Under the pieces are notes generated by a model, which was not told the origin of the DNA, ran no database searches, and saw only the letters and a program-made list of their open reading frames with translations. A stretch of 64,000 bases of DNA from Mitsuaria sp. GD03876 (GTDB taxonomy: Bacteria > Pseudomonadota > Gammaproteobacteria > Burkholderiales > Burkholderiaceae_C): the NCBI RefSeq assembly GCF_029840635.1, contig NZ_JAOCCU010000006.1, positions 1 through 64,000 of the forward strand. The letters are read 5' to 3'. Positions 1 through 64,000 of this stretch are shown one piece after another. The position numbers and the translations under genes are program-made. How positions within the stretch are numbered: position 1 is the first letter of the stretch; every line of letters starts with the position of its first letter.

Positions 1-1269
1 CGCGCGCCGGACCTGGTGCCGTTCGACCATCCGCTGTGGATCGTCTACTCGAGCGGCACGACCGGGCTGCCCAAGCCGATCGTGCACGGCCATGGCGGCG
101 TGCTGCTGGAGATGCTCAAGGGCTCGATCCACAACAACGTCGGCCCGACGGTGCAGACCAGCGACCGCTTCCACTGGTACAGCTCGACGGGCTGGATCAT
201 GTGGAACTGCCAGGTCGGCGCGTTGATGGGCGGCACGACGATCTGCCTGTTCGACGGCAGCCCCGCCGGGCCGAAGGACGCGCCGGACTGGAGCACCTTG
301 TGGCGCTTCGCGGCGCGGTCGGGCGCGACCTTCTTCGGCGCGGGCGCGGCGTTCTACGCGAGCTGCCTGAAGGCCGGCGTCGAGCCGATGAGGCACGGTG
401 ACCTGAGCCGGCTGCGCGCGATCGGCAGCACCGGCAGCCCGCTGGCGGACGAGAGCTACGACTGGATCTGGGCGAACTGCCCGACAACCGACGGCCAGCC
501 GATCTGGATCTGCATCATCAGCGGCGGGACCGACTTCGCTGGCGCCTTCCTCACCGGGCTGATCACCGAGCCGCTGGTCCGCGGCCAGATGCAGGTGCGC
601 AGCCTGGGCGCGGCGGTGCACGCGTTCTCGGAGGCCGATGAACACGGGCAGGGGCAGCCGCTGATCGACGAGGTCGGCGAGCTGGTCTGCACGCGGCCGA
701 TGCCGTCGATGCCGCTGTACTTCTGGGGGGATCCGGACAACGCGCGCTACCTGTCGAGCTACTTCGACATGTACCGCGGCCCCAACGGCGAGGGCATCTG
801 GCGCCATGGCGACTGGCTGCGGATCACGCCGTCGGGCGGCGCGATCATCTACGGGCGCTCGGACGCGACGATCAACCGGCACGGCATCCGGATGGGCACG
901 GCGGAGCTGTACCGCGCGGTGGAGACGCACCCGGAGGTGCTGGACAGCCTGGTCGTCGACCTGGAGTACCTGGGCCGGCCGAGCTGCCTGCTGCTGTTCG
1001 TGCAGCTGCGCGACGGGGTGGCGTTGGACGCGGCGCTGCAGCAGCGGCTGCGGGAGTCGATCAAGAAGGCGTTGTCGGCGCGGCATGTGCCGGACGAGAT
1101 CCATCAGGTCGAGGCGGTGCCGCGGACCTTGTCGGGCAAGAAGATGGAGCTGCCGATCAAGAAGCTGCTGCTCGGCGCCGCCGCGGAGCAGGTCATGAAG
1201 CGCGATGCGATGGCGAATGCGGAGGCGGTGGCCTGGTATCAGCGGTTCGCGGCGGAGCGCGCTGGTTGA
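1..1269 (+). CDS. aacS: acetoacetyl-CoA synthetase (acetoacetate-CoA ligase), 3' part
   Basis: The 5' end lies outside the window; the frame is open from base 1 and 422 codons remain. The product belongs to the acyl-adenylate-forming enzymes and should activate acetoacetate to acetoacetyl-CoA in the cytoplasm, feeding ketone-body or polyhydroxybutyrate carbon into central metabolism. The adenylate P-loop YSSGTTGLPKP lies near the start of the visible part. The middle resembles acetoacetate ligases (WYSSTGWIMWN, ISGGTDFAGAF, GDWLRITPSGG), and the C-terminal catalytic-lysine motif LSGKKMELPIKK is present. It runs convergently with the next gene. Acetyl-CoA synthetase is the main alternative, but the GTDFAGAF block and C-terminus favour acetoacetate. 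Confidence 0.9.
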   Translation, partial: RAPDLVPFDHPLWIVYSSGTTGLPKPIVHGHGGVLLEMLKGSIHNNVGPTVQTSDRFHWYSSTGWIMWNCQVGALMGGTTICLFDGSPAGPKDAPDWSTLWRFAARSGATFFGAGAAFYASCLKAGVEPMRHGDLSRLRAIGSTGSPLADESYDWIWANCPTTDGQPIWICIISGGTDFAGAFLTGLITEPLVRGQMQVRSLGAAVHAFSEADEHGQGQPLIDEVGELVCTRPMPSMPLYFWGDPDNARYLSSYFDMYRGPNGEGIWRHGDWLRITPSGGAIIYGRSDATINRHGIRMGTAELYRAVETHPEVLDSLVVDLEYLGRPSCLLLFVQLRDGVALDAALQQRLRESIKKALSARHVPDEIHQVEAVPRTLSGKKMELPIKKLLLGAAAEQVMKRDAMANAEAVAWYQRFAAERAG

Positions 1270-1290
1270 TGCGCCTTCCCGGACAGGGAA

Positions 1291-1312
1291 GGAGCGATCG
1301 CACCATCGCTCC
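1291..1312. terminator. inverted repeat between convergent genes
   Basis: A perfect 8-bp stem (GGAGCGAT / ATCGCTCC) with a 6-base loop sits in the 51-bp gap between the convergent stop codons at 1269 and 1321. No T-run follows on either side. It could act as a bidirectional terminator, but this is inferred from position and symmetry only. Confidence 0.4.
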
Positions 1313-1320
1313 GCAGTCGC

Positions 1321-1743
1321 TCAGCGGGGTTTGCGCCGGCGCGACCTGTCGGACCGATCAGACTGCTTGCATCGATTGAAGAGACCGTCGATCGACTGGA
1401 GTTGAAACGCCGCGAACTGGCGCGGAAGAGGGAGATGAACCTCGTAGTCCGCGAACGTGCGGCGATCCCGCTGTTCTCGAAGCTGCTTGCCAATGGCCCT
1501 GGATTGCCGGGCCTGCGCGGGACTGCACCGCCTGTGCGGACACTGCAGGCGGCTGATCAGGCACGCGTGAACGCCATGGATGCCGTTGTCGTCGCCACGT
1601 TTGGGCAACTGCCTTTCCCATTCCAAGCAGCGGTAGTAAGCGGCGTAGTAGCCACGGCTGATGGAGGCTCGCAAGGTCGCTTCGTTCGTGCTGGCCGACA
1701 GGTGGCGTGCCAGGTCGAGCAGGTCATGGCAATCGATGGGCAT
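1321..1743 (-). CDS. small HEPN-domain protein, possible toxin
   Basis: Predicted 140-residue soluble protein. The start at 1743 was chosen because GGGGGAAG lies about 6 bases upstream; reading further upstream would overlap the preceding gene. The helix with SRGYYAAYY (residues 29-37) and the later LREQRDRRTFADYE block (88-101) are typical of HEPN-fold proteins, many of which are RNases or nucleic-acid-associated partners in toxin-antitoxin and defence modules. The canonical R-x4-6-H catalytic motif is not obvious; an R-rich RRTFADY takes its place, so RNase activity is uncertain. It lies 25 bp downstream of the next gene on the same strand, suggesting a two-gene operon. The arginine-rich C-terminal tail may be poorly conserved. 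Confidence 0.55.
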   Translation of the reverse strand: MPIDCHDLLDLARHLSASTNEATLRASISRGYYAAYYRCLEWERQLPKRGDDNGIHGVHACLISRLQCPHRRCSPAQARQSRAIGKQLREQRDRRTFADYEVHLPLPRQFAAFQLQSIDGLFNRCKQSDRSDRSRRRKPR

Positions 1744-1768
1744 GGACGCTTCCCCCAGGGCGGCGACA

Positions 1769-2236
1769 TCAACGAGGGCCGCGGTCGAGCAGCCAGATCT
1801 GGAAGCATTCGATGCGCAGGTCACGGCTGGCGAGCACGTCATCGAATCGGTCTTGCCAGACCGAGATGTCCGGGCCGCTGAGCGCCGTATGGATGTCGTA
1901 TCGAGCCCAGATGTCGCTCTCGTCGTGGTACGTGCACAACCACGGAGATCCTTCGAGCGGGATGTCGTGGTGTTTCATGAACTCGGCGGCCAGGTGCAGT
2001 TTCGCCATGACGAGGTCCGGGGCGACGTCGTAACGATCGAGGATCCTCCTCAGCGACGCCGTCGTCGCCTCCCAGTCCGCCATCTCGCATCGCGCGACAA
2101 GGCATGGATCCGCCATCTCCTTGAAGAGAACCTGCGGACGGCGAAGCGCCTCCGCCAAGCGCTCGAACGATGCGGAAGCGGGCGCCAAGCAGGCGCTCGG
2201 CGGCGCCTCCTGTGCGGAACGGGTATCGACGCTCAT
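1769..2236 (-). CDS. hypothetical protein paired with HEPN gene
   Basis: Predicted 155-residue protein; family not recognised. The start at 2236 is supported by GAAGGAG about 7 bases upstream. The N-terminal 40 residues look disordered (Ser/Ala/Pro-rich); the rest appears folded and acidic, with blocks such as MAKLHLAAEFMKHHDIP, WLCTYHDESDIWARYDI and VWQDRFDDVLASRDLRIECF. There is no signal peptide or membrane segment. It precedes and is probably co-transcribed with the HEPN-domain gene. I do not see the GSxxxxxD-type signature of MNT nucleotidyltransferases, so this is not a standard HEPN/MNT pair. A partner or antitoxin role for the HEPN protein is an inference from gene order alone. Confidence 0.55.
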   Translation of the reverse strand: MSVDTRSAQEAPPSACLAPASASFERLAEALRRPQVLFKEMADPCLVARCEMADWEATTASLRRILDRYDVAPDLVMAKLHLAAEFMKHHDIPLEGSPWLCTYHDESDIWARYDIHTALSGPDISVWQDRFDDVLASRDLRIECFQIWLLDRGPR

Positions 2237-2699
2237 GGACAACTCCTTCGTTGCCGGGCCTCTCGACCCGAAGGCACGCAGTGTCGACATGCGGTGAGCG
2301 CCTGTCTTTCCTCCGAATTGCGGCCTCGGCGGGGGAACTGATCGGGGGAGGCCATCCCCCACACGCATCCTCATCAGCGCCTCCACGTCAGCGTCCCGCC
2401 GGGATCCGGGGGATGACCACCCACGGACGCATCGCGTCACGCCCGACACCGTTGCGCACACCGTCGCAACACCCAGCGTTACATGACGCTCCCGCGTCGG
2501 TTCCGCGACGCGCCCCCGCTTCCGGCGACAAGCCCCCCGAGGGCAAGTTCCCGGCCCGGGGATGACACCGACCCTTCACCGGTCTGTCACCCCGCCCTCT
2601 GAACATCCGCCGCGCACCGCCGAGCGGGTGCGCCGGCAAGACCTGACCCCGGTGCACCCGCGCGGCGCTTTCCCGACCGCCGACCTCCCTGGAGTTCCC
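2237..2699. other. non-coding stretch, divergent promoter region
   Basis: About 460 bp separate two divergently transcribed genes. Frames crossing it are open only because of high GC and encode Arg/Pro/Ala-rich low-complexity sequence with no family resemblance. I see no tRNA, IS end or convincing sigma-70 promoter, though promoters for both flanking genes should lie here. Confidence 0.4.
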
Positions 2700-3320
2700 A
2701 TGCGCAAGCCCCTTGCCCGCTTCTTCGTCCGCGCCTGCCTGCCGCTGCTGCTGGCCGCCGCCGCGCCCTTCGCCTCGGCCACCGTCGTCACCTTCGACGA
2801 CCTGACCAGCGACGGCCTTCTCCCCGCCAACTACGCCGGCCTCGACTGGTCCGCCAGCTCCTGGTTCCAGTTCGCCGGCGAGCAGGCGCCCTACACCGCC
2901 CACTCGGGCGACCGCCGCGCCACCCTCGGCTTCGACGGCAGCAGCGCCACCAGCGCCATCGGCTTCCTCTCGCCCAGCACCTTCCAGGGCGCGTGGTTCG
3001 CCGGCTTCGACGGCGTCAACGTCGCCATCGACCTCTACCTCGGCGGCACGCTCGTGGCCTCCACCGCCACGCTGGACCTGGGCGCGACGCCCGCCTTCCT
3101 CACCAGCGGCTACGCCGGCCTGGTCGACCGCCTGGTCTTCCGCAGCAGCGATCCCGCCTTCTTCGTCATGGACGACCTGACCTTCACCTCCGCCGTCCCC
3201 GAGCCCGCCTCCGGCGCGCTGGCGCTGGGCGGCCTGGCCGTCGCCGCGCTCGTGGTCCGCCGCCGCAAGGCCGCCGCCAACGACACCGCCGCCAACACCG
3301 CCGCCAACACCGCCGCTTGA
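2700..3320 (+). CDS. PEP-CTERM sorting domain protein
   Basis: Predicted 206-residue exported protein. The start at 2700 follows CTGGAG, and an N-terminal signal peptide (RKPLARFF then a Leu/Ala stretch ending FASA) is clear. The C-terminus carries a textbook PEP-CTERM tripartite signal: VPEPAS, a hydrophobic helix and a basic RRRK cluster. Such proteins are processed by exosortase (XrtA/EpsH type) and delivered to the outer surface or exopolysaccharide matrix; no exosortase gene is present in this window. After the basic cluster the protein continues unusually with NDTAANTAANTAA, a small in-frame tandem repeat. The stop is 11 bp before the phospholipase C start, so the two are probably co-transcribed. 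Confidence 0.88.
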   Translation: MRKPLARFFVRACLPLLLAAAAPFASATVVTFDDLTSDGLLPANYAGLDWSASSWFQFAGEQAPYTAHSGDRRATLGFDGSSATSAIGFLSPSTFQGAWFAGFDGVNVAIDLYLGGTLVASTATLDLGATPAFLTSGYAGLVDRLVFRSSDPAFFVMDDLTFTSAVPEPASGALALGGLAVAALVVRRRKAAANDTAANTAANTAA

Positions 3321-3331
3321 GGAGCTCCGCC

Positions 3332-5524
3332 ATGACGCAGCAGCAACCGCCCCGCCGCCAGTTCCTCCGCGCCGTCGCCACCGCGGCCGGCGCCACCGCC
3401 GCGATGACCAGCTTCCCGCCGGCCATCGCCCGCGCGCTGTCCATCAAGGCCGCGGTGCGCACCGGCACGATCCAGGACGTCGAGCACATCGTCATCCTGA
3501 CCCAGGAGAACCGCTCCTTCGACCACTACTTCGGCACGATGAACGGCGTGCGCGGCTTCGGCGACCCGTTCCCGGCGCCGGTGGCCGACTCGACCAACGT
3601 CAAGGGCCGCAACGTCTGGGTCCAGCCCACCGTCAACAACGCCGCGCCCGGCGCCATCGCCCCGTTCCACCTGAACACCGCGCAGAACTTCGCCTTCATG
3701 CGCGTCAGCGGCACGCCGCATTCGTGGACCGACGCCCAGGCCGCCTGGGACCATGGCCGCATGAACAACTGGCCCAAGGCCAAGCAGAACCACTCGATGG
3801 GCTACTTCAAGGAGCAGGAGCTGCCCTTCCAGTTCGCCCTGGCCAACGCGTTCACGCTGTGCGACGCGTACCACTGCGCCACGCAGACCGGCACCAACAC
3901 CAACCGCCTGTTCATCTGGACCGGCACCAACGACCCGCTGCGCCAGGGCAACGGTCCGTCCACCGACAACAGCCACGACTGGTTCAACCCGAACCCGCTG
4001 GACGACTACACCTGGACCACCTACCCCGAGCGACTGCAGGCGGCCGGCGTCAGCTGGCAGGTCTACCAGAACATGGACGACAACTTCACCGACAACTCGC
4101 TGGCCGGGTTCAAGGTGTTCCGCGACGGCTGGTACAACCGCCCGGGCTTCTCGCAGGTGCTCAAGGACCGCGGCATCTCCACGCGCGACCTCGACCTGCT
4201 GCGCGACGACGTCATCAACAACCGCCTGCCGGCCGTGTCCTGGGTCGTCGCGACCGCGGAAGGCTCCGAGCATCCCGGCCCGTCGAGCCCCGCGCAGGGC
4301 GCCGACTACACCTCCAAGGTGCTGGACGCGCTGACCGCCAATCCCGATGTCTGGGCCAAGACCGTCCTGTTCATCAACTTCGACGAGAACGACGGCTTCT
4401 TCGACCACATGCCGCCGCCGGCCGCGCCGTCCTACGTGACCTGGAACGCCAACCCGGCGCAGGCCGTGCTGGCGGGCGCGTCGACCGTCGACACCACCGG
4501 CGAGTACTGCGAGATCCTCAACGGCGCCTCCGCGACCTACCTGCACCGGCCCTACGGCATGGGTCCGCGCGTGCCGCTGTACATCGTCTCGCCGTGGAGC
4601 AAGGGCGGCTGGGTCAACTCCCAGGTGGCGGACCACACCTCCACGCTGCGCTTCATCGAAGCCCGCTTCGGCGTGTCCGAGCCCAATATCGGCAAGTGGC
4701 GCCGGGCGGTCGCGGGCGACCTGACCTCGTGCTTCAACTTCGCCGACCCGGAGGACAGCGAGTTCTTCTCCAAGCTGCCCGCCACCGTCGCGCTGGCCAA
4801 CAAGGCGCGCGCGCTGCCCGGCACCACCACGCCGCCGGTGCCCGGCGCGCTGTCGCTGCCCACGCAGGCCTCGGGCGTGCGCCCGGCCCGCGCGCTGCCG
4901 TATGACCTGCAGGCCACCAGCGCGCTGACGCCCGGCGCCGGCCCGAACGGCACCTCGATCGCGGTGACCTTCCAGAACACCGGCCGCGCGGCCGCCGTGT
5001 TCCATGTCTACGACCGCACGCGCCTGACCGAAGTCCCGCGCCGCTACACCGTCGAGGCCGGCAAGCAGCTCAGCGGCAGCTTCGCGCCGCAGGCCACCGG
5101 CGCCTACGACCTGTGGATCCTCGGCCCGAACGGCTTCCACCGCCACCTGGCCGGCAACGCGCGCCGTCCGGCCGCGGCGGGCCAGCCCAACCCGGACGTC
5201 GTCGCCAAGAGCGCGCCGGCCACCGGCGAACTCGTGCTGTCGCTGGTCAACACCGGCCCGGTCGCCGCGACCTTCACCGTCGCCCACAACAAGTACCAGA
5301 GCGTCGCGCCGGTCACCGTGACCGTGGCGCCGCGCAGCAGCAGCGACGTGCGCATCGGCGTGGCGGTCGCGGCGCACTGGTACGACGTGTCGGTGCGGGT
5401 CAACGGCCAGGCGGACTTCCTGCGCCGCTTCGCCGGCCACGTCGAGACCGGCGCGCCGTCGGTCAGCGACCCGGCGATGGAAGGCGCGGCCAAGGCGGAC
5501 CAGTACAAGGTCCAGGGCGCGTGA
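3332..5524 (+). CDS. phosphocholine-specific phospholipase C, Tat-exported
   Basis: Predicted 730-residue enzyme, close to the length of Pseudomonas PlcH/PlcN. It hydrolyses phosphatidylcholine or sphingomyelin outside the cytoplasm. The N-terminus has a twin-arginine signal (RRQFLRA, residues 8-14), as expected for this metal-containing family. The acid-phosphatase/PLC superfamily motif ENRSFDHYFG (59-68) and FDENDGFFDH later in the catalytic domain are intact. Two C-terminal beta-rich repeats of the DUF756 type follow (about residues 520-710). The start at 3332 follows GGAG by 7 bases. It sits directly behind the PEP-CTERM gene. It may serve phosphate or choline acquisition, or membrane attack on other cells; the sequence does not show which. 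Confidence 0.92.
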   Translation: MTQQQPPRRQFLRAVATAAGATAAMTSFPPAIARALSIKAAVRTGTIQDVEHIVILTQENRSFDHYFGTMNGVRGFGDPFPAPVADSTNVKGRNVWVQPTVNNAAPGAIAPFHLNTAQNFAFMRVSGTPHSWTDAQAAWDHGRMNNWPKAKQNHSMGYFKEQELPFQFALANAFTLCDAYHCATQTGTNTNRLFIWTGTNDPLRQGNGPSTDNSHDWFNPNPLDDYTWTTYPERLQAAGVSWQVYQNMDDNFTDNSLAGFKVFRDGWYNRPGFSQVLKDRGISTRDLDLLRDDVINNRLPAVSWVVATAEGSEHPGPSSPAQGADYTSKVLDALTANPDVWAKTVLFINFDENDGFFDHMPPPAAPSYVTWNANPAQAVLAGASTVDTTGEYCEILNGASATYLHRPYGMGPRVPLYIVSPWSKGGWVNSQVADHTSTLRFIEARFGVSEPNIGKWRRAVAGDLTSCFNFADPEDSEFFSKLPATVALANKARALPGTTTPPVPGALSLPTQASGVRPARALPYDLQATSALTPGAGPNGTSIAVTFQNTGRAAAVFHVYDRTRLTEVPRRYTVEAGKQLSGSFAPQATGAYDLWILGPNGFHRHLAGNARRPAAAGQPNPDVVAKSAPATGELVLSLVNTGPVAATFTVAHNKYQSVAPVTVTVAPRSSSDVRIGVAVAAHWYDVSVRVNGQADFLRRFAGHVETGAPSVSDPAMEGAAKADQYKVQGA

Positions 5525-5622
5525 AGGTGCGCTGAGCGCGCCAGCATTCCCACAGGGGCGGGCAGGACGCGGGAGCGTTCCTTGCCCAGCCCGGGCCTCC
5601 CCATGAAAACACGGAGGTCCTC

Positions 5623-6525
5623 ATGTCCGTCATGCGTCTTCGTCTTCAGCGACAACCGCGTCCCGTTCTCCGATCCACCCTCGCCGCAATGGCGACCGCC
5701 GCCGCCTTGGGCCTGTCCGCCGCCGGCGCGCACGCGCAGGCGGGCGTCGTGCCGCAGGACGCGGCCGGCTTCACCGAGTACGTCGCCTCGCAGCTGCGAC
5801 AGCAACTGGGCGAAGGCACTGTCGTCGTGCGCGAGCCGCTGACGCTCGGCATCGCCGATCACCGGACGCGGCTCGACAAGCTGTATGCGGGTTGCCAGGG
5901 CAACCGCGGCAACTGCGCCGACGATGTCAACGTGTTCGTGAAGTCGACGACGGAGCAGTTCCGGGCCTCGACGATTCCCGCGACGCGCGAGTCGCTGCGG
6001 CTGGCGGTGCGCACGGCGGCGTCGGTGCAGCAGGCGCAGCGCGAGGTCGGCGGCGACGCGACGACCTTCCGTCCGCGGCCGTTCGTCGGTCCGCTGGTGA
6101 CGGTGCCGGTGTTCGACACGCTGAGGGCCTCGCGGCTGATCAGCGAGAAGGACTACAAGACGCTGAACCTGTCGGTGGACCAGGTGCGCGAGATCGCGCG
6201 CAAGAACACCTACGACGCGATGCCGCAGGTGCTGCAGGCGGCCAAGCCGGTGGCGTCGGGCGAGGTGGGCAAGCTCGATGGTCCGGTGCTCGCGACGGGT
6301 CGACTCGTGTTCATCGACGACTGGAAGCCGCTGGCCGAGGCGCAGAAGGGCAAGTTGATCGTGGCCGCGCCGGCCAACGACACGGTGCTGTATGTCAGCG
6401 ATGACGACGCCGCGTCGCTGGACGCGTTGCGCGCGCAGATGCGGGAGATCAAGGGCAAGACGGCGAATCCGTTGACCGACGTCCTGCTGCGCTGGTCGCC
6501 GTCGGGCTGGGCGCCGATTCCCTGA
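5623..6525 (+). CDS. secreted DUF1444-like protein
   Basis: Predicted 300-residue protein with a signal peptide (basic N-terminus, hydrophobic Ala/Leu segment, likely cleavage after AHAQA). The start follows a good GGAGG. The mature region has the rhythm of DUF1444/YtpQ-like proteins: VTVPVFDTLRASRLISEKDY, then LNLSVDQVREIARKNT, then a C-terminal block ending LTDVLLRWSPSGW. No catalytic motif is evident and I do not know its function. It runs convergently toward the J-like gene and is followed by a tandem-repeat region. A second protein with the same overall pattern, but cytoplasmic, lies at 33287-34546. The DUF1444 assignment rests on pattern only. Confidence 0.6.
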   Translation: MSVMRLRLQRQPRPVLRSTLAAMATAAALGLSAAGAHAQAGVVPQDAAGFTEYVASQLRQQLGEGTVVVREPLTLGIADHRTRLDKLYAGCQGNRGNCADDVNVFVKSTTEQFRASTIPATRESLRLAVRTAASVQQAQREVGGDATTFRPRPFVGPLVTVPVFDTLRASRLISEKDYKTLNLSVDQVREIARKNTYDAMPQVLQAAKPVASGEVGKLDGPVLATGRLVFIDDWKPLAEAQKGKLIVAAPANDTVLYVSDDDAASLDALRAQMREIKGKTANPLTDVLLRWSPSGWAPIP

Positions 6526-6548
6526 TCAACGCTTGTTCCGGACATCGT

Positions 6549-6639
6549 CCCGACCCGAAGGCCCGACCCGGAGGCCCGACCCGGAGGCCCGACCCGAGGG
6601 CCCGATCCGGAGGTCCGATGCGAGGTTCCGACCCGATGT
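6549..6639. repeat. 13-bp tandem repeat, seven units
   Basis: Seven head-to-tail copies of a 13-bp unit with consensus CCCGACCCGGAGG fill 6549-6639. The first five are nearly identical; the last two have diverged. The array lies just after the stop of the secreted DUF1444-like gene, in the gap between two convergent genes. No spacers separate the units, so it is a minisatellite rather than a CRISPR. Confidence 0.85.
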
Positions 6640-6681
6640 TCTCGGTTGGAGTTCGACGGAAGTTCTCGGTTCGGAGGCGGA

Positions 6682-6753
6682 GGGAGGCGGGGCGGTTGGC
6701 GGCGATTTGCGGAGCTTGCGGGAGCGTATGAGCCGACGGCCGCCCCGCCTCCC
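6682..6753. terminator. 14-bp inverted repeat between convergent genes
   Basis: GGGAGGCGGGGCGG (6682-6695) is exactly complementary to the sequence at 6740-6753, leaving a 44-base loop. It lies between the convergent stops at 6525 and 6771. No T-run is present. It could form a long-loop terminator or processing hairpin in either transcript; the stem is certain, the role is inferred. Confidence 0.35.
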
Positions 6754-6770
6754 GCAGCCGGAGCGATCGA

Positions 6771-8696
6771 TCAGGAGCCGGAGCCGGAGCCGGAGCGGGA
6801 GTGGAAGAGTTTCCGCCCGATCCACCACCCTGCGCGTTGTGCTGCGAGGCCGAAGGCGAGGGTGAGGTAGAGCGCCCCGACCAGGATCAATGCGCGGGGT
6901 GTTCGCGCGGTATCGGCGAGGAAGCTGCTGGTTCCGGAGTAGGCGATGGTGATGGCGCCGAGGGTGAGTCGCATGCCGCTGATGCTGGCGAGCCAGCTCA
7001 TCATTGTGGGCAGTCCGATGGTGAGCAGGGCGAGCATGGCTTTGGCGCCGCCTGTGGGCCAGCGTGGCTGGATGCGGAAGTCTGGGTTGGGGACGTACAG
7101 GCGCAGGCGATAGATGCTGGTGCCGGCGGAGACCCAGGCGGCCAGGAGGCCGGCGCCGAGGAGGTTTGTCGAGGGCAGGGTCAGGACGAGGAAGCCCCAG
7201 AGCGCGGTCGCGGTGACGACGAGGTGCAGGGGCCCTTTGAGGCCGAGCAGGATGCCGGCGATCAGCACGATGACGCCGCCGATGGCGATGGCGGCGCCGA
7301 CGTCGCCCTGGATCAGGGGGGCGCCTTCGAGCGCCGCGCCGCCCAGCGCGAAGGCGGCGGCGCCGACCCATGGCGAGGCTTTTTCCCAGCGGCCGCCGGA
7401 GAGGGCGGTCTTCAGCCAGTCGGGCAGGGCGTCGCGCAGGAAGTCGAGCACGCGGCAGACCAGGCCCATCGCGGTGCAGAAGATGACCAGCGACATCAGG
7501 GCGGAGAGGCCGCGCTCGAACGCCGCGCCTGGCTCGTGGCGCAGGGCCAGGTCGAGTGCCGCGACCAGCGCGGCGATGTGCACCACCGCGAGGTTGCGGA
7601 CGCGGCCGATGACCTTGTTGACGGCGGTGATCTCGGCTTCGTCGAGGCCGAAGCGGCGCAGCAGCTGCCAGCCGGCCCATTGCAGGTGCAGCAGCAGCGC
7701 ATGGCCCATCAGCAGCGCGCCGAAGAAGGCCTTGATTTGGTCGAGGTCGCTTTGGGATCCCGCCAGTTGCGCGACGCGGACCGATGGGCCGAATTCGGCC
7801 AGCGTGTCCGGGTCGGTGATCGGCATCGGACGGCGGTCGAGCACTTCCGCCAGCGCGGCCATCCGTTCGGCGCCGAGCAGCCGCTCGGTGCGGAAGTCGC
7901 GTGACCAGTCGAAGTGGTCGCGCAGCAGGTCGAGGAGGGCGCCGGGCAGGTGGTCTTGCAGCGCGATCGCCAGGTCGGCGAAGCGCGCCGAGGCTTCGAC
8001 CTGCGACGCCAGCGGCAGCTCGCCGAGGGCGACGCGCAGGGCGGGCAGCGCCGCCTCGACCTTCGCGGGGCCGCGCTTGAGCAGGTCGACGAGGTCGTTG
8101 CACAGCGCTTCGGGCGTCGGGCCTTGCGGCATCGGCATCGCCAAGGGCGGCGGTGCCGGACGCTCGGCGCGCGGACGGGGGATCGGTGGCGGCGCCGGCG
8201 GCAGTGGCGGTGGGGGCGGAGGTTCCCGGTCCAGCATCGCCACGTCCGCGTCGTCGACAGGAACGGGAATCTCGGTGGTGGGCGATCCCGCCGTCGCGGG
8301 AATGGGCGTCGGCGCGTCGGCGACGAGGGGCTCGACATGGGTCCGGGACTCGACGACCCGCGGCGGCGCCATCGCCTCCACAGGCGTCGCCGCCGCCGGC
8401 TCGGTGTCCCCTGCTGTCCGCAGCGCCTCCGACGTGTTCGCCGTGCCGCCGTCCGCCTCGGCGGCCGCGGCCGCCTCCGCCGCGGCTTCCGCGGCCATCG
8501 CCTGCTGCCGCCGCGCGAAGGCGACCAGCCGGTCATAGGCCTCGCGCAGCGCCTGGTAGGCCTGCGCGTCGTCGTCCGGCCGCGTCTTGCGCAGCGTCTT
8601 CGCGTACGCGCGCTTGATCTCGACCAGGTCGGTGCTGGGAGCCTCCAGTCCGACGCGTTCGCAGTCTTCCTGCCAGTCGTTCATCCAGGACGTCAT
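6771..8696 (-). CDS. membrane-anchored J-domain-like protein, partner of HscC
   Basis: Predicted 641-residue protein. Residues about 20-60 form a J-domain-like helical pair (VEIKRAYAKTLRKTRPDDD, then AYQALREAYDRLVAFA). The HPD tripeptide that normally stimulates Hsp70 ATPase reads RPD here. A long Ala/Pro-rich, low-complexity linker with polyproline runs follows, then a helical region and a C-terminal half with several membrane segments. In E. coli, degenerate J-like membrane proteins DjlB/DjlC are encoded beside hscC and serve that Hsp70; here the gene starts 22 bp after the hscC stop, giving the same pairing. The C-terminus ends in SRSGSGSGS, produced by a GAGCCG hexanucleotide repeat at about 6774-6797. 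Confidence 0.75.
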   Translation of the reverse strand: MTSWMNDWQEDCERVGLEAPSTDLVEIKRAYAKTLRKTRPDDDAQAYQALREAYDRLVAFARRQQAMAAEAAAEAAAAAEADGGTANTSEALRTAGDTEPAAATPVEAMAPPRVVESRTHVEPLVADAPTPIPATAGSPTTEIPVPVDDADVAMLDREPPPPPPLPPAPPPIPRPRAERPAPPPLAMPMPQGPTPEALCNDLVDLLKRGPAKVEAALPALRVALGELPLASQVEASARFADLAIALQDHLPGALLDLLRDHFDWSRDFRTERLLGAERMAALAEVLDRRPMPITDPDTLAEFGPSVRVAQLAGSQSDLDQIKAFFGALLMGHALLLHLQWAGWQLLRRFGLDEAEITAVNKVIGRVRNLAVVHIAALVAALDLALRHEPGAAFERGLSALMSLVIFCTAMGLVCRVLDFLRDALPDWLKTALSGGRWEKASPWVGAAAFALGGAALEGAPLIQGDVGAAIAIGGVIVLIAGILLGLKGPLHLVVTATALWGFLVLTLPSTNLLGAGLLAAWVSAGTSIYRLRLYVPNPDFRIQPRWPTGGAKAMLALLTIGLPTMMSWLASISGMRLTLGAITIAYSGTSSFLADTARTPRALILVGALYLTLAFGLAAQRAGWWIGRKLFHSRSGSGSGS

Positions 8697-8718
8697 CGCC
8701 GCGCTCCGCGTCCAGGCT

Positions 8719-10422
8719 TCAGAAGCGGAAACCGCCGTCGATGCTGTCCAGCGCCTCGCGCAGCCGCTGGCGGCCCTGGCGGATCGCCCGCGGGTCCTGC
8801 GCGTCGAGCACCTGCTCGAACTCGCTCAGCCAGGCCTGGATCGCGTTGCGCTGTTCGCCGAGCCGGTCCTCGTAAAGCCGCTTGGCGCGCTCCACCAGGT
8901 AGCGGTTTTCCTCTTCCTCGCGCGGATGGCGCTTGAGCGCGCGCAGCTGCAGCAGCGCCTCGGCGATCTGCGCTTCGCTCATCTCGGTGGCGGTGTTGCG
9001 GATCAGCGTGCTGGCGGTGCGTCCGCCCTGCACGTCACGCACGTCGACCTCCAGCAGCCCGTTGGCGTCGTAGGTGAAGCGGACCTCGATCGCCGCGTCG
9101 CCCGCGGGCAGCGGCGGCACCTCGATGTCGAGCTTGCCCAGGTGCAGGTTGTCGCTGCCGAGCGGCGACTCGCCCTGGCGGATGTCGAGTTCCACCACCT
9201 TCTGGTTGTCGGAGACGGTGCAGTAGCGCTCCATCCGCGACACCGGCACCGGCGTGTTGCGCTCGATGATCGGGCTGAAGCGGTCGCCGATGCGTTGCTG
9301 GCCGACCTGCTGCGACGTGATCACGCCCAGCGAGAACGGCATCACGTCCGTCAGCACCACCTCGTCCAGCGCCGCGTCGCGCGCCTTCAAACCGGCCTGC
9401 ACCGCCGCGCCCTGCGCGATCGCCTGGTCCGGATCGATGGTGCGCAGCGGCAGCCGCTGGAACAGCCGCGTGATCATCTGGCGGACCATCGGCATGCGCG
9501 TCGCGCCGCCGACCAGCACCACCTCGTCCAGCGCCGACGGTGACAGCTGCGCGTCCTGCAGCGCGCGCTCGATCGGGCGGCGCAGGCGCTGCAGCAGGTC
9601 GGCGGTGGCGGTCTCGAAGTCGGCGCGGGTCAGCTCGAGCTCGGCGCGGCGGCCGTCCAGCATCAGGCCCATCGTGGCCGTGTCGCGCTCGCTCAGGTCG
9701 CGCTTGGCCTGCTCGGCCGCGCGCCACCACAGGGCGGGGTCCTTCTGCAGCCGCTCGCGGTCGGCCAGCGACAGCGCGCCGCAGCGCTCGATGAACAGCT
9801 TGCCGATCGCGTGGGCGAAGTCCTCGCCGCCCAGCCGCGTGTCGCCGGCGCTGGCGCGCACCTCGACGACGCCGTCGAAGTACTCCAGCACCGACACGTC
9901 GAAGGTGCCGCCCCCCAGGTCGAAGACCAGGAAGGTGCTGTTGTCGGGCCGGTCCTGCAGGCCGTAGGCCAGGCCGGCGGCGGTCGGTTCGTTGAGCAGC
10001 CGCTCGACCTTCAGCCCGGCGAGCTCGCCGGCGGTGCGGGTGGCGCGGCGCTGGGCCTCGTTGAAGTAGGCGGGGACGGTGATGACGGCCTCGGTGACCG
10101 GTTCGCCTAGGAAGGCCTCGGCGTCCGCCTTCAGCGCCTGCAGCACCAGCGCGGACAGCTCCTCGGCACGGAAGGCCTTGTCGCCGAGCTTGACGGTGCG
10201 CTCGGTCCCCATCCAGCGCTTGAACGCCTGCGCGGCGCGCGCCGGATCGGTGGCGGCGCGTTCCCGGGCGGCCAGGCCGACGATCAGCTTGCCGGTCTCG
10301 TCGATCGCCACGGCCGACGGGGTCGAGAAGTCGCCCAGGGTGTTGGGGATCAGCTGGGGACGGCCGTCGCGGAAGACGGCGATGAGGCTGTTGGTCGTGC
10401 CGAGGTCGATGCCGACGATCAT
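8719..10422 (-). CDS. hscC: Hsp70-family chaperone HscC
   Basis: Predicted 567-residue Hsp70, shorter than DnaK (about 640) and close to E. coli HscC (556). The ATPase domain is complete: phosphate-1 motif [42 protein letters not shown], and [15 protein letters not shown]. The substrate-binding half is present ([18 protein letters not shown]), but the lid is short and the acidic EEVD-like tail is missing, as in HscC. The start at 10422 gives the canonical [12 protein letters not shown] beginning. It is first in a two-gene operon with the degenerate J-like membrane protein. HscC is linked to stress response and transcription control in E. coli; the client here is unknown. Confidence 0.92.
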
Positions 10423-10580
10423 GGGCGTGTGCGGGGGCCGGAGGTTGCGCGGACCAGGCCGCGGTCCCGCGGGAGCGCGGGGCGGCGGCAGGATATCAGC
10501 GCCCCGACGCCGGCCGCGACCCGGAGGGATACCGATCCCCCGCAAGGGCGAGCGATCCGTGAGGGATCGCCCGCGTCGGC

Positions 10581-11510
10581 TCACACCGCGGTCGCGCCCG
10601 CGTTGCGCACCGTCAACAGGTCGCCCAGCTGGACGCGGCGCAGGAACTCGGCGCGGATCCGGTCGGCGACCGCGCTGACCGTCTCGCTGCCGTCGTCCGA
10701 CGGGTCGATGTGGACCCGGAACGGGCGCTTGCCGAACGGCGCATCGACCACCCGGACCACCGCGCGCGCCACCTCCGTCGGATCGGCGTCGGCGGGCTCG
10801 GCCGCGGCGAGGTTGGTCATGATCTCGTGGGCCAGGCCCTGGGTCGCGCCGGTGTCGTAGGCGGCGGCGCGTTCGGCGTCGGCCGGCGCGCCCGAGTGGA
10901 CGAAGTGGTTCGTTCCCTTGGTGAAGGCGCCCGGCACCACGATGGCCGTCTCGATCCCCCAGCGCGCCAGTTCCCCGGCGTAGCTGACGGCGACCGCGTC
11001 CATCGCGGCCTTGGCCGCGAAGTACGGCGCCAGGTAGGGCGGCGTGCCGCCGCGGGTGCTGCTGCTGCCGATCCACAGCAGCAGGCCGCGGCCCTGGCGG
11101 CGCAGTTGCGGCAGCGCCGCGCGGTTGACCCGCTGCGCGCCGATCACGTTCACGTCGTAGAGCTGCGCGAACTGCTCGGGCAGGAAGGCTTCCGTCGGGC
11201 CGAAGGCCATGTGGCCGGCGTTGTGCATCACGACGTCGAGCCGGCCCTGCTCGGCCACGATGCGGGCGATGGCGGCGTCGGCGGAGTCCTGGGATTGCAC
11301 GTCCAGTTCCAGCGCGTGCAGCTGGACGCCGTGCTCGGCGGCATGGGCCTGGACGGCCGCGACCTGCGGCGCGTTGCGGCCCTGCGTGGCGCGCATGCTG
11401 GCATAGACGACGTGGCCGGCCTCGGCCAGCGCGCGGGCGCTCATCGCGCCGAAACCGCTCGAGGCGCCGGTGACGAGGATGACCTGGGGAGTGGGCTTCT
11501 GGGTGTTCAT
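10581..11510 (-). CDS. short-chain dehydrogenase/reductase
   Basis: Predicted 309-residue cytoplasmic NAD(P)-dependent oxidoreductase of the classical SDR family. The cofactor-binding TGASSGFG motif lies near residues 13-20, HNAGHMAFG matches the NAG motif, and the catalytic Ser and YFAAK (Y-x3-K) are present. The start at 11510 follows CCGGAG by about 8 bases. The C-terminal extension past the Rossmann core (VHIDPSDDGSETV) is typical of larger SDRs. It is the second gene of a two-gene leftward unit with another SDR, both divergent from a LysR regulator. The substrate cannot be told from sequence. Confidence 0.88.
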   Translation of the reverse strand: MNTQKPTPQVILVTGASSGFGAMSARALAEAGHVVYASMRATQGRNAPQVAAVQAHAAEHGVQLHALELDVQSQDSADAAIARIVAEQGRLDVVMHNAGHMAFGPTEAFLPEQFAQLYDVNVIGAQRVNRAALPQLRRQGRGLLLWIGSSSTRGGTPPYLAPYFAAKAAMDAVAVSYAGELARWGIETAIVVPGAFTKGTNHFVHSGAPADAERAAAYDTGATQGLAHEIMTNLAAAEPADADPTEVARAVVRVVDAPFGKRPFRVHIDPSDDGSETVSAVADRIRAEFLRRVQLGDLLTVRNAGATAV

Positions 11511-11565
11511 GACGATGCTCCGGAGGGGGAAGTCGGAAGGACAGGGGGCGGTCGATGGGGGGCGA

Positions 11566-12321
11566 TCAGGCGAAGCCGCCGTTGGCGCGCAGCACCTGGC
11601 TGTTGATCCAACCGCCGTCGGGGCCGGCGAGGAAGGACACGGCGTTGGCGATGTCCTCGGGCGTGCCCAGGCGTTCCAGCGGCGCGATGCGGGCGACCTG
11701 GTCGACCTGCTCCTGCGACTTGCCCTTGAAGAACAGCTCGGTGCCGACCGGGCCTGGCGCGACCGCGTTGACGGTGATCGAGCGGCCGCGCAGCTCGTTG
11801 GCAAGCACGTGGACCAGGCCTTCGACGCCGGCCTTGGCGGCGATGTACGGGCCGTAGTTCGGGAAGGACTTGGCGATCACGCTGGTCGACAGCGCCACGA
11901 TGCGGCCGCCGGCGGCGACCTTCTCGGCGGCGTGGGCCAGCACCAGGAAGGCGCCGCGCAGGTTGGTGTCGATGACCTGGTCGAAGGTGGCCAGGCTGGC
12001 CGGCGCGATCGGCGCCATGGGCATCACGCCGGCGCTGTGCACGACGGCGTCGACGCGGCCGAAGCGGCGCAGCGTCTCGTCGAACAGCGCGGCGACCTGA
12101 CCGGCGTCGGACACGTCGGCCTGGACGGCGACGGCGCGGCCGCCGGCGGATTCGATCGCGGCGACGGTCTCCTGCGCCGCGGCGGCATTGCCGGCGTAGT
12201 TGACGACGACCGCGTAGCCGTCGGCGGCCAGCCGCGTGGCGATGGCCTTGCCGATGCCGCGCGAGGCGCCGGTGACGATGGCGGTGCGGATCGGGGAAGA
12301 GGTGGTGGCGGGGGTGGTCAT
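11566..12321 (-). CDS. SDR-family oxidoreductase (FabG-like)
   Basis: Predicted 251-residue classical SDR with TGASRGIG at the nucleotide-binding turn, HSAGVM in place of NNAG, the catalytic Ser in the STSV loop, YIAAK, and the C-terminal FLAGPDGGWINSQVLRANGGFA typical of FabG-like 3-oxoacyl or alcohol reductases. The start at 12321 follows a GGAGC. It is transcribed first in a leftward SDR pair and divergently from the LysR gene at 12488, whose product is its likely regulator. The physiological substrate is unknown; a second role in fatty acid synthesis is less likely given the regulator pairing. Confidence 0.88.
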   Translation of the reverse strand: MTTPATTSSPIRTAIVTGASRGIGKAIATRLAADGYAVVVNYAGNAAAAQETVAAIESAGGRAVAVQADVSDAGQVAALFDETLRRFGRVDAVVHSAGVMPMAPIAPASLATFDQVIDTNLRGAFLVLAHAAEKVAAGGRIVALSTSVIAKSFPNYGPYIAAKAGVEGLVHVLANELRGRSITVNAVAPGPVGTELFFKGKSQEQVDQVARIAPLERLGTPEDIANAVSFLAGPDGGWINSQVLRANGGFA

Positions 12322-12405
12322 GGTGGGCTCCAGGGTTGAAGTGGGGTGCAGAGGTCGGGTCGCGGTGGGGAGGCATTCCCGGTGGCGATGGAACGAATTC
12401 TGGTT

Positions 12406-12436
12406 ATTGGCCGCCTTCGGATAAAGGCGCCACAAT
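12406..12436. promoter_or_regulatory. candidate LysR operator between SDR and lysR genes
   Basis: A near-palindrome, ATTGGCCGCCTT - cggat - AAAGGCGCCACAAT, occupies the divergent intergenic region. The outer ATTG/CAAT and inner GCC/GGC arms match with one base of slippage. LysR regulators usually bind such dyads next to their own promoter; the assignment to the adjacent LysR protein is inferred. Confidence 0.5.
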
Positions 12437-12487
12437 CGACTTGTTAATTCAACCCAGCTCAACAAAAGTGCGAGAGGATCCCTGCCC

Positions 12488-13396
12488 ATGGACCGCTTCG
12501 ACACCCTTCAGCTCTTCACCCGGATCGTGGAGCTGCGCAGCTTCACGCAGGCCGCCGCGCAACTGGACATTCCCCGCGCGAGCGCCACCCATGCGATCAA
12601 GGCGCTGGAGGCGCGGCTGGGCACGCGGCTACTGGACCGCACGACCCGCGACGTGCGGCCGACGCTGGACGGCCAGGCGTATTACGAGCGCTGCGTGCTG
12701 GTGCTCAATGAGCTCGACGATGCCGAGGCCTCGCTCAAGCAGGTGGCGTCGAATCCGCGCGGCGTGCTGCGGGTGGACATGCATGGCGCGCATGCGACGC
12801 ACATCGTGTTGCCGCGCATCGACGAGTTCCGCGCCCGGTTCCCGCAGATCGAGCTGGTGGTCAGCGGCGGGGACCGGCTGGTCGATCTGGTGCGCGAGGG
12901 CGTGGACTGCGTGCTGCGCGCGGGCACGCCGCGCGATTCGACGCTGGTGGCGCGCCGGTTGGCGTCGATGCCGCAGGTGCTGTGCGCGAGTCCGGATTAC
13001 CTCGCGCGGGCTGGGACACCGCGGCATCCCGATGACCTGCCGTGGCATCAGACGGTGCGCTTCTTCGCCAGCGGCGGCGGGGCGGACTATCCGGTGGAGC
13101 TGACCGTCGACGGGCAGTTGCGTCGGTATCAGCTGCCGGGGTGGATCTCGGTCAACGACGCGCAGAACTACGTCACCTGCGCGCTGCGCGGCTGCGGGTT
13201 GATCCAGCTGCCACGGTTTCACGTCGAGCAGGAGCTGGACGAGGGGCGGTTGGTCGAGGTGTTGGCGGACTGGGAGAGTCCGCCGATGACGCTCTCCGCG
13301 CTGTACCCGCAGCACCGCCAGCTGTCGCCGCGCGTGCGGGTGTTCGTGGACTGGGTGGCGCAGTTGTATGGGGAGAAGTTCGGCGCAGCGGCTTGA
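12488..13396 (+). CDS. LysR-family transcriptional regulator
   Basis: Predicted 302-residue regulator. The N-terminal winged helix-turn-helix (about residues 5-62) has the typical LysR pattern FTRIVELRSFTQAAAQLDIPRASATHAIKALEARLGTRLLDRT. The effector-binding domain follows from about residue 90 (GVLRVDMHGAHATHIVLPRI). It resembles the CrgA/AaeR-like group that often controls adjacent oxidoreductases. It is divergent from the two SDR genes with 166 bp between starts, including a dyad suited to LysR binding. The inducer is not predictable. Confidence 0.92.
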   Translation: MDRFDTLQLFTRIVELRSFTQAAAQLDIPRASATHAIKALEARLGTRLLDRTTRDVRPTLDGQAYYERCVLVLNELDDAEASLKQVASNPRGVLRVDMHGAHATHIVLPRIDEFRARFPQIELVVSGGDRLVDLVREGVDCVLRAGTPRDSTLVARRLASMPQVLCASPDYLARAGTPRHPDDLPWHQTVRFFASGGGADYPVELTVDGQLRRYQLPGWISVNDAQNYVTCALRGCGLIQLPRFHVEQELDEGRLVEVLADWESPPMTLSALYPQHRQLSPRVRVFVDWVAQLYGEKFGAAA

Positions 13397-13425
13397 GGAC
13401 TCGGTGATACCCCGCAGTCTCGGAC

Positions 13426-13465
13426 TTGACGCTCCTCGTCCATGTGTATTACTGTACCGATACAC
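13426..13465 (+). promoter_or_regulatory. promoter and GntR operator for the ABC operon
   Basis: TTGACG at 13426-13431 is a good -35 box, with TATTAC or TACTGT about 15-18 bp downstream as -10. Over the -10 lies a dyad, GTGTAT-N10-ATACAC (13444-13465), with perfect 6-bp arms. YtrA-type GntR regulators usually bind such TGTA/TACA dyads at their own promoter, so autorepression by the following gene is likely. Confidence 0.65.
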
Positions 13466-13503
13466 GCAAACGACGCCCCGCCTTTCACCGCCCCGCCCGC
13501 CCC

Positions 13504-13905
13504 GTGGACCCCGACCTGATCTTCACCATCAACCCCGGCTCCCCCGAGCCGATCTACCGCCAGCTGGTGGACCAGCTGCGCCGCCGCGTGGCCAGCGGCC
13601 AGCTGGTGGCGGGCCAGGAGATCCCCTCGGTGCGTGAACTGGCGCAGGTGCTGGCGGTGAACCCGATGACGGTGTCCAAGGCCTTCGGCCTGATGGAGGC
13701 CGAGGGCCTGGTGGAGCGCCGCCGCGGGCTGCCGATGGTGGTAGCGGCGCAGCACCAGAAGGCGATGAAGACGCGTGGCCGCGTCGAGCTGCTGCGGCCC
13801 ACGCTGGAGAAGGCCGCCGCCGAGGCGCGGCAGCTGGAGTTGCCGCCAGAACAGGTGCTGTCGCTGTTCAAGGCGCTGCTGGAGGACAAGGGAGAGACGC
13901 GATGA
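13504..13905 (+). CDS. GntR/YtrA-family transcriptional regulator
   Basis: Predicted 133-residue repressor. The winged helix (PIYRQLVDQLRRRVASGQL, IPSVRELAQVLAVNPMTVSKAF) is followed by a short helical C-terminus rather than an effector-binding FadR/HutC domain, the hallmark of the YtrA subgroup that regulates ABC exporters. The frame is open further upstream, but the promoter and operator lie at 13426-13465, so GTG at 13504 is the sensible start although it lacks a clear ribosome site. The stop overlaps the ATPase start by 4 bases (ATGA). It probably represses the ABC genes until a ligand or envelope stress relieves it. Confidence 0.85.
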   Translation: MDPDLIFTINPGSPEPIYRQLVDQLRRRVASGQLVAGQEIPSVRELAQVLAVNPMTVSKAFGLMEAEGLVERRRGLPMVVAAQHQKAMKTRGRVELLRPTLEKAAAEARQLELPPEQVLSLFKALLEDKGETR

Positions 13906-14822
13906 CACAGACGCTGACGATGGACCTGGCCGCGACGCGCGCCGACGAGGCCGCCGGCGCGCCGCCGGTCCAGGCGACCGGCCTGCGGGTCGACTTCAAG
14001 GGCCAGCCGGGCGTGCTGGCCGGGCTGGACTGGACGCTGGCGCCGGGCCAGGTCGTCGGCCTGCTGGGTCGCAACGGCGCCGGCAAGACCACGCTGCTGG
14101 AGACGCTGCTCGGCCTGCGCGAGCCGGAGGCCGGCGAGGTCCGCCTGTTCGGCCAGCCCGCGCTGATGCCGGACGACGCGCTGCGGGCGCGGCTGGGCTA
14201 CGTGCCGCAGCAGTCCGCGCTGTTCGAGGACTTCCAGGCCGGCGACCTGCTGCGCTACTTCCGCAGCTTCTACCCGCGCTGGAACGACGCCAAGGTCGAC
14301 GGCCTGATGTCGCGCTGGGACATCCCGCGCGATCGTCGCGTCGGCCAGCTGTCGCAGGGGCAGCAGCAGCGCCTGTCGATCGTGCGGGCGCTGGCGCACG
14401 AGCCGGACCTGCTGGTGCTGGACGAGCCCGTCGCCAGCCTCGACGCGGCCGGGCGGCGCGATTTCCTGCGCGAGCTCGTCGACCAGGTGCTGGACCGCGG
14501 CACGACGGTGCTGTTCTCCACCCACATCCTGTCCGACCTGGAACGCGTGGCCTTCAACATCGCCTTCCTCAGCCGCGGCCGCATCGCGCTGCAGGCGCCG
14601 CTGGACGTGTTGTCGGACGAGGTCCGGCTGCTGGCCGGGCCGATCGGCCGGCTGCAGGCCGCCGTCGACACGCATGGCGGCCAGGTGCTGAGCCGCCGCG
14701 ACCTGGGCGAGCAGCCGCGTTGGCTGGTGCGTTTCCCCGGCGGCCGCGTGCCCGAGGCCGACGCGGCGCTCCATTGCGAGGCGCTGAACCTCGAGGACCT
14801 GTTCCTGGAGCTGACGCAATGA
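13902..14822 (+). CDS. ABC transporter ATP-binding protein
   Basis: Predicted 306-residue ATPase. Walker A GRNGAGKTT, Q-loop in VPQQSALF, signature LSQGQQQR, Walker B LLVLDEPVASLD and the switch histidine in FSTHILSDLE are all intact. It matches the YtrB/exporter-type ATPases with an extended C-terminal regulatory region (residues about 230-306). It is the second gene of a GntR-ATPase-permease operon with 4-base overlaps at both ends, so translation is probably coupled. The exported substrate is unknown; YtrA-linked ABC systems often respond to cell-wall-active compounds. Confidence 0.9.
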   Translation: MTQTLTMDLAATRADEAAGAPPVQATGLRVDFKGQPGVLAGLDWTLAPGQVVGLLGRNGAGKTTLLETLLGLREPEAGEVRLFGQPALMPDDALRARLGYVPQQSALFEDFQAGDLLRYFRSFYPRWNDAKVDGLMSRWDIPRDRRVGQLSQGQQQRLSIVRALAHEPDLLVLDEPVASLDAAGRRDFLRELVDQVLDRGTTVLFSTHILSDLERVAFNIAFLSRGRIALQAPLDVLSDEVRLLAGPIGRLQAAVDTHGGQVLSRRDLGEQPRWLVRFPGGRVPEADAALHCEALNLEDLFLELTQ

Positions 14823-16318
14823 ACGCCGCGCTGCCGCTGCCCGGCGTCGGCGGCCATGGCGCGGTGTTCCGCGCGGTGGCGCGCAAGGTCGGCCGCCTGT
14901 GGTGGCTGGCGCTGCCGGTGCTGGGCGCGACCGGCCTGGCCACGATGAGCGGCAAGCCAAAGGTCGTCGCGGTCGCCTTCGCGGTGGCCGCGGCCATCGC
15001 GCTGCAGCTGATGTGGTGGGCCGCCGCCAGCGCGCTGGTGAGCTTGAACGACCCGTTGTCCGCGCGATTGGTGCCGGGCCAGGTGCGGCGTCTGCGCGAG
15101 GTCGCGGTGGGGCTGATGCTGGTGCTGGCCGTGGCCTGCGGCGCGCTGCTGGGCTCAGCGACTGGGCATGAGCTCGCGATCATCAGCGGCTGCGCGGTCG
15201 CGATGCTGGCCTTCGTCGCCTGCCTGCGCTGGCCGAACCTGTGGATCGCGTTCTGGTTCACGCCAGCGATGTTCTCCTCCACCCTGCACGACATGGCGCT
15301 GACGAAGGCGCTGGTCGCCTTCGCGCGGGATTGGTACCAGGCCGAGGCGCTGACGCAGACGGCCGTGGTGCTGCTCCTTGCCGGCATGGCGCTGTGGCGT
15401 CTGTTCCAGGACGGCGGCTCCGCGCATGCGCAGTCCTGGGGCCGATCGCGGCGCTGGCGCGAGACGATGTCGATGCAGCGCGGCGGCGGCGCGGCACGCA
15501 TCGCCTGCCCGCGCGGGCCCCTCGCGCCATTGGCGCGGCTGTTCCAGTGGGGTCATCCGCTGTGGCGCGAGCACCTGCTGCGCACCGCCCGACCGACCGC
15601 GGCCAGCGTCGCCGCCCGGGCCGACTTCGCGGTGCTGCGCGGCCTGCACTGGTCGGCCAGCGGCTCGACCTCGATCGTGATCCTGGGCTTCTTCCTGATC
15701 GCCGAGATCGTCTTGCTGATCACGATCCCCGACCGCGCGGAGCGGGTGATCCGTGGCGCGCTGCCCGGCGTGTCGATCGGGCTGATGAGCTCGATGATGG
15801 CGCCGCTGTTCGGCCTGGCCACGACGCTGCTCCAGATGCGCCGCGAGCAGGCGCTGCTGCTGCTGGTCCCCGGCATGCCGCGCGGCTCCGCGATGAACCG
15901 GCAGCTGGCCTTCCGTCTGCTGCGCCAATACCTGGGCGTGTGGGCCGTGGCCGTCGGCGCGGTCCTGACGATGGGCGCGCTGGTGCCGGGCGATACCTCG
16001 GCCTTCGACGCCCGGATGCTCGGCCTGCACGCCGCCGCGGTGGCGCTGCCGGCCGGCCTGCTGCTGTGGCGCGACTGGTCGCGCCAAGCGCCGCTCAGCG
16101 GCGGCCGCGTGGCCACGCGGACGATGGCGATGCTGTTGCTGATGGGCCTGAGCGGCGCGGCCAGCGGCTACTGGGAGTTCTCGCCGCTGTGGACGCTCGC
16201 GGCTTCGGTGCTGCTCACGGTGGCGGTGGGCGCGTGGCGCTGGCGCGCGCTGGACCGGCTGGCGCCGTTCTGGCCGGTCGGCCGCCATGGCGGCGGCGAG
16301 GACCCGGGCCGCGCCTGA
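14819..16318 (+). CDS. ABC transporter permease (membrane component)
   Basis: Predicted 499-residue integral membrane protein. Hydrophobic segments occur near residues 25-70, 95-135 and 180-200 in the N-terminal half, and again from about 285 to the end in the C-terminal half (SIVILGFFLIAEIVLLITI, YLGVWAVAVGAVLTMGALV, TMAMLLLMGLSGAASGYW). No known enzymatic motif is present. The ATG overlaps the ATPase stop (ATGA), and the start gives a short basic N-terminus before the first segment. Position after GntR and ATPase genes makes it the membrane subunit of that exporter. It ends 16 bp before the convergent flavin reductase stop. Confidence 0.75.
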   Translation: MNAALPLPGVGGHGAVFRAVARKVGRLWWLALPVLGATGLATMSGKPKVVAVAFAVAAAIALQLMWWAAASALVSLNDPLSARLVPGQVRRLREVAVGLMLVLAVACGALLGSATGHELAIISGCAVAMLAFVACLRWPNLWIAFWFTPAMFSSTLHDMALTKALVAFARDWYQAEALTQTAVVLLLAGMALWRLFQDGGSAHAQSWGRSRRWRETMSMQRGGGAARIACPRGPLAPLARLFQWGHPLWREHLLRTARPTAASVAARADFAVLRGLHWSASGSTSIVILGFFLIAEIVLLITIPDRAERVIRGALPGVSIGLMSSMMAPLFGLATTLLQMRREQALLLLVPGMPRGSAMNRQLAFRLLRQYLGVWAVAVGAVLTMGALVPGDTSAFDARMLGLHAAAVALPAGLLLWRDWSRQAPLSGGRVATRTMAMLLLMGLSGAASGYWEFSPLWTLAASVLLTVAVGAWRWRALDRLAPFWPVGRHGGGEDPGRA

Positions 16319-16334
16319 GGCGCGCGCGCCGGGC

Positions 16335-16874
16335 TCAGATCGGCAGCTCGGTGTAGTAGCGGCCGCCGTGGAAGATCAGCGGCTGCGCGTGCTCGGCACG
16401 GCTGCAGGCCTCGACCTCGCCGACGAAGATGACGTGGTCGCCTTCCTCGTACTGGCTGCGGTTGGCGCATTCGAAGACCGCGGCGCAGCCCTCCAGCACC
16501 GGCGCGCCGCCGCAGCCCTCGCGGAAGGCCACGCCGGCGAAGCGGTCGATGTCGCGCGTGGCGAAGCGCTGCGCGAGCTCTTTCTGGTCGGCCGCCAGGA
16601 TGTTGATCGCGTAGTGCGAGCCGCGGCTGAACACCGGCATCGAGCCCGCGCGCCGCGCCAGGCTCCACAGCACCAGCGGCGGCGTCAGCGACACGGAGTT
16701 GAAGGAATTGGCGGTCAGCCCGACCAGGGTGCCGTCGTCGGCGCGCGCGGTGACGATGGTGACGCCGGTGGCGAACATGCCCAGCGCGGCACGGAACTGC
16801 TGCGGGTCTAGCGGCGAGGTGGCGCAGGCCGGGGACGGCGTGATCAGGGGCGGCTGGGACATGATGGGAGGCAT
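16335..16874 (-). CDS. flavin reductase family protein (FMN-binding split barrel)
   Basis: Predicted 179-residue cytoplasmic flavoprotein. The pattern FRAALGMFATGVTIVTARA, LTANSFNSVSLTPPLVLWSL and HYAINILAADQKELAQRFA is typical of the short flavin reductases that supply FMNH2 or FADH2 to two-component monooxygenases. The start at 16874 is supported by GGGAGG; a second ATG four codons later has none. It is divergent from the M48 gene with only 23 bp between starts. No monooxygenase partner lies beside it. Confidence 0.88.
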   Translation of the reverse strand: MPPIMSQPPLITPSPACATSPLDPQQFRAALGMFATGVTIVTARADDGTLVGLTANSFNSVSLTPPLVLWSLARRAGSMPVFSRGSHYAINILAADQKELAQRFATRDIDRFAGVAFREGCGGAPVLEGCAAVFECANRSQYEEGDHVIFVGEVEACSRAEHAQPLIFHGGRYYTELPI

Positions 16875-16897
16875 TGTCGCCTCCCTAGAATCCCGCC

Positions 16898-17857
16898 ATG
16901 GCTGATGCTGACTTCTCCCCCGATGCCGACGTTCATCTGCCGTCGGCGCCCCTGTACGGATTCGGACGCTGTGACTGCCGCGCCTGCGGCGGCGACGGCG
17001 CGCCCCGCCAGCCGGCGCGGCGGCTGTTCACCGGGCTGCTCGCCGCCGGCGGCGTGAGCGCGATGACGCCGGCCTGGGCGCAGGAAGGCGTCGATGTCGG
17101 CAAGCAAAGCCGCTTCACCAAGCTGATCTCCGCCGAACAGGTCGAGGCCGCGGCGCAGCAGCAGTACGCGCAGATGACGCGCCAGGCCCAGTCGCAGAAG
17201 GCGCTGGCGCCGGCCACCCATCCGCAGGTGGTCCGCCTGCGGGCGATCGCGCAGCGGATCATCCCGTTCGCCGGCGCCTGGAACCCGCGCGCGCAGCAGT
17301 GGCGCTGGGAAGTGAACCTGATCGGCAGCCGCGAGCTCAACGCGTTCTGCATGCCGGGCGGGAAGATCGCGTTCTATTTCGGCATCCTGCAGCAGCTGCA
17401 GCTCAACGACGACGAGGTCGCGATGATCATGGGCCACGAGATGGCCCATGCGCTGCGGGAACACGCGCGCGAGCGCATGGGCAAGACGGCGGCGACCAAC
17501 GGCGCGATCGAGCTCGGCGCGGCGCTGCTGGGGCTGGGCAACGTGGGCCGCGGCATCGCCAACATCGGCGGCCAGCTGCTGACGCTGACCTTCAGCCGCG
17601 AGGACGAGAGCGAAGCCGACCTGGTCGGCATGGACCTGGCGGCGCGCGCGGGCTACAACCCGCGGGCTGGCGTCTCGCTGTGGCAGAAGATGGGACAGGC
17701 CAGCAAGGGCGCGCCGCCGCAGTTCCTGTCGACGCACCCGTCGGGCCCGACGCGGATCCGCGACATCGAACGCACGCTGCCGCGCGTCGAGGGCCTCTAC
17801 GCCCGGGCGCCCAAGCCGACGCAGCGTTTCCAGCCGCCGGAACCCGCGAAGTCGTAA
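16898..17857 (+). CDS. M48-family zinc metalloprotease, exported
   Basis: Predicted 319-residue protease. The zinc site is HEMAH at residues 180-184 with the third ligand in ESEAD (237-241). The N-terminus is odd: FGRCDCRACGGDG precedes a Tat-like ARRLFTGLLAAGG segment ending around AWA, so a cysteine-rich stretch sits before the signal. The mature part resembles LoiP/BepA-type periplasmic M48 enzymes, which act in outer-membrane quality control. There is no TPR domain, so it is closer to LoiP. It is divergent from the flavin reductase gene. An internal start nearer the signal would remove the Cys-rich part and cannot be excluded. Confidence 0.85.
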   Translation: MADADFSPDADVHLPSAPLYGFGRCDCRACGGDGAPRQPARRLFTGLLAAGGVSAMTPAWAQEGVDVGKQSRFTKLISAEQVEAAAQQQYAQMTRQAQSQKALAPATHPQVVRLRAIAQRIIPFAGAWNPRAQQWRWEVNLIGSRELNAFCMPGGKIAFYFGILQQLQLNDDEVAMIMGHEMAHALREHARERMGKTAATNGAIELGAALLGLGNVGRGIANIGGQLLTLTFSREDESEADLVGMDLAARAGYNPRAGVSLWQKMGQASKGAPPQFLSTHPSGPTRIRDIERTLPRVEGLYARAPKPTQRFQPPEPAKS

Positions 17858-18018
17858 CAGCCGGATGACGTGACGGCCTGACCCCGAGGCCGCCGACGCC
17901 CGGGAAGTCCGATGCCATCGGGTTTCTCTCGTGTATCCCTATGTCAAGGGAGACGGCACGGCGATTGCCGACGCCGCCTGCGAGGTCCACACTGGCGCCT
18001 CATCGACCAGGGAACGAC

Positions 18019-19620
18019 ATGTCGCGAGATGAGTCCACGCACGGGTCCGGTGCGTCGGCCGCACCGCAGGATGGCGTCGAGCACGTCGGCGCGGCGCTGG
18101 ACTACGTGACCGACGCGGTGATCCTGTTGCGCCACGACTGGACGATCGAGTTCGTCAACGTCGCCTTCGAGCGCGCCTGCGGCCGCCAGCGCGAGGCCTT
18201 GATCGGCAGGAATTACTGGACCAGCCTGCCCGGGGTGATGGGCGGCCGCTTCGATGTCGAGGCGCGCGCGGCGATGCAGTCGCGCTCGGCCCACCTGTAC
18301 GAGGAATTCAATGCGCGCCTGAGCAAGTGGTTCGAGTGCCGCGCGTTTCCCTGCGAGCACGGGCTGGTCGTGCTGTTCATCGACGTCACGATGCGCAAGG
18401 CCGACGAGCTGACGCGGGTGGACCTCGAGGAGAAGCTGGTGCGCATCCAGCGGATGGAGTCGTTGGGCACCTTGGCCGGCGGCGTGGCGCACGACTTCAA
18501 CAACATCCTGGCGGCGATCCTCGGGCACGCCGGGATGATGCTGGACGAGCTGCCGGCGGGATCGCCGTTGCGATCGCACATGCAGCAGATCAAGCGGGCC
18601 GGCGACCGCGCGCGCGACATCGTGCAGCGCATCCTGGCGTACGCGCGCGGCAGCGGGCACGAGCTGTCCAAGCACCGGCTGCGGCCGCTGGTGGAGGACA
18701 GCATCGGGCTGCTGCGCTCGACGCTGCCGGCGACGGTGCGGCTGACGGTGGACCTGCACGGCGACCACTGCGTCGCGACGGTGGATCCGGCGGAGGTGCA
18801 GCAGGTGGTGCTGAACCTGTGCACGAACGCGTGGCAGGCGATGCCGGGCGGGCACGGGACGCTGCATGTCGGATTGCGCGCGGTTCACTTCGACGTGCCG
18901 CATGCGTTCGCGATCGGACGCGTGGCGCCGACGCGGTACGCGGAGCTGACGGTGCGCGACGACGGCCACGGCATGGCCGAGGACGTGACGAAGCGGCTGT
19001 TCGAGCCCTTCTTCACGACCAAGCCGCGCGGGCAGGGCACGGGGCTGGGGCTGCACATCGTGCACGGCATCGTGCATGCGCACGGCGGCGCGATCGACGT
19101 GCAGTCGCGGCCGGGCCAGGGGACGCTGTTCGCGGTCTACCTGCCGGTGGTGGGGGACGAGGCGGCGCCGCTGGACTCGTCGGCGCTGGCCAAGGTGGCC
19201 GATCCGGGCGAGGGCGAACACGTGATCTACGTGGACGACGACCCGATCGTGCTGCTGATGGTGGAGGCGCTGCTGAAGAAGGCCGGTTACGACGTGCGGA
19301 CCTACGCGACGCCCAGCGAGTGCCTGGACGACATCGAGCAGGGCCGGGCGCCGGTGCAGCTGCTGATCACCGACTTCAACATGCCGGGCATGAACGGGCT
19401 GGAGCTGGCGGTGGCGGTGCGGGCGACCCTGCCGCGGGTGCCGGTGATCATCACGACCGGCTACATCGGCGACGAGCTGACCGACGCGGCGGACCGGCTG
19501 GGCGGCGTGGCGGTGCTGCAGAAGGAGCGCAGCTTCGAGGAGCTCTCCGAGCTGGCGGCGCTGGCGCTGCGCGGGTTCCCGGAGTCGCGTTTCCTGGACA
19601 CGGGGCTGTCGCCGTTGTGA
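18019..19620 (+). CDS. hybrid sensor histidine kinase/response regulator
   Basis: Predicted 533-residue cytoplasmic signalling protein with no membrane segment. Domains in order: PAS (about 25-120), DHp with the H-box GGVAHDFNNILAAILGH, HATPase (N-box NLCTNAWQAM, G-boxes DDGHGMA and GTGLGLHIVHG), then a C-terminal receiver (IYVDDDP, phosphoacceptor in ITDFNMPGMNG, LQKERSF near the conserved Lys). The HDFNN H-box places it in the class often ending in a receiver and acting through phosphorelay or an unlinked output. The start at 18019 follows AGGGA. No cognate output regulator is adjacent. Confidence 0.9.
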   Translation: MSRDESTHGSGASAAPQDGVEHVGAALDYVTDAVILLRHDWTIEFVNVAFERACGRQREALIGRNYWTSLPGVMGGRFDVEARAAMQSRSAHLYEEFNARLSKWFECRAFPCEHGLVVLFIDVTMRKADELTRVDLEEKLVRIQRMESLGTLAGGVAHDFNNILAAILGHAGMMLDELPAGSPLRSHMQQIKRAGDRARDIVQRILAYARGSGHELSKHRLRPLVEDSIGLLRSTLPATVRLTVDLHGDHCVATVDPAEVQQVVLNLCTNAWQAMPGGHGTLHVGLRAVHFDVPHAFAIGRVAPTRYAELTVRDDGHGMAEDVTKRLFEPFFTTKPRGQGTGLGLHIVHGIVHAHGGAIDVQSRPGQGTLFAVYLPVVGDEAAPLDSSALAKVADPGEGEHVIYVDDDPIVLLMVEALLKKAGYDVRTYATPSECLDDIEQGRAPVQLLITDFNMPGMNGLELAVAVRATLPRVPVIITTGYIGDELTDAADRLGGVAVLQKERSFEELSELAALALRGFPESRFLDTGLSPL

Positions 19621-19637
19621 GCGGCGGCGCGCGGCGG

Positions 19638-20285
19638 TCAGCCCCAGCGGCCGCCGACGAACGGGTTGGTGCGGCGTTCCTCGCCGAAGCTGCTCTCGTC
19701 GCCGTGGCCGGGGATGAAGACGGTGTCGTCGCCCATGGGCCAGAGCCGCTCGGTGATCGAGCGGATCAGCGTGTCGTGGTCGCCGCCGGGGAAGTCGGTG
19801 CGGCCGATGCTGCCGGCGAAGAGCACGTCGCCGACGAAGCAGCGCCTGGCCGAAGCGGAACGGAAGACGACGTGGCCGGGCGTGTGGCCGGGGCAGTGGC
19901 GCACGGTGAGGGTTTCGTGGCCGATCTGGACGGTGTCGCCGTCCTCGAGCCAGCGGGTGGGGGTGAACATCTCGGCCGGCGTGAAGCCGAACATCGCGGC
20001 CTGCTGCGGCAGCGCGGTGATCCAGAACTGGTCGCCCACGTGAGGACCGACGATCGGGAGATCGCGCGTGCGGGCGAGCTCGCCGGTGCCGCCGGCGTGG
20101 TCGATGTGGGCGTGGGTGAGCCAGATCGCCTTCAGCGAGAGACCGAGGCGCTCGACTTCGGCGAGGAGCCGAGGGACCTCACCGCCCGGGTCGATGACGG
20201 CCGCGTCGTTCGTGACGTCGCACCAGACGATCGAGCAGTTCTGGCGGAAGGGGGTGACGGGGACGGTGTGATAACGGAGGGGCAT
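19638..20285 (-). CDS. MBL-fold hydrolase, YcbL/glyoxalase II-like
   Basis: Predicted 215-residue cytoplasmic metallohydrolase, the length of E. coli YcbL. The binuclear metal motif THAHIDHAGG, the downstream His in GHTPGHV, the bridging Asp in FVGDVLF and the last His in IPGHGDES are all present. The C-terminal glutathione-binding domain of true GloB is missing, so it is a type-II glyoxalase-like thioesterase rather than GloB itself. It runs convergently toward the hybrid kinase gene, and its start lies at the edge of the decayed region 20286-20937. Confidence 0.9.
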   Translation of the reverse strand: MPLRYHTVPVTPFRQNCSIVWCDVTNDAAVIDPGGEVPRLLAEVERLGLSLKAIWLTHAHIDHAGGTGELARTRDLPIVGPHVGDQFWITALPQQAAMFGFTPAEMFTPTRWLEDGDTVQIGHETLTVRHCPGHTPGHVVFRSASARRCFVGDVLFAGSIGRTDFPGGDHDTLIRSITERLWPMGDDTVFIPGHGDESSFGEERRTNPFVGGRWG

Positions 20286-20555
20286 GGGGGCGGAGTGAAA
20301 TCCGAAATCAAAGGATCGAATTCGGGATCAAAGGGCGGAATTTGATCTTGGGCTGAACATTCGTCTTGGAAGTCAAGGGGCAGAACTTTTGGACCGAAGG
20401 GCTTCGTGCGCGGGAGCCTTGGAGAAATCCTCTGTGCGCCGGACATGATGACATCACAGCGAAAGCGCCGCGCAAGGCTCAAGCGGCGCACTGAGATATT
20501 GCTCATGCAGCGCTCGGGCGCCTTCGATCCAGCGCTCGCCGCTTCCATCACTGGA

Positions 20556-20645
20556 CGGCAACTGGGCATGCTCAAGGGCAAGCTGCTCGTTCCGCCGGCC
20601 TTCGATGCGCCGCTGCCCGATGACGTCCTTGCGGAGTTTGAAGGT
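20556..20645 (+). pseudogene. remnant of Phd/YefM-type antitoxin C-terminus
   Basis: The frame reads RQLGMLKGKLLVPPAFDAP then LPDDVLAEFEG, the typical C-terminal tail of prevent-host-death antitoxins (LG..RGK....DFDAPLPDEVL..FEG). The normal N-terminal DNA-binding half is replaced by an unrelated Arg-rich frame, and no toxin follows. It joins an H-NS-like fragment at about 20641, so two gene ends appear fused by deletion or recombination. Confidence 0.65.
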
Positions 20646-20775
20646 GTACTGCGACCCTGCCAATCCGGCAAATACTTGGTCCGGGCGCGGCCGCGCCGCG
20701 AAGTGGCTGGCCGACCACGAGTCCCAGGGGCACAGTCGCCAGGAGTTCAAAGGTTTGACCAAGCCGCAGTGCTAG
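20641..20775 (+). pseudogene. remnant of H-NS-family protein, C-terminal DNA-binding domain
   Basis: In this frame the sequence reads KVYCDPANPANTWSGRGRAA, then KWLADHESQGHSRQEF, ending at a stop at 20773-20775. This is the H-NS/BpH3-type AT-hook-like domain (TWSGRGR..KWL). The N-terminal oligomerisation domain is missing; the preceding bases belong to the antitoxin remnant in another frame. Many mobile elements carry H-NS-like genes, which fits an old island edge. Confidence 0.65.
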
Positions 20776-20796
20776 TCGCCGTGACACGGCGGCCGT

Positions 20797-20886
20797 TCAT
20801 ACGCCCGGCGGCAGCGAGGCTTCCACTGCCTGCGCCTTGAACTCAGCGCTATGAATTCGCCGCGAGCGGTCGGGGGCCGATTGATC
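20797..20886 (-). pseudogene. remnant of IS66-family tnpA (OrfA)
   Basis: Read leftward, the segment encodes DQSAPDRSRRIHSAEFKAQ then AVEASLPPGV before a stop at 20797-20799. This matches the start of IS66-type TnpA proteins (APDRSRR.HSAEFKAQV...PGVS.AAVA). No other part of the IS and no terminal repeats are recognisable. It marks past transposon activity beside the island. Confidence 0.65.
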
Positions 20887-20937
20887 CCCGATGCGTTCAT
20901 GACCGGGGTGGCTCTTCGCCTCCAACACGCCGCGTGA

Positions 20938-23070
20938 TCAGGCCTTGAGCACGGGAATGTCGATCACGAAATCGACGCCGTCGGGTACGTTCCTGGCGGA
21001 GATCGTGCCGCCCATCTTTGAAAGATAGGTGGCTGCGACAAACAACCCCTGACCATGGTTCTCTTCGTCGGCGTCGCGTCGGTCCGACACCCCGTACTCA
21101 AAAATCCGATCGAGCAACTCCGAGGAAATGTGCGGACCGTTGTTGTGAATAGTGACTGATGCCGTTGTTGCCGCTGCCTCGAGGCGGATGATGATCGTTG
21201 TTCCGAGCGGCCTGTAGCGATTGGCGTTCTGCAGAATGTGTAGGAAAACGTCCTCTAGGGCCGCTTGGTCCGCACGGATCTCGACGCCAGATTCGGGGCC
21301 TTGATAGGTCACGTCTTCGATGCCGGCATGATGGGCGTTCTTTGCGGCGCTGTGCAGGTACGCCGAGAGATCCAGTCGCTCCTCCTCTAGTTCCGCACTC
21401 TGGATGCCATCCGAGGGGCTGGCGCTCCCATACAGAGCGGCGACGGCCTTGAGCATCCGTCGCACGTAGCCTGAGCCTTCCTTTGAGTCAGCAAGGACAG
21501 CTGAGAGCGACTGCAGGGGACCGCGGATCTCATGTCCGATGGCACGCAACATCGATCTCTCCTGCTGGATTCGCACCGTGTTTCTCTGCACGTCGTCTGC
21601 AATGCGCTTTAGCAGGTCGTCCAAGCCTGTGGCCAGCACACCAAGTTCGTCTTGACCTTTCAGCTCGGTGAAGTCGATGTTCTTCAAGTTGCCATCCGTG
21701 CGCACCGCAAGCGACACAAGGCGCGTCCGCCTGGTCAGACGCATCACCCGCCGCATGATCAAGAACTCGATGGCACCCCAGGCCAGCCCGGTCATCGCAA
21801 ACATCAGGACCGCGACGGTGGCGACCGACGCGGCGCTTCGCACGAGTTCGGGATCGAGTCCTCGCGCACTACGGTGGTGAACAATCTCGAAGCTATCGCC
21901 ACGCGTGCCAAAGGAGCGTCGCTCCTCCCGGCCAGGACCGACTCCGGTCAAATCGACGCCGACGAAACGAAGCGCTCTCGCCCCGATGGTCTGAATGCCA
22001 AGCCCTCCTGTGGCCGAGGGGCGCGCAAGCGAGAAGAGTTCGTGAAGTCCCTTTCCAGTCTTCTTGTAGATGGTGAGAGATTCCCCTGCTGCCACATAGC
22101 TGTCGATGTCCGAGGCACCGAACGGCACCGTGACGGTCTGCCCCGCCCGGGAGTCGAGAACGACGATCGCCTTCCCCTCATGGTTTGGTCCGCTGATTAC
22201 GGCATCAAGCTGGAGATCATTGGGGGCTACCCGGCGCCCGTCGCCTCGGCTCCAACGGTCTCGCGGGATCGCAATCGAGAACGAGTTCTCGCGCAGGCAG
22301 GTGGAGGCATCTCCATTCGGATCGATGCATTCGCCTTCGATGATCCAGGCACCAGTGAAGTCCGGCCTCCACGTGATGGGAACGCCGCTCGCATCGAGTC
22401 GATAGGCCGTCAGACTCAGCCCATCGCGCGCCCGATGGGTCCTTCGATCGATGGGGAGTTGCACCGGAAGAATCCACTCATGCTTATCCTTGCCGTCCTG
22501 GAGCGTGAGCCGAATCCGATGCGCATCCTGGAAGCGGCGCGCCAGTTGGCGATCTGCGTCAAGTGATCTGGGGTCGATGAATACGTGAGGCACCAGACGG
22601 CTGGACAGGAACGTGCCGGTGATGAGCAGGCGCCCCCGCACCTCTGCCGAGTCCCCCTTGCGCACGCCCACGCAAATGGATCCCTGGTCGAGGAGCGAGT
22701 CCGGACCTGCTTTGAACAGGATCGGGCACCCGACGGCGCGCACCTGATCAAGCACCACTCCGGGCATATCGGCCTGGATCTCGGAGAAGGGCAGGATCAC
22801 CGGGCGCAGCGGTGTGGGGGCCGAGACCATCCGCGAAGGGTTTGCAAGTGCCAGCTGTCCAGCCGGACTCAGCAGCCGCTCCACCACGCGCTGTTCCGCA
22901 GCCTCGCGATGCTTAAGCTGCTCGGCATCGCTGCGCTCCTTCTGGGTCCGAATCGTCAGATACGGCAGCGCGACGGTGACGATCAGAAAGACCGAGAAGG
23001 CGCCGCGGATGGTGATGCGTATCTGATTCGCCTGGAACCATCGAATCAGACTGGTCACCGGCTCACCCAT
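20938..23070 (-). CDS. membrane sensor histidine kinase
   Basis: Predicted 710-residue kinase. TM1 lies near residues 20-40, followed by a large extracytoplasmic sensor region, TM2 near residues 430-455 (ASVATVAVLMFAMTGLAWGA) and a HAMP-like linker. The kinase core has H-box RAIGHEIRGPLQSL, N-box ILQNANRYRP, and G-boxes FEYGVSD and NHGQGLFVAATYLSKMGG. The sensor region matches no family I know. It is translated with the response regulator upstream; ATG at 23070 overlaps that gene's stop by 16 bases, and a GTG just downstream is an alternative. Codon use is less GC-rich than the flanks. The partial kinase at 63553 is a close paralogue, suggesting duplication or exchange. Confidence 0.88.
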   Translation of the reverse strand: MGEPVTSLIRWFQANQIRITIRGAFSVFLIVTVALPYLTIRTQKERSDAEQLKHREAAEQRVVERLLSPAGQLALANPSRMVSAPTPLRPVILPFSEIQADMPGVVLDQVRAVGCPILFKAGPDSLLDQGSICVGVRKGDSAEVRGRLLITGTFLSSRLVPHVFIDPRSLDADRQLARRFQDAHRIRLTLQDGKDKHEWILPVQLPIDRRTHRARDGLSLTAYRLDASGVPITWRPDFTGAWIIEGECIDPNGDASTCLRENSFSIAIPRDRWSRGDGRRVAPNDLQLDAVISGPNHEGKAIVVLDSRAGQTVTVPFGASDIDSYVAAGESLTIYKKTGKGLHELFSLARPSATGGLGIQTIGARALRFVGVDLTGVGPGREERRSFGTRGDSFEIVHHRSARGLDPELVRSAASVATVAVLMFAMTGLAWGAIEFLIMRRVMRLTRRTRLVSLAVRTDGNLKNIDFTELKGQDELGVLATGLDDLLKRIADDVQRNTVRIQQERSMLRAIGHEIRGPLQSLSAVLADSKEGSGYVRRMLKAVAALYGSASPSDGIQSAELEEERLDLSAYLHSAAKNAHHAGIEDVTYQGPESGVEIRADQAALEDVFLHILQNANRYRPLGTTIIIRLEAAATTASVTIHNNGPHISSELLDRIFEYGVSDRRDADEENHGQGLFVAATYLSKMGGTISARNVPDGVDFVIDIPVLKA

Positions 23071-23741
23071 CGATAGCCACGCAGCGGCTCGGCGACGATG
23101 CCGTTCCACTTCTTGCCCTCTACGTCGCTGAACGCCGCGCGTATCTGGCTGATCTGACGCTTCAAGTTGGCGGTGTTCTTGCCGCTGGTGAGGAACTCGT
23201 AGAGATCCTCGTAGGAGACCGTCGGGTCCTTGTCGTTGCGGCGCGTGTAGATGGCATGGAGCAGGCGCTGCTGAGTCGCGGCTAAGTTCAGTCGGTGGCC
23301 CTTCCACGTAGGGTGGGCGGAGATCAACGGGTCGATGTGGAGCGGATCCTCTTCGACCTGCGTCTTGCCATCACCCGCGCCCAGCATGCTGAGCAAGGTC
23401 TGGTTGAAATCGTGTTCCCCAACTGGCTTCTGAAGATAGTCCCAGGCCTCCAACGCTTTCATGACACCGCGGTAGAGGTCGGCGGGCATCCCGGTGACGA
23501 CCAGGATGGGAACGATGCGCGACTTGGTCGCTTCATGGATGAGAGAGACCCCCGCATTGCGTTCGGCGCCCAACTCGATGTCCAGCGTGATCAGGTCATA
23601 GGCCGTGGTGCGGATGGCGACCTCCGCGTCCTTGCGTGTGAACAGCTGGTCAATCTGAGCGCCAGGAACAGCCTTGGAAGCCCATTGCGCCAGTTGGTTG
23701 CTGGTGGGAAGGTCGTCTTCAATGATGGCGATTCTTGGCAT
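23055..23741 (-). CDS. response regulator, receiver plus winged helix
   Basis: Predicted 228-residue protein. The N-terminal receiver has the acidic pair in IIEDD, phosphoacceptor Asp in LITLDIELGAE, VVTGM and the Lys in LQKPVG. The C-terminal about 90 residues look like an OmpR/PhoB-type winged helix (LNLAATQQRLLHAIYTRRN, SGKNTANLKRQISQIRAAF, PLRGYRWVSR), so it should bind DNA. It heads a leftward operon with the histidine kinase and is divergent from the DUF3892/CBASS genes with a 211-bp gap that holds a repeat-and-palindrome element. Confidence 0.88.
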   Translation of the reverse strand: MPRIAIIEDDLPTSNQLAQWASKAVPGAQIDQLFTRKDAEVAIRTTAYDLITLDIELGAERNAGVSLIHEATKSRIVPILVVTGMPADLYRGVMKALEAWDYLQKPVGEHDFNQTLLSMLGAGDGKTQVEEDPLHIDPLISAHPTWKGHRLNLAATQQRLLHAIYTRRNDKDPTVSYEDLYEFLTSGKNTANLKRQISQIRAAFSDVEGKKWNGIVAEPLRGYRWVSR

Positions 23742-23796
23742 GGGGCAGTCTGTGGCGCTCCTCGCGAGTGTCGGTGCATTGTGGAAAAGAGTCCGT

Positions 23797-23829
23797 CCAC
23801 GTCGGTGAAGATTCCTTCACCCACGTCGG
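23797..23829. promoter_or_regulatory. candidate operator in the island divergent promoter
   Basis: A 9-bp direct repeat CCACGTCGG occurs at 23797-23805 and 23821-23829 (24-bp period). Between and overlapping them is a perfect 7-bp dyad GGTGAAG-attc-CTTCACC (23804-23821). This arrangement in the gap between the response regulator and the DUF3892/CBASS genes suits binding of a dimeric regulator. That the binding protein is the adjacent response regulator is an inference. Confidence 0.45.
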
Positions 23830-23952
23830 CTTTCCCTATCCGCCGGGAACACATCCGCACCTGACGGCAATGAATGTGTTGCCGGAGAAGCCTAGAACGG
23901 TTCCCAGGGGGCAATCGAAGATCCAGGTGTCGACTTCTTCTTAGACAAGCCC

Positions 23953-24261
23953 ATGACGACCACGACCTTCAAATGCACCGGCAAGCGCCTGAGCGGTGGC
24001 ACCGGTCACGAACACATCAGCCACCTGGCCTGGGTCAAGTGGCAAGGCAGCCAGGAAACGAACGAACGTGGGATCAGCACGCGCGAGCAGATGGTCGCCT
24101 TCATCGAAGCCAACGGGGACAGTGTGGTGTGGTGTCCGGATCGCAACCCTCAGGTCTCAGGAGCATGGGTGCACGCCCAGAACAATGGTCGGATCAAGTA
24201 CGTACGCACCGTGGCCGATGGCCGCACCACGGACAACTTGCTTTCTCTGCCTGACATGTGA
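23953..24261 (+). CDS. DUF3892 domain protein
   Basis: Predicted 102-residue soluble protein that fits DUF3892 end to end: CTGKRLSGGTGHEHISHLAW, then STREQMVAFIEANGD, then VRTVADGRTTDNLLSLPDM at the C-terminus. The family has no established biochemical function; it is small, often encoded in mobile or accessory regions. It is the first rightward gene after the two-component system and lies 147 bp before the Cap15-like effector on the same strand, so co-expression with CBASS is possible. No ribosome site of note is seen before 23953. Confidence 0.75.
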   Translation: MTTTTFKCTGKRLSGGTGHEHISHLAWVKWQGSQETNERGISTREQMVAFIEANGDSVVWCPDRNPQVSGAWVHAQNNGRIKYVRTVADGRTTDNLLSLPDM

Positions 24262-24408
24262 GCGCTCAAGCGCGCCCGTTGCGCGATCCAAAGAGGGCAA
24301 CACCAGGCCCCGCAGCACTGCGCCACCCTGCACGCAGGCGCGGGGCAAGGGGCCTCGGCCGATCTTTTCTACACGGAACACGCCACTACTTCCAAGGATC
24401 AATCGCAG

Positions 24409-25047
24409 ATGATCGCTCCGCAGGAACACGAATATTCAGTCATGGGAGGAGCCAACCGGGCCAGCGTTGGCCGACTCCTGAGCTTCGCCGCCAGTGCTGT
24501 CTCAGCCGCGCTGGTGTTCTCGTTGCTCACGGCCGTCGACCTCGCGCATAGGCTTGGATGGAATGTGAACGTCCCGCCAACGCTGCTGTCGCTCCTGGGC
24601 GCCGGGGCGGTGTTCGGCGCGCTGTATGGCGTCCTGAACCGATGGGCGTGGAAGTGGCCTGGCATCGGACTCGCGCTGAAGGTTCCCGACGTCTCGGGCA
24701 CCTGGGACTGCGTTGGAAAAACGCTCGGCAGCGATGGCAGCACGCGGTACGAGTGGGTCGCGGAGGTCACGATCGTTCAATCCTGGGACAAGCTCCGCAT
24801 CCGTCTGGCGACGTCGACCTCGGGTTCGAGCAGCATCAGCGCGGCACTTGCTCACGACAGCGTCGATGGCTTTGTACTGCTCTACCACTACCGCAACGAC
24901 CCGAAGGCGGGAGCAGTGGGTCTCGCGGCCCACGCTGGTTGCGCGGTGATGACGATCGCCAAAGACGTGCAGTCCGCGGCCGGGGACTACTTCAACGGCC
25001 GTGGGCGCATGACCTTTGGAACGATGAGCTGGACGAAGAGGAAGTGA
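24409..25047 (+). CDS. cap15: CBASS effector, Cap15-like 2TM beta-barrel protein
   Basis: Predicted 212-residue membrane protein. Two transmembrane helices lie near residues 20-45 (LSFAASAVSAALVFSLLTAV) and 57-80 (LSLLGAGAVFGALYGVLN). A beta-rich domain follows from VSGTWDCVGKT to GRMTFGTMSWTKRK. This is the Cap15/S-2TM-beta architecture: the barrel binds the cyclic oligonucleotide made by a CD-NTase, and oligomers then disrupt the inner membrane to cause abortive infection. The stop overlaps the CD-NTase start by one base (TGATG), so the two are translationally coupled. ATG 24409 gives a short N-terminus; ATG 24442 is possible. The assignment rests on architecture plus partner. Confidence 0.8.
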   Translation: MIAPQEHEYSVMGGANRASVGRLLSFAASAVSAALVFSLLTAVDLAHRLGWNVNVPPTLLSLLGAGAVFGALYGVLNRWAWKWPGIGLALKVPDVSGTWDCVGKTLGSDGSTRYEWVAEVTIVQSWDKLRIRLATSTSGSSSISAALAHDSVDGFVLLYHYRNDPKAGAVGLAAHAGCAVMTIAKDVQSAAGDYFNGRGRMTFGTMSWTKRK

Positions 25048-26180
25048 TGGCCACCGAAATCAACACCCGACTCTCTCAACTGCGCGCGCGCCGTTCGGGA
25101 GCCACGCCAACGAGCACCTTCTCGGAAGCGCCATCCATCTTCAATCGAGGCTTCGCCGCCGACGCCGCGAGTATTGAGAGCTGGGAGACCCGCGGCAGTG
25201 CTTCCCAGCGCTGGACGCGGTACGCCATTGGGGCCATGCAGGCTGTCGACCGGAGGTACACCGAGATCAGCAAGGAGACGGGCGAGCGTGTTGCCAGTCA
25301 GTTGCGGGACCGGTTCGCGAGAGCGGGCATCAATGCCGAGTTCAGGCTGCAAGGCTCGGTACCGCTCGATGTCCACATCAAAGGCGTGAGTGACGTCGAT
25401 GTCTTGGCGATTACCAAGGACTTCTACACATACAGCCCCGCTGGTGCGACAGCTCTGGGAGGCGGGTATGTCAATCCAAGCGTCCGCACTTCGAGTGGAG
25501 TCCTGAGTGAGCTGCGACGGCAGGCGGAGCGCGATCTGGAAGATGCCTTTCCTGCCGCTAACGTTGACAAGAGCGGAGCCAAGGCGGTGAAGGTGACTGG
25601 CGGATCACTGGCGCGATCCGTCGATGTGGTGCCAGCCCATTGGTACGACACCAAGGCGTATCAAGACAGCGGTCAACTCGCTCACCGGGCTGTCACGATC
25701 TACAACAAGACGACGGGCCAGACGATCGACAACTGGCCGTTCCTTCACATTGAACGGGTGGGCAATCGCTGCGACAGCGTCCTGGGAGGTCTGCGTAAAG
25801 CGATCCGTCTCTGCAAGAGCGTCAAGGCGGATTCGGACCGCAACATCCAACTGTCGAGCTACGACATCGCCGCGATCATGTATCACGCTGACATGAGCGC
25901 GTTGCGCCTTGGGCAGTACAGCGACCTTGCAGTGCTCGCTGAAACTCAGCGACATCTCGACGCCCTCTACCATGACTCGGCAACAGCGAACGGGCTGTGG
26001 GTGCCCGATGGAAGTCGGATGATCTTCGACAGCGCGGAAAAGCGCAGTTGGCTGTTAAGTCTGTCTGTGGAGATGGATGAACTTCTGAAGCATGTTTACG
26101 AGGAGAGCTTCCCTGCACTGACCAGCCCGTCGCAGTCTCCTTTTGTGCAGCGGGAGTTGGTCAAGGCGCTGAAGGTGTAG
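25047..26180 (+). CDS. CBASS CD-NTase (cGAS/DncV-like nucleotidyltransferase)
   Basis: Predicted 377-residue nucleotidyltransferase that should make a cyclic di- or trinucleotide on phage infection. The active site is clear: GS at residues 103-104 (RLQGSVPLDVHIKG), the DVD pair at 116 and 118 (SDVDVLAI), and the third acidic residue at 193 (RSVDVVPAHW). The C-terminal helical domain has KAIRLCKSVKAD and LSSYDIAAIMYHADM. With the preceding Cap15-like effector it forms a minimal two-gene, type I-like CBASS; no Cap2/Cap3 ubiquitin-like or HORMA/TRIP13 genes are present. Clade and product nucleotide cannot be told by eye. Confidence 0.88.
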   Translation: MATEINTRLSQLRARRSGATPTSTFSEAPSIFNRGFAADAASIESWETRGSASQRWTRYAIGAMQAVDRRYTEISKETGERVASQLRDRFARAGINAEFRLQGSVPLDVHIKGVSDVDVLAITKDFYTYSPAGATALGGGYVNPSVRTSSGVLSELRRQAERDLEDAFPAANVDKSGAKAVKVTGGSLARSVDVVPAHWYDTKAYQDSGQLAHRAVTIYNKTTGQTIDNWPFLHIERVGNRCDSVLGGLRKAIRLCKSVKADSDRNIQLSSYDIAAIMYHADMSALRLGQYSDLAVLAETQRHLDALYHDSATANGLWVPDGSRMIFDSAEKRSWLLSLSVEMDELLKHVYEESFPALTSPSQSPFVQRELVKALKV

Positions 26181-26521
26181 AAGATCGCGGCGTCGTACGG
26201 GGATCGGGGACCAACTGATTCGGTCCTTTGATTCATCGTCCTGCCCAACGCTAGATGCACCAGCGGATCCTGTTCAGCCCCTTTTCAACAAGATGGATCA
26301 ACGTCGAAGCTATCGCTGATCAGAGAGAAAGCTGCGGAACCAGCAGTTCGGTCCTTTTATTCGGCACCTCAGGAGGGAGGGTTCGACACGGCGTTGGGCC
26401 GACATCGTAGTCCCGCGCCGGGTCACCGCGAGGTTCGAGGCTACCGACGCTCGAGACATCCGGCGCTCGAGGCCCAGCGAGACACGGTGCTAGGCTGCGC
26501 GCCTCCTGCCGGGATCCATCG
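26181..26521. other. non-coding gap with imperfect direct repeat
   Basis: No gene is apparent. A 16-bp direct repeat, TTCGGTCCTTTGATTC at 26219-26234 and TTCGGTCCTTTTATTC at 26347-26362 (15 of 16 match), brackets 112 bp. Its base composition resembles the island. It may mark the right boundary of the CBASS island or carry the promoter of the acetyltransferase; neither can be shown. Confidence 0.4.
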
Positions 26522-27475
26522 ATGCACAACTCCGACCACCGTGGCGATGGTCATGACGCCGCCATCACCATCGTGCGTGTCGCCACGTTGCCCGACGCGG
26601 CGCGCGCTGCGGACTTCTCATTCGACATCGACGGCCGCGTGATGCCGCCGTTCGACGCGCCGGAGCTTCGCGTCGAAGCGACGCCGTCGCGCCCCAAGGC
26701 CTACGGCCTGGACGACGCCCTCTTCGAACCGCACGACGGCGACGAGCGCGTGCTCTTCGTCGCCATGTCGGGCGACGCCGTCGCGGGCTACGTCTCCGCC
26801 AGCCGGGATTGGAATCGCTGCGTGCTCATCGACGACATCGCGATCGCGCGGCCGTTCCGCCGTCACGGTCTCGCGGGTGCGCTGATGAAGCGCGTCGAAG
26901 ACTGGACGCGGACGATCGGCCTGAGCGCCATCCGGCTGGAGACGCAGTCCAACAACGTGGCGGCCTGCCGCTTCTACCAGCGCTACGGGTTCGAGCTTGG
27001 TGGCTTCGATCGCCGGCTCTATCGCGAGTTGGACGTCGATGTCCGCGACGAAGTCGCGCTGTTCTGGTACCTGTCCGTGGATCGAGATCGCGGAGGGCGT
27101 CTCGCCGAAGGACCGACGCATCGCTTCGAAATCCTTTCCGGCTCGCGGGTGGTGGGGACTTCGGAACTGGAGCACGGAGATCCACCGATGGCGATCGCGT
27201 ATGGCCGCCTGTGGCCAACCGATCACTACTCGTCCACCGAAGATCTCCGCGCGATCCGCAGTGGCACCGAGTCGCGTGATCAGCTGGCTCAGCGACTGGC
27301 TGTCCGTCTCGCCGGCGGGCGCGAACTCGAAGGCGCCAAAGTCTTCATCGAAGAGCTATCCGATGAGACGGGTGTGGATGAAATCCATGTCACCGTCCTT
27401 TGCGCTTCCGCCGAGCAATACGCGACGTTGTTCCCGCAACACGTCGCCGCGTATGAGGCTCAGTTCGGCGCTTAG
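26522..27475 (+). CDS. GNAT acetyltransferase, streptothricin-acetyltransferase-like, with extra C-terminal domain
   Basis: Predicted 317-residue protein. Residues 1-185 match streptothricin N-acetyltransferases (Sat): IDDIAIARPFRRHGLAGALM holds the acetyl-CoA loop, then LETQSNNVAACRFYQRYGF and DEVALFWYL. Such enzymes acetylate streptothricin or related amines. The remaining 120-130 residues (from about HRFEILSGSRVVG to the end) form a second domain I do not recognise, with LEHGDPPMAIAYGRLWPT as its most striking block. Typical Sat proteins are under 200 residues, so this is a fusion. The stop abuts the repeat copy at 27476. Antibiotic specificity is not proven. Confidence 0.75.
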   Translation: MHNSDHRGDGHDAAITIVRVATLPDAARAADFSFDIDGRVMPPFDAPELRVEATPSRPKAYGLDDALFEPHDGDERVLFVAMSGDAVAGYVSASRDWNRCVLIDDIAIARPFRRHGLAGALMKRVEDWTRTIGLSAIRLETQSNNVAACRFYQRYGFELGGFDRRLYRELDVDVRDEVALFWYLSVDRDRGGRLAEGPTHRFEILSGSRVVGTSELEHGDPPMAIAYGRLWPTDHYSSTEDLRAIRSGTESRDQLAQRLAVRLAGGRELEGAKVFIEELSDETGVDEIHVTVLCASAEQYATLFPQHVAAYEAQFGA

Positions 27476-27506
27476 TCACCCCGTCGGAAACTCGATCTCC
27501 AACCGG
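27476..27506. repeat. 31-bp direct repeat, left copy (stranded kinase 3' end)
   Basis: This 31-bp segment matches 31293-31323 at 29 of 31 positions in the same orientation. Read leftward it encodes RLEIEFPTG plus stop, the same ending as the histidine kinase at 31293-33176 (RLEIEFPVG). Here it is attached to no kinase gene. Together the copies flank the mesD-mesX-FMN reductase-LysR block. Confidence 0.85.
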
Positions 27507-27528
27507 GGCACCAGCGCCAAGGCCCGCG

Positions 27529-28554
27529 TCACGCCTTCGCCAACCGCTCCTTCGCCAGCTTCGTGCCTTCCGCCAGCGCCTTCAGCTTGCGCCAGGCCAC
27601 GTCCCGTCCCATCGGCGCCAGGCCGCAGTTCGTGCACGGGAACAGCCGCTCCTTCGGCACGAACGCCAGCGCCCGGCCGATGGTGTCGGCGACCTCCTCG
27701 GGCGTCTCGACCACGTCGCTCGCCACGTCGATCACGCCGACCATCACGTCCTTGCCCGCCAGCAGCGCCATCAGGTCGGGCGGCACATGGGAGTGGATGC
27801 ATTCCAGGCTCACCTGGTCGATGCTGCTGCGGGCCAGCGCGGGGAACACCGCCTCGTACTGGCGCCACTCGTCGCCCAGGGTGCTCTTCCAGTCGGTGTT
27901 GGCCTTGATGCCGTAGCCGTAGCAGATGTGCACCGCCGTCGTGCAGGTCAATCCCTGCGCCGCGCGCTCCAGCGCCTGCACGCCCCAGTCCGCGGCCTCC
28001 TTCATGTAGACATTGAAGGCGGGCTCGTCGAACTGGATGATGTCCACGCCGTCGGCCTGCAGCGCCAGCGCTTCCTGGTTGAGCAGCTCCGCGAACGCGA
28101 AGGCCATCTTGACCTTGTCGCCGTAGAAGCGGTCCGCCACGGTGTCCACGATGGTCATCGGACCCGGCAGCGTGAACTTCAGCTTCTTCTTCGTGTGCGC
28201 GCGCGCCAGCTGCGCCTCGAAGGCATGCACCCGGCCCTTCAGGCGCAGCGCCGACACCACCTGCGGCACCATCGCGTCGTACCGGTTGTCGCGGATACCC
28301 ATCTTCACCTTGTGCTCGAAGTCGATGCCCTCGACCTGCTCCAGGAACCCATGCACGAAGTGCTGCCGCGACTGCTCGCCGTCGCACACGATGTCCAGCC
28401 CGGCGTCTTCCTGGGCCTTGATCCACAGCAGCGTCGCGTCGGCCTTGGCTTGAAGCAGCGCATCGCCTTCAGCCCGCCACTGGGGCCAGAGCTTGTTGGT
28501 CTCAGCCAGCCAGGCGGGTTTGGGCAGGCTGCCGGCGATGGAGGTTTCGAACAT
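27529..28554 (-). CDS. mesD: core MetE-like folate-independent methionine synthase MesD
   Basis: Predicted 341-residue cytoplasmic enzyme corresponding to the C-terminal half of MetE only. Zinc/homocysteine-site motifs are visible: VHICYGYG, VSLECIHSH and the Cys in PCTNCGLAPMGRD, with QFDEPAFNVY near the substrate site. The N-terminal folate-binding half of MetE is absent. The companion gene mesX (DUF1852) directly upstream identifies it as MesD, an oxygen-dependent methionine synthase whose methyl donor is not methyl-folate. The start at 28554 gives the family's MFETSIAGSLPKP beginning. It is last in a leftward operon with mesX and an FMN reductase. Confidence 0.88.
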   Translation of the reverse strand: MFETSIAGSLPKPAWLAETNKLWPQWRAEGDALLQAKADATLLWIKAQEDAGLDIVCDGEQSRQHFVHGFLEQVEGIDFEHKVKMGIRDNRYDAMVPQVVSALRLKGRVHAFEAQLARAHTKKKLKFTLPGPMTIVDTVADRFYGDKVKMAFAFAELLNQEALALQADGVDIIQFDEPAFNVYMKEAADWGVQALERAAQGLTCTTAVHICYGYGIKANTDWKSTLGDEWRQYEAVFPALARSSIDQVSLECIHSHVPPDLMALLAGKDVMVGVIDVASDVVETPEEVADTIGRALAFVPKERLFPCTNCGLAPMGRDVAWRKLKALAEGTKLAKERLAKA

Positions 28555-28622
28555 CCGGGAATTCCTTTCAGGCAATGCGGGCGGTGCCGCGAATTTTTGG
28601 GAGACGGTCGAGCGCGCGCGGG

Positions 28623-29606
28623 TCAGAGCGCGCAAGTGGCGGCCCAGCTTTCCAGCGCGCGCTTGTGCGGCTTGATGAAATGCTCTTCCGTGAACTTCCC
28701 CTGCTTCACGGCCAGCTGGCTGCGCTCTTCCCGGTCATAGACGATCCGCGTCACCGAGTAGTCCGGATGCTTCAGGCTGGGTCGATACACCTTGCCCGCC
28801 GCGGAATTGGCGTTGTAGATCTCGGGGCGGTAGATCTTCTGGAAGGTCTCCATCGTGCTGATCGTGCTGATCAGCTCGAGGTTGGTGTAGTCGCCCAGCA
28901 AGTCGCCGAGGAAGTAGAAGGCCAGCGGCGCCACGCTGCCCGGGGGCATGAAGAAGCGGACCTTCAGGCCCATCTTCCCGAAGTACTCGTCCGTGGACGA
29001 CAGCTCGTCCTGCTGGTACTCGACGCCCAGGACCGGGTGCTGGTTCCCGGTCCGCTGGTAGGTCTTGCTGCTGGACGCGCTGATGCAGATGACCGGCGGC
29101 TTGCGGAAGTGCGCCTGGTAGGCGCTCGAATTCAGGAAATGCTTGAAGAGCTTGCCGTGCAGGTCGCCGAAGCCGGCGGGCGTGCTGAACGCGGCACGAT
29201 CCTTGTTGTGCTCCAGCAGCAGGACGCTGAAGTCGTAGTCGCGGACGTAGGAAGAGAAGTTGTTCCCCGCGATGCCCTCGATCCGCTCGCCGGTCCGCTT
29301 GTCGAGGATGCGGGTGTTCAGGATCTCGATCAGCGGAAACGCGTCGGGACCGACCTGGTCGCCCACGTTCATCTCCACGGACACGATGTCGAGTTCGACG
29401 GCGTAGCGGTCGCCGGTCGGGTTGTCCCAGTCGGCCAGCGCGTTGAAGCGGTTGTCGATCATCCGGAGCGTGTTGCGCAGGTTCTCCTGACGCTGTTCCC
29501 CGCGCGCCAGGTTGGCGAAGTTGGTCGTCGTGCGCGTGCTCTCGGCCGGCTGGTAATGCTCATCGAAACACAGGGTCTTGATGCTGAAGGCGAAGTCGTT
29601 GCTCAT
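28623..29606 (-). CDS. mesX: MesX (DUF1852) accessory protein for methionine synthesis
   Basis: Predicted 327-residue soluble protein with the full DUF1852 pattern: FAFSIKTLCFDEHYQPAES, NTLRMIDNRFNALADWDNP, VISASSSKTYQRTG-like CISASSSKTYQRTGNQHPVL and KKxVYDREERSQLAVKQGKF-like IVYDREERSQLAVKQGKF near the C-terminus. DUF1852 is called MesX and is genetically required for MesD-type methionine synthases; its reaction is not known to me in detail. It lies between mesD (68 bp downstream) and the FMN reductase (56 bp upstream), suggesting that reduced flavin and oxygen take part in methyl-group supply. Confidence 0.88.
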   Translation of the reverse strand: MSNDFAFSIKTLCFDEHYQPAESTRTTTNFANLARGEQRQENLRNTLRMIDNRFNALADWDNPTGDRYAVELDIVSVEMNVGDQVGPDAFPLIEILNTRILDKRTGERIEGIAGNNFSSYVRDYDFSVLLLEHNKDRAAFSTPAGFGDLHGKLFKHFLNSSAYQAHFRKPPVICISASSSKTYQRTGNQHPVLGVEYQQDELSSTDEYFGKMGLKVRFFMPPGSVAPLAFYFLGDLLGDYTNLELISTISTMETFQKIYRPEIYNANSAAGKVYRPSLKHPDYSVTRIVYDREERSQLAVKQGKFTEEHFIKPHKRALESWAATCAL

Positions 29607-29662
29607 GGGGCGGCCTCTTGCTTCCGAGGTTCTGGAATGGGTCTGATCCGACGCGGGCCGCT

Positions 29663-30244
29663 TCAGGCCGCGATGCTTTCCTGGGCGACGTCCGCGCCGG
29701 CCAGGCGCGCCAGCTCGACCAGGGGCAGTCCCCGCTGGACGGCCAGCCGGCATCGCTGGACGAGGGCCTCGTCCCGCACGCGGTGATCGACGAAATCCTT
29801 GTCGGTCGCGTAGATGCCCAGCGGCAGCGTGCGCGCCTGGAAGAAGCTGAACAGCGGCCGCAACTGGTGGTCGATCACCAGGGCGTGGCGCTCGCTGCCG
29901 CCGGTGGCCGCCAGCAGGATCGGCGTGTCGATCAGGGCGTCCTGGTCGATGAAGTCGAAGAAGTGCTTGAACAGCCCCGTGTACGAGCCGCGATAGACCG
30001 GCGTCGTCACCACGAGGACGTCCGCCTGCTCGACCGCGGCGAGCTCCCGTTCCACCGCGCCCGGCAACTGGGAGCGCCACATCGCGCCGGCGAACTGCGG
30101 CGCCAGCTGGCCCAGCTCGACGAGGCGCTGCTCGCAGGGGACTTCCTCGGCGATCAGGTCCAGCAGGTGCTCGGCGAGGGCGGTGGACCGGGACGGGCGC
30201 TGCATCCCCCCGGAAACCGCGACCAATCGAAGGGGGCGAGTCAT
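29663..30244 (-). CDS. NADPH-dependent FMN reductase (SsuE/MsuE-like)
   Basis: Predicted 193-residue flavodoxin-fold reductase. VAVSGGMQRPSRSTALAEHL carries the phosphate-binding loop, and TTPVYRGSYTGLFKHFFDF and LAATGGSERHALVIDHQLRP are characteristic of SsuE/MsuE enzymes that supply FMNH2. It is first in the leftward operon with mesX and mesD. The linkage suggests it feeds reduced flavin to the oxygen-dependent MesD/MesX methionine pathway rather than to a sulfonate monooxygenase, as none is encoded nearby. It is divergent from a LysR gene with 101 bp between starts. Confidence 0.9.
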   Translation of the reverse strand: MTRPLRLVAVSGGMQRPSRSTALAEHLLDLIAEEVPCEQRLVELGQLAPQFAGAMWRSQLPGAVERELAAVEQADVLVVTTPVYRGSYTGLFKHFFDFIDQDALIDTPILLAATGGSERHALVIDHQLRPLFSFFQARTLPLGIYATDKDFVDHRVRDEALVQRCRLAVQRGLPLVELARLAGADVAQESIAA

Positions 30245-30327
30245 GTTGTTGTCTTCGGGAACTTCAATGGGAGCGGATGCTAGTGAGCGAAGACCATGAC
30301 GTAAAATGGTTTGTTCTCACGAATCCA

Positions 30328-30344
30328 TGAATTTGGCTCATTCA
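30328..30344. promoter_or_regulatory. candidate MetR/LysR-type site
   Basis: TGAAT-N7-ATTCA is a perfect 5-bp dyad immediately before the LysR start codon and inside the gap with the divergent mes operon. Enterobacterial MetR sites read TGAA-N5-TTCA, so the arms match but the spacing is 4 bases longer. Assignment is tentative. Confidence 0.4.
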
Positions 30345-30345
30345 A

Positions 30346-31275
30346 ATGCTGGAGCGCATCCATCTCAGCATCGTCCAGCAGGTCGAGAAGCAAGGCTCGT
30401 TGACGGCCGCCGCGGGCGTGCTCAACCTGACCCAGTCGGCGCTGAGCCACAGCATGCGCAAGCTGGAGCAGCAGCTCGGCACCGACGTCTGGCTGCGCGA
30501 AGGCCGGAACCTGCGCCTGACGCAGGCCGGCCAGTACCTGCTGGCGGTGGCGAACCGGGTCCTGCCGCAGCTGGACCTGGCGGAGGAGCGCCTGGGCCAG
30601 TTCGCGCAAGGCGAGCGCGGCGCGCTGCGCATCGGCATGGAATGCCACCCGTGCTACCAGTGGCTGCTCAAGGTGGTGTCGCCCTACCTGGCCGCGTGGC
30701 CGGACGTGGAGGTGGACGTCAAGCAGAAGTTCCAGTTCGGCGGGATCGGCGCGCTGTTCGGCTACGAGATCGACTTGCTGGTCACGCCCGACCCGCTGTT
30801 CAAGCCGGGGTTGAAGTTCGAACCCGTGTTCGACTACGAGCAAGTGCTGGTCGTGGCCAAGGGCCATCCGCTGGCGTCGGCGGCCTACGTGAAGCCGCAG
30901 CAGATGACGCAGGAGGTGCTGATCAGCTACCCGGTGGACATCGAGCGGCTCGATATCTACAACCAGTTCCTGCTGCCGGCCGGCGTCACGCCCAAGCGCC
31001 ACAAGGCCATCGAGACCACCGACATCATGGTGCAGATGGTGGCCAGCGGCCGCGGCGTGGCGGCCCTGCCGCGCTGGCTGGTCGAGGAGTACGCGGCCAG
31101 GATGGACGTGGTGCCGGTGCGCCTGGGCGCCCGCGGCATCGCCAAGCAGATCTTCCTGGGGGCCCGCGAGGCCGAGACCACCATCGACTACGTGCGGGCC
31201 TTCATCGACCTGGCCCGCGAACCGGCCCATGCCAGCGCCGTCGCGCGAGGAGCCGTCGGGCGGCGGCCGGCCTGA
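30346..31275 (+). CDS. LysR-family regulator, MetR-like
   Basis: Predicted 309-residue regulator with an N-terminal winged helix (IVQQVEKQGSLTAAAGVLNL, QSALSHSMRKLEQQLGTDVW) and a periplasmic-binding-like effector domain. GMECHPCYQWLLKVVSPYL and EVDVKQKFQFGGIGALFGYEID resemble MetR, which senses homocysteine. It is divergent from the FMN reductase-mesX-mesD operon and so very likely its regulator. It lies inside the block bounded by the 31-bp direct repeats, consistent with transfer as one self-regulated cassette. Confidence 0.88.
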   Translation: MLERIHLSIVQQVEKQGSLTAAAGVLNLTQSALSHSMRKLEQQLGTDVWLREGRNLRLTQAGQYLLAVANRVLPQLDLAEERLGQFAQGERGALRIGMECHPCYQWLLKVVSPYLAAWPDVEVDVKQKFQFGGIGALFGYEIDLLVTPDPLFKPGLKFEPVFDYEQVLVVAKGHPLASAAYVKPQQMTQEVLISYPVDIERLDIYNQFLLPAGVTPKRHKAIETTDIMVQMVASGRGVAALPRWLVEEYAARMDVVPVRLGARGIAKQIFLGAREAETTIDYVRAFIDLAREPAHASAVARGAVGRRPA

Positions 31276-31292
31276 CGGCGCGCCGACACGCT

Positions 31293-31323
31293 TCACCCCA
31301 CCGGAAACTCGATCTCCAACCGG
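31293..31323. repeat. 31-bp direct repeat, right copy (3' end of kinase gene)
   Basis: This copy is the native 3' end of the histidine kinase gene read leftward, covering the stop and the codons for RLEIEFPVG. Its partner at 27476-27506 differs at two positions. Copies in the same orientation 3.8 kb apart bracket a complete gene cassette. Confidence 0.85.
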
Positions 31324-33176
31324 CACCCGCGCCCCGGTGCCGAGTCCACCGTGAGCCGTCCGCGCAGCCGCTGCAGCACGGTCACGTGCGCGACGAACAG
31401 CCCCAGCCCGCTGCGTCCGCGACCGAACTGCGTCGACACATACGGATCGAACACCCGCGGCAGCAGCTCCGCCGGAATGCCGCGCCCGTGGTCCGTCACG
31501 CTCAGCATCACCGCGCCGTCGGCCGCGCGCGCCTCGACCTCCACCACCCCCGCCTGCCCCGCCGCGTAGGCGTGGCGCTCCACGTTCTGGAACAGCTGCA
31601 GCAGCACCTCCGTCAGCGCCTCGGCCGGCAGCTCCGCGTCCAGCTCGACCCGCCGGCGCAGCGTCAGCGCCGTGCCCGGCGACATCGCGCGCCGCCACGC
31701 CGCCTCCACCAGGCAACCCAGCGAGATCCTTCGCGTCGGCTCGACCGCGTGCCGGGCATCGATGTGCTGGTAGCTCTGCACCAGCGCCAAGGCCTGCTCG
31801 ACATTGCGGCGCGCCAGCTCCGCGCTCTCCTGGCAGCGCTCGAGCTCCGTCGTGAAGTGGCGCCGCGACACCGTCCCCGCCGTCAGCCGGTCCACCAGCC
31901 CCGCGTTCAGCTCCGTGACCGTCGACAGCACCGTCAGCGCCGAGCCCAGCGGCGTGTTCATCTCATGCGCGACGCCCGCGAGCAGATGCCCCAGCGTCGC
32001 GAGCTTGCTGCGCTCGATCAGCTCCGCCTGCATCTGCCGCTGCAGGTCCAGCGCCTGCTGCAGCGCCCGGGCCTTGTCCGCCAGCTCGTCGGCGTGCGCC
32101 TCCGCCCGCGCCTTCAGCTGCTGCGCGTGCGCGACCTCGATGCGATGCAGCGTCGTGGCCGAATCGAGCCGGCTGCTCTCCCGCGTGTCCTCCAGCTCCA
32201 GCGCATGCGCCTCGCGCAGCGACGCCAACGCGTCCCCCGTGCGGCCGCTGTCCTCCTGCCACCGCGCCAGCTGCTTGAGCCGGTGCACCACCTGCCGGCG
32301 CATCGAGAACTTGCGGCTGTCGTCCACCACCCGGCGCATCAGCGCGATCGCCGTGTACGCGTCGCCCTGGCGCCAGGCCAGCGCGGCCTGCGCCGCGAAG
32401 AGCTCCTTGGCGATGCGCTCGCCGCCCGCGCCCGCCAGGCGCAGCGACGTCTCCGCCTCATGCAGCAACGCGACCGCCTCGTCCTCGCGCCCGTCGATCA
32501 TCAGTTCCTCGGCCAGCGACGCGCCCGCGTTGCAGGCCGAGATCCAGCGCCGCTGCGCCACCGCGACCGACAGGCCCTCGCGCAGCACGTGTTGTTCCTC
32601 GTCGCGCCGGCCCAGGTGCCGGTGCGCGATCGAGATGGAGGCGTAGATGTCGACCCAGCGTCCGCGGTCCCCGCTCGCGCGGAACAGGCGGATCGCCTCC
32701 TGCATCGCCGCGATCGCGGGCTCGAACTGGCGCTGCAGCGACAGCGCGTTGCCCAGCGCGCGGGAGCAGTGCGCCTGGTCCACCGGCCACGGGCTGGCCG
32801 CGGCGCGGCGCGTGATCTCGTCCAGCAGCACCAGCGCCGGCGGCAGCCGGCCGAAGCGCAGGTGCATGCGGCAACGCAGCGACAGCACCGGGATCGCCGC
32901 CTTCTCGCCGAAGCCCGCGGCCACCCACGGCATCACCGCGTCCAGCACCGATTCGATCTGCTCCGAGCGCCACAGCTCGCCGCACAGGTCGGTCAGGTGC
33001 CAGGCCAGCTCGACGCCGAAATCGCCGGGTTCCCCCGCCACGACCTGCTCGAACAGCGCCATCGTCGGCGCGAGCCGATCCTGCGCGCTGCAGGGATCGT
33101 CGGCGTAGGCGCGGATCTCCGCATCCAGCCAGGACCTGCAGGCATCGACGTCGGAGACGGGCGGCGGCGCGTTCAC
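31293..33176 (-). CDS. soluble sensor histidine kinase with TPR-like N-terminus
   Basis: Predicted 627-residue cytoplasmic kinase without membrane segments. Residues about 40-350 are helical repeats of TPR type (for example ALGNALSLQRQFEPAIAAMQEAI, IYASISIAHRHLGRRDEEQHVL, EELMIDGREDEAVALLHEAE), followed by a coiled coil (about 350-405). The DHp H-box is LAGVAHEMNTPLGS, and the HATPase core has LLQLFQNVERHAYAAG, DHGRGIP and GLGLFVAHVTV. The AHEMNTPLG H-box groups it with orphan kinases that have N-terminal TPRs. No response regulator is adjacent, so its output is unknown. Its 3' end is duplicated at 27476. Confidence 0.88.
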   Translation of the reverse strand: MNAPPPVSDVDACRSWLDAEIRAYADDPCSAQDRLAPTMALFEQVVAGEPGDFGVELAWHLTDLCGELWRSEQIESVLDAVMPWVAAGFGEKAAIPVLSLRCRMHLRFGRLPPALVLLDEITRRAAASPWPVDQAHCSRALGNALSLQRQFEPAIAAMQEAIRLFRASGDRGRWVDIYASISIAHRHLGRRDEEQHVLREGLSVAVAQRRWISACNAGASLAEELMIDGREDEAVALLHEAETSLRLAGAGGERIAKELFAAQAALAWRQGDAYTAIALMRRVVDDSRKFSMRRQVVHRLKQLARWQEDSGRTGDALASLREAHALELEDTRESSRLDSATTLHRIEVAHAQQLKARAEAHADELADKARALQQALDLQRQMQAELIERSKLATLGHLLAGVAHEMNTPLGSALTVLSTVTELNAGLVDRLTAGTVSRRHFTTELERCQESAELARRNVEQALALVQSYQHIDARHAVEPTRRISLGCLVEAAWRRAMSPGTALTLRRRVELDAELPAEALTEVLLQLFQNVERHAYAAGQAGVVEVEARAADGAVMLSVTDHGRGIPAELLPRVFDPYVSTQFGRGRSGLGLFVAHVTVLQRLRGRLTVDSAPGRGCRLEIEFPVG

Positions 33177-33286
33177 GATTTCGGATCCAAGGGGGTCGGT
33201 CGATTATGGGCGTCGACCTCCCGCCCCGCCGTCGCGCTTCCCCCAGTCGCGGGGATCCTCGATTTGGACGATGCTGTCGCCCGCCC

Positions 33287-34546
33287 TCACACCACCTTGA
33301 CGGCCCCGAGCGCCGCGCGCTCCGCCTCGGTCGGGAAGGCCCGGACCCGCATCCGCGGCGGGTACAGGTCCTGCGGCACCATGTAATGCCCGGCGATGCG
33401 CTCCGCGTCGGCCCACCAGACGAAGATGGGTTCGTCCGGCTTGTCCTGCGACGTGAAGGCCACCAGGTCGGTGTGCGGGAGCAGCGTGTCCACGCGCTCC
33501 GGCCAGACCGAGTAACTCACCACCCGTTCGCTGTCCTTGAACTGCAGCAGCTGCGCCGAGCTCACGAACGGCCGCGCGGCCTCGTCACCGTCCGGGGCGT
33601 CGCCGGCTTCCAGCAGGCGCTTCTGCGCCGCGTAGGCATCGGCGTCCTCCATCGCGACCAGCTCCTGGAACATCGACCGCAGCGCCTCCGGCACCTCGAA
33701 CGGCTGCCACTCGCGGTCCACCAGGTGCAGCGGCCGGCACGACAGCCAGCGCGTCTGCTCGCCCAGCCACTGCTTGGCCGCGGCGGCCATCAGCGCCAGG
33801 CCCGCCAGGTCGTTGGCGTCCGCCACCAGCAGCACGTGCCGCAGCGGCACCAGCACCACCGGATGCGCCACGCCGGAGCGGTAGATCAGGTCCGGCGCCA
33901 GCACGCGCGACGGCTCATAGGAATCGTTCCAGGCGCCTTGCCACAGCCCCGGCGCCAGCTGTCGCCAGCCGTCGCCTTCCGGCAGGTCGCGCAGGTTGGC
34001 CAGCGCGTCCTCGAGCGCGGCCTCGAAGCTCACGCCCCAGCGGTCCAGCATGCCTTGCGTCACGCGGGCGGTGCTCTGCGGCGTGTCCAGTCCCAGCATC
34101 GCGACGTAGTCGCCGGCCACCGCGCGCCACGGCGTGTCGTTGGCGGGGGAGGCCAGCGCCTGCGCGCCCAGCTCGAGCGACTGCGTCGCGTTGAGCGCGT
34201 TCTTGGCGATGTCGGCGCGGGTGCGCAGCAAGGGCAGCAGCGTCGCGCGGATGCTGGCGTAGTCCTGCGCGTCCTCGGGCCGGTCGCCCCACATCGGCCG
34301 CAGCACCACCCCCTCGACGAAGCGTTGCAGCACGCCGTCGCGCTCCCGGCCCGTGGCCCGGCACAGGTCCTGGTACAGGTGGTGCAGGTTGGACTGCATC
34401 TGCCCGCCGTTGAGCGCGAAGCGGATCTCCGGCGGCTCGATCGAGATCGACTGGATCGACGCCCCCGCCGTGTTCAGGCGCTCGACCACGCGCTGCACGA
34501 CGTCCTCCGCCGTGGGTTGGCCGAACCGCCATCGAAACCATTTCAT
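33287..34546 (-). CDS. DUF1444-like cytoplasmic protein
   Basis: Predicted 419-residue soluble protein. The start at 34546 is supported by GGGGAGG about 7 bases upstream; an earlier ATG at 34582 has none. It opens MKWFRWRFGQPTAEDVVQRV; LLPLLRTRADI, VSFEAALEDALANLRDLPE, and the run VVLVPLRHVLLVADANDLAG have the pattern of DUF1444/YtpQ proteins (a variable N-terminus, then a repeat-like core ending in a 'lvavP.rd.l.v' strand). No catalytic residues or function are known to me. It is a single-gene unit between the TPR-kinase gene and the TonB receptor operon. Confidence 0.55.
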   Translation of the reverse strand: MKWFRWRFGQPTAEDVVQRVVERLNTAGASIQSISIEPPEIRFALNGGQMQSNLHHLYQDLCRATGRERDGVLQRFVEGVVLRPMWGDRPEDAQDYASIRATLLPLLRTRADIAKNALNATQSLELGAQALASPANDTPWRAVAGDYVAMLGLDTPQSTARVTQGMLDRWGVSFEAALEDALANLRDLPEGDGWRQLAPGLWQGAWNDSYEPSRVLAPDLIYRSGVAHPVVLVPLRHVLLVADANDLAGLALMAAAAKQWLGEQTRWLSCRPLHLVDREWQPFEVPEALRSMFQELVAMEDADAYAAQKRLLEAGDAPDGDEAARPFVSSAQLLQFKDSERVVSYSVWPERVDTLLPHTDLVAFTSQDKPDEPIFVWWADAERIAGHYMVPQDLYPPRMRVRAFPTEAERAALGAVKVV

Positions 34547-34685
34547 CGCGCGCCTCCCCGGGGCCTGGTGTGTGGGAGGCATTGTGGTCGCCGGCCCCGG
34601 CGGTGGCCGGGACCCGGAGCGCGAAGATGAGGAATCTGTCGCAGCATCGGCGGCGCCCGGCCCCGCGGGGCCGGGCCGGTGGCGA

Positions 34686-37394
34686 TCAGTAGTCGATCGC
34701 CACGCGCAGGCCGAAGGTCCGCGGATCGTTCCAGTAGCCGCGCACGAAGCCGCCGCCGTCCTGGGCCGAATTGCGCGTCATCTTGTTGGTCGCGTTCAGC
34801 ACGTAGAGCTCGGCGCGCCAGTTCTTCGGCGACACCAGCTTCACGCTCGCATCGACCTTGGCGAAGGCCTTCTGGCCGTCGGAGACATGCGCGTTGTCCA
34901 GGTTCAGCAGCGTGAAGTACATCTTGTCCTGCCACTTCAGGTTGACCCACGGCGTCAGCTCCCAGCCGTCGCCGACCTGGAAGGTCTGCGCGAAGTTCAC
35001 CCCGAAGGTGTACTTCGGCGACATCGGCAGGTGGTTGCCGGTGATGTCCAGGATCTGGCGGCCGGCGAACTCGCGGATCGGCCCGCTGTAGGGATCCGGG
35101 CAGGGCGGGGCGCCGACGTCCGCGCGCACGCCGCAGTTCCAGGTGTCGCTGTAGGACGGGTAGTTCTTCACCTTGCTGTTGATGTAGCTGAAGAAGCCGC
35201 CCAGCCGCGCGCCGGCCCAGGGCTTGTAGTCCACCTCCAGCTCCAGGCCGGGGATGTCCACCGTGCCGACGTTCACCGTCTGCCACTTGGTGATGATGTC
35301 GCAGGTCGGGTTGTCGTCCGGGCAGGGGCCGTCGTGCTTGACCTTGGACGCGAAGAAGTCGCCGGTGACCTGCATGTCCTTGTAGCGGCTGAAGAACAGC
35401 GTCGCCGACAGGCTCAGCCGCTTGTTCAGCAGCAGGCCCTTGTAGCCCAGCTCGAAGTTGGTGACCGTCTCCGGCTTGTACGGGAAGAAGGTGTACTGCG
35501 GGCCGGCCGGACCGTCCACGCATTCCTTGCCGCCGCAGCGGTCGTCCTTGTCGCCGAAGCCGCCGGCCTTGTAGCCGCTGGACAGCGATGCGTAGACCAT
35601 GTCCAGCGGCGTCAGCTGCTTGGACAGGCCCAGGCGGTAGGTGAACTTCTTCCAGGTCTGCGAGTGGTCGTTGCCCGCCGGCTCGCCCCACAGCCCGTAG
35701 GCCGCCGGGCCGGCGAAGGGGCCCATCTGCTCGGTCAGGTCGCGGCCGTTGTGCGCGCGGAAGCCCGGCGTCCCCGGCGTGCCCGGGTCGAAGAGGCCGT
35801 TGTAGTACGCCGGCGTCGAGCCGTCCCAGCCGCCGTAGACCTGGCCGCCCTTGTCGGCCTTCTTGTCGACGCTGTAGCGGCCGCCGACCGTCGCCGTCCA
35901 GGTCGGCAGGAACTTCCAGTCCGCCTGCGCGAAGATCGCCTTCGCGTCGATCTGGCGATCGGGCTGGTGGTAGTACTGGCTGGTCGGGAAACCGAAGGGC
36001 GCGGTGACCAGCTGCTCCTGCGCGTAGTCGATCTGGTTCTTCTCGTGCATCCAGAACAGGCCGGTCACCAGCTGCACCGTGTCGGTGTGCTGCTTGTACT
36101 GCAGCTCATGCACCTGGGACTTGTACTTCGAGCCCAGCGTGAACGACCCCTCGTCCTTGATCGGCCAGGTGCCCCAGTCGCCGTCCGGGCCGATCGGCTG
36201 GTGCACCGTGACCTGGCTGGGCAGCGGCTGGTAGCCGCCGTCGTCGTCGGACTGCTGCGAGCGCCGCTGGTCCGCCAGCGCGAAGCCGTATTCCAGGCTG
36301 CTGCTGGGCGTCAGGTTCCAGGTCAGGTTGGAGCGCAGCGTGCCGATCGACATGTCGGTCTTGCCCGGCAGGTTGATCTTCACGTCCCACTTGCCGCCCT
36401 GGCACGCGAAGGCGGTGCCCGCGGCCATGTCGCAGTCCTTCATCGCGACGTCGCCGGCGCCGTTGTTCTGGAAGCGCTCGTAGGCCAGCAGCCATTCGAT
36501 GTCGCGCGTCAGCTTGAGCCGGCCGGCGATGCGCGCCGCCCATTCGTCGCGGTTGTAGTAGTACTTGCTGCGCGACACCTTGGCGTTGCGGCGCTGGTCC
36601 ACGTCGGGGATGCCGTCGGGCGTGACGCCGTGGTCGGGCAGGTTCAGGTCGGTGAAGTCCTGCTGCTGGTTGATCCAGCCGTCGCGCTTGATTTTCGTGA
36701 CCGTCGCGCGCAGCGCCAGGCTGTCGTTGACCGCGAAGTTCTGGATCAGGTTGAGCTGGCGCTTGTTGTAGTTGCCGATGTCGAGCTCGGCGGTGCCGTA
36801 GGTGGCGCCGAACTCGGGCTTGGCCGGGATGATGTTGATGCTGCCGCCGGTCGAGTTGCGGCCGAACAGCGTGCCCTGCGGGCCGCGCAGCACTTCCACC
36901 TGCTCCAGGTCGAACATCAGCGCCAGCGCGCCCTGCGGCCGCGGCGAGTACAGGCCGCCGACATGCAGGCCCACCGCCGGGTCGCCGATCTCGGTGAAGT
37001 TGGACGAGCCGATGCCGCGGATGCTGATCTGCACGCCCGAATCGGCGCCCGAGGAGATCTGCAGGTTGGGCACCGTGCCCGACAGGCCGCGCACGTCATG
37101 GATGCCTTCGCGGCTCAGCGCCTCCTGCGTGATCGCGGTGACCGCCACCGGCGTCTTCAGCAGGCTGGAGCTCACGCGCGTCGCGTTGATCATCACGGTC
37201 GGCAGCGCGTCCTTGTCCTTCTCTTTCTCCTTGGCCTCGTCGCGGGCGCCGCCCGTGCCGGACGCGGCCTCTGCCGCCTTCGCCTGCTCCTGGGCCCAGG
37301 CGCCGGCGCAGGCCAGCAGGGCGGTGACGGCCGCGGTGGCGGTCAGCGTGCGGTGGAAGGCGCCTCGATGGGCCGCTCTTGGGGTCTTGTTCAT
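34686..37394 (-). CDS. TonB-dependent outer-membrane receptor for chitosan/aminosugar oligomers
   Basis: Predicted 902-residue receptor. It has a signal peptide (cleavage after AWA), a linker rich in Lys/Glu, a TonB box-like stretch before the plug, plug-domain motifs (TPVAVTAITQEALSREGI, VEVLRGPQGTLFGRNSTGG) and a 22-strand barrel ending in FGLRVAIDY with a C-terminal aromatic. It lacks the N-terminal carboxypeptidase-like extension of SusC proteins. It ends a leftward operon after PfkB kinase and sugar permease, so the ligand is most likely chito- or glucosamine oligosaccharide released by the secreted chitosanase. Ligand identity is inferred from context only. Confidence 0.9.
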   Translation of the reverse strand: MNKTPRAAHRGAFHRTLTATAAVTALLACAGAWAQEQAKAAEAASGTGGARDEAKEKEKDKDALPTVMINATRVSSSLLKTPVAVTAITQEALSREGIHDVRGLSGTVPNLQISSGADSGVQISIRGIGSSNFTEIGDPAVGLHVGGLYSPRPQGALALMFDLEQVEVLRGPQGTLFGRNSTGGSINIIPAKPEFGATYGTAELDIGNYNKRQLNLIQNFAVNDSLALRATVTKIKRDGWINQQQDFTDLNLPDHGVTPDGIPDVDQRRNAKVSRSKYYYNRDEWAARIAGRLKLTRDIEWLLAYERFQNNGAGDVAMKDCDMAAGTAFACQGGKWDVKINLPGKTDMSIGTLRSNLTWNLTPSSSLEYGFALADQRRSQQSDDDGGYQPLPSQVTVHQPIGPDGDWGTWPIKDEGSFTLGSKYKSQVHELQYKQHTDTVQLVTGLFWMHEKNQIDYAQEQLVTAPFGFPTSQYYHQPDRQIDAKAIFAQADWKFLPTWTATVGGRYSVDKKADKGGQVYGGWDGSTPAYYNGLFDPGTPGTPGFRAHNGRDLTEQMGPFAGPAAYGLWGEPAGNDHSQTWKKFTYRLGLSKQLTPLDMVYASLSSGYKAGGFGDKDDRCGGKECVDGPAGPQYTFFPYKPETVTNFELGYKGLLLNKRLSLSATLFFSRYKDMQVTGDFFASKVKHDGPCPDDNPTCDIITKWQTVNVGTVDIPGLELEVDYKPWAGARLGGFFSYINSKVKNYPSYSDTWNCGVRADVGAPPCPDPYSGPIREFAGRQILDITGNHLPMSPKYTFGVNFAQTFQVGDGWELTPWVNLKWQDKMYFTLLNLDNAHVSDGQKAFAKVDASVKLVSPKNWRAELYVLNATNKMTRNSAQDGGGFVRGYWNDPRTFGLRVAIDY

Positions 37395-37473
37395 CGTCCT
37401 TGTCTCCTGTTGGCTGTGTCGGGGCGGCCGGCGTCCCGGCCGACGAGGGGCCGTGCGCGCGGGAACGGGGGAA

Positions 37474-38706
37474 TCAGGCCTCGGGCCTGGGTTTGAGCTG
37501 GGCGATCAGGCGGGACAGCGGCACCGTCTCGTTGCGCACGAGCGGCCGGGCCCAGGCGCCGATCGCCAGGATGTAGGTCAGGGTCAGGAACACGGCGCAC
37601 ATCGCCGCGCGCAGGCCGATCGCGTCGCCCAGCACGCCCACGAGCATCGGCACCACCGCGCCGCCGAGGATGCCGGTGCACAGCACGCCGGAAAACGCGC
37701 CGTGATGGCGCGGCACCGAGTTCAGTCCCAGCGAGAACACCACCGAGAACATCACCGACAGGAAGAAGCCCGAGACCGGGAAGGCCCACAGCGCGACCGA
37801 GGTCGGGCCGAACAGCGCCAGCGCAACGCAGCCGATCGCCAGCACGGTGAAGCCGGCCAGCACGACGCGCGAGTCCAGCAGCTTCAGCAGCCCCAGCCCG
37901 AGCAGGCAGCCCAGCGACATCAGGCCCCAGAAGCCGCCGACCGAGTCCGCGCCCTCGCCGGTGGCGGCGACCTGGTGGTAGGTCGCGAGGAACTGCGACA
38001 TCCAGTTGGCCAGCGTCTGCTCGGTGCCGACGTAGGCCATGATCCCGAGGAAGAACAGCCACGCGTCGCGGCGCGAGAGCAGTTCCTTGTAGGCGGCCCA
38101 GCCGCCGGCGCGCTCGTCGTCCTTGAGCTCGACCCGGGGCAGCGGCAGCGTCTGGTTGGCCACGATCAGCGCGATGAAGCCGGCCGCGAAGACCCAGTAG
38201 AACGGCACCCACGCCAGCCCCTGCGCCGAGGCGCCGGGACGCTCCATCAGCAGCTTGAACGCCAGCGGGCTGAGGAACGAGGCCAGGCCGAAGACCAGCT
38301 GCCCCATCACCGAGAAGAAGGCGAAGTGGGCCTCGCCGCCGGCGGTGCGCATCAACGGGTTGATCACCACCTGCAGCAGCGCCATGCCCAGGCCGATCAC
38401 GAACAGGCCGCCGATCGCCGTCGCGTAGCTGGGCCACAGCGCGATCGCCAGCGAGCCGGCGAAGTTCAGCGCGAAGGCCACCAGGATCGTCGTGCGCGGG
38501 CCCCGCGCCTCGACCAGCAGCCCGCCGGGGATCGACACCAGGCCGTAGGCCAGGAAGAAGGAGAAGGGCAGGAAGCCCGCCATCGCCAGGTTCAGCTGGA
38601 AGTCCTGGATGATGATCGGCATCAACGGCCCGATCAGGTTGGTGACGAACGAGATCACGAACCAGATCAGCAGGATGTAGCCGACGATCAGTGCGCGGTG
38701 CTTCAT
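37474..38706 (-). CDS. MFS sugar permease, FucP/NagP type
   Basis: Predicted 410-residue inner-membrane transporter with 12 hydrophobic segments. The opening IVGYILLIWFVISFVTNLIG and IPGGLLVEARGPRTTILVAF, with few charged residues in the helices, fit the FucP/GluP/NagP group of proton-coupled sugar symporters. Cotranscription with a PfkB kinase and a TonB receptor under a ROK-type operator suggests import of glucosamine or N-acetylglucosamine, or short oligomers, from the periplasm. It starts 21 bp after the kinase stop. Confidence 0.85.
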   Translation of the reverse strand: MKHRALIVGYILLIWFVISFVTNLIGPLMPIIIQDFQLNLAMAGFLPFSFFLAYGLVSIPGGLLVEARGPRTTILVAFALNFAGSLAIALWPSYATAIGGLFVIGLGMALLQVVINPLMRTAGGEAHFAFFSVMGQLVFGLASFLSPLAFKLLMERPGASAQGLAWVPFYWVFAAGFIALIVANQTLPLPRVELKDDERAGGWAAYKELLSRRDAWLFFLGIMAYVGTEQTLANWMSQFLATYHQVAATGEGADSVGGFWGLMSLGCLLGLGLLKLLDSRVVLAGFTVLAIGCVALALFGPTSVALWAFPVSGFFLSVMFSVVFSLGLNSVPRHHGAFSGVLCTGILGGAVVPMLVGVLGDAIGLRAAMCAVFLTLTYILAIGAWARPLVRNETVPLSRLIAQLKPRPEA

Positions 38707-38727
38707 GGCCTTGCCCCTTCGATGCGC

Positions 38728-39672
38728 TCAGGCGACGCAGTCGGCGAATTCGCCGGCGCGGATGGTCTGGCGCGGGAAACGCGCCAGGATGGCCGCCGCG
38801 GTCCGGCAGCCGGCGGCCAGCGACTCCGCCAGCCCCGCCGCGCGCAGCCGCGCCGACAGGTAACCGGCATTGAAGGCGTCGCCGGCGCCGATGGTGTCGA
38901 AGATGTCGACCGGCTCGATCACGTGCTCCACGCGGCGGCCGCCTTCCAGTCCCAGCGCGCCGCGCGCGCCGACCTTCACCACCAGCGTGGACGCGGGCTT
39001 GAGCTCCGCGGCGATGCGCGTGATCGCCAGTTCCAGGTCCTCGGTGCCGGCGATGCTGCGGGCCTCGAGGTCGTTGATCAGCAAGTGGTCGCAATGGCGC
39101 AGCCAGCGGCGCACCTCGGCCAGCGTGCCGTCGCGCCAGCCCTCGGGCGGCCAGCCGGTGTCCAGCGCGACGCGGTAGCCGCGGGCCGAGGCCTCGGCCA
39201 GCAGGTCCTCGTAGCCGTCGCGCAGCCCGGTCAGCAGGAAGGGCGCGGTGAACAGCGCGATCGCCGGCGTGGCGGTGGGCGGCAGGTGGCGCAGCACATG
39301 CGCCGCCGACAGCCGCTGCAGGTGGCCCTGCGTGGTGAAGAAGTTGCGGTCGCCGCAGGCATGCATCAGGCCGACCGACATCGTCGTCTGGCGATCGCAG
39401 ACCTCCAGGCTGGTGCGCAGCCCGGCGAACTGCTCGGCCAGCCACTGGCCGAGCGGATCGTTGCCGATCGCGGAGATCAGGTGGGCCGGCTGGCCGATGT
39501 GGCGAGCCGCGAGCGCGGAGTTGGCGCCCGAGCCGCCGGCGCGCAATTCGCTGCGTGGCATCAGCAGCTCGGTGCCAACGGCGGGCCAGCCGTCCAGGGT
39601 GCCGAGCACCAGGTCGACACCGGCGTCGCCGACGATGCTCAGCGGGGCAATGACAGGGAAGTCCGTTTCCAT
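38728..39672 (-). CDS. PfkB-family sugar kinase, candidate glucosamine kinase
   Basis: Predicted 314-residue cytoplasmic kinase. The glycine-rich substrate motif RAGGSGANSALAARHIG and the C-terminal catalytic motif DTIGAGDAFNAGYL (with base Asp) are intact; LINDLEAR marks the nucleotide side. Leader of the leftward operon with permease and TonB receptor, it should phosphorylate the imported sugar. In a chitosan locus, glucosamine is the likeliest substrate, a role PfkB kinases can fill, but fructose, ribose or ketodeoxygluconate kinases share this fold. The ATG lies only about 8 bp downstream of the promoter -10 box, so the transcript may be leaderless. Confidence 0.85.
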   Translation of the reverse strand: METDFPVIAPLSIVGDAGVDLVLGTLDGWPAVGTELLMPRSELRAGGSGANSALAARHIGQPAHLISAIGNDPLGQWLAEQFAGLRTSLEVCDRQTTMSVGLMHACGDRNFFTTQGHLQRLSAAHVLRHLPPTATPAIALFTAPFLLTGLRDGYEDLLAEASARGYRVALDTGWPPEGWRDGTLAEVRRWLRHCDHLLINDLEARSIAGTEDLELAITRIAAELKPASTLVVKVGARGALGLEGGRRVEHVIEPVDIFDTIGAGDAFNAGYLSARLRAAGLAESLAAGCRTAAAILARFPRQTIRAGEFADCVA

Positions 39673-39680
39673 GGGCGCCG

Positions 39681-39710
39681 ACTATAGGAGCCCGGAAAAC
39701 GGCCTGTCAA
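39681..39710 (-). promoter_or_regulatory. sigma-70 promoter of the kinase-permease-receptor operon
   Basis: On the minus strand TTGACA (39710-39705), 18 bp, then TATAGT (39686-39681) is a near-consensus sigma-70 promoter. Transcription would begin within a base or two of the kinase ATG at 39672. The -35 box is the downstream end of the operator at 39706-39732, so a bound repressor would block RNA polymerase. Confidence 0.75.
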
Positions 39711-39732
39711 TAATTAAATCCAATGGATTGAA
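39706..39732 (-). promoter_or_regulatory. candidate ROK repressor operator, kinase operon copy
   Basis: Read leftward: TTCAATCCATTGGATTTA followed by ATTATTGAC. The same element, TTCAATACATCCAATGGCTA followed by TAAATATTGAC, precedes the chitosanase promoter at 41131-41161, again ending in the -35 box. NagC-type ROK repressors bind A/T-rich sites of this sort. Binding by the neighbouring ROK protein is inferred from shared sequence and layout. Confidence 0.7.
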
Positions 39733-39741
39733 GTATTTACC

Positions 39742-40986
39742 CTAACGTCTGGGGAGCGGCTTGTTGCCCAGCAGTTCCGCGGCGTCGAGGCTGCCGCGGC
39801 GGTCCTGCTGCAGCACTTCCAGGCGCGGGGAGAGCATCTCGTACAGGGGCAGCACGGCCGCGCCGAGCAGCGAGGAATCGTCCTGGCGGTCCGACAGCAG
39901 CAGCCGGGTGCCGGGCTCGGCGACGCCGCCGCGCACCGAGCGGTGCCAGGGCTGCGCGAGCGCCACGAGGTGCTCGACCAGCACCTTCGGCGCGGAGCCG
40001 CCGATGACGATCGCGCGCGGATCCAGCATGTTCTCGATCATGCAGACCGCGTCGCGCAGCCGGTCGGCGGCCTGGCGGCACCAGCGGTGCAGCGCCTCGT
40101 CGGCGGGGTCGCGCAGGCGTTGCGCCAGGTCCAGCGACCAGACGTCGTGGTCGCTGACCTCGAGCGCCTCGGCCAGCGAGTGCATCGACACGTAGCGCTC
40201 CAGGCAGCCGCGGTTGCCGCAGTAGCAGGGCGTGCCGCCGGGCACGGCGGGCACGTGGCCGATCTCGGTCGCGTTGCCGTTGGCGCCGGGATAGGCCGAG
40301 CGCCCGATCACCAGCGCGCCGCCCAGGCCCAGGCCCAGGTGCAGGTAGAAGAAGTCGTCGAGGTGGCGGGCCACGCCGAACAGCGTCTCGCCCAGCGCGC
40401 CGGCCACGCTGTCGATGCGGTGGAACAGCGGCAGCCCGGTGGCCTCGCCCAGTTCCTCCAGCACCGACAGGTCGGTCCAGCCCTCCAGCGCGGTGGGGCC
40501 GACGAAGCTGATGTCGGTGTGCCCCAGCGGCCCGGGCAGCGCGATGCCGATGCCCCAGAGCCGGTCGGTGGCCTCGCGCCGCAGCCGCGCCACCAGCTGC
40601 AGCAGCGTCGCGAACATCTGCTGGCGGTCGCGGGTGTCGATGTCGACCTCGCAGCGGTGCTGGATCTCGCCGACCAGGTTGACCAGCGCGGCCGAGGCCC
40701 GGCCCGGTTCCAGGCTGATGCCGATCGAATGGCCGGCCTGCGGGTTGAGCTCGAAGGCGATCGGCGGCTGCCCGCGCGACTTGTCCACCTTCTGGCGGCG
40801 CGACACGATCAGCCCGATGGCCTCGAGCTCGTTGGTGATGTTGGCCACCGTCTGCGGGCTCAGCGACACCATGTCGGCGATGTCCTTGCGCGAGGCCGCG
40901 CCCTGCTGGCGGATGAAATCCAGCACGACGCGGCGGTTGTACGGGGCGCTGGACTGTTGGGTGGCTCCTCGGCCAATCGTTCTCAT
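39742..40986 (-). CDS. ROK-family transcriptional repressor (NagC/Mlc-like)
   Basis: Predicted 414-residue regulator. The N-terminal winged helix (SAPYNRRVVLDFIRQQGAAS, RKDIADMVSLSPQTVANITN) is followed by a ROK sugar-kinase-like domain: GIGIALPGPLG, LGLGLGGALVIG, and the zinc motif CYCGNRGCLERY. The start at 40986 gives the expected HTH position; longer frames upstream only add Arg/Pro-rich sequence. Its likely effector is glucosamine, N-acetylglucosamine or their phosphates. It lies between the two operons it is expected to control, and its stop is 69 bp from the kinase start. The C-terminal 60 residues (VLQQDRRGSLDAAELLG) are typical. Confidence 0.9.
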   Translation of the reverse strand: MRTIGRGATQQSSAPYNRRVVLDFIRQQGAASRKDIADMVSLSPQTVANITNELEAIGLIVSRRQKVDKSRGQPPIAFELNPQAGHSIGISLEPGRASAALVNLVGEIQHRCEVDIDTRDRQQMFATLLQLVARLRREATDRLWGIGIALPGPLGHTDISFVGPTALEGWTDLSVLEELGEATGLPLFHRIDSVAGALGETLFGVARHLDDFFYLHLGLGLGGALVIGRSAYPGANGNATEIGHVPAVPGGTPCYCGNRGCLERYVSMHSLAEALEVSDHDVWSLDLAQRLRDPADEALHRWCRQAADRLRDAVCMIENMLDPRAIVIGGSAPKVLVEHLVALAQPWHRSVRGGVAEPGTRLLLSDRQDDSSLLGAAVLPLYEMLSPRLEVLQQDRRGSLDAAELLGNKPLPRR

Positions 40987-41130
40987 GGGCGGCTGTCGAC
41001 GTTCGTTTCGCCCGCGATGGCGGGCAGGGCACCGGTGTTCACGCGGCGTTATACGCGTGTCGCGCGAAGCCTGTCGTGCAGGCTCTCCCGACCGGGCGGT
41101 CAGTGTAGCGGCGCGACCCGACCGGAACAT

Positions 41131-41161
41131 TTCAATACATCCAATGGCTATAAATATTGAC
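41131..41161 (+). promoter_or_regulatory. candidate ROK repressor operator, chitosanase copy
   Basis: TTCAATACATCCAATGGCTA followed by TAAATATTGAC at 41131-41161 repeats the element before the kinase operon (39706-39732, opposite strand). TTCAAT, CATCCAATGG/CCATTGGAT and (A/T)TATTGAC are shared. It lies 145 bp upstream of the ROK start as well, so autoregulation is possible. Confidence 0.7.
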
Positions 41162-41186
41162 GACGCCGGGATGGATCTCCTACATT
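41157..41186 (+). promoter_or_regulatory. promoter of the chitosanase gene
   Basis: TTGACG (41157-41162), 18-bp spacer, TACATT (41181-41186). The layout, operator directly abutting -35 and an 18-bp spacer, copies the kinase promoter exactly. A 5' leader of about 85 bases precedes the choA start. Confidence 0.65.
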
Positions 41187-41278
41187 CGGCGCCGGCGAGC
41201 GCTCCCGAAGCAGTCCCGCGCCTCGCCTGAACGACCCCCCGTGGCCCAGCGCCACTCGACTTCAGCGGAGGCACACCC

Positions 41279-42454
41279 ATGCACTCTCTTCGACCCGGTC
41301 TTCGTCGCTTCGGATCCCCCGTGGCGCTCACCGCGCCCGGCGCCGCCAGCGCCATCAAGGCCGTCACGGCGCTCGCGCTGCTCGGCGCGTCCTCGCTGGT
41401 CCTCGCCGGCGCGCCGCACAACGGTGCCGGCAAGGCCACCACCTATGTCCAGGACGGCTGGCAGTACACCACCACCGAGACGGCCACCGGCCAGCCGCTG
41501 GTCACCGCCGCCAAGCCGGCGGCCGCGGCCGGCGTGATCCCCGTCGGCGACTCGCGCGTCTACGGCGCGGTCTTCGACAAGGGCCGCAAGCTCACCGTCA
41601 ACCAGTGGCAGGCCGTGCTCAGCATGGACGCCTATCCGGAGAACGGCACCACCAACTACCAGGACCCCGGCCCCTGGCGCTACTGCGAGGTGGACTACGA
41701 AGCCTCGCAAGGCATCTCCGACTACCGCGGCGACACGCTCGGCCCGGTCGGCGTGACCACGGTGGGCGACTTCCCCGACTACTTCAAGAAGGCCTTCGCG
41801 CCCTACGTGCTGGGCAAGGCCAACGCCACCAACGCCGACATGCTGGCCTGGGGCGTGCAGGTGACCGGCGTGTCGTCGGGCAACTTCAAGGCGGACAACT
41901 CGGCGCTGGACCCGTACCCGTCGCGCAGCCGCTCCGACTCGGCCAAGCGTTCGGCGCTGACCAAGATCTGCAAGGCGGTGCAGTCGGCCTTCGACACGCA
42001 GCAGGACAAGTACGTGATGAGCCATTACGCGCACATCGACCAGGACAAGCTCGTCCCGGTCCTGAACGCGCTCAAGGGCCTGGGCTTCACCAGCTTCGGC
42101 ACCTACAACCTGGTGGGCCTGGCCTTCCAGGTGCAGGTCAACACCGGCTCGATCGGCAGCATCTCGGCCTTCTCGTCGGTGAAGTCGGCCGGCAACTGCG
42201 GCAGCCTGAGCAACGAGACCTGCTTCGCGACCTACCTGACCGACCAGTACATCCGCTGGCTGAAGTCCTCCAGCCTCGGCGACGACCCGTCCAACTGCTG
42301 GCGCGCGAGCATGGCGCTGGACATCTACAAGCAGGATTCGACGATGGGCAGCGTCAGCGTCGTCAACAACATCATCAACAGCAAGTACCCGAACAATTCG
42401 GGCAAGTGCCCGACCTCGGGAATCAAGTGGTCGAAGAACATGTCCTGGCAGTGA
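41279..42454 (+). CDS. choA: secreted GH80 chitosanase ChoA
   Basis: Predicted 391 residues, the length reported for ChoA of Mitsuaria (Matsuebacter) chitosanitabida. It hydrolyses internal beta-1,4 bonds of chitosan. The two catalytic acids of that enzyme, Glu121 and Glu141 in published numbering as I recall it, fall here at DAYPENG (E121) and VDYEAS (E141). The N-terminus has a long export leader (basic start, hydrophobic ALALLGASSLVLAG) followed by a poorly conserved stretch before the mature domain at around residue 80. GGAGG precedes the ATG. Six cysteines in the C-terminal half probably form disulfides. It opens a rightward unit with the GH9 gene, driven by a ROK-controlled promoter. 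Confidence 0.95.
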   Translation: MHSLRPGLRRFGSPVALTAPGAASAIKAVTALALLGASSLVLAGAPHNGAGKATTYVQDGWQYTTTETATGQPLVTAAKPAAAAGVIPVGDSRVYGAVFDKGRKLTVNQWQAVLSMDAYPENGTTNYQDPGPWRYCEVDYEASQGISDYRGDTLGPVGVTTVGDFPDYFKKAFAPYVLGKANATNADMLAWGVQVTGVSSGNFKADNSALDPYPSRSRSDSAKRSALTKICKAVQSAFDTQQDKYVMSHYAHIDQDKLVPVLNALKGLGFTSFGTYNLVGLAFQVQVNTGSIGSISAFSSVKSAGNCGSLSNETCFATYLTDQYIRWLKSSSLGDDPSNCWRASMALDIYKQDSTMGSVSVVNNIINSKYPNNSGKCPTSGIKWSKNMSWQ

Positions 42455-42472
42455 TCGCCGGGTGAGCCCCGG

Positions 42473-42500
42473 GGCGGCGCCAGCGTGATGAGGCGCCGCC
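42473..42500 (+). terminator. hairpin after choA
   Basis: GGCGGCGCC (42473-42481), 10-base loop, GGCGCCGCC (42492-42500): a perfect 9-bp G/C stem 18 bp after the choA stop, followed by GATTTCTCG with a weak T tract. It could terminate or attenuate transcription into the GH9 gene. Confidence 0.5.
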
Positions 42501-42530
42501 GATTTCTCGATACCAATGCACCCACCTTCG

Positions 42531-42559
42531 CCGGGGCACCGCATCGCGCGGTGCCCCGG
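42531..42559 (+). promoter_or_regulatory. strong hairpin before the GH9 gene
   Basis: CCGGGGCACCGC - atcgc - GCGGTGCCCCGG is a perfect 12-bp stem with a 5-base loop, 31 bp before the GH9 start. No T-run follows. It may stabilise a processed mRNA end or set the choA/GH9 expression ratio together with the preceding hairpin. Confidence 0.45.
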
Positions 42560-42590
42560 TGCTTCAAGAACGATGGAGACAGACGCCCCC

Positions 42591-44471
42591 ATGAAGACTT
42601 CCGCCCCTGCCCGCCGGATGCCCACCACCCGCCGCGCCGTCCTGGTGATGGCCGCCGTCGCCGGCGCGGCGCTCGCCGTGTCGCCGGGCCTGCGCGCCGC
42701 CGACGCCGCCGGCGCGGCGCCGAAGACGACCGTGTCGATCCGCCTGCCGGCCGATCCGCTGCAGGTGCAGATCAACCAGGTGGCGCTGGAACGCGTCGGG
42801 CCGAAGAAGGCGATCGTCGAATCCACCGGCGCCGCCGAGACCGGCCGCTATCGCGTGCTCGCCGACGGCAAGGTGGTCGCGCAGGGCGAGCTGGCGGCGC
42901 TGCCGGCGTTCTCGGCCTGGGGAGAGGGCCGGCGTTACTTCGAGGTGGACTTCTCGTCGCTGCAGCGGCCCGGCGTCTACCGCGTCGAGGCCACGGTCGG
43001 CGGCAAGCGCGTGCTGTCGCCGGCGGTGCGGGTGCGCGATCGCGCGCTGTTCACGACGATCGCCGACAAGACGCTGGACTACTTCCATCGCGGCCGCCAC
43101 ACCGGCGCCGGCGACCGCTCGATCCGCATCTTCGAGACCGACCGCCGCGTCGACGTGCACGGCGGCTGGAAGGATGCCGGCGGCGACACCGGCAAGTACC
43201 TGTCGCACCTGGGCTACGCGAACCACTTCAACCCGCAGCAGACCTCGATGGTGGCGTGGGTGCTGGCCTACACCGCGCAGACCGCGCCCGCGCTGTACCG
43301 CCGCGCGGGCCTGGAGCGGCGCGCCCAGGACGAGGCCTTCTGGGGCGCGGACTACCTGCACCGGATCCTCGATGCCGAGGGCTACTTCTACACGACCGTC
43401 TTCGACAAGTGGGGCACCGACGGCGCGGAGCGCATGGTCGTCGGCTACGAGGGCGAGGACGGCAAGTACACGACGCTGTACCGCTCGGCCTACCGCGCCG
43501 GCGGCGGCCTGGCGATCGCGGCGCTGGCGCGCGCGTCGATGCTGGCGAAGCAGTCTGGCCGTCATGGCGAAGTCGATGGCGCGACCTACCTGGCCGATGC
43601 GATCCGCGCGTTCGACCACCTGCAGAAGTTCAACGCGCAGTACGGCGCGGACAAGACCGAGAACCTCATCGACGACTACGCCGCGCTGATGGCCGCGGTC
43701 GACCTGTTCGAGGCGACGCGCGAACCGCGCTTCCTCGAGGCGGCGCGCGATCGCGCCGATCGGCTGCAGGCGCGGCAGGCGGCCGACGGCAACTTCATCA
43801 GCGACGGCCAGTCGCGTCCGTACTACCACGCGGTCGAAGCGGGCTTCCCGGCGCTGAGCCTGAGCCGCTACCTGACGGTCGAGACCGACGGGGCGCGACG
43901 CACCCGCGCCGGCGCCGCGATCAAGTCGGCGCTCGAGCGCGAGCTCGCGATCACGCGCCGCGTGAGCAATCCCTTCGAGTACGCGCGCCAGTCGTTCCAG
44001 CTCGCGCCGGAGGGCAAGGCCACCGGGCCGGTGCGGGAGGGCTTCTTCATCCCGCACAAGAACGAGACCGGCTACTGGTGGCAGGGCGAAAGCGCGCGGC
44101 TGGCCTCGCTGAGCGCGGCGATGGTGGTCGGCGGCCGGCTGGTCGCGCCGGCGAGCGACGCGGCCTTCGGCATCCCGGCCGACTGGGCCGGCTACGCGCA
44201 GAGCCAGATCGACTGGACGCTGGGTCGCAATCCCTACGCGATGTCGATGCTCTACGGCTTCGGCCGCCGCAATCCACCGGCGGTGCCGTCGAGCGCGGGC
44301 GACATGTTCGTGGGTGGCATCTCCAACGGGATCACCGGCGCGGCGGACAGCGACACGGGCGAGGGCATCGCCTTCGGGCCCGGACCGGACGACGCGCAAT
44401 GGCGCTGGGTCGAGCAGTGGATCCCGCACTCGGCGTGGATGCTGCTGGCGGCGACGGAGATGGCGCGCTGA
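42591..44471 (+). CDS. secreted GH9 glycoside hydrolase, candidate exo-beta-D-glucosaminidase
   Basis: Predicted 626 residues. The export signal has a twin-arginine flavour (PTTRRAVLVMAAVAGAALAV). An N-terminal Ig-like cellulase domain (about 48-150) precedes the (alpha/alpha)6 GH9 barrel. The nucleophile-side Asp pair is in GGWKDAGGD (D195 and D199); the likely general-acid Glu is in WRWVEQWIPHSA near the end. GH9 is best known for cellulases, but a branch in Vibrio and relatives degrades chito-oligosaccharides as exo-glucosaminidase, and location beside a chitosanase and aminosugar uptake genes points to that branch. The start at 42591 (after GGAG) is preferred over 42573. Confidence 0.85.
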   Translation: MKTSAPARRMPTTRRAVLVMAAVAGAALAVSPGLRAADAAGAAPKTTVSIRLPADPLQVQINQVALERVGPKKAIVESTGAAETGRYRVLADGKVVAQGELAALPAFSAWGEGRRYFEVDFSSLQRPGVYRVEATVGGKRVLSPAVRVRDRALFTTIADKTLDYFHRGRHTGAGDRSIRIFETDRRVDVHGGWKDAGGDTGKYLSHLGYANHFNPQQTSMVAWVLAYTAQTAPALYRRAGLERRAQDEAFWGADYLHRILDAEGYFYTTVFDKWGTDGAERMVVGYEGEDGKYTTLYRSAYRAGGGLAIAALARASMLAKQSGRHGEVDGATYLADAIRAFDHLQKFNAQYGADKTENLIDDYAALMAAVDLFEATREPRFLEAARDRADRLQARQAADGNFISDGQSRPYYHAVEAGFPALSLSRYLTVETDGARRTRAGAAIKSALERELAITRRVSNPFEYARQSFQLAPEGKATGPVREGFFIPHKNETGYWWQGESARLASLSAAMVVGGRLVAPASDAAFGIPADWAGYAQSQIDWTLGRNPYAMSMLYGFGRRNPPAVPSSAGDMFVGGISNGITGAADSDTGEGIAFGPGPDDAQWRWVEQWIPHSAWMLLAATEMAR

Positions 44472-44549
44472 CGGATCGCGGACGAGTCGCTGCCGACCGC
44501 TGATGGATCGCTGACGGCGCGAGGAGGCAGCGCTGGTGCGGGATCGGTC

Positions 44550-46040
44550 TCAGCGATTGGCGGCTGCGTCCGTCGACGCGCCGTCGCAGCGCACGCCGGC
44601 CACGCCGAGCGAGCGCGCCGCCGCGCAGGCGTTGATCGCGCCGGAGGCGCTCATCGAGCCCATCAGCGCCTGCCGGAGCCGCTGCGCGTCGGCGCCCGGC
44701 ACGGCGGCGCGCAGCAGCGCGATCACGCCGGTCGCATGCGCCGCGGCGAGCGAGCTGCCGGTGTCGACGTCGTAGCCGCCGCCCGGCACCGTCGTCAGCA
44801 CCGCGCGGCCGGGCGCGGCGAGCCAGTCCGCGTGGTCCGGCGCATCCCCGGCGCTGGCGACGACGATCGCGCCGGGCACCTCGCTCGGAAAGCCCTTGCC
44901 GAGACGGCCCGGCGGTGCCGCGGCGACCAGCACCGCGCCGCGCGACTGCGCATGGCGCGCGAGCTTGGTCAGCAGCGGATCGCTCGGTCCGCCCAGGCTC
45001 AGGTTGATCACGTCCGCGCCGTCGGCGATCGCGGCGCCCAGCGCCTGCGCCAGCGTGAACGAGTTGCAGCGCGCCGGCGCCGGGCCCGCGCCATCCGCGC
45101 GCGCGGCGTCGGACCAGCAGGCGCGGTAGCTCGTGACGGCGGCGCCGGGCGCGACGCCGACGATGCCTTGCCGGTTGTTCACGCGCGCGGCGATCAGGCC
45201 GGCCACCTCGGTGCCGTGGCGTTCCGGCACCGCGTCGACCAGCGCGCCGCCGCCGGCGACGTAGTCGCGCTGGCCGGACAACTGGCCCGCGAGGTCGGGA
45301 TGACTCGCGTCGACGCCGGTGTCGATGACGGCGACCTTCACCCGGGCGCCGGTGCTGACCTGCTGCAGCGCCGCCGTCGACATCTGCTGGAAGCCCTTCT
45401 GCAGGCCGAAGTAGGGATCGTTGTAGAGCGCCTGCGTCGGCTCGGGCGCGGCGGCGGCCGCCGGCGAAGTCATCGATGAAGGCGACTGTGACTGCGATTG
45501 CGATTGCGACGACGCGCTGGGCACCGCGCGCGCCGCGGGCGGCGCAGACGGGTCACCGAGCGTCTCGAATTCGTTGAGCGGCTGAGCGAGCTTCACGCGC
45601 TCGTCCTGGCGCAGCCGCGCCAGCACCGCGTCGGCATCGGCGCCCTCCGCCAGCGCGTACAGCATGCAGCGCAGGTTCAGCGGCGCGATCGTCCACGCGG
45701 CCTGCTCGCGCAGGCCGTACTCGCGCGCGACGGCCTCGGAGATCGCCTCGGCCCGCGCGCTGCCGGCGTAGCCCACCATGCGGCGGTAGTCGCCGCGCGG
45801 GGAGCCGCCCGCGCCGGGCAGCGGCTCGCCGCGGTCCTCGACGGCGAGGATGACGTAACGGCCGTCCGGGGACAGCATCGTCGATGCCGATGCCGTCGTC
45901 GACAGCGAGGCCGACGTTGTTACCTCCGTTGACGAGGCCGGGACGCTCGTCTCCTCGGCCCGCGCGGGAGCGCCGATCGTCAGCAGCGCGACGAGCGCCG
46001 CGCCGGCCACGCCGGCGACTCGCGCGATCCAGGACGCCAT
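44550..46040 (-). CDS. subtilisin-like (S8) serine protease, exported
   Basis: Predicted 496 residues with a signal peptide (cleavage near ARAEE) and a pro-region (about 30-200) ending in an SQSQSQSQS run. The triad Asp240 (VAVIDTGVD), His275 (ERHGTEVAG) and Ser430 (TGSSLAAAH) is intact. The oxyanion-hole Asn, normally in an 'AAGN' block, is absent: the equivalent stretch reads LVAAAPPGRL. GSSLAAAH also departs from the usual GTSMAAPH. It is the last gene of the ECF sigma/anti-sigma operon, 3 bp after the anti-sigma stop, so it is probably that system's target or part of its signal cascade. Reduced activity is possible. Confidence 0.85.
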   Translation of the reverse strand: MASWIARVAGVAGAALVALLTIGAPARAEETSVPASSTEVTTSASLSTTASASTMLSPDGRYVILAVEDRGEPLPGAGGSPRGDYRRMVGYAGSARAEAISEAVAREYGLREQAAWTIAPLNLRCMLYALAEGADADAVLARLRQDERVKLAQPLNEFETLGDPSAPPAARAVPSASSQSQSQSQSPSSMTSPAAAAAPEPTQALYNDPYFGLQKGFQQMSTAALQQVSTGARVKVAVIDTGVDASHPDLAGQLSGQRDYVAGGGALVDAVPERHGTEVAGLIAARVNNRQGIVGVAPGAAVTSYRACWSDAARADGAGPAPARCNSFTLAQALGAAIADGADVINLSLGGPSDPLLTKLARHAQSRGAVLVAAAPPGRLGKGFPSEVPGAIVVASAGDAPDHADWLAAPGRAVLTTVPGGGYDVDTGSSLAAAHATGVIALLRAAVPGADAQRLRQALMGSMSASGAINACAAARSLGVAGVRCDGASTDAAANR

Positions 46041-46043
46041 CGT

Positions 46044-46772
46044 TCAGCGTCCCAGCGCCGCGGCGCCCACCGGCTCGGCCAGCAGCACGCCGGGCTCCGC
46101 CCGCAGCCGCTCGACCATCCCCGGCACCGCCTGCGGCGCGGCCGGCTGCACCGGCGCCAGCAGCAGGCTGCTCGCGTCCTCGTCGGCGCCGACGATGCGC
46201 AGCCCGTGATGCGTCAGCACCTGCCGCAGCCGCGCCATGTCGACACGCTCCTCCGGCACCAGGCGCACCACCGCGCCGGCGGGCAGCGCGGCGCCCTGGC
46301 TCAAGGTGACGTAGTCCGCCGGCGGCCGGGCGTCCTGCCAGACGCGCAGTCCCAGCACGCACAGCGCGACCGCCTGGACCGCGACCGCCGCGGTCAGCCA
46401 GCGCGTCGCGCGCGGCCCGCCGTCGTTGACCGCCGCGCCGCGCGCGCCTTCGGCCGGCAGCGTCGGGCCCGCCTCCCGGTCGCGTTCCCACAGCCGGTCG
46501 AGGCCGGCGCGGATCGCCGCCTCGTCCGCGACGGCGCCGGCCGGTTCCTGCATGCCGCCGTGGATGCGCCGCTGCAGTGCCAGCTCATCGCGGCAATGCG
46601 CGCAATGCGGGAGGTGGGCCTCGAGCGATCGCCGCTGTTCGGGCGTCGCCGTGCCGGCCACCACCCACGCGATCGCGTCCCACACCTGGCGGTGCTCGTT
46701 GGGGTGCCCGTGAGCGGGATCGGCGGCGTCGGGCCGGTCGGATCGGTCGGGGGGAGCGTCTCGGGAAGTCAT
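46044..46772 (-). CDS. anti-sigma factor, zinc-finger type
   Basis: Predicted 242 residues. The N-terminal part has a putative zinc-binding anti-sigma pattern (HRQVWDAIAWVVAGTATPEQ, LEAHLPHCAHCRDEL; the H-x3-C-x2-C arrangement is HLPHCAHC). One membrane segment lies near residues 125-145 (RWLTAAVAVQAVALCVLGLRVW) and an extracytoplasmic domain follows, so it is a membrane-bound anti-sigma. The ATG overlaps the ECF sigma stop by 4 bases (ATGA). It should hold the sigma factor until an envelope signal triggers release. The neighbouring S8 protease may belong to the regulon or act on this protein. Confidence 0.85.
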   Translation of the reverse strand: MTSRDAPPDRSDRPDAADPAHGHPNEHRQVWDAIAWVVAGTATPEQRRSLEAHLPHCAHCRDELALQRRIHGGMQEPAGAVADEAAIRAGLDRLWERDREAGPTLPAEGARGAAVNDGGPRATRWLTAAVAVQAVALCVLGLRVWQDARPPADYVTLSQGAALPAGAVVRLVPEERVDMARLRQVLTHHGLRIVGADEDASSLLLAPVQPAAPQAVPGMVERLRAEPGVLLAEPVGAAALGR

Positions 46773-47392
46773 CGGATCGGTCCTTCGGTGCCGCTGGCCG
46801 GGCGGCTCTCGCCGCCCAGCTCGGGCAGCACGTTGCGCAGCCGGACGCGCGCATGGAACATGCGGGCCTTCACCGTGCCGGTGGCGCAATTCATGATGCG
46901 GGCGATGTCCTCGCAGGTCTCGCCCAGGAAATAAGCCAGCTCCAGCGTCACCCGCTGTTCCACCGGCAGCGCCGCCAGCCCCCGCGCCACCCAGTCCCGC
47001 AGCTCGCGGTCGGCGGCCTCGTTGACCGCCGGCTCGGCCAGCGCCAGCTCCGCCTCCTGCACCGCGGAGGCATTGATCTCCTGCGCCGTCACCCCGTCGC
47101 GCAGCGCCTTGAGCATGCAGCGGTAGGCGATGCCATGGATCCAGGTCGAGACCCGCGACTCGCCGCGGAAATTGCCCGCGGTCCGCCACACGATCCACAA
47201 CGCGTCGTTGACGACCTCCTCGGCCAGGTCGGGCCGGCCGCAGCAGCGCAGCACGAAGCGCGCGAGCCGCGGCTGGCAATGCCGGTACAGCTGCTCGAAG
47301 CTCGCCCGGTCGCCGGCCGCGGCGGCCTGCAACCAGGCACGCAGACGCGACTCGACGGCCGTGTCCGCCTCATTCGGAACAGGTTGAAACAT
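46769..47392 (-). CDS. ECF-family RNA polymerase sigma factor
   Basis: Predicted 207 residues. Sigma2 (LYRHCQPRLARFVLRCCG, EVVNDALWIVWRTAGNFRGE, STWIHGIAYRCMLKALRD) and sigma4 (GLAALPVEQRVTLELAYFLG, YFLGETCEDIARIMNCATGT, VKARMFHARVRLRNVL) are complete. The start at 47392 is the natural family start; longer frames upstream carry only low-complexity sequence. It begins a three-gene operon with its anti-sigma and an S8 protease. The divergent TorF porin gene starts 53 bp away. An ECF target promoter motif is not obvious here. Confidence 0.9.
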   Translation of the reverse strand: MFQPVPNEADTAVESRLRAWLQAAAAGDRASFEQLYRHCQPRLARFVLRCCGRPDLAEEVVNDALWIVWRTAGNFRGESRVSTWIHGIAYRCMLKALRDGVTAQEINASAVQEAELALAEPAVNEAADRELRDWVARGLAALPVEQRVTLELAYFLGETCEDIARIMNCATGTVKARMFHARVRLRNVLPELGGESRPASGTEGPIR

Positions 47393-47444
47393 GGGCGACT
47401 GATTTCTGCAGAAGTGTCTCTCATGGGTGCCACAATCCGCGCCG

Positions 47445-48230
47445 ATGGTTGCCGAGCCCCTCGAAAAAGACGCCAGCGCGCCCGGGATCCGGGGGCCGGC
47501 GGGGGCACGGCAAGGGCCGGCGCGGGCGATGGCCGCGGGCCTCGCCCTCGCGGCGGCCGGGATGGCCGCCCCGTCCGCGGCCGGTGCACAAACCTGGGGC
47601 GGCACGCTGACCGCGGTGACGGAACGCGTCTCCCGCGGCATCAGCCTCAGCGGCGACCACCCCGGCGCCACCGCCGACCTCTACTACCGCGACGACCGCA
47701 ACTGGAGCCTCGGGCTCGGCCTGGGCACGATGCGCGCCGCCTACGGCGCGACGACCGAGGTCATCCTCTCCGGCACGCGCTGGTGGCAGCTCGACGACCG
47801 CCGCACCGTCATGGTGTCCGCCGCGCATTACGCCTATGCCGGCGGCGCCGCCTCGGACCGGCTGCGCTACAGCGAGGTGTCGGCCGGCGGCACCTGGGAC
47901 ATGGCCCGATGGGGCCAGTGGAGCGGCACGCTGTCGGTGTCGCCGGACCTGTCGTCCAGCAACGCGTGGGGCTACCTCGGCCATCGCGGCGCGACCCTGG
48001 TCGAGCTGACCTGGCATCGCCGCCTCGTCGGACCGGTGGCGGCCGACCTCGGCTGGGGCCTGGTCGACCCGTGGGCTCGCGGCAGCGGCGCCTACCGCTT
48101 CGCCAACGCGGGCCTCAGCGTCAGCGTCGGGGACTGGCGCTTCTCGGTCACGCGGCTCTACAGCTCGGTGCCGCGCGGCAACGACGACGCGCTGCAACGC
48201 TGGGTCGGCGGCGTGGCCTGGTCCTTCTGA
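47445..48230 (+). CDS. TorF-family putative porin
   Basis: Predicted 261 residues from ATG 47445 (GTG at 47427 is also possible). An N-terminal signal ends near AGAQT. TLTAVTERVSRGISLSG and the alternating aromatic strands to the terminal WVGGVAWSF fit TorF-type outer-membrane beta-barrels (about 250 residues). Substrate unknown. It is divergent from the ECF sigma gene and runs convergently into dsbD with 12 bp between stops. Confidence 0.75.
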   Translation: MVAEPLEKDASAPGIRGPAGARQGPARAMAAGLALAAAGMAAPSAAGAQTWGGTLTAVTERVSRGISLSGDHPGATADLYYRDDRNWSLGLGLGTMRAAYGATTEVILSGTRWWQLDDRRTVMVSAAHYAYAGGAASDRLRYSEVSAGGTWDMARWGQWSGTLSVSPDLSSSNAWGYLGHRGATLVELTWHRRLVGPVAADLGWGLVDPWARGSGAYRFANAGLSVSVGDWRFSVTRLYSSVPRGNDDALQRWVGGVAWSF

Positions 48231-48242
48231 TCCGCCTGGCGC

Positions 48243-50219
48243 TCAGAGCGCCGCGCGGTCCAGGCGCGCCGCGAATTCCTCCGCCGGCAGGAACCCGATC
48301 GTGCGCGCCGCCGGCAGCTCGCGGCCGCTCGCGTCGAAGAACAGGATGCCCGGCGGGCCAAACAGCTGGAAGCGCTTGAGCAGCGCCTTGGCCTCGGCGC
48401 TGTTGGCGGTGACGTCGGCCTGCAGCAGCCGCGCCTGGCGCAGCCGCGCGGCGATCGCGGGATCGGCGAAGGTCAGGTGCTCCATCTCCTTGCAGGCGAC
48501 GCACCAGTCGGCGTAGAAATCCAGCATCACCGGCCGGTCCGTGGCCGCGAGCGCCGCGTCCAGCTGCGCGAGCGTGGTGATGCGCTCGAACGCGGGCGCG
48601 GTGGCGGGACGCGAGGCGGCCTCGGCGCTGGCCATCGGCAGGTCCGCGCCGGCGCCGCGCGCCAGGTGGCGCAGCGGCATCAGCACGCTGTCGCCGCCGG
48701 ACAGCGCCCCGCCGATCATCGCGACCGACCACAGCGCCACCAGCGCGCCGCCGGCCTTGAGCAGGCGCGGGCGGCCGGATTCGAAGGCGCCCAGGCAGAT
48801 CGCGGCGACCAGCGCGGCGGCGCCGATCAGGAACATCAGCACGCCGGTCGGCAGCACCGGCGAGACCAGCCACAGCGCCACCGCGATCAGCACCAGGCCG
48901 AAGAAGGTCTTGACGTGCTCCATCCAGCGGCCGGCGCGCGGCAGCAGCGTGCCGGCGGACAGGCCCAGCAGCAGCAGCGGCACGCTCATGCCGCAGGCCA
49001 GCGCGAACAGCGCGGAGCCGCCCAGCACCACGTCGCGGGTCTGGCTGATGTAGACCAGCGCGCCGGCCAGCGGCGCGGCCACGCAAGGACCGACCAGCAG
49101 CGCCGACAGGCCGCCCATCAGGAACACGCCCACATGGCGGCCGCCCTTCAGGCGGTTGGAGGCGTTGTTGACGCGCTCCTGGATGAAACCGGGCATCTGG
49201 AATTCCCAGACGCCGAACATCGACAGCGCGAGCGTGGACAGCAGCAGCGCGAAGGCGCCCAGCACCCAGGGGTTCTGCAACGCCGCGGCGAAACCCGCGC
49301 CGAGCAGGCCGGCGACGATGCCCGCGGCGGTGTAGACCGTCGCCATGCCCATCGAGTACGCCAGCGCCAGCGTGAAGCCGCGCGAGCGCGAGACCGGTGC
49401 GCCCTGGCCCACGATGATCGACGACAGGATCGGGAGCATCGGCAGCACGCAGGGCGTGAAGGACAGCAGCAGGCCGCCGAGCAGGAACATGCCCAGCACG
49501 CGCAGCAGGTTGCCGGACTGGAGCGCGGCGGCGCTGCGGTCGACCGGGGCGGCGTCGGTGGCGGTGGCGGTGGAGGGGGCGGCGGAGGCGGCCGTCGTCG
49601 AGCTTGTCGTCGCGGCCGTGGCCGATGTGCTCGACGACCCCGATGCCGGCGCGGCCCTCGAGCCCGTGGCCGCCGTCGCCGCGGCTTTCGGCGCCTCGTC
49701 GATCGGCGCGGACAGCGCGTCCGGTTGCGCTTCCCATCGCGCCTTCAGCAGACCGTCGCCGCCGCGTTCCAGGTGCACCAGCGCCTGCTGCGGCGGATAG
49801 CAGAGCCCGCGATCGGCGCAGCCCTGGTAGCGCACCGTCAGCGTCGCGGGCACCGGTCCGGCCGGCAGCGGCTGCACGACGCGGATCGCGCCGGCCCACA
49901 GCGTCATCGTCTTGTTGAAGTTCGGGTCGAACTCCGCCTTGCCGGCAGGCAACGACGGCGCGGGCAACGCCGCGCCGCCGGACTCGATGGCGAAGCGCTC
50001 GCGGTACAGGTGATAGCCGCGCGCGACGTCGAACGCGATGACCAGCGGCCCGGGCGTCCGAGCGCCGGGCGCGGCGTCCTCCAGGCGCGCCTGGCCGGCG
50101 AAGGCCTGCGCGGGGTCGAGGAAGGCGGGGTCGTCCGCGGCACGGGCCGCGCCCGGCGCGCCGATCGTCAGCGCGAGCGCGGTCGCGGCGCCGGCGAGGA
50201 AGGAGGCGAGGAGTCTCAT
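48243..50219 (-). CDS. dsbD: thiol:disulfide interchange protein DsbD
   Basis: Predicted 658 residues with three domains. After a signal peptide the N-terminal DsbDalpha domain carries the Cys pair of GCADRGLCYPP. The central membrane domain has eight segments with the redox cysteines FTPCVLP and VGPCVAAP. The C-terminal thioredoxin-like domain has WCVACK near residue 572. It relays electrons from cytoplasmic thioredoxin to periplasmic Dsb and cytochrome maturation proteins. The linker between domains 1 and 2 is long, Ser/Thr/Ala-rich. It is last in the MrtJ operon and overlaps apbE by 4 bases. The upstream fusion protein with cytochrome c and TlpA domains is a plausible client. Confidence 0.93.
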   Translation of the reverse strand: MRLLASFLAGAATALALTIGAPGAARAADDPAFLDPAQAFAGQARLEDAAPGARTPGPLVIAFDVARGYHLYRERFAIESGGAALPAPSLPAGKAEFDPNFNKTMTLWAGAIRVVQPLPAGPVPATLTVRYQGCADRGLCYPPQQALVHLERGGDGLLKARWEAQPDALSAPIDEAPKAAATAATGSRAAPASGSSSTSATAATTSSTTAASAAPSTATATDAAPVDRSAAALQSGNLLRVLGMFLLGGLLLSFTPCVLPMLPILSSIIVGQGAPVSRSRGFTLALAYSMGMATVYTAAGIVAGLLGAGFAAALQNPWVLGAFALLLSTLALSMFGVWEFQMPGFIQERVNNASNRLKGGRHVGVFLMGGLSALLVGPCVAAPLAGALVYISQTRDVVLGGSALFALACGMSVPLLLLGLSAGTLLPRAGRWMEHVKTFFGLVLIAVALWLVSPVLPTGVLMFLIGAAALVAAICLGAFESGRPRLLKAGGALVALWSVAMIGGALSGGDSVLMPLRHLARGAGADLPMASAEAASRPATAPAFERITTLAQLDAALAATDRPVMLDFYADWCVACKEMEHLTFADPAIAARLRQARLLQADVTANSAEAKALLKRFQLFGPPGILFFDASGRELPAARTIGFLPAEEFAARLDRAAL

Positions 50220-51142
50220 GGCGAAGGAGGAGGGTGGATCAATCGATCGAGGTCGTGCGTGCGGACCTGTCCGTCGGCGTCGACCAGCAGGAACCCGACG
50301 CCCGGCGTGCTCAGCCGCGACGGCGCGGACGCGCCGATCAGCATCGACATCGTGGCCAGCGCGCCGGCGGCGACGCACAACGGGGCCACGACGCTGACGG
50401 CCTGCCAGTGGCGGACCGGCTGGCCGGTGCGCGGATCGAGGATGTGGCAGCAGCGCCGGCCATCGGGGGCGATGAAGAAGCGTTCGTAGTCGCCGCTGGT
50501 GGCGAGCGCGCCTTCGCTCAAGGGGATGCGGGCGCAGACTTCGTCCTCGCGGCGCGGGTGCCGGACGGCGAAGACCCACGGCTGGTCGTCGGGACGCGGG
50601 CCGAGGACGCGCAGGTCGCCGCCGAGGTTCACGAAGCCATGCTTCAACCCGAGCGCCTGCAGCGCCGCGACCGCGCGGTCGGCGGCGTATTCCTTGCCGA
50701 TGCCGCCGAAGTCGATCTCCATGCCGCAGGCGGGCAGCGCGATCGCGCGGCCATCCCACTGCACGCGGTCCCAGCCGATGCGCGCGAGCACCACCGCCAG
50801 CGCGTCCGGCGAGGGCTCGCGCCCGGCCTTGAAGTCCCAGGCGCGGCGCAGGCAGCCGCTGGTGATGTCGAAGAGACCGTCGCTCTGGCGATGCAGCTCG
50901 GCGGCGAAGTCCAGCAGCTGCGCGGTCTCCGCGTCGACCGTCAGCCCGCCGCGACCGGCGCGCGTGTTGATCGCGGAGACGACGCTGTCCTCGCGGTAAC
51001 GCGAGTACTTCTGCTCGATGCGGCGGACCTCGGCCTCGACCGCGTCGAAGGCGTCCTCGGCGACCGCCGATGGCACGCCGCCGAGCACGACCTCGTTGGG
51101 CGAGGCCATCGCGGTGAAGGCGCGGCGGTGCACGGACCACAT
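50216..51142 (-). CDS. apbE: ApbE, FAD:protein FMN transferase
   Basis: Predicted 308 residues. The ApbE pattern is clear: EVRRIEQKYSRYREDSVVSA, SDGLFDITSGCLRRAWDFK, EIDFGGIGKEYAADRAV, HGFVNLGGDLRV, and the metal/flavin site ATSGDYERFF, DPRTGQPV and the conserved Ser/Thr-x-x-x-D near MLIGAS. It attaches FMN covalently to target proteins at the outer face of the inner membrane. No obvious signal peptide is seen. Which protein it modifies is not apparent; the DUF4266/DUF3570 and cytochrome-fusion gene products in this operon are candidates. Confidence 0.9.
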   Translation of the reverse strand: MWSVHRRAFTAMASPNEVVLGGVPSAVAEDAFDAVEAEVRRIEQKYSRYREDSVVSAINTRAGRGGLTVDAETAQLLDFAAELHRQSDGLFDITSGCLRRAWDFKAGREPSPDALAVVLARIGWDRVQWDGRAIALPACGMEIDFGGIGKEYAADRAVAALQALGLKHGFVNLGGDLRVLGPRPDDQPWVFAVRHPRREDEVCARIPLSEGALATSGDYERFFIAPDGRRCCHILDPRTGQPVRHWQAVSVVAPLCVAAGALATMSMLIGASAPSRLSTPGVGFLLVDADGQVRTHDLDRLIHPPPSP

Positions 51143-51155
51143 GGCGGACGACGCG

Positions 51156-52382
51156 TCAGAAACGATGCGACACGCCGACCTGCAGCCAGTCGGCCTGGAA
51201 GCGCGCCAACCCCGGCGAGCCGCTGCCGCCCAGGCGCCAGGCGGCGCGCTGCTCGTAGTGCTCGAGGCTGAGGTCGGCGGTCCAGCGGGGGGCGAACTCG
51301 TAGGCGACCTTCAGTCCGGCGGTGACCGCGCCGAAGGCGGACAGACGCTGGTCGGGCGACAGGAACTGCGGCGAGGTCGACGTGTAGCCCGGAGGGAACG
51401 GCGCGCCGAGCGCGGGGTCGTAGACCGGGTCGTAATAGAAGCTCGCCGCGCGCTGCGTCGTGTAGCGCAGCATCGGCGTCAGCGTCCAACCGCCGGCCAG
51501 CGGCTGCACCCAGGCGGCCTCCACCGTGTTGGCCCGCACGCCGAAGCTGTCGGCGTAGTAGCGCCAGCTGCCGCGCAACGTCGCCTTCCAGTCGGTGAAG
51601 TGATGGTTCCAGCGCGCCATCAGCGTGTACTGCTCGCGCCGGTCCGGGCGGCGGTCCGGGAACTTGTACGGGTCCGAGTACATGCCGTGACCCCAGCTCG
51701 CGCCGAGGTTCAGCTGCACCAGGTCCACCGGCGTCCATGCCTGCGTGACGCCGGCGATCAGCTGCGTGGTGTTGCGGCCGCGGCTGAGCGTCGGATCGTC
51801 GGAGGAACCGATCCAGTCGTCGCTGAAGGCGGCGCCGATGTTCCAGGTCGTGTTGTTGTCCTCGCTGGCGCGGCGGTAGTCGGCGGAGACGGTGCGGGAG
51901 CGGTAGTCGTGCTCGGTCGAGTAGGCCGCGCCGAGCGACCAGGCGTCGCGGTCGTTGTAGCGGGTCACGCGGACGTCGCCGGCCTTGCGGGTCTCCTCCA
52001 GGCGCGAGGCGCCGGAGACCGCGCTGTGATACCGCGGAGAGGCGCCGGAGACGCTGTCCGTCACCAGCGATCCTTCGACCGACCAGCGGCCGGCCACCGG
52101 CACCATCAGGTAGACCGACGGGGCGGTGACCTTGATGCGGTCGAAGCCGGGCTGGCGGTCGCGGTAGGACAGCAGCTTGACGGCCATCTCGGCCTGTTCG
52201 GGCGGCGTCTCCGCCTGCGCTGGGAGCTGCAGTCCCGGCAGCAGCAGCGCGGCGGCCAGCACGCCGCCCCAGGCGGCCGGGGTTGCCGCGGGGGTTGCCG
52301 CCGAAGTTGCGGCGGGCGTTGCGGTCGATGTCGCGGCGGGCGTCGCGGCGGGGGCCGCATCGTCGAGGTCAGTTGCAGCCAC
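51156..52382 (-). CDS. DUF3570 outer-membrane beta-barrel protein
   Basis: Predicted 408 residues from GTG 52382, which lies 7 bases after GGGAGGGG; GTG 52388 is too close to it. An export signal (WGGVLAAALLLPGLQLPAQA) follows an unusual tandem repeat of PAAT units (residues about 10-40). The rest alternates polar and aromatic residues and ends GVSHRF, as in outer-membrane barrels. DUF3570 proteins regularly occur next to DUF4266 lipoproteins, ApbE and TlpA-like proteins; function unknown. The start overlaps the DUF4266 stop by 14 bases. Confidence 0.85.
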   Translation of the reverse strand: MAATDLDDAAPAATPAATSTATPAATSAATPAATPAAWGGVLAAALLLPGLQLPAQAETPPEQAEMAVKLLSYRDRQPGFDRIKVTAPSVYLMVPVAGRWSVEGSLVTDSVSGASPRYHSAVSGASRLEETRKAGDVRVTRYNDRDAWSLGAAYSTEHDYRSRTVSADYRRASEDNNTTWNIGAAFSDDWIGSSDDPTLSRGRNTTQLIAGVTQAWTPVDLVQLNLGASWGHGMYSDPYKFPDRRPDRREQYTLMARWNHHFTDWKATLRGSWRYYADSFGVRANTVEAAWVQPLAGGWTLTPMLRYTTQRAASFYYDPVYDPALGAPFPPGYTSTSPQFLSPDQRLSAFGAVTAGLKVAYEFAPRWTADLSLEHYEQRAAWRLGGSGSPGLARFQADWLQVGVSHRF

Positions 52383-52629
52383 AGCCACCCCCTCCCACGC
52401 CGTTGCCGCCGGAGGCGTTCTCCTTGCTCGTGTAGATGTGCTGCGCGAAGCGGTCGCCCAGGACGTCACCGCCCATCGTCATCTCGGGACGGGCAAGGGC
52501 GCCCTTCTCCCACGGCTGCGGCGGCCGCATCGCGCAACCGGTGGCGGCGAACGCGATCAGCACGGTCGTCGCGAATGGAATGGCCCGGTCAATCGCCAGG
52601 TGGCGACGCGGCGTCGGGGGCAAGGACAT
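52369..52629 (-). CDS. DUF4266 small lipoprotein
   Basis: Predicted 86 residues. A short signal with lipobox-like AATGC is followed by PPQPWEKGALARPEM, then YTSKENASGGNGVGGGGCGCN at the C-terminus, the full DUF4266 signature. It should be anchored in the membrane by its N-terminal cysteine; the Gly/Cys-rich end could bind metal or another protein. Function unknown. DUF4266 almost always pairs with DUF3570, as here. Situated in the middle of the MrtJ-DsbD operon, it may be part of the same envelope complex. Confidence 0.9.
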   Translation of the reverse strand: MSLPPTPRRHLAIDRAIPFATTVLIAFAATGCAMRPPQPWEKGALARPEMTMGGDVLGDRFAQHIYTSKENASGGNGVGGGGCGCN

Positions 52630-52670
52630 CGGAGTACTCCTGGAGCGGTGACGAAGAAGGAAACCCACGC

Positions 52671-55460
52671 TCATGGCGTCTTCAGCGCGGCGGCGATGCG
52701 AGCCTCGAGCGCGGACTCGTCCTCGGCACGGAAACCGGCGTGCTCCATCAGCACGCGACCGTCCGGACCGATCAGCACCGAACTCGGCATCGCCCGCACA
52801 CCCACCCGGCGGGCAGACTCCCCCTTCGGATCGAAGGCGAGCGCGACGGTGGCAGGCACCTCCTTCAGGAAGGCCTGCGCATCGGTCCGGCTCGCGTCCA
52901 GATTCACCGCGACGATGCGCAAACCCTGCGCGCCGTACTTCGCCTGCATCCGGTTCATCCAGGGGAACGACTGGCGGCACGGGCCGCACCAGGAGGCCCA
53001 GAAATCGACGTAGGTCAGCTTGGCCTTGCCGTCGTGCAACACCACCGGGGCGCCGTCGGGGCCAGGAACGGTCGACACGGCGAGCGGTTGGCCGACATCC
53101 GCCGCGTGGGCCGGGGAGGTGAACCACAGCAGGGTCGTGGCGGTGGCGAGCAGGACACCCACTGCGAGTCGCCAGGCGCGGGCTCTCCACGGGGCATGGG
53201 GCCTCCCTCCGGGAACCCCAAGCCCCATTCCGGCCCCAGCCGCACTCGCTGCCTGCACGTTGGACGACACGCTCGCTGCCCGCCCGTTGGACGACACGCT
53301 CGCTGCCTGCACGTTGGATGACACGCTCGCTGCCGGCTCGTTGAACGAGAAGCTCGTTGCCCGCGCGTCGCATGACACGCTTGCTGCTTGCCCGTTGAAC
53401 GAAGCGTTCGAGCGGGCGCGGCGCAGCCACAGGACCAGCCCCGAGAGCGCGGCCATCACCAGCAGCAACGGATCCGCCGCGCCAGTGCCCGAGCCGATCG
53501 TGCAGCCGCCGCCACCGCTGTTGGACATGCCGTTGTTGCCCGCCGAGCCATTCAGCGTCACCGTCGCCGTCGCGGGCGTCATGTCGCCCTGCAGCGTCAA
53601 CACGCCGGTCTCGGTGCCCGCGGGGGCCGAGGCCGCCGCGCCGGCACCCAGCCAGCGCAGCGTGATCTGGCAGCTCGCGCCCGGTTGGACGGCGAACGGT
53701 GCCGCGCCGCAGGCATTGGCGCCGCCGGTGTCGATCGAGAAGCGCGCGCTGTTCAGCGCCAGCGCGCTGATGTGCAGCACGCCCTGGCCGCTGTTGGTCA
53801 GCGTCAGCGGGCGGCCGGCCGTGTCGGTCGGGCTGAAGTCGAGCGTGGCCGCGGACAGCTGCAGCGCCGGCTGCGGCGCCGCGCGGCCGACACCAGTCAG
53901 CGTCAGCGGCGCCGGCAGCGACGCGTTGTTGGCGACGACCGCGGCCGTGGCGGCCCGCGTGCCGACCGCGCGCGGGCTGAAGCCGATCGCCAGGTCGCAG
54001 CTGGCGCCGACGGCCAGCGACGCGCCGGCAGCGCAGGTGGAGCTGGTGTCGACGCGGTAATCGGCCGCGGCATCGCCCGCCAGCGCGAAGCTGCCGAGCG
54101 TCGCGCTCACGTCGCCGGTGTTGCTCAGCGTGAAGTGCTTGAGGCCGCCGTCGTCGCCGACGGTGACGGTGCCGAAGTCGGCCGTCGCGGCGGCGCTCCA
54201 GACCAGGATCGGCGTGTTGGCCAGGACGCCGGTGCCGCTCAGGGCGACGGCCTGCGGCGATCCGGCCGCGTTGCTGGCCAGGCTCAGCGAGCCGGTCGCG
54301 GCGCCGGCCCCCGTCGGCACGAAGCTGACGTTGACGGTGCAGCTGCCGCCTGCGGGAACGCCGCCGCCGCAGTTGTCGGTGCTGGTGAAGGCGCCGCTCG
54401 CGGCGATGGCGCTGAAGGTGAGGGCGGCGTTGCCGGAGTTGGTGATCGTCACCGTCTGCGCGGCGCTGGTGCGGCCGACGGTCAGCGCGCCGAAGGCGAG
54501 GCTCGTCGTCGACAGCGTGGAGATCGGTGCCGGCGCGGTCTGGCCGGAGCCGCTCATTGCGATGTTGACGTTGGCGGTGGCGTTGTTGGCCGTGGGCGCG
54601 GTGGCGGCGACGGCCAGCGTGGCGGCGCGCCCGCCGGCCGCTGCCGGGGTGAAGGTCGCGGTGACGGTGCAGGTGGCGCCGACGGCCAGCGGCGTGCCGA
54701 CGGCGCAACTGCCACCGCGGCTGAAGTCGCCGGCATTGGCGCCGGTGACGCCGAGGCTGCCGAAGTCCAGCGGGGCCGTGCCGGTGTTGGTGAGGGTGAC
54801 GGTGCGCGCGGCGGAGGCGCTGCCGATGGGCTGGGCGCCGAAGTCGATCGTCGAGGCGTCGGCCGACAGGCCCGCGGTGAGGGTGACGTTGGCGGTGCCG
54901 CTGAGCGCGATCGGGATCGGCGTGGAGATGCCGTTGTGGTTGATCGTCAGCGCGCCGTTACGGGTGCCGGAGGCGGTCGGGCGGAAGACGACACCGACGG
55001 TGCAGCTGGTGCCCGCGGGCACGCTGGCGCCGCAGCTGCCGCCCTGGACGGCGAAGTCGCCGCTGGCGGCGGCGGTGAGACTGGCCAGGGCCGCGAGGCG
55101 GCTGGCGCTGATGGTGATCGTCGAGACGGCGCTGGTCTGGCCGACCGGGGTCTGCGCGAAGCTGATCGAGGCCGGCGAGTTGCCGAGGTAGGCGGCGATG
55201 TCGGCGAGGTCCGAGGCGTTGAACACGCCGCCGACGGAGCTCATCTGCGGGATGGTGTTGATCGCGTTCTGGATCATCGCGGGGTTGTTGCGGCCGCGGT
55301 CGACGACGGTGGTGGAGGCCACCGTGTGGCAGGCGGCGCAGACCTGCGAGAACTTGGACTGGCCGGCGATCGGGTCGGCCGCGAAGGCAGGCCCGGCCAG
55401 GACCGCGGCGGCGAGCGCGGCGATCGCGCCGGGGACGGCGGAGCGGGGAAGGAGGGTCAT
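52671..55460 (-). CDS. fusion: cytochrome c, choice-of-anchor D repeats, JDVT-CTERM, TlpA-like thioredoxin
   Basis: Predicted 929 residues in one uninterrupted frame. Order: signal peptide (1-28); class I cytochrome c with CAACH (41-45); about five immunoglobulin-like choice-of-anchor-D/ASPM-SPD2-HYDIN repeats (100-635); a JDVT-CTERM sorting signal (GGGGCTIGSG, hydrophobic helix, RRAR, about 645-680); a linker of six 9-residue repeats (about 683-737); a second membrane segment (about 755-780); and a TlpA/ResA-type thioredoxin domain with WASWCGPC near 823. JDVT-CTERM is normally the last 30 residues of a protein. Its peptidase MrtJ is encoded immediately upstream, so cleavage within this protein would separate the halves. 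An alternative start at 53228 would give a free TlpA. Confidence 0.8.
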   Translation of the reverse strand: MTLLPRSAVPGAIAALAAAVLAGPAFAADPIAGQSKFSQVCAACHTVASTTVVDRGRNNPAMIQNAINTIPQMSSVGGVFNASDLADIAAYLGNSPASISFAQTPVGQTSAVSTITISASRLAALASLTAAASGDFAVQGGSCGASVPAGTSCTVGVVFRPTASGTRNGALTINHNGISTPIPIALSGTANVTLTAGLSADASTIDFGAQPIGSASAARTVTLTNTGTAPLDFGSLGVTGANAGDFSRGGSCAVGTPLAVGATCTVTATFTPAAAGGRAATLAVAATAPTANNATANVNIAMSGSGQTAPAPISTLSTTSLAFGALTVGRTSAAQTVTITNSGNAALTFSAIAASGAFTSTDNCGGGVPAGGSCTVNVSFVPTGAGAATGSLSLASNAAGSPQAVALSGTGVLANTPILVWSAAATADFGTVTVGDDGGLKHFTLSNTGDVSATLGSFALAGDAAADYRVDTSSTCAAGASLAVGASCDLAIGFSPRAVGTRAATAAVVANNASLPAPLTLTGVGRAAPQPALQLSAATLDFSPTDTAGRPLTLTNSGQGVLHISALALNSARFSIDTGGANACGAAPFAVQPGASCQITLRWLGAGAAASAPAGTETGVLTLQGDMTPATATVTLNGSAGNNGMSNSGGGGCTIGSGTGAADPLLLVMAALSGLVLWLRRARSNASFNGQAASVSCDARATSFSFNEPAASVSSNVQAASVSSNGRAASVSSNVQAASAAGAGMGLGVPGGRPHAPWRARAWRLAVGVLLATATTLLWFTSPAHAADVGQPLAVSTVPGPDGAPVVLHDGKAKLTYVDFWASWCGPCRQSFPWMNRMQAKYGAQGLRIVAVNLDASRTDAQAFLKEVPATVALAFDPKGESARRVGVRAMPSSVLIGPDGRVLMEHAGFRAEDESALEARIAAALKTP
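53251..53412 (-). repeat. 27-bp coding tandem repeat (six units)
   Basis: Six contiguous 27-bp units (53251, 53278, 53305, 53332, 53359, 53386) encode 9-residue repeats of the type ASVSSNVQA. Three units are almost identical; three are diverged. The array forms the linker between the JDVT-CTERM signal and the TlpA domain, and because 27 is a multiple of three, expansion or contraction keeps the frame. Confidence 0.85.
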
Positions 55461-55473
55461 GGCGCGTGCCTCG

Positions 55474-55881
55474 TCAAGGGGAAGAGAGAAGCGGAAGGAG
55501 CGCGGGCGCGGCGAACCACAGCCAGCAGGCGTTGAAGGCGGCATGCCAGGCGATGCAGCGCGGCAGCGAGCGATGCCGCCGGTAGCCGCGGCCGATCCAC
55601 CAGGCCGGCACGGCGGTGGCCAGCGCGAGCAGCAGCAGGACGGGCAACGGCGTTGAACCGGTGATGCCGGTGAGGGCAGCGGCGGCGATCACGAACGCAT
55701 GCGCGAGGCCGAAGGCCACGGCGGTCCACGCGACGGCATGGCGTCGCAGCGCGCCGATGCGCGAGGCGTGCAGCCAGTCCTGCAGGCCGAGGCGGAAGAG
55801 GATCTCTTCCGCGCAGGGCGCGAGCAGGAGTTGCCGGAGCAAGACGTCCCAGGGCACCGGGACGAGGACGAAAGGCGGCAT
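55474..55881 (-). CDS. mrtJ: MrtJ, JDVT-CTERM-specific intramembrane protease
   Basis: Predicted 135-residue CPBP/CAAX-type glutamic protease with several membrane segments. The catalytic Glu pair is at residues 25-26 (CAEEILFRLGLQ), with His61 (GLAHAF) and the second His/Asn block HAAFNACW (H113, N117). The family member dedicated to JDVT-CTERM proteins is called MrtJ and is encoded beside its substrate; here the substrate gene starts 13 bp downstream. It is the first gene of the six-gene leftward operon. An upstream start would lengthen it, but MPPFVLVPVPWDVLL is a reasonable N-terminus. Confidence 0.85.
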   Translation of the reverse strand: MPPFVLVPVPWDVLLRQLLLAPCAEEILFRLGLQDWLHASRIGALRRHAVAWTAVAFGLAHAFVIAAAALTGITGSTPLPVLLLLALATAVPAWWIGRGYRRHRSLPRCIAWHAAFNACWLWFAAPALLPLLSSP

Positions 55882-56116
55882 GAGCGCGATCGGAAATCAG
55901 GCAGGAGTTCTGCGTGGGTTCCGGCGCGCGATGAAAAGGTTGTGGTCCCGTCGCAATCTGTTGCGAAGTGACGGGGTGACGATTCGGTGACTGCGGCGCA
56001 GTTGTGGCGCAGTTGTGGCGCGGTGATGGCGCAGTGGTGACGTGGTGATGGCGTGCAGGCGCGTCGCTGCGGTGATATCTCGGTGAGGATGCGGTGATGC
56101 CGTCCCGCGTCAGGCG
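55882..56116. other. non-coding gap with degenerate short repeats
   Basis: No gene is seen. Bases 55980-56100 carry many loose copies of GGCGCAGTTGT/GGTGATGGCG-like 11-12 mers. The promoter of the leftward MrtJ operon should lie at the left end of this gap. Confidence 0.4.
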
Positions 56117-57367
56117 TCAGCTGAGCGCGAGCAACGCTTGGTGGTGCAGCGCACAGAGGCCGCGGAACTCATGGCTGATGCGGTCGTCGTCGGCCGCGAG
56201 GCGCCAGAAGACGCGCGCGGCTGCGATGACTGCGCGCGAGGAAGGGGCATCGCCGCCGACCGGGAGCGACGGGCGGCGAATGGCCACTGGCAAGCGGCCG
56301 TCGCGCCGAGGCGCCAAGGACATCGGCAGCATGTCGTAGACCGGCGCGAGGTCGAACGAGACCGTGCCGTCGTCGCGGGTCCGCGGCCGAAACGACAGGT
56401 TGCCGTCATGCATGTCGTTGTTGGCGATGAGCTGGCCGAAGCGCCAGGTCCGCTCGACGAGGGTCAGGTCATGCGCGTCGATCCATCCATCGCAGTGCAG
56501 CGATCGCAGGGCGTCGTGCCAGGGCTGCCCGACGATGCCGACGAAGGTCGCGTTGAGCGCGAACCACGACACCAGCGGAGACCGCCCGAGCCCGCCGTGC
56601 CGATCGAAGCGATCGACCTCCAGGAAGGTCCGGCCGGCATGCGCGTGGACCCGCGAGGTCGCCGCCGGGACGCCGAGTTCCGACGCCAGCACGCGTCCCG
56701 CGAGGTGCTCGCAGACCAGCAGGTCGGCCCAGCGCCGTGTCGCGGGCGAGTCGTCGTCGCCGGTGAACTTGACGAGCACGTGTTGCTGGCTGCCGTCGGG
56801 CAGCAGACGCAGCGTGGTGAACTTCGGGAACTCGCCGCCGGCCGAGGAACCGGGAATCCCTTCGGTCAGGATCAGCCGGGCCAGGGCCGGGAAGGCATGC
56901 GGCACGTCGTCGTCGGCGACGCCGCGGGAGGTCCGGCCGGCGGCGACCTGGCGCAGGTGCTCCCGCCATTGCTCGCAGGCGTGTTCGCCGACGATCAGGT
57001 CCCCGGGCGCCTCGGCACCGACCAGCGACATCGCATGCAGGGCATCGTCGTCGGACCAGTCGTTGGGGTTCTCGGAGACCTGCAGCAGCGGCGCGTAGTA
57101 CCTCGCCAGATGCCGCCCGAGGAATCCTTGCGGCCGCATGTCCTGCAGCGGATAGGGCATTCCGTCGAAGCGGCCGCCACGCATGTCCGCGTCGAGCGGC
57201 CATCCGAACGGCGCCAGGAACTCCATCGAGACGCCTTGTGGATGCAGCAGATGCATCCGGGCGATCAGCGAGGGCTGGCCGTGCAGGTCGACGCGGTACA
57301 GCGGCAGCGTGTCGCGGGAGCCGCGCAATGCGCGCGTGGCAAGGTCCTTCAGTGAGTTGGGCTTCAT
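56117..57367 (-). CDS. HipA-like kinase toxin, YjjJ type without N-terminal wHTH
   Basis: Predicted 416-residue HipA-fold Ser/Thr kinase. Visible motifs: PLYRVDLHG and MRPQGFLGRHLARYY, glycine loop GSSAGGEFPKF, FALNATFVGIVG, catalytic NNDMHDGNLSF and the metal-binding APVYDMLPM. The C-terminal half is HipA-like; E. coli YjjJ (about 440 residues) adds an N-terminal winged helix that is missing here, since the start at 57367 opens at MKPNSLKDLATRALRG. It is last in a tight operon with an XRE-ImmA protein and a PIN-domain protein (11 bp after PIN), so its antitoxin or regulator may be supplied in trans by those genes. Confidence 0.8.
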   Translation of the reverse strand: MKPNSLKDLATRALRGSRDTLPLYRVDLHGQPSLIARMHLLHPQGVSMEFLAPFGWPLDADMRGGRFDGMPYPLQDMRPQGFLGRHLARYYAPLLQVSENPNDWSDDDALHAMSLVGAEAPGDLIVGEHACEQWREHLRQVAAGRTSRGVADDDVPHAFPALARLILTEGIPGSSAGGEFPKFTTLRLLPDGSQQHVLVKFTGDDDSPATRRWADLLVCEHLAGRVLASELGVPAATSRVHAHAGRTFLEVDRFDRHGGLGRSPLVSWFALNATFVGIVGQPWHDALRSLHCDGWIDAHDLTLVERTWRFGQLIANNDMHDGNLSFRPRTRDDGTVSFDLAPVYDMLPMSLAPRRDGRLPVAIRRPSLPVGGDAPSSRAVIAAARVFWRLAADDDRISHEFRGLCALHHQALLALS

Positions 57368-57378
57368 CGTCGCCGCCC

Positions 57379-57903
57379 TCACGAAGGAATCAAGTCCGCG
57401 AACGAATCGAAGTTCATCTTGTAGCGCTTCAGTTCCAGCTGCGCCTTGAACTCGTCCGCCTCTTCGACGGTGATGACACCGTGCTCGATGCAACGCCCAA
57501 GCACGGTTTCCGTCCGAAGCAATCGATGCGCTCCCAACAGTTGCTTCGCGAAGCGCTCGGCATGACGGCGCTCATCCGTGGCGACTGAATGACCGCCGGC
57601 AGCGGCGATGGCGATGCAAGCAGCTTCACCGCTCTCGATCTTTTCCGAGAGAACGTCGAACAGTTCGGAAGCCGCCGTCTCGCTCGTGTTGCAGCGATCC
57701 AGATGGCGACATTCGAAGGACTTGGCCAACGCCGTGGCCTGGTCGGCATGGGTGACTTCATCGACGACCTGGTCGGGGATCGAGAAGCGATGGCGAGGGA
57801 GGCGATTCAGAAGCTCCAGTTGCTTGAGATGAATGAAATTGATCAGGACATTGGCGTCGGTGATGACCACTTGCTGGTCGGTCAGATTCGTCGTCGGGGT
57901 CAT
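57379..57903 (-). CDS. PIN-domain protein, likely RNase
   Basis: Predicted 174-residue soluble protein. PIN-like acidic residues are in VVITDANVLINFI (D16), SEKIESGEAACIAIA (Glu) and SVATDERRHAERF (Asp), in the right order and spacing. PIN toxins are metal-dependent RNases. It lies between the XRE-ImmA gene (6 bp upstream) and the HipA-like gene (11 bp downstream), so all three are probably one transcript. XRE-ImmA/PIN pairs have been predicted as toxin-antitoxin systems, in which the ImmA-like protein neutralises or regulates the PIN protein. Confidence 0.75.
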   Translation of the reverse strand: MTPTTNLTDQQVVITDANVLINFIHLKQLELLNRLPRHRFSIPDQVVDEVTHADQATALAKSFECRHLDRCNTSETAASELFDVLSEKIESGEAACIAIAAAGGHSVATDERRHAERFAKQLLGAHRLLRTETVLGRCIEHGVITVEEADEFKAQLELKRYKMNFDSFADLIPS

Positions 57904-57909
57904 CGTCGG

Positions 57910-59100
57910 TCACTCCAGGGCGAGGGCATGGACAACCGCCGCGACCGTCTCCCGCGGAATGCCGAACTTCCGGCCGATCTCGAACAGCTTGCGAATCGAG
58001 ATCTCATCGCGTCGCAAGGCTTCACAGCCCAGGCCGAGCAGGCGCCCCAGGCTGGCGCTGCGACTGTCAGGTTCCGGTGGATTGAAGAGCCCCAACAACG
58101 TCGAGTACTTCGCCCCTTCCCCATTCCTTTCCTGCTCGACAAGGGACGCATGGTCGTCGTCGCGGACGAGTTTCAGATGCCGCACCCGGCGAAGCGCCGA
58201 TCGGCGACTGATCCGGAAGGACTGAGCGACGGCCGCGATGTCGAGCATTTGGACCCGCGGCCACCGGCCGCCCGCGTCGCCTGCCGCCGCTTCCGCGACC
58301 TTGCGCTCTCGATGGCGGAAGAGGATCCCGACAACGTCTTCCCGCGGCATGAGGAACTCCGCGGCAAAGGCGTCAGCGCGAAGTTCAATCAGGTCTTCCC
58401 GTTGATCGATCCTGCTGAGCGACCCGAGACGATGACGATCCATCAGCACATGGGCGTACTCGTGCGCGAGGGCGAATCGCTGGCGCGCCGTGTTCAACGC
58501 CTCATTGAACAGGACGAACGCGCCGATCCTCGATTCGTGGAGCATCAGGCCCGAGACGCCCTCGGGCAGCGGGACCGCCACGCTGCCGACGCCCTGCGTC
58601 TCGAGCAGATGTTGCATGCGATCGAAACAGAGTTCGTCCAGCGTGAGGCGCTGGCGCTCCTGCGCCGCGATGCGTTCGCCTTGTTCGGTGGCGTCGTCGC
58701 AGCTCGTCGGGTCAGGAAGATCGATCGCAGGTGGAAGCACCCTGTCGCGGTCAATGCCCAGCATGGCTTCGAGCGACGAGAACTGCAGCGCGAAGGCGAT
58801 GCCCCGTTGCAGGGCGATCGACAGTTGTCGACGGTCCGCGACCTGCGGGTTGGCGCGAAAGAGCGCGGAGAGCGCGCCACTGTCGACGAAGTCCACTGCG
58901 TGGAACTCCAGCGCCTGTCGACCGGTGGCATGCGCGATGCGCGAGAGCGTGCTCGACGGCATCGACCGCTCCCCTCGCTCGATCGCTTCAATGTCCTGCG
59001 TCGACAGATCGACGAATTCCCCGAGTTCCCGCGGGGTCAGGTGGAATCGTTCCCGGGCGATGCGAATCCGCTCGCCGAGCTGCTGCTGCGTCACCGTCAT
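57910..59100 (-). CDS. XRE-family regulator fused to ImmA/IrrE metallopeptidase
   Basis: Predicted 396 residues. An N-terminal XRE helix-turn-helix (IRIARERFHLTPRELGEFVD, IEAIERGERSMPSSTLSRIA) precedes a zinc peptidase domain with HEYAH (213-217) and third ligand Glu248 (DAFAAEFLMP). The C-terminal about 100 residues (IAAVAQSFRISRRSALRRVR) may form another helix-turn-helix. The start at 59100 has GGGAG 5 bases before it; the ATG at 59112 does not. ImmA/IrrE proteins cleave a repressor or partner upon a signal. It begins the operon with PIN and HipA-like genes and is the natural regulator or antitoxin. Confidence 0.85.
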   Translation of the reverse strand: MTVTQQQLGERIRIARERFHLTPRELGEFVDLSTQDIEAIERGERSMPSSTLSRIAHATGRQALEFHAVDFVDSGALSALFRANPQVADRRQLSIALQRGIAFALQFSSLEAMLGIDRDRVLPPAIDLPDPTSCDDATEQGERIAAQERQRLTLDELCFDRMQHLLETQGVGSVAVPLPEGVSGLMLHESRIGAFVLFNEALNTARQRFALAHEYAHVLMDRHRLGSLSRIDQREDLIELRADAFAAEFLMPREDVVGILFRHRERKVAEAAAGDAGGRWPRVQMLDIAAVAQSFRISRRSALRRVRHLKLVRDDDHASLVEQERNGEGAKYSTLLGLFNPPEPDSRSASLGRLLGLGCEALRRDEISIRKLFEIGRKFGIPRETVAAVVHALALE

Positions 59101-59235
59101 CACGGCTCCCATCGAGGTGGAAAGCCGCAGATCCTGAACCTCGGTTCGTCCGCGCGCGATGGCTCAGGCTGGGAGTCGTGCGTGCAAGTGCCACTCGTTT
59201 GAGGCGAACCCGCCCCGCGATGAGGAGTGCCGTCG

Positions 59236-59757
59236 TCAGACGCGCCGGCGGCCCGCCATTTCGCGGCCCATCGCGCTCAACTCCGGCTCCGCGAGCGACT
59301 CGCCCGCCATCGGATACGCGTCGTGATCCTCGGCGTCGATGTGGTCGGCATGCAGCGCCGTGAACGCCGCCCAGCGCGCGCGCTCGGCGGGCAGCGACGT
59401 CGGATCGAGCACGCCATCGCGGATCGCCTCCAGCCCCGGCCGGATCGCGGCCCAGGCGGCCTCCATCTCCCGATGGTCCTTCAGCAGCCGGTCCGCGAGG
59501 TCGTCTCGCCCCCGCGCCCGCAGGCGCGGAATCACGTGCAGCTCCTCGTCCTGGTGATGCAGCGGCGCGGCGATCGTGAAGTAGCGCAGCACGTCCTTCG
59601 CCGCGTCCCGCGCCTGCGCGTCGCAACCGTGCGTCGCGACGTGCTCGCCGATCCGTCCCAGCAAGCCCAGCGTGCGCGCCATCCGCTCGTGGCATGCCGC
59701 CATCAGTTCGAATGGCTCGTCGAAGCCGGCGGCGGGCGCAGCGTGCAGCGGCTTCAT
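59236..59757 (-). CDS. hemerythrin-like HHE domain protein
   Basis: Predicted 173-residue soluble protein. Iron ligands follow the hemerythrin pattern: CHERMARTLGLLG, FTIAAPLHHQDEE, LKDHREMEAAW and ALHADHIDAEDHDAYPM (His and Glu/Asp on four helices). Such proteins bind a di-iron centre and act in oxygen, NO or iron-stress responses. The start at 59757 gives a sensible N-terminus. It is transcribed leftward, 77 bp after ribA's stop, and may share the promoter. Confidence 0.88.
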   Translation of the reverse strand: MKPLHAAPAAGFDEPFELMAACHERMARTLGLLGRIGEHVATHGCDAQARDAAKDVLRYFTIAAPLHHQDEELHVIPRLRARGRDDLADRLLKDHREMEAAWAAIRPGLEAIRDGVLDPTSLPAERARWAAFTALHADHIDAEDHDAYPMAGESLAEPELSAMGREMAGRRRV

Positions 59758-59834
59758 GGACGATCCTTTCGAGACGTCACGGGGACCACGCGGGGAACGC
59801 TCCCCTCGAGGGTCACCCGAGGCTCGCCCGAGGC

Positions 59835-60458
59835 TCACTCGAGGTAGTGCCCCATGCGCTTGCGCTTGGTCTCGAGGTAGCGCTCGTTGTGCGGATTGGC
59901 CGCGATGCGCAGCGGCACCAGCGCCTCGACCTCGACGCCGCCCGCGACCAGCGCGTCGCGCTTCTGCGGGTTGTTGGTGATCAGCCGCACGCTCTTCACG
60001 CCCAGCAGGCACAGGATGTCGATCGCGTCGGCGTAGTCGCGCTCGTCCTCGGCATGGCCCAGGCGCAGGTTGGCGTCGATCGTGTCCACGCCGGCCTCCT
60101 GCAGCGCGTACGCGCGCAGCTTCTCGACCAGCCCGATCCCGCGGCCCTCATGCCCGCGCATGTAGATGACGATGCCGCCCTCGTCCTTGAGCAGGTCCAG
60201 CGCCCCCTGCAGCTGCGGGCCGCAGTCGCAGCGCAGCGACTGGAACACGTCCCCGGTCAGGCACTCGCTGTGGATGCGCAGCAGTCCGCCGCGCTCCTGC
60301 AGCGGGCCGACCGACAGCACCAGGTGCTCCGACCCCGTGGCCGGGCTGCGGAACGCCCGGGCCTGGAAGTCCCCCAGCGACGACGGCAGGTGCACCACTT
60401 CCCACTCGGTCGCCCCTTGCGTCCCCAACGGGATCTTCTCGCAGTGATTCACAGCCAT
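59835..60458 (-). CDS. ribA: GTP cyclohydrolase II
   Basis: Predicted 207 residues, the size of stand-alone RibA, the first enzyme of riboflavin synthesis in the cytoplasm. Zinc ligands Cys66, Cys77 and Cys79 (SECLTGDVFQSLRCDCGPQL) are present, followed by the GRGIGLVEKLRAYALQ catalytic block and DxxxANxxLGxxxDxRDY in DTIDANLRLGHAEDERDYA. There is no RibB (DHBP synthase) fusion. It is divergent from the M14 peptidase gene. Confidence 0.95.
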   Translation of the reverse strand: MAVNHCEKIPLGTQGATEWEVVHLPSSLGDFQARAFRSPATGSEHLVLSVGPLQERGGLLRIHSECLTGDVFQSLRCDCGPQLQGALDLLKDEGGIVIYMRGHEGRGIGLVEKLRAYALQEAGVDTIDANLRLGHAEDERDYADAIDILCLLGVKSVRLITNNPQKRDALVAGGVEVEALVPLRIAANPHNERYLETKRKRMGHYLE

Positions 60459-60660
60459 CTCTCCAGCAGTCCCCGGACGCCCTCGCCGGGCGCCGCGTCG
60501 TTCATGTCGTGCGGTGCGCGCCCGTCGACGGAGCGTCGTGCGCGCGGCAAGGGCAGCAATTTACCCCGTCTCAGGGAAAACGCGCTGTCGCCACGTGGAG
60601 AGGCCTCTCGGTCGCCAGGGCGTCGGCATGCAAAATCGCCGGCACCGCCATCGCCCTGGG

Positions 60661-62403
60661 ATGCCCATGACCGCTCTCCCGCCCGCCTCCGAACCCGCGT
60701 CCGACCCGACGCTGCCGCGTCCGCGCTTCGACGAGTTCCCCCGCTACGAGGCGCTCACCCAGCTGCTGTTCGCCTACGCGGAGGCGCGGCCGAACCTGGT
60801 GTCGGTGCGCTCGATCGGCCGCAGCTTCGAGGACCGCGAGATCTGGGCCGTGATCCTGACCAACACCGCCACCGGCGCGGATGTCGAGAAACCCGCCTTC
60901 TGGATCGACGGCAACATCCACGCCGCCGAGCTCACCGCCTGCACCACCTGCCTGTACTACCTGCACGACCTGCTGAGCCGCTACGGCACCGACGCGCAGG
61001 TCACGCAGCTGCTGGACACGCGCACGATCTACCTGGTCCCGCGGCTGAACCCCGACGGCGCCGAGCTGGCGCTGGCGGACCGTCCGCGGCACATCCGCTC
61101 GTCCACGCGCCCCTATCCGTACGACGAGGAGCCGGTCGAGGGCCTGAGCGTCGAGGACATCGACGGCGACGGCCGGGTGCTGACGATGCGCGTGGCCGAC
61201 CCGCACGGCGGCTACAAGGCCCATCCGGACGACCCGCGGCTGATGGTCCCGCGCGAGCCCGGCGAGTTCGGCGGCACCTACTACCGGCTGATGCCCGAAG
61301 GCCTGGTCATCAACCACGACGGGCTGACCATCAAGGTCAACCGCGACAGCGAGGGCCTGGACCTGAACCGCAACTTCCCCGCCGGCTGGCGCCAGGAGTT
61401 CGAGCAGGTCGGCGCCGGCCCGTACCCGACCAGCGAGCCCGAGGTCCGCGCGATGGTGGACTTCATGGTCGGCCATCCCAACATTGGCGCGGCGATCAGC
61501 TTCCACACGCACAGCGGCGTGATCCTGCGACCCTGCGGCACGCGCAGCGACGACGAGATGGCGCCCGAGGACCTGTGGGCCTACCAGCGCTTCTCCAAGC
61601 TCGGCGAGCAGCACACCGGCTATCCGGCGGTGAGCATCTGGCACGAGTTCAAGTACCACCCCAAGGAGGTCATCACCGGCACGCAGGACTGGGTCTACGA
61701 GCACCTGGGCGCGCTGTTCTGGGTGGTGGAGCTGTGGTCGCCGAACAAGGAGGCCGGCATCACCGGCTACAAGTGGATCGACTGGTTCCGCGACCATCCG
61801 GTCGAGGACGACCTGAAGCTGCTGAAGTGGAGCGACGAGCACTGCGGCGGCCAGGCGCACGTGGACTGGGCGCCGTTCATGCATCCGCAATTGGGGCCGG
61901 TGGAGATCGGCGGCTGGGACAAGATGAACTACTGGCGCAATCCGCCGCCGCACCTGCGCGAGCGCGAGGCCGCGCGTTTCCCCGCCTGGATCAACCAGAT
62001 CGCGCTGAGCCTGCCGCGGCTGGAGCTGCTGCGCACCGAGGTGCGGGCGCTGGGGCCGGACACCTGGCGGGTGCGGATGGCGGTGGGCAACAGCGGCTGG
62101 CTGCCGGCCTACGTGACCAAGCAGGCGCTGGCGCGCAAGCAGGTCCGCGGGGTGATGTTCGAGATCTTCCTGCCGGTGGATCCGGAGGTCGGGCTGGTCA
62201 GCGGCAAGCCGCGGATGGAAGGTCCGCAGCTGGAGGGGCATGCGCCGAAGCAGACGCAGCTGGCGTTCCTGCCGGAGCGGGACATCACCGGCGATCGCGC
62301 CTATGGCGAATGGGTGGTGCGCGCGCCGCAGGGCACGCGCGTGAGCCTGGTCGCGTGGGCCGACCGCGCCGGCACCGTGAGAACGGAAGTCACGTTGGAT
62401 TGA
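60661..62403 (+). CDS. M14-family zinc carboxypeptidase
   Basis: Predicted 580 residues. Zinc ligands His87 and Glu90 are in DGNIHAAE, the third His in AISFHTHSG, and the general-acid Glu probably in FWVVELWSP. LDTRTIYLVPRLNPDGAE and the DLNRNFPAGWR block are typical of M14 enzymes. No signal peptide is evident, so cytoplasmic or non-classical location. A C-terminal beta-rich domain (about 470-580) follows the catalytic part. The start at 60661 (MPMTALPP) is one of two adjacent ATGs. Substrate unknown. Confidence 0.9.
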   Translation: MPMTALPPASEPASDPTLPRPRFDEFPRYEALTQLLFAYAEARPNLVSVRSIGRSFEDREIWAVILTNTATGADVEKPAFWIDGNIHAAELTACTTCLYYLHDLLSRYGTDAQVTQLLDTRTIYLVPRLNPDGAELALADRPRHIRSSTRPYPYDEEPVEGLSVEDIDGDGRVLTMRVADPHGGYKAHPDDPRLMVPREPGEFGGTYYRLMPEGLVINHDGLTIKVNRDSEGLDLNRNFPAGWRQEFEQVGAGPYPTSEPEVRAMVDFMVGHPNIGAAISFHTHSGVILRPCGTRSDDEMAPEDLWAYQRFSKLGEQHTGYPAVSIWHEFKYHPKEVITGTQDWVYEHLGALFWVVELWSPNKEAGITGYKWIDWFRDHPVEDDLKLLKWSDEHCGGQAHVDWAPFMHPQLGPVEIGGWDKMNYWRNPPPHLREREAARFPAWINQIALSLPRLELLRTEVRALGPDTWRVRMAVGNSGWLPAYVTKQALARKQVRGVMFEIFLPVDPEVGLVSGKPRMEGPQLEGHAPKQTQLAFLPERDITGDRAYGEWVVRAPQGTRVSLVAWADRAGTVRTEVTLD

Positions 62404-62435
62404 GGATCGCCGCCGGGCGGGGGTGAGGGCTCGTG

Positions 62436-63137
62436 TCAGTGCTGCGGCTCGTTCTTGTCCTGCTCAGCCGCCGCCAGCACCGCCTCGCGCCACAGCCGCG
62501 CGGGGATGAACGTCCGCAACTGCTCCATCGCGCGCTCGATGAGATCCGGATGCAGCTCATGCCCGACGCGCGGCAGCACGTCCGCGGTGATGTCGGCGCC
62601 CAGCGCCATCAACTGCCGCGCCGCGTTCAGCAGCGGCGCATACGGCAGCTCCGCGTCGTCCTTGCCGTGCAGCAGGTGGATCGACACCTCCTTGGGCGCA
62701 TGCTCCGGCCAGTAGGCATACGCCCCGCCGAAGGCCAGCACCCGGCCGGCCAGCTGCTCTTCCTGCTGCAGCGCCTCCAGCGCCAGGATCGCGCCCTGCG
62801 AGAACCCGCCCAGCGCGACCCGCTCCCAGCTCAGCCCCAGCTTCTCCGCCCAGGCCCGCACCAGCGTCACCAGCACCGGCACCGCGGCCGTCAGCCGCTG
62901 CGCCTTGGCCGCGTCGTCGCCCTGCTCGGAGAACCACTGGTGCCCCGCGCCGCCGCCCGGGATCGCGTCATACGGCTCGAAGCCCTCGGGCAGCACCAGC
63001 GCCGCGCGCGGGTACTGCAGATGCAGCGCCTGGGCGAGCGGACGCATCTGTTCGGCATCGGCGCCGGCGCCGTGCAGCAACACGAACATCAGGTCGGGCG
63101 CTCCCTCCTTGGGGAGCAGCACATGGGCTTGGCTCAT
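62436..63137 (-). CDS. alpha/beta-hydrolase, carboxylesterase/phospholipase family (YpfH-like)
   Basis: Predicted 233-residue cytoplasmic hydrolase. Catalytic Ser in GFSQGAIL, Asp in HGKDDAELPY and His in VGHELHPD match the abhydrolase_2 group that includes YpfH and bacterial carboxylesterases. FVLLHGAGADAEQM holds the oxyanion region. It lies 16 bp after the thioredoxin-like gene stop on the same strand, suggesting co-transcription. Confidence 0.88.
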   Translation of the reverse strand: MSQAHVLLPKEGAPDLMFVLLHGAGADAEQMRPLAQALHLQYPRAALVLPEGFEPYDAIPGGGAGHQWFSEQGDDAAKAQRLTAAVPVLVTLVRAWAEKLGLSWERVALGGFSQGAILALEALQQEEQLAGRVLAFGGAYAYWPEHAPKEVSIHLLHGKDDAELPYAPLLNAARQLMALGADITADVLPRVGHELHPDLIERAMEQLRTFIPARLWREAVLAAAEQDKNEPQH

Positions 63138-63153
63138 GGGCCGCGATTGTCCG

Positions 63154-63492
63154 TCAGCCGCCGTCGATGCGCGCCAGCGCGGCCCGGATATCCGCGGCGT
63201 TGGTGGGCCTGACCAGGCGCTCGACCTCCTGGCCGTCCTTCATGAAGATCAGCGTCGGCCAGAGCTTGACCTTGAACGAGCGCCCCAGCGGCTGCCCCTT
63301 CCCGTCCTCGACCTTGATGTGCTGGACCCGCTCGTGCCCGCCGTCGAAGGCCTGCGCCAGCAGCGGCTGCGCCGCCTCGCAGATCGGGCACCACGAGGCG
63401 CCGAACTCCACCAGCAGCGGGTGCTCCTGGGACAGCGTGTCGACCGCGTCGCGGATCGGCTCGGTCAACGCGTAATGGGGATTCATCGACAT
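63154..63492 (-). CDS. thioredoxin family protein
   Basis: Predicted 112 residues. Active site WCPIC and cis-Pro in LWPTLIF give a complete thioredoxin fold (VEFGASWCPICEAAQPLLAQ). No signal peptide, so cytoplasmic. AGGAG precedes ATG 63492; a second ATG follows two codons later. It heads a short leftward unit with the esterase gene. Confidence 0.88.
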   Translation of the reverse strand: MSMNPHYALTEPIRDAVDTLSQEHPLLVEFGASWCPICEAAQPLLAQAFDGGHERVQHIKVEDGKGQPLGRSFKVKLWPTLIFMKDGQEVERLVRPTNAADIRAALARIDGG

Positions 63493-63552
63493 GGGGATCT
63501 CCTGGTTCGGCGACGGCGCGCGGGTGGACGGCGAGCCCGGGGACGCGCCGGC

Positions 63553-64000
63553 TCAGGCCGTGACGCGCCGCAGGCTCATCTCGAAGACCACGCCATCGGG
63601 CAGGTTGAATGCCTGGATGCCGCCGTCCATCTTCGCCAGGTAGGTCCGGGCGACGAACAGCCCCTGGCCGCGGCGTTCGCCGGCCGCCTGTGGCGCGGTG
63701 TCGGAGACACCGTACTCGAAGATCTGCTCGAGCATCGCCGGATCGATCGGCGGCCCCTGGTTGCGGATGCGCAGCAGCACCGTGCCGGGCTCGCCCGCCT
63801 CCAGCGTCAGGGCAATGGGCGTGCCCCGGGGGCGGTAGCGGTCGGCGTTGCGCAGCACGTGGGTGACGGCATCCTCCAGCGCGTAGGCCTCGGCCCGCAC
63901 CGGTTGCGGCTCGGGCAGCGCCGTCGTGAAGGTCACGTCGTCGATGCCGGCGTAATGCGCGTTGGCGGCCACCTCGCGGCAGAAGGCCACCAGGTCCAGC
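63553..64000 (-). CDS. sensor histidine kinase, 3' part (runs off the window)
   Basis: About 148 codons are visible; the frame is open to the window end. The ATP-binding core is seen: HVLRNADRYRPRGTP (N-box), IFEYGVSDTAP, and RRGQGLFVARTYLAKMDGG (G-box). It is strikingly like the island kinase at 20938-23070 (AANAHYAGIDDVTF versus AKNAHHAGIEDVTY; IFEYGVSD and YLxKMxGG shared), so the two are paralogues. N-terminal sensor domains are outside the window. Confidence 0.85.
   Translation of the reverse strand, partial: LDLVAFCREVAANAHYAGIDDVTFTTALPEPQPVRAEAYALEDAVTHVLRNADRYRPRGTPIALTLEAGEPGTVLLRIRNQGPPIDPAMLEQIFEYGVSDTAPQAAGERRGQGLFVARTYLAKMDGGIQAFNLPDGVVFEMSLRRVTA

Follow-up and report, generated by a model that had tools for sequence, protein, structure and literature searches.

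An internal JDVT-CTERM sorting signal in a cytochrome/TlpA fusion that probably yields two envelope proteins from one translation product

A single gene of Mitsuaria sp. GD03876, found in the 64,000-nucleotide stretch of DNA analysed here (the window), joins a cytochrome/Ig-like protein ending in a JDVT-CTERM sorting signal to a TlpA-type thioredoxin, and probably yields two envelope proteins from one translation product. The account that we favour, with some confidence, is of a preprotein with two processing sites, the JDVT-CTERM signal for a MrtJ-like protease and an internal signal peptide for signal peptidase I, giving the two halves in a 1:1 ratio.

The fused gene (52671..55460, minus strand; delimited by ORF calls, family scans and alignment) is one uninterrupted frame of 929 codons plus a stop. 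Its first half encodes, in order, a signal peptide, a CxxCH cytochrome, five Ig-like stretches and the JDVT-CTERM signal; its second half encodes a run of 27-bp repeats, a hydrophobic helix with an A-x-A motif and the TlpA-type thioredoxin. The signal-peptide-like N-terminus and the cytochrome c region take up residues 1-92 (55185..55460, minus strand). The cytochrome domain is marginal by Pfam (PF13442, residues 31-92, 27.6 bits against a cut-off of 27), and its CxxCH is invariant across all six aligned fusions. The five Ig-like stretches were detected as choice-of-anchor D in the family scan. The TlpA/ResA-type thioredoxin domain (52674..53102, minus strand; translation and family scans) is complete at residues ∼785-926, has a WCGPC motif and scores 59.8 bits against a cut-off of 26.6 with PF08534, while the more specific models for ResA, DsbE and TlpA give scores under their cut-offs.

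The preliminary description had placed the sorting signal at residues 645-680. The NF033191 model bears out an internal JDVT-CTERM signal above its cut-off and sets the exact span at residues 648-683 (53412..53519, minus strand), scoring 36.0 bits in the protein scan (cut-off 27) and 42.6 bits in the genome search. The features of the family are present, namely a cysteine (Cys 653), a hydrophobic window from residue 661 and then LRRAR, although the position is not C-terminal, since 246 residues follow the match. Seven matches at E values up to 1 were returned from the 6.36-Mb genome, and only the signal of the fused gene exceeded the cut-off. When 151 JDVT-CTERM hits from wider samples were traced to their stop codons, 145 ended no more than 69 amino acids from the start of the signal and six, the fused gene of the window included, were internal. 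The sequence that follows these six is TlpA in two cases, an OmpA-like barrel in three and, in one, a similar protein broken off by the end of its contig. Cleavage data turned up for no JDVT-CTERM protein in our literature search.

Directly upstream of the fusion lies a gene for a MrtJ-like CPBP glutamic intramembrane protease (55474..55881, minus strand), which had been described as the dedicated protease MrtJ. Its protein scored 60.2 bits with the MrtJ model NF033192, under the cut-off of 75, and in the genome search the locus was split into two pieces (34.5 and 30.3 bits). Both pieces were outscored by C50, a different CPBP gene of this genome, at 51.5 bits; the model gave below-cut-off matches in 11 of 14 control genomes and none above the cut-off in the genomes of 16 genus members. 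Alignment showed that the MrtJ-like protein keeps the CPBP catalytic motifs EExxxR, FxxxH and HxxxN. Its gene adjoins the only over-cut-off JDVT-CTERM protein of the genome, and a MrtJ-like gene stands directly upstream of the orthologue in all eight orthologue-bearing genus members, fused and split alike. In G106, a fusion-bearing genome from another genus, ∼6.7 kb separate the fusion from the closest mrtJ listed. In view of the weak scores, the rival CPBP gene and the below-cut-off background, the name MrtJ rests on position and kept motifs as much as on score.

Sixteen genomes of the genus were searched and eight bear an orthologue, which is fused in five and split in three, where a stop is followed by a separate tlpA. 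Five species of the genus thus share the architecture, which is seen once more in G106, a single-contig genome in which five residues separate the two helices; this supports a true fusion over a read error. A separate tlpA in relatives, which the preliminary description had proposed to look for, is what the split orthologues contain; there only a few bases lie between the stop and the next start, and in some cases the two overlap as ATGA. A sequencing or assembly artefact, that is, a stop or frameshift missed in the repeat, could be entertained for GD03876 (G000) given the 27-bp repeats at its junction. However, the junction is also open in G006 and G007, where no repeat array was found, as it is in G002, G011 and G106, whose fusions are tight; because it recurs in these other genomes we reject sequencing error as a general explanation and regard it as highly improbable.

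The repeats themselves form a tandem array of 5.9 copies of 27 bp, or nine codons, in the linker (53245..53402, minus strand; 79% matches, Tandem Repeats Finder), in agreement with the six nine-residue copies noted before. At the junctions of G006 and G007 the program detected no array, and none was seen by eye at those of G002, G011 and G106. A DNA search with positions 53240-53420 returned the self-match only. Apart from its three occurrences in the array, the 21-base repeat core was matched at one further place, with 3 mismatches; a reversed-pattern control gave 2 matches. A functional role for the repeats was considered and is unsupported, as the core hardly occurs elsewhere and other fusions do without the array, which places the repeats outside the mechanism; they are a local expansion within the linker. 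Thirteen places in the genome gave hits to residues 719-799, and these had been candidates for further repeat copies. The shared part proved to be a dispersed palindromic REP-like element after the repeats (53165..53253, ends approximate, minus strand; recognised by eye), present at all five of the places read; G006 and G007 carry it at the corresponding site.

A second hydrophobic helix (residues 765-786; 53103..53168, minus strand) ends in SPAHA, an A-x-A motif, and an A-x-A precedes the TlpA domain in all six fusions. Helices and topology were called from hydropathy. The loops between the two helices measure 87, 84, 53, 13, 15 and 5 amino acids, with lysine plus arginine exceeding aspartate plus glutamate in each. 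By its sequence, the second membrane segment resembles a cleavable signal peptide no less than an anchor. A membrane-tethered thioredoxin, as first described, thus lacks clear support: with the A-x-A conserved in every fusion, a thioredoxin released by signal peptidase I is no less likely than a tethered one.

Over five overlapping pairs of fusions, dN/dS was 0.09-0.29 for the JDVT-CTERM signal, 0.11-0.27 for TlpA and 0.44-0.98 for the linker with the second helix; for TlpA in the split pair G013/G003 it was 0.29. The signal and the thioredoxin are under purifying selection and the linker is relaxed. These values bear on the possibility that the JDVT-CTERM signal stays uncut, leaving cytochrome and thioredoxin tethered in a stable, bifunctional redox protein anchored by a hairpin. 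The topology called from hydropathy would permit this, and both halves belong to one redox cluster, but the selection on the signal in fusions, the MrtJ-like neighbour in fused and split species alike and the A-x-A motifs all speak against it. The barrel-type cases do so as well. In three of them the internal signal leads into an OmpA-like barrel across loops of 10-22 amino acids; in a fourth (loop of 8 amino acids) the contig end interrupts the protein, which resembles the barrel cases by eye only. MrtJ is present above the cut-off in all four genomes, each time on another contig. An OmpA-like barrel must leave the inner membrane to work, and a permanent inner-membrane anchor is hard to square with such fusions. 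We therefore consider an uncut bifunctional protein improbable.

Unlikely too, if slightly less so, is that the locus acts as two genes in practice, with tlpA translated from its own internal start, read-through minor or without effect, and the lost stop a tolerated drift. An in-frame start (the scan covered ATG, GTG and TTG) with a usable signal peptide lies before the second helix in G000 (ATG 745), G006, G007 and G011 (GTG 706), and in-frame start codons also occur near the junction in four of four barrel-type cases. The closely spaced, sometimes overlapping stops and starts of the split relatives, and the interleaving of fused and split states in the genus, also fit. Against this, G002 has no in-frame start in codons 671-718, the stretch that leads from the JDVT helix to the mature thioredoxin, and the only ATG before that stretch sits inside the JDVT helix; in G106 the last in-frame start before the mature thioredoxin is a GTG, likewise inside the JDVT helix. 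The frame is kept in five species through linkers of 24 to 103 amino acids, and no clear Shine-Dalgarno sequence was seen by eye before ATG 745 of G000.

In a TlpA tree built from 16 of 24 rows tried (eight dropped out at the extraction filter), the fused and split states need three changes, a number reached by 23 of 500 shuffles; one branch is starred, and the rows of the genus group in a single clade that excludes G106 (98/96). Trees of the longer protein need two changes, and 500 of 500 shuffles were as low. Since the fused label in the latter is no more clustered than in shuffles, the fusion seems to come and go. From a split ancestor, and with G003 and G013 taken as one event, a hand count makes three fusions as short as one fusion with two splits, and the fusions may have arisen once or several times. 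An uninterrupted hit to the fused-tail profile (G105:C116) was set aside as an ordinary TlpA that has no JDVT-CTERM signal. In a contig scan with generic thioredoxin patterns, two of 80 loci (L090 and L092) also matched the cytochrome half.

The genes downstream of the fusion, all on the minus strand, encode a small DUF4266-like protein with a C-terminal CxC (52369..52629, from its translation), a DUF3570 protein with two SGAS flavinylation-like motifs (51156..52469; PF12094, 192 bits), an ApbE FMN transferase (50216..51142; PF02424, 251 bits) and a DsbD thiol:disulfide reductase (48243..50303; NF001419, 551 bits against 330). As the listed start of DUF3570 overlaps the DUF4266-like gene, its true start is probably further downstream. 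They resemble the flavinylation clusters of DsbD, thioredoxin-like, DUF4266, DUF3570 and ApbE genes described in PMC8238504, where DUF3570 carries two [S/T]GA[S/T] motifs. ApbE, DUF3570 with its two SGAS motifs, the thioredoxin and DsbD are present; DUF4266 is recognised by its CxC end and its likeness to that description only. Compared with the clusters as outlined there, this one also holds a MrtJ-like gene and encodes a cytochrome/Ig surface protein, to which the thioredoxin is fused.

Under the favoured reading of a doubly cut preprotein, two exported halves would be joined back to back. The first would be exported by its own signal peptide until the JDVT helix halts it in the inner membrane. 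The arginine-rich cytoplasmic tail of the JDVT signal may double as a positive n-region for the second helix, and this helix would start export of the TlpA half. The predicted result is a two-helix hairpin with both ends periplasmic. Cleavage by MrtJ at the JDVT cysteine would send the cytochrome/Ig half, possibly lipidated, towards the surface, and signal peptidase I, probably cutting at the conserved A-x-A, would free the thioredoxin and leave a small hairpin. One preprotein and two cuts would thus supply two redox proteins of a single flavin/thiol electron-transfer cluster in a 1:1 ratio. The arrangement may have originated from adjacent genes, sometimes overlapping by four bases, through loss of the stop.

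More generally, JDVT-CTERM may have been turned repeatedly into an internal processing site, at which a sorting signal and a signal peptide set back to back share a positive loop of as few as five residues, and MrtJ and signal peptidase I release two envelope proteins 1:1, with at least two kinds of partner (TlpA and the OmpA-like barrel) and one genus holding both fused and split states; on this wider reading we are evenly divided. If it is true, the JDVT/MrtJ system gains a substrate with two products much different in size from the precursor, so that a simple blot would suffice to follow cleavage, as was the case with HVO_0405 and the archaeosortase. Fused and split orthologues form natural pairs within the genus, a direct means of asking what is gained by a fixed 1:1 ratio or by co-insertion. 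The second kind of partner suggests that annotation should not look for such sorting signals at the ends of proteins alone.

The arrangement had been presented as a novel use of a sorting signal, which is too strong in view of HVO_0405, MXAN_5598 and the name of the midcut-by-XrtH family; mid-protein sorting signals are already known, and the JDVT/TlpA fusion is a variant of them. The cytochrome b/c1 preprotein of Bradyrhizobium, fbcH, gives rise to two envelope redox proteins through cleavage at an internal signal peptide; it differs in having neither a C-terminal sorting signal nor a sortase-like protease. NCBIfam NF033207, midcut-by-XrtH, is by its name a protein cut mid-way by a sorting protease, in that case the exosortase XrtH; the comparison is by name only. 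A literature search found no paper on it, and its matches to G002 and G011 (19.6 and 24.0 bits against a cut-off of 45) fall in the Ig region, not on the sorting signal. The two-gene neighbourhood of MrtJ and a single JDVT-CTERM protein (Haft 2024, as cited in PMC11980579) has the same protease family and signal, with one target beside the protease as here, whereas in our case the signal is internal and a second exported enzyme follows. Judged by its sequence, the fused protein, in which two exported proteins are joined and the sorting signal lies within, appears to belong with HVO_0405 and MXAN_5598. According to the account in PMC7157517, HVO_0405 of Haloferax volcanii, likewise a fusion of two formerly independent genes with a sorting signal in its midst, is cut in vivo at its central archaeosortase site in the parent strain and stays uncut in pathway mutants, and so exemplifies cleavage at a central sorting signal. 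It is archaeal, carries an ArtA signal and is called strain-specific there, whereas the JDVT/TlpA fusion recurs in several species. MXAN_5598 of Myxococcus xanthus, as presented in PMC11980579, has an internal MYXO-CTERM for which its authors suggest a gene fusion and propose processing; like our protein it combines an adhesin-like half, an internal cysteine-containing signal of myxosortase type and a second envelope protein. It differs in its use of MYXO-CTERM and MrtX and in its C-terminal outer-membrane barrel with OmpA domains. The JDVT-barrel fusions match MXAN_5598, as described there, closely, while the TlpA fusions carry a redox enzyme in place of the barrel.

The fused gene (52671-55460, minus strand) is a single uninterrupted reading frame of 929 codons. 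A signal-peptide-like stretch at its N-terminus is followed by a CxxCH cytochrome c region, for which the Pfam match is marginal, and by five choice-of-anchor-D Ig-like stretches, behind which the JDVT-CTERM sorting signal (NF033191) occupies residues 648-683 (36.0 bits against a cut-off of 27) as the only match above cut-off in the whole genome. Next come a linker with 5.9 copies of a 27-bp repeat, a second hydrophobic helix ending SPAHA/AD and, at the C-terminal end, a complete TlpA/ResA-type thioredoxin. Directly upstream lies a gene for a MrtJ-like CPBP protease (55474-55881, minus strand), which scores 60.2 bits where the MrtJ cut-off is 75 and has the motifs EExxxR, FxxxH and HxxxN intact. 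Since the genome search with the MrtJ model (NF033192) recovered this gene as two pieces only (34.5 and 30.3 bits), scored a different CPBP gene of this genome higher (51.5 bits) and gave below-cut-off matches in 11 of 14 control genomes, it is mainly position and motifs that identify the gene as MrtJ-like. Downstream are genes for a DUF4266-like protein (52369-52629) and a DUF3570 protein with two SGAS motifs (51156-52469), and beyond these ApbE and DsbD. The listed start of the DUF3570 frame falls inside the DUF4266-like gene, and its true start is probably further downstream. PMC8238504 describes such clusters as a hybrid electron-transfer system, combining thioredoxin and flavinylation, to which DsbD may supply electrons, and given this resemblance both fused halves plausibly serve one pathway.

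We found an orthologue in 8 of the 16 genus members searched, the window's own genome (G000) included, and in all eight a MrtJ-like gene is directly upstream. Five carry the one-frame fusion (G000, G002, G006, G007 and G011); in the other three (G010, G013 and, over two contigs, G003) a stop follows the JDVT signal and tlpA is separate. The preliminary description had proposed a search for orthologues with TlpA as its own gene, and relatives such as these three do possess it. A divergent cytochrome/Ig relative in genus member G001 (locus L031, ORF from 1393; 38% over residues 18-290) has a JDVT-like signal, then another helix and a tail of ∼90 residues in which no thioredoxin motif was visible.

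The linker and second helix together measure 102, 103, 70, 25 and 24 amino acids in the five genus fusions. In the window the repeats are followed by a REP-like palindromic element (53165-53253), of roughly 75-90 bp and dispersed in the genome, whose folding is somewhat stronger than that of its shuffled versions (z -2.2; matched by 3 of 200). The part of the linker after the repeats has protein-level matches at 13 other places in the genome, and the element was present at all five of these that were read (L003, L005, L006, L007 and L008), two of the five copies containing a TGA in this frame. Because it occupies the same linker site in G006 and G007, the element probably entered before these species and that of G000 parted; protein-level matches suggest its presence in other genus members too. 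The 27-bp repeats, by contrast, expanded locally: their 21-base core, found three times in the array, recurs only once elsewhere, with three mismatches (control matches, 2), and a search of the junctions in G006 and G007 found no array.

The same JDVT-TlpA fusion occurs in G106, a genome of a single contig from another genus of the family; its tail shares 49% identity with the G002 tail, and five residues lie between the two helices (17-residue hydropathy windows). Among the seven other members of that genus that were searched, four gave a match at E≤1e-20 and none a single match spanning both halves. We ran a fused-tail profile on 399 family genomes, scoring the best six candidates in each; matches at E≤1e-25 came from 74 genomes, and among these best candidates uninterrupted JDVT-to-TlpA matches came only from G000, G006 and G106. 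One further uninterrupted match, starting early in the profile (C116 of family genome G105), proved on inspection to be an ordinary TlpA. We examined 30 of the 47 family JDVT matches for a following thioredoxin, the G000 and G106 fusions being two of the 30; in 12 a thioredoxin motif lies 170-250 bases past the start of the JDVT stop. Gene spacing was resolved at 16 of 17 split loci examined; at four of them, and possibly at a fifth, the JDVT stop and the start of tlpA share the bases ATGA. PMC3325183 also describes a four-base overlap, between traA and traB of Myxococcus. In Duganella sp. 1411 the JDVT end precedes a separate tlpA, and in a Burkholderiales MAG, resolved on the thioredoxin side only, the thioredoxin frame is likewise separate. 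Seen against these split loci, the fusion looks like a step beyond coupled adjacent genes. G106 also encodes, at L076 and elsewhere, four JDVT-CTERM proteins and two above-cut-off MrtJ genes, a set that differs from one-protease, one-target pairs.

We considered whether the thioredoxin could be made separately. Codons 671-718 of G002, which lead from the JDVT helix into the mature thioredoxin, contain no in-frame ATG, GTG or TTG; in G106 the last such codon ahead of the mature thioredoxin, a GTG, lies inside the JDVT helix. An internal in-frame start is available in G000, G006, G007 and G011, so separate synthesis of TlpA might occur in these four. Across five fusion pairs, which have genomes in common, pairwise dN/dS was 0.09-0.29 for the JDVT signal (32-34 codons) and 0.11-0.27 for TlpA; the N-terminal part gave 0.14-0.45, the linker with the second helix 0.44-0.98, and the thioredoxin of the split pair G013/G003 0.29. 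The shortness of the JDVT stretch and the high dS of some comparisons make these values rough. An A-x-A ahead of the thioredoxin is kept in all six fusions. In the processing that seems most likely to us, the first half would be exported and then held by the JDVT helix, and the Arg-rich JDVT tail would double as the n-region of the second signal, so that the protein forms a hairpin whose two ends lie outside. Of the two predicted cuts, MrtJ would make the one at the JDVT cysteine, and signal peptidase I would make the other, at the A-x-A.

To survey internal signals more widely we followed the reading frame behind 151 distinct JDVT-CTERM matches at E≤1e-4; as at most 18-25 candidates per genome were scored, further matches may exist. 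The 299 family genomes contributed 47 of the matches and the 399 order genomes 25; of the other 79, the 369 class genomes supplied 76, and 3 remained from the order search. Some of these matches score under the curated cut-off, and in one the signal itself contains a stop. The signal was internal in six of the 151, namely the TlpA fusions of G000 and G106 and four proteins of the wider samples (G977, L339; G1010, L340; G943, L341; G874, L342; 31.8-35.0 bits), in which a positive loop of 8-22 amino acids leads to a second signal-peptide-like helix. Behind this helix Pfam recognises an OmpA-type barrel together with an OmpA domain in G1010, G943 and G874, whose JDVT scores come from the genome search, the model lying outside the best 25 NCBIfam matches per protein; on its N-terminal side the G943 frame reaches a contig end and stays open there. 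The G977 frame runs off its contig and resembles the barrel cases by eye, and Pfam finds no barrel in the sequence up to the contig end. All four genomes have an above-cut-off MrtJ, on a different contig from the fusion, and in-frame start codons near the junction. Judged from these architectures, the second cut, by signal peptidase I, seems hard to avoid in the barrel fusions, unless translation of the barrel begins at an internal start, and is only likely in the TlpA fusions.

The fused gene and its relatives form a natural series, useful for comparison, in which fused and split states occur side by side. Sorting signals inside proteins are already known: HVO_0405 is a fused protein whose central archaeosortase site is cut in vivo (PMC7157517), MXAN_5598 has an internal MYXO-CTERM, with processing proposed by its authors (PMC11980579), and NCBIfam lists a family named 'midcut-by-XrtH'. 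Given these precedents, and since we found no mention of an internal JDVT signal in the passages on JDVT-CTERM that the literature search covered, what appears new here is the JDVT version of a known mid-protein signal. With a JDVT signal, a helix and an OmpA-like barrel, the proteins of G1010, G943 and G874 have the same plan as MXAN_5598.
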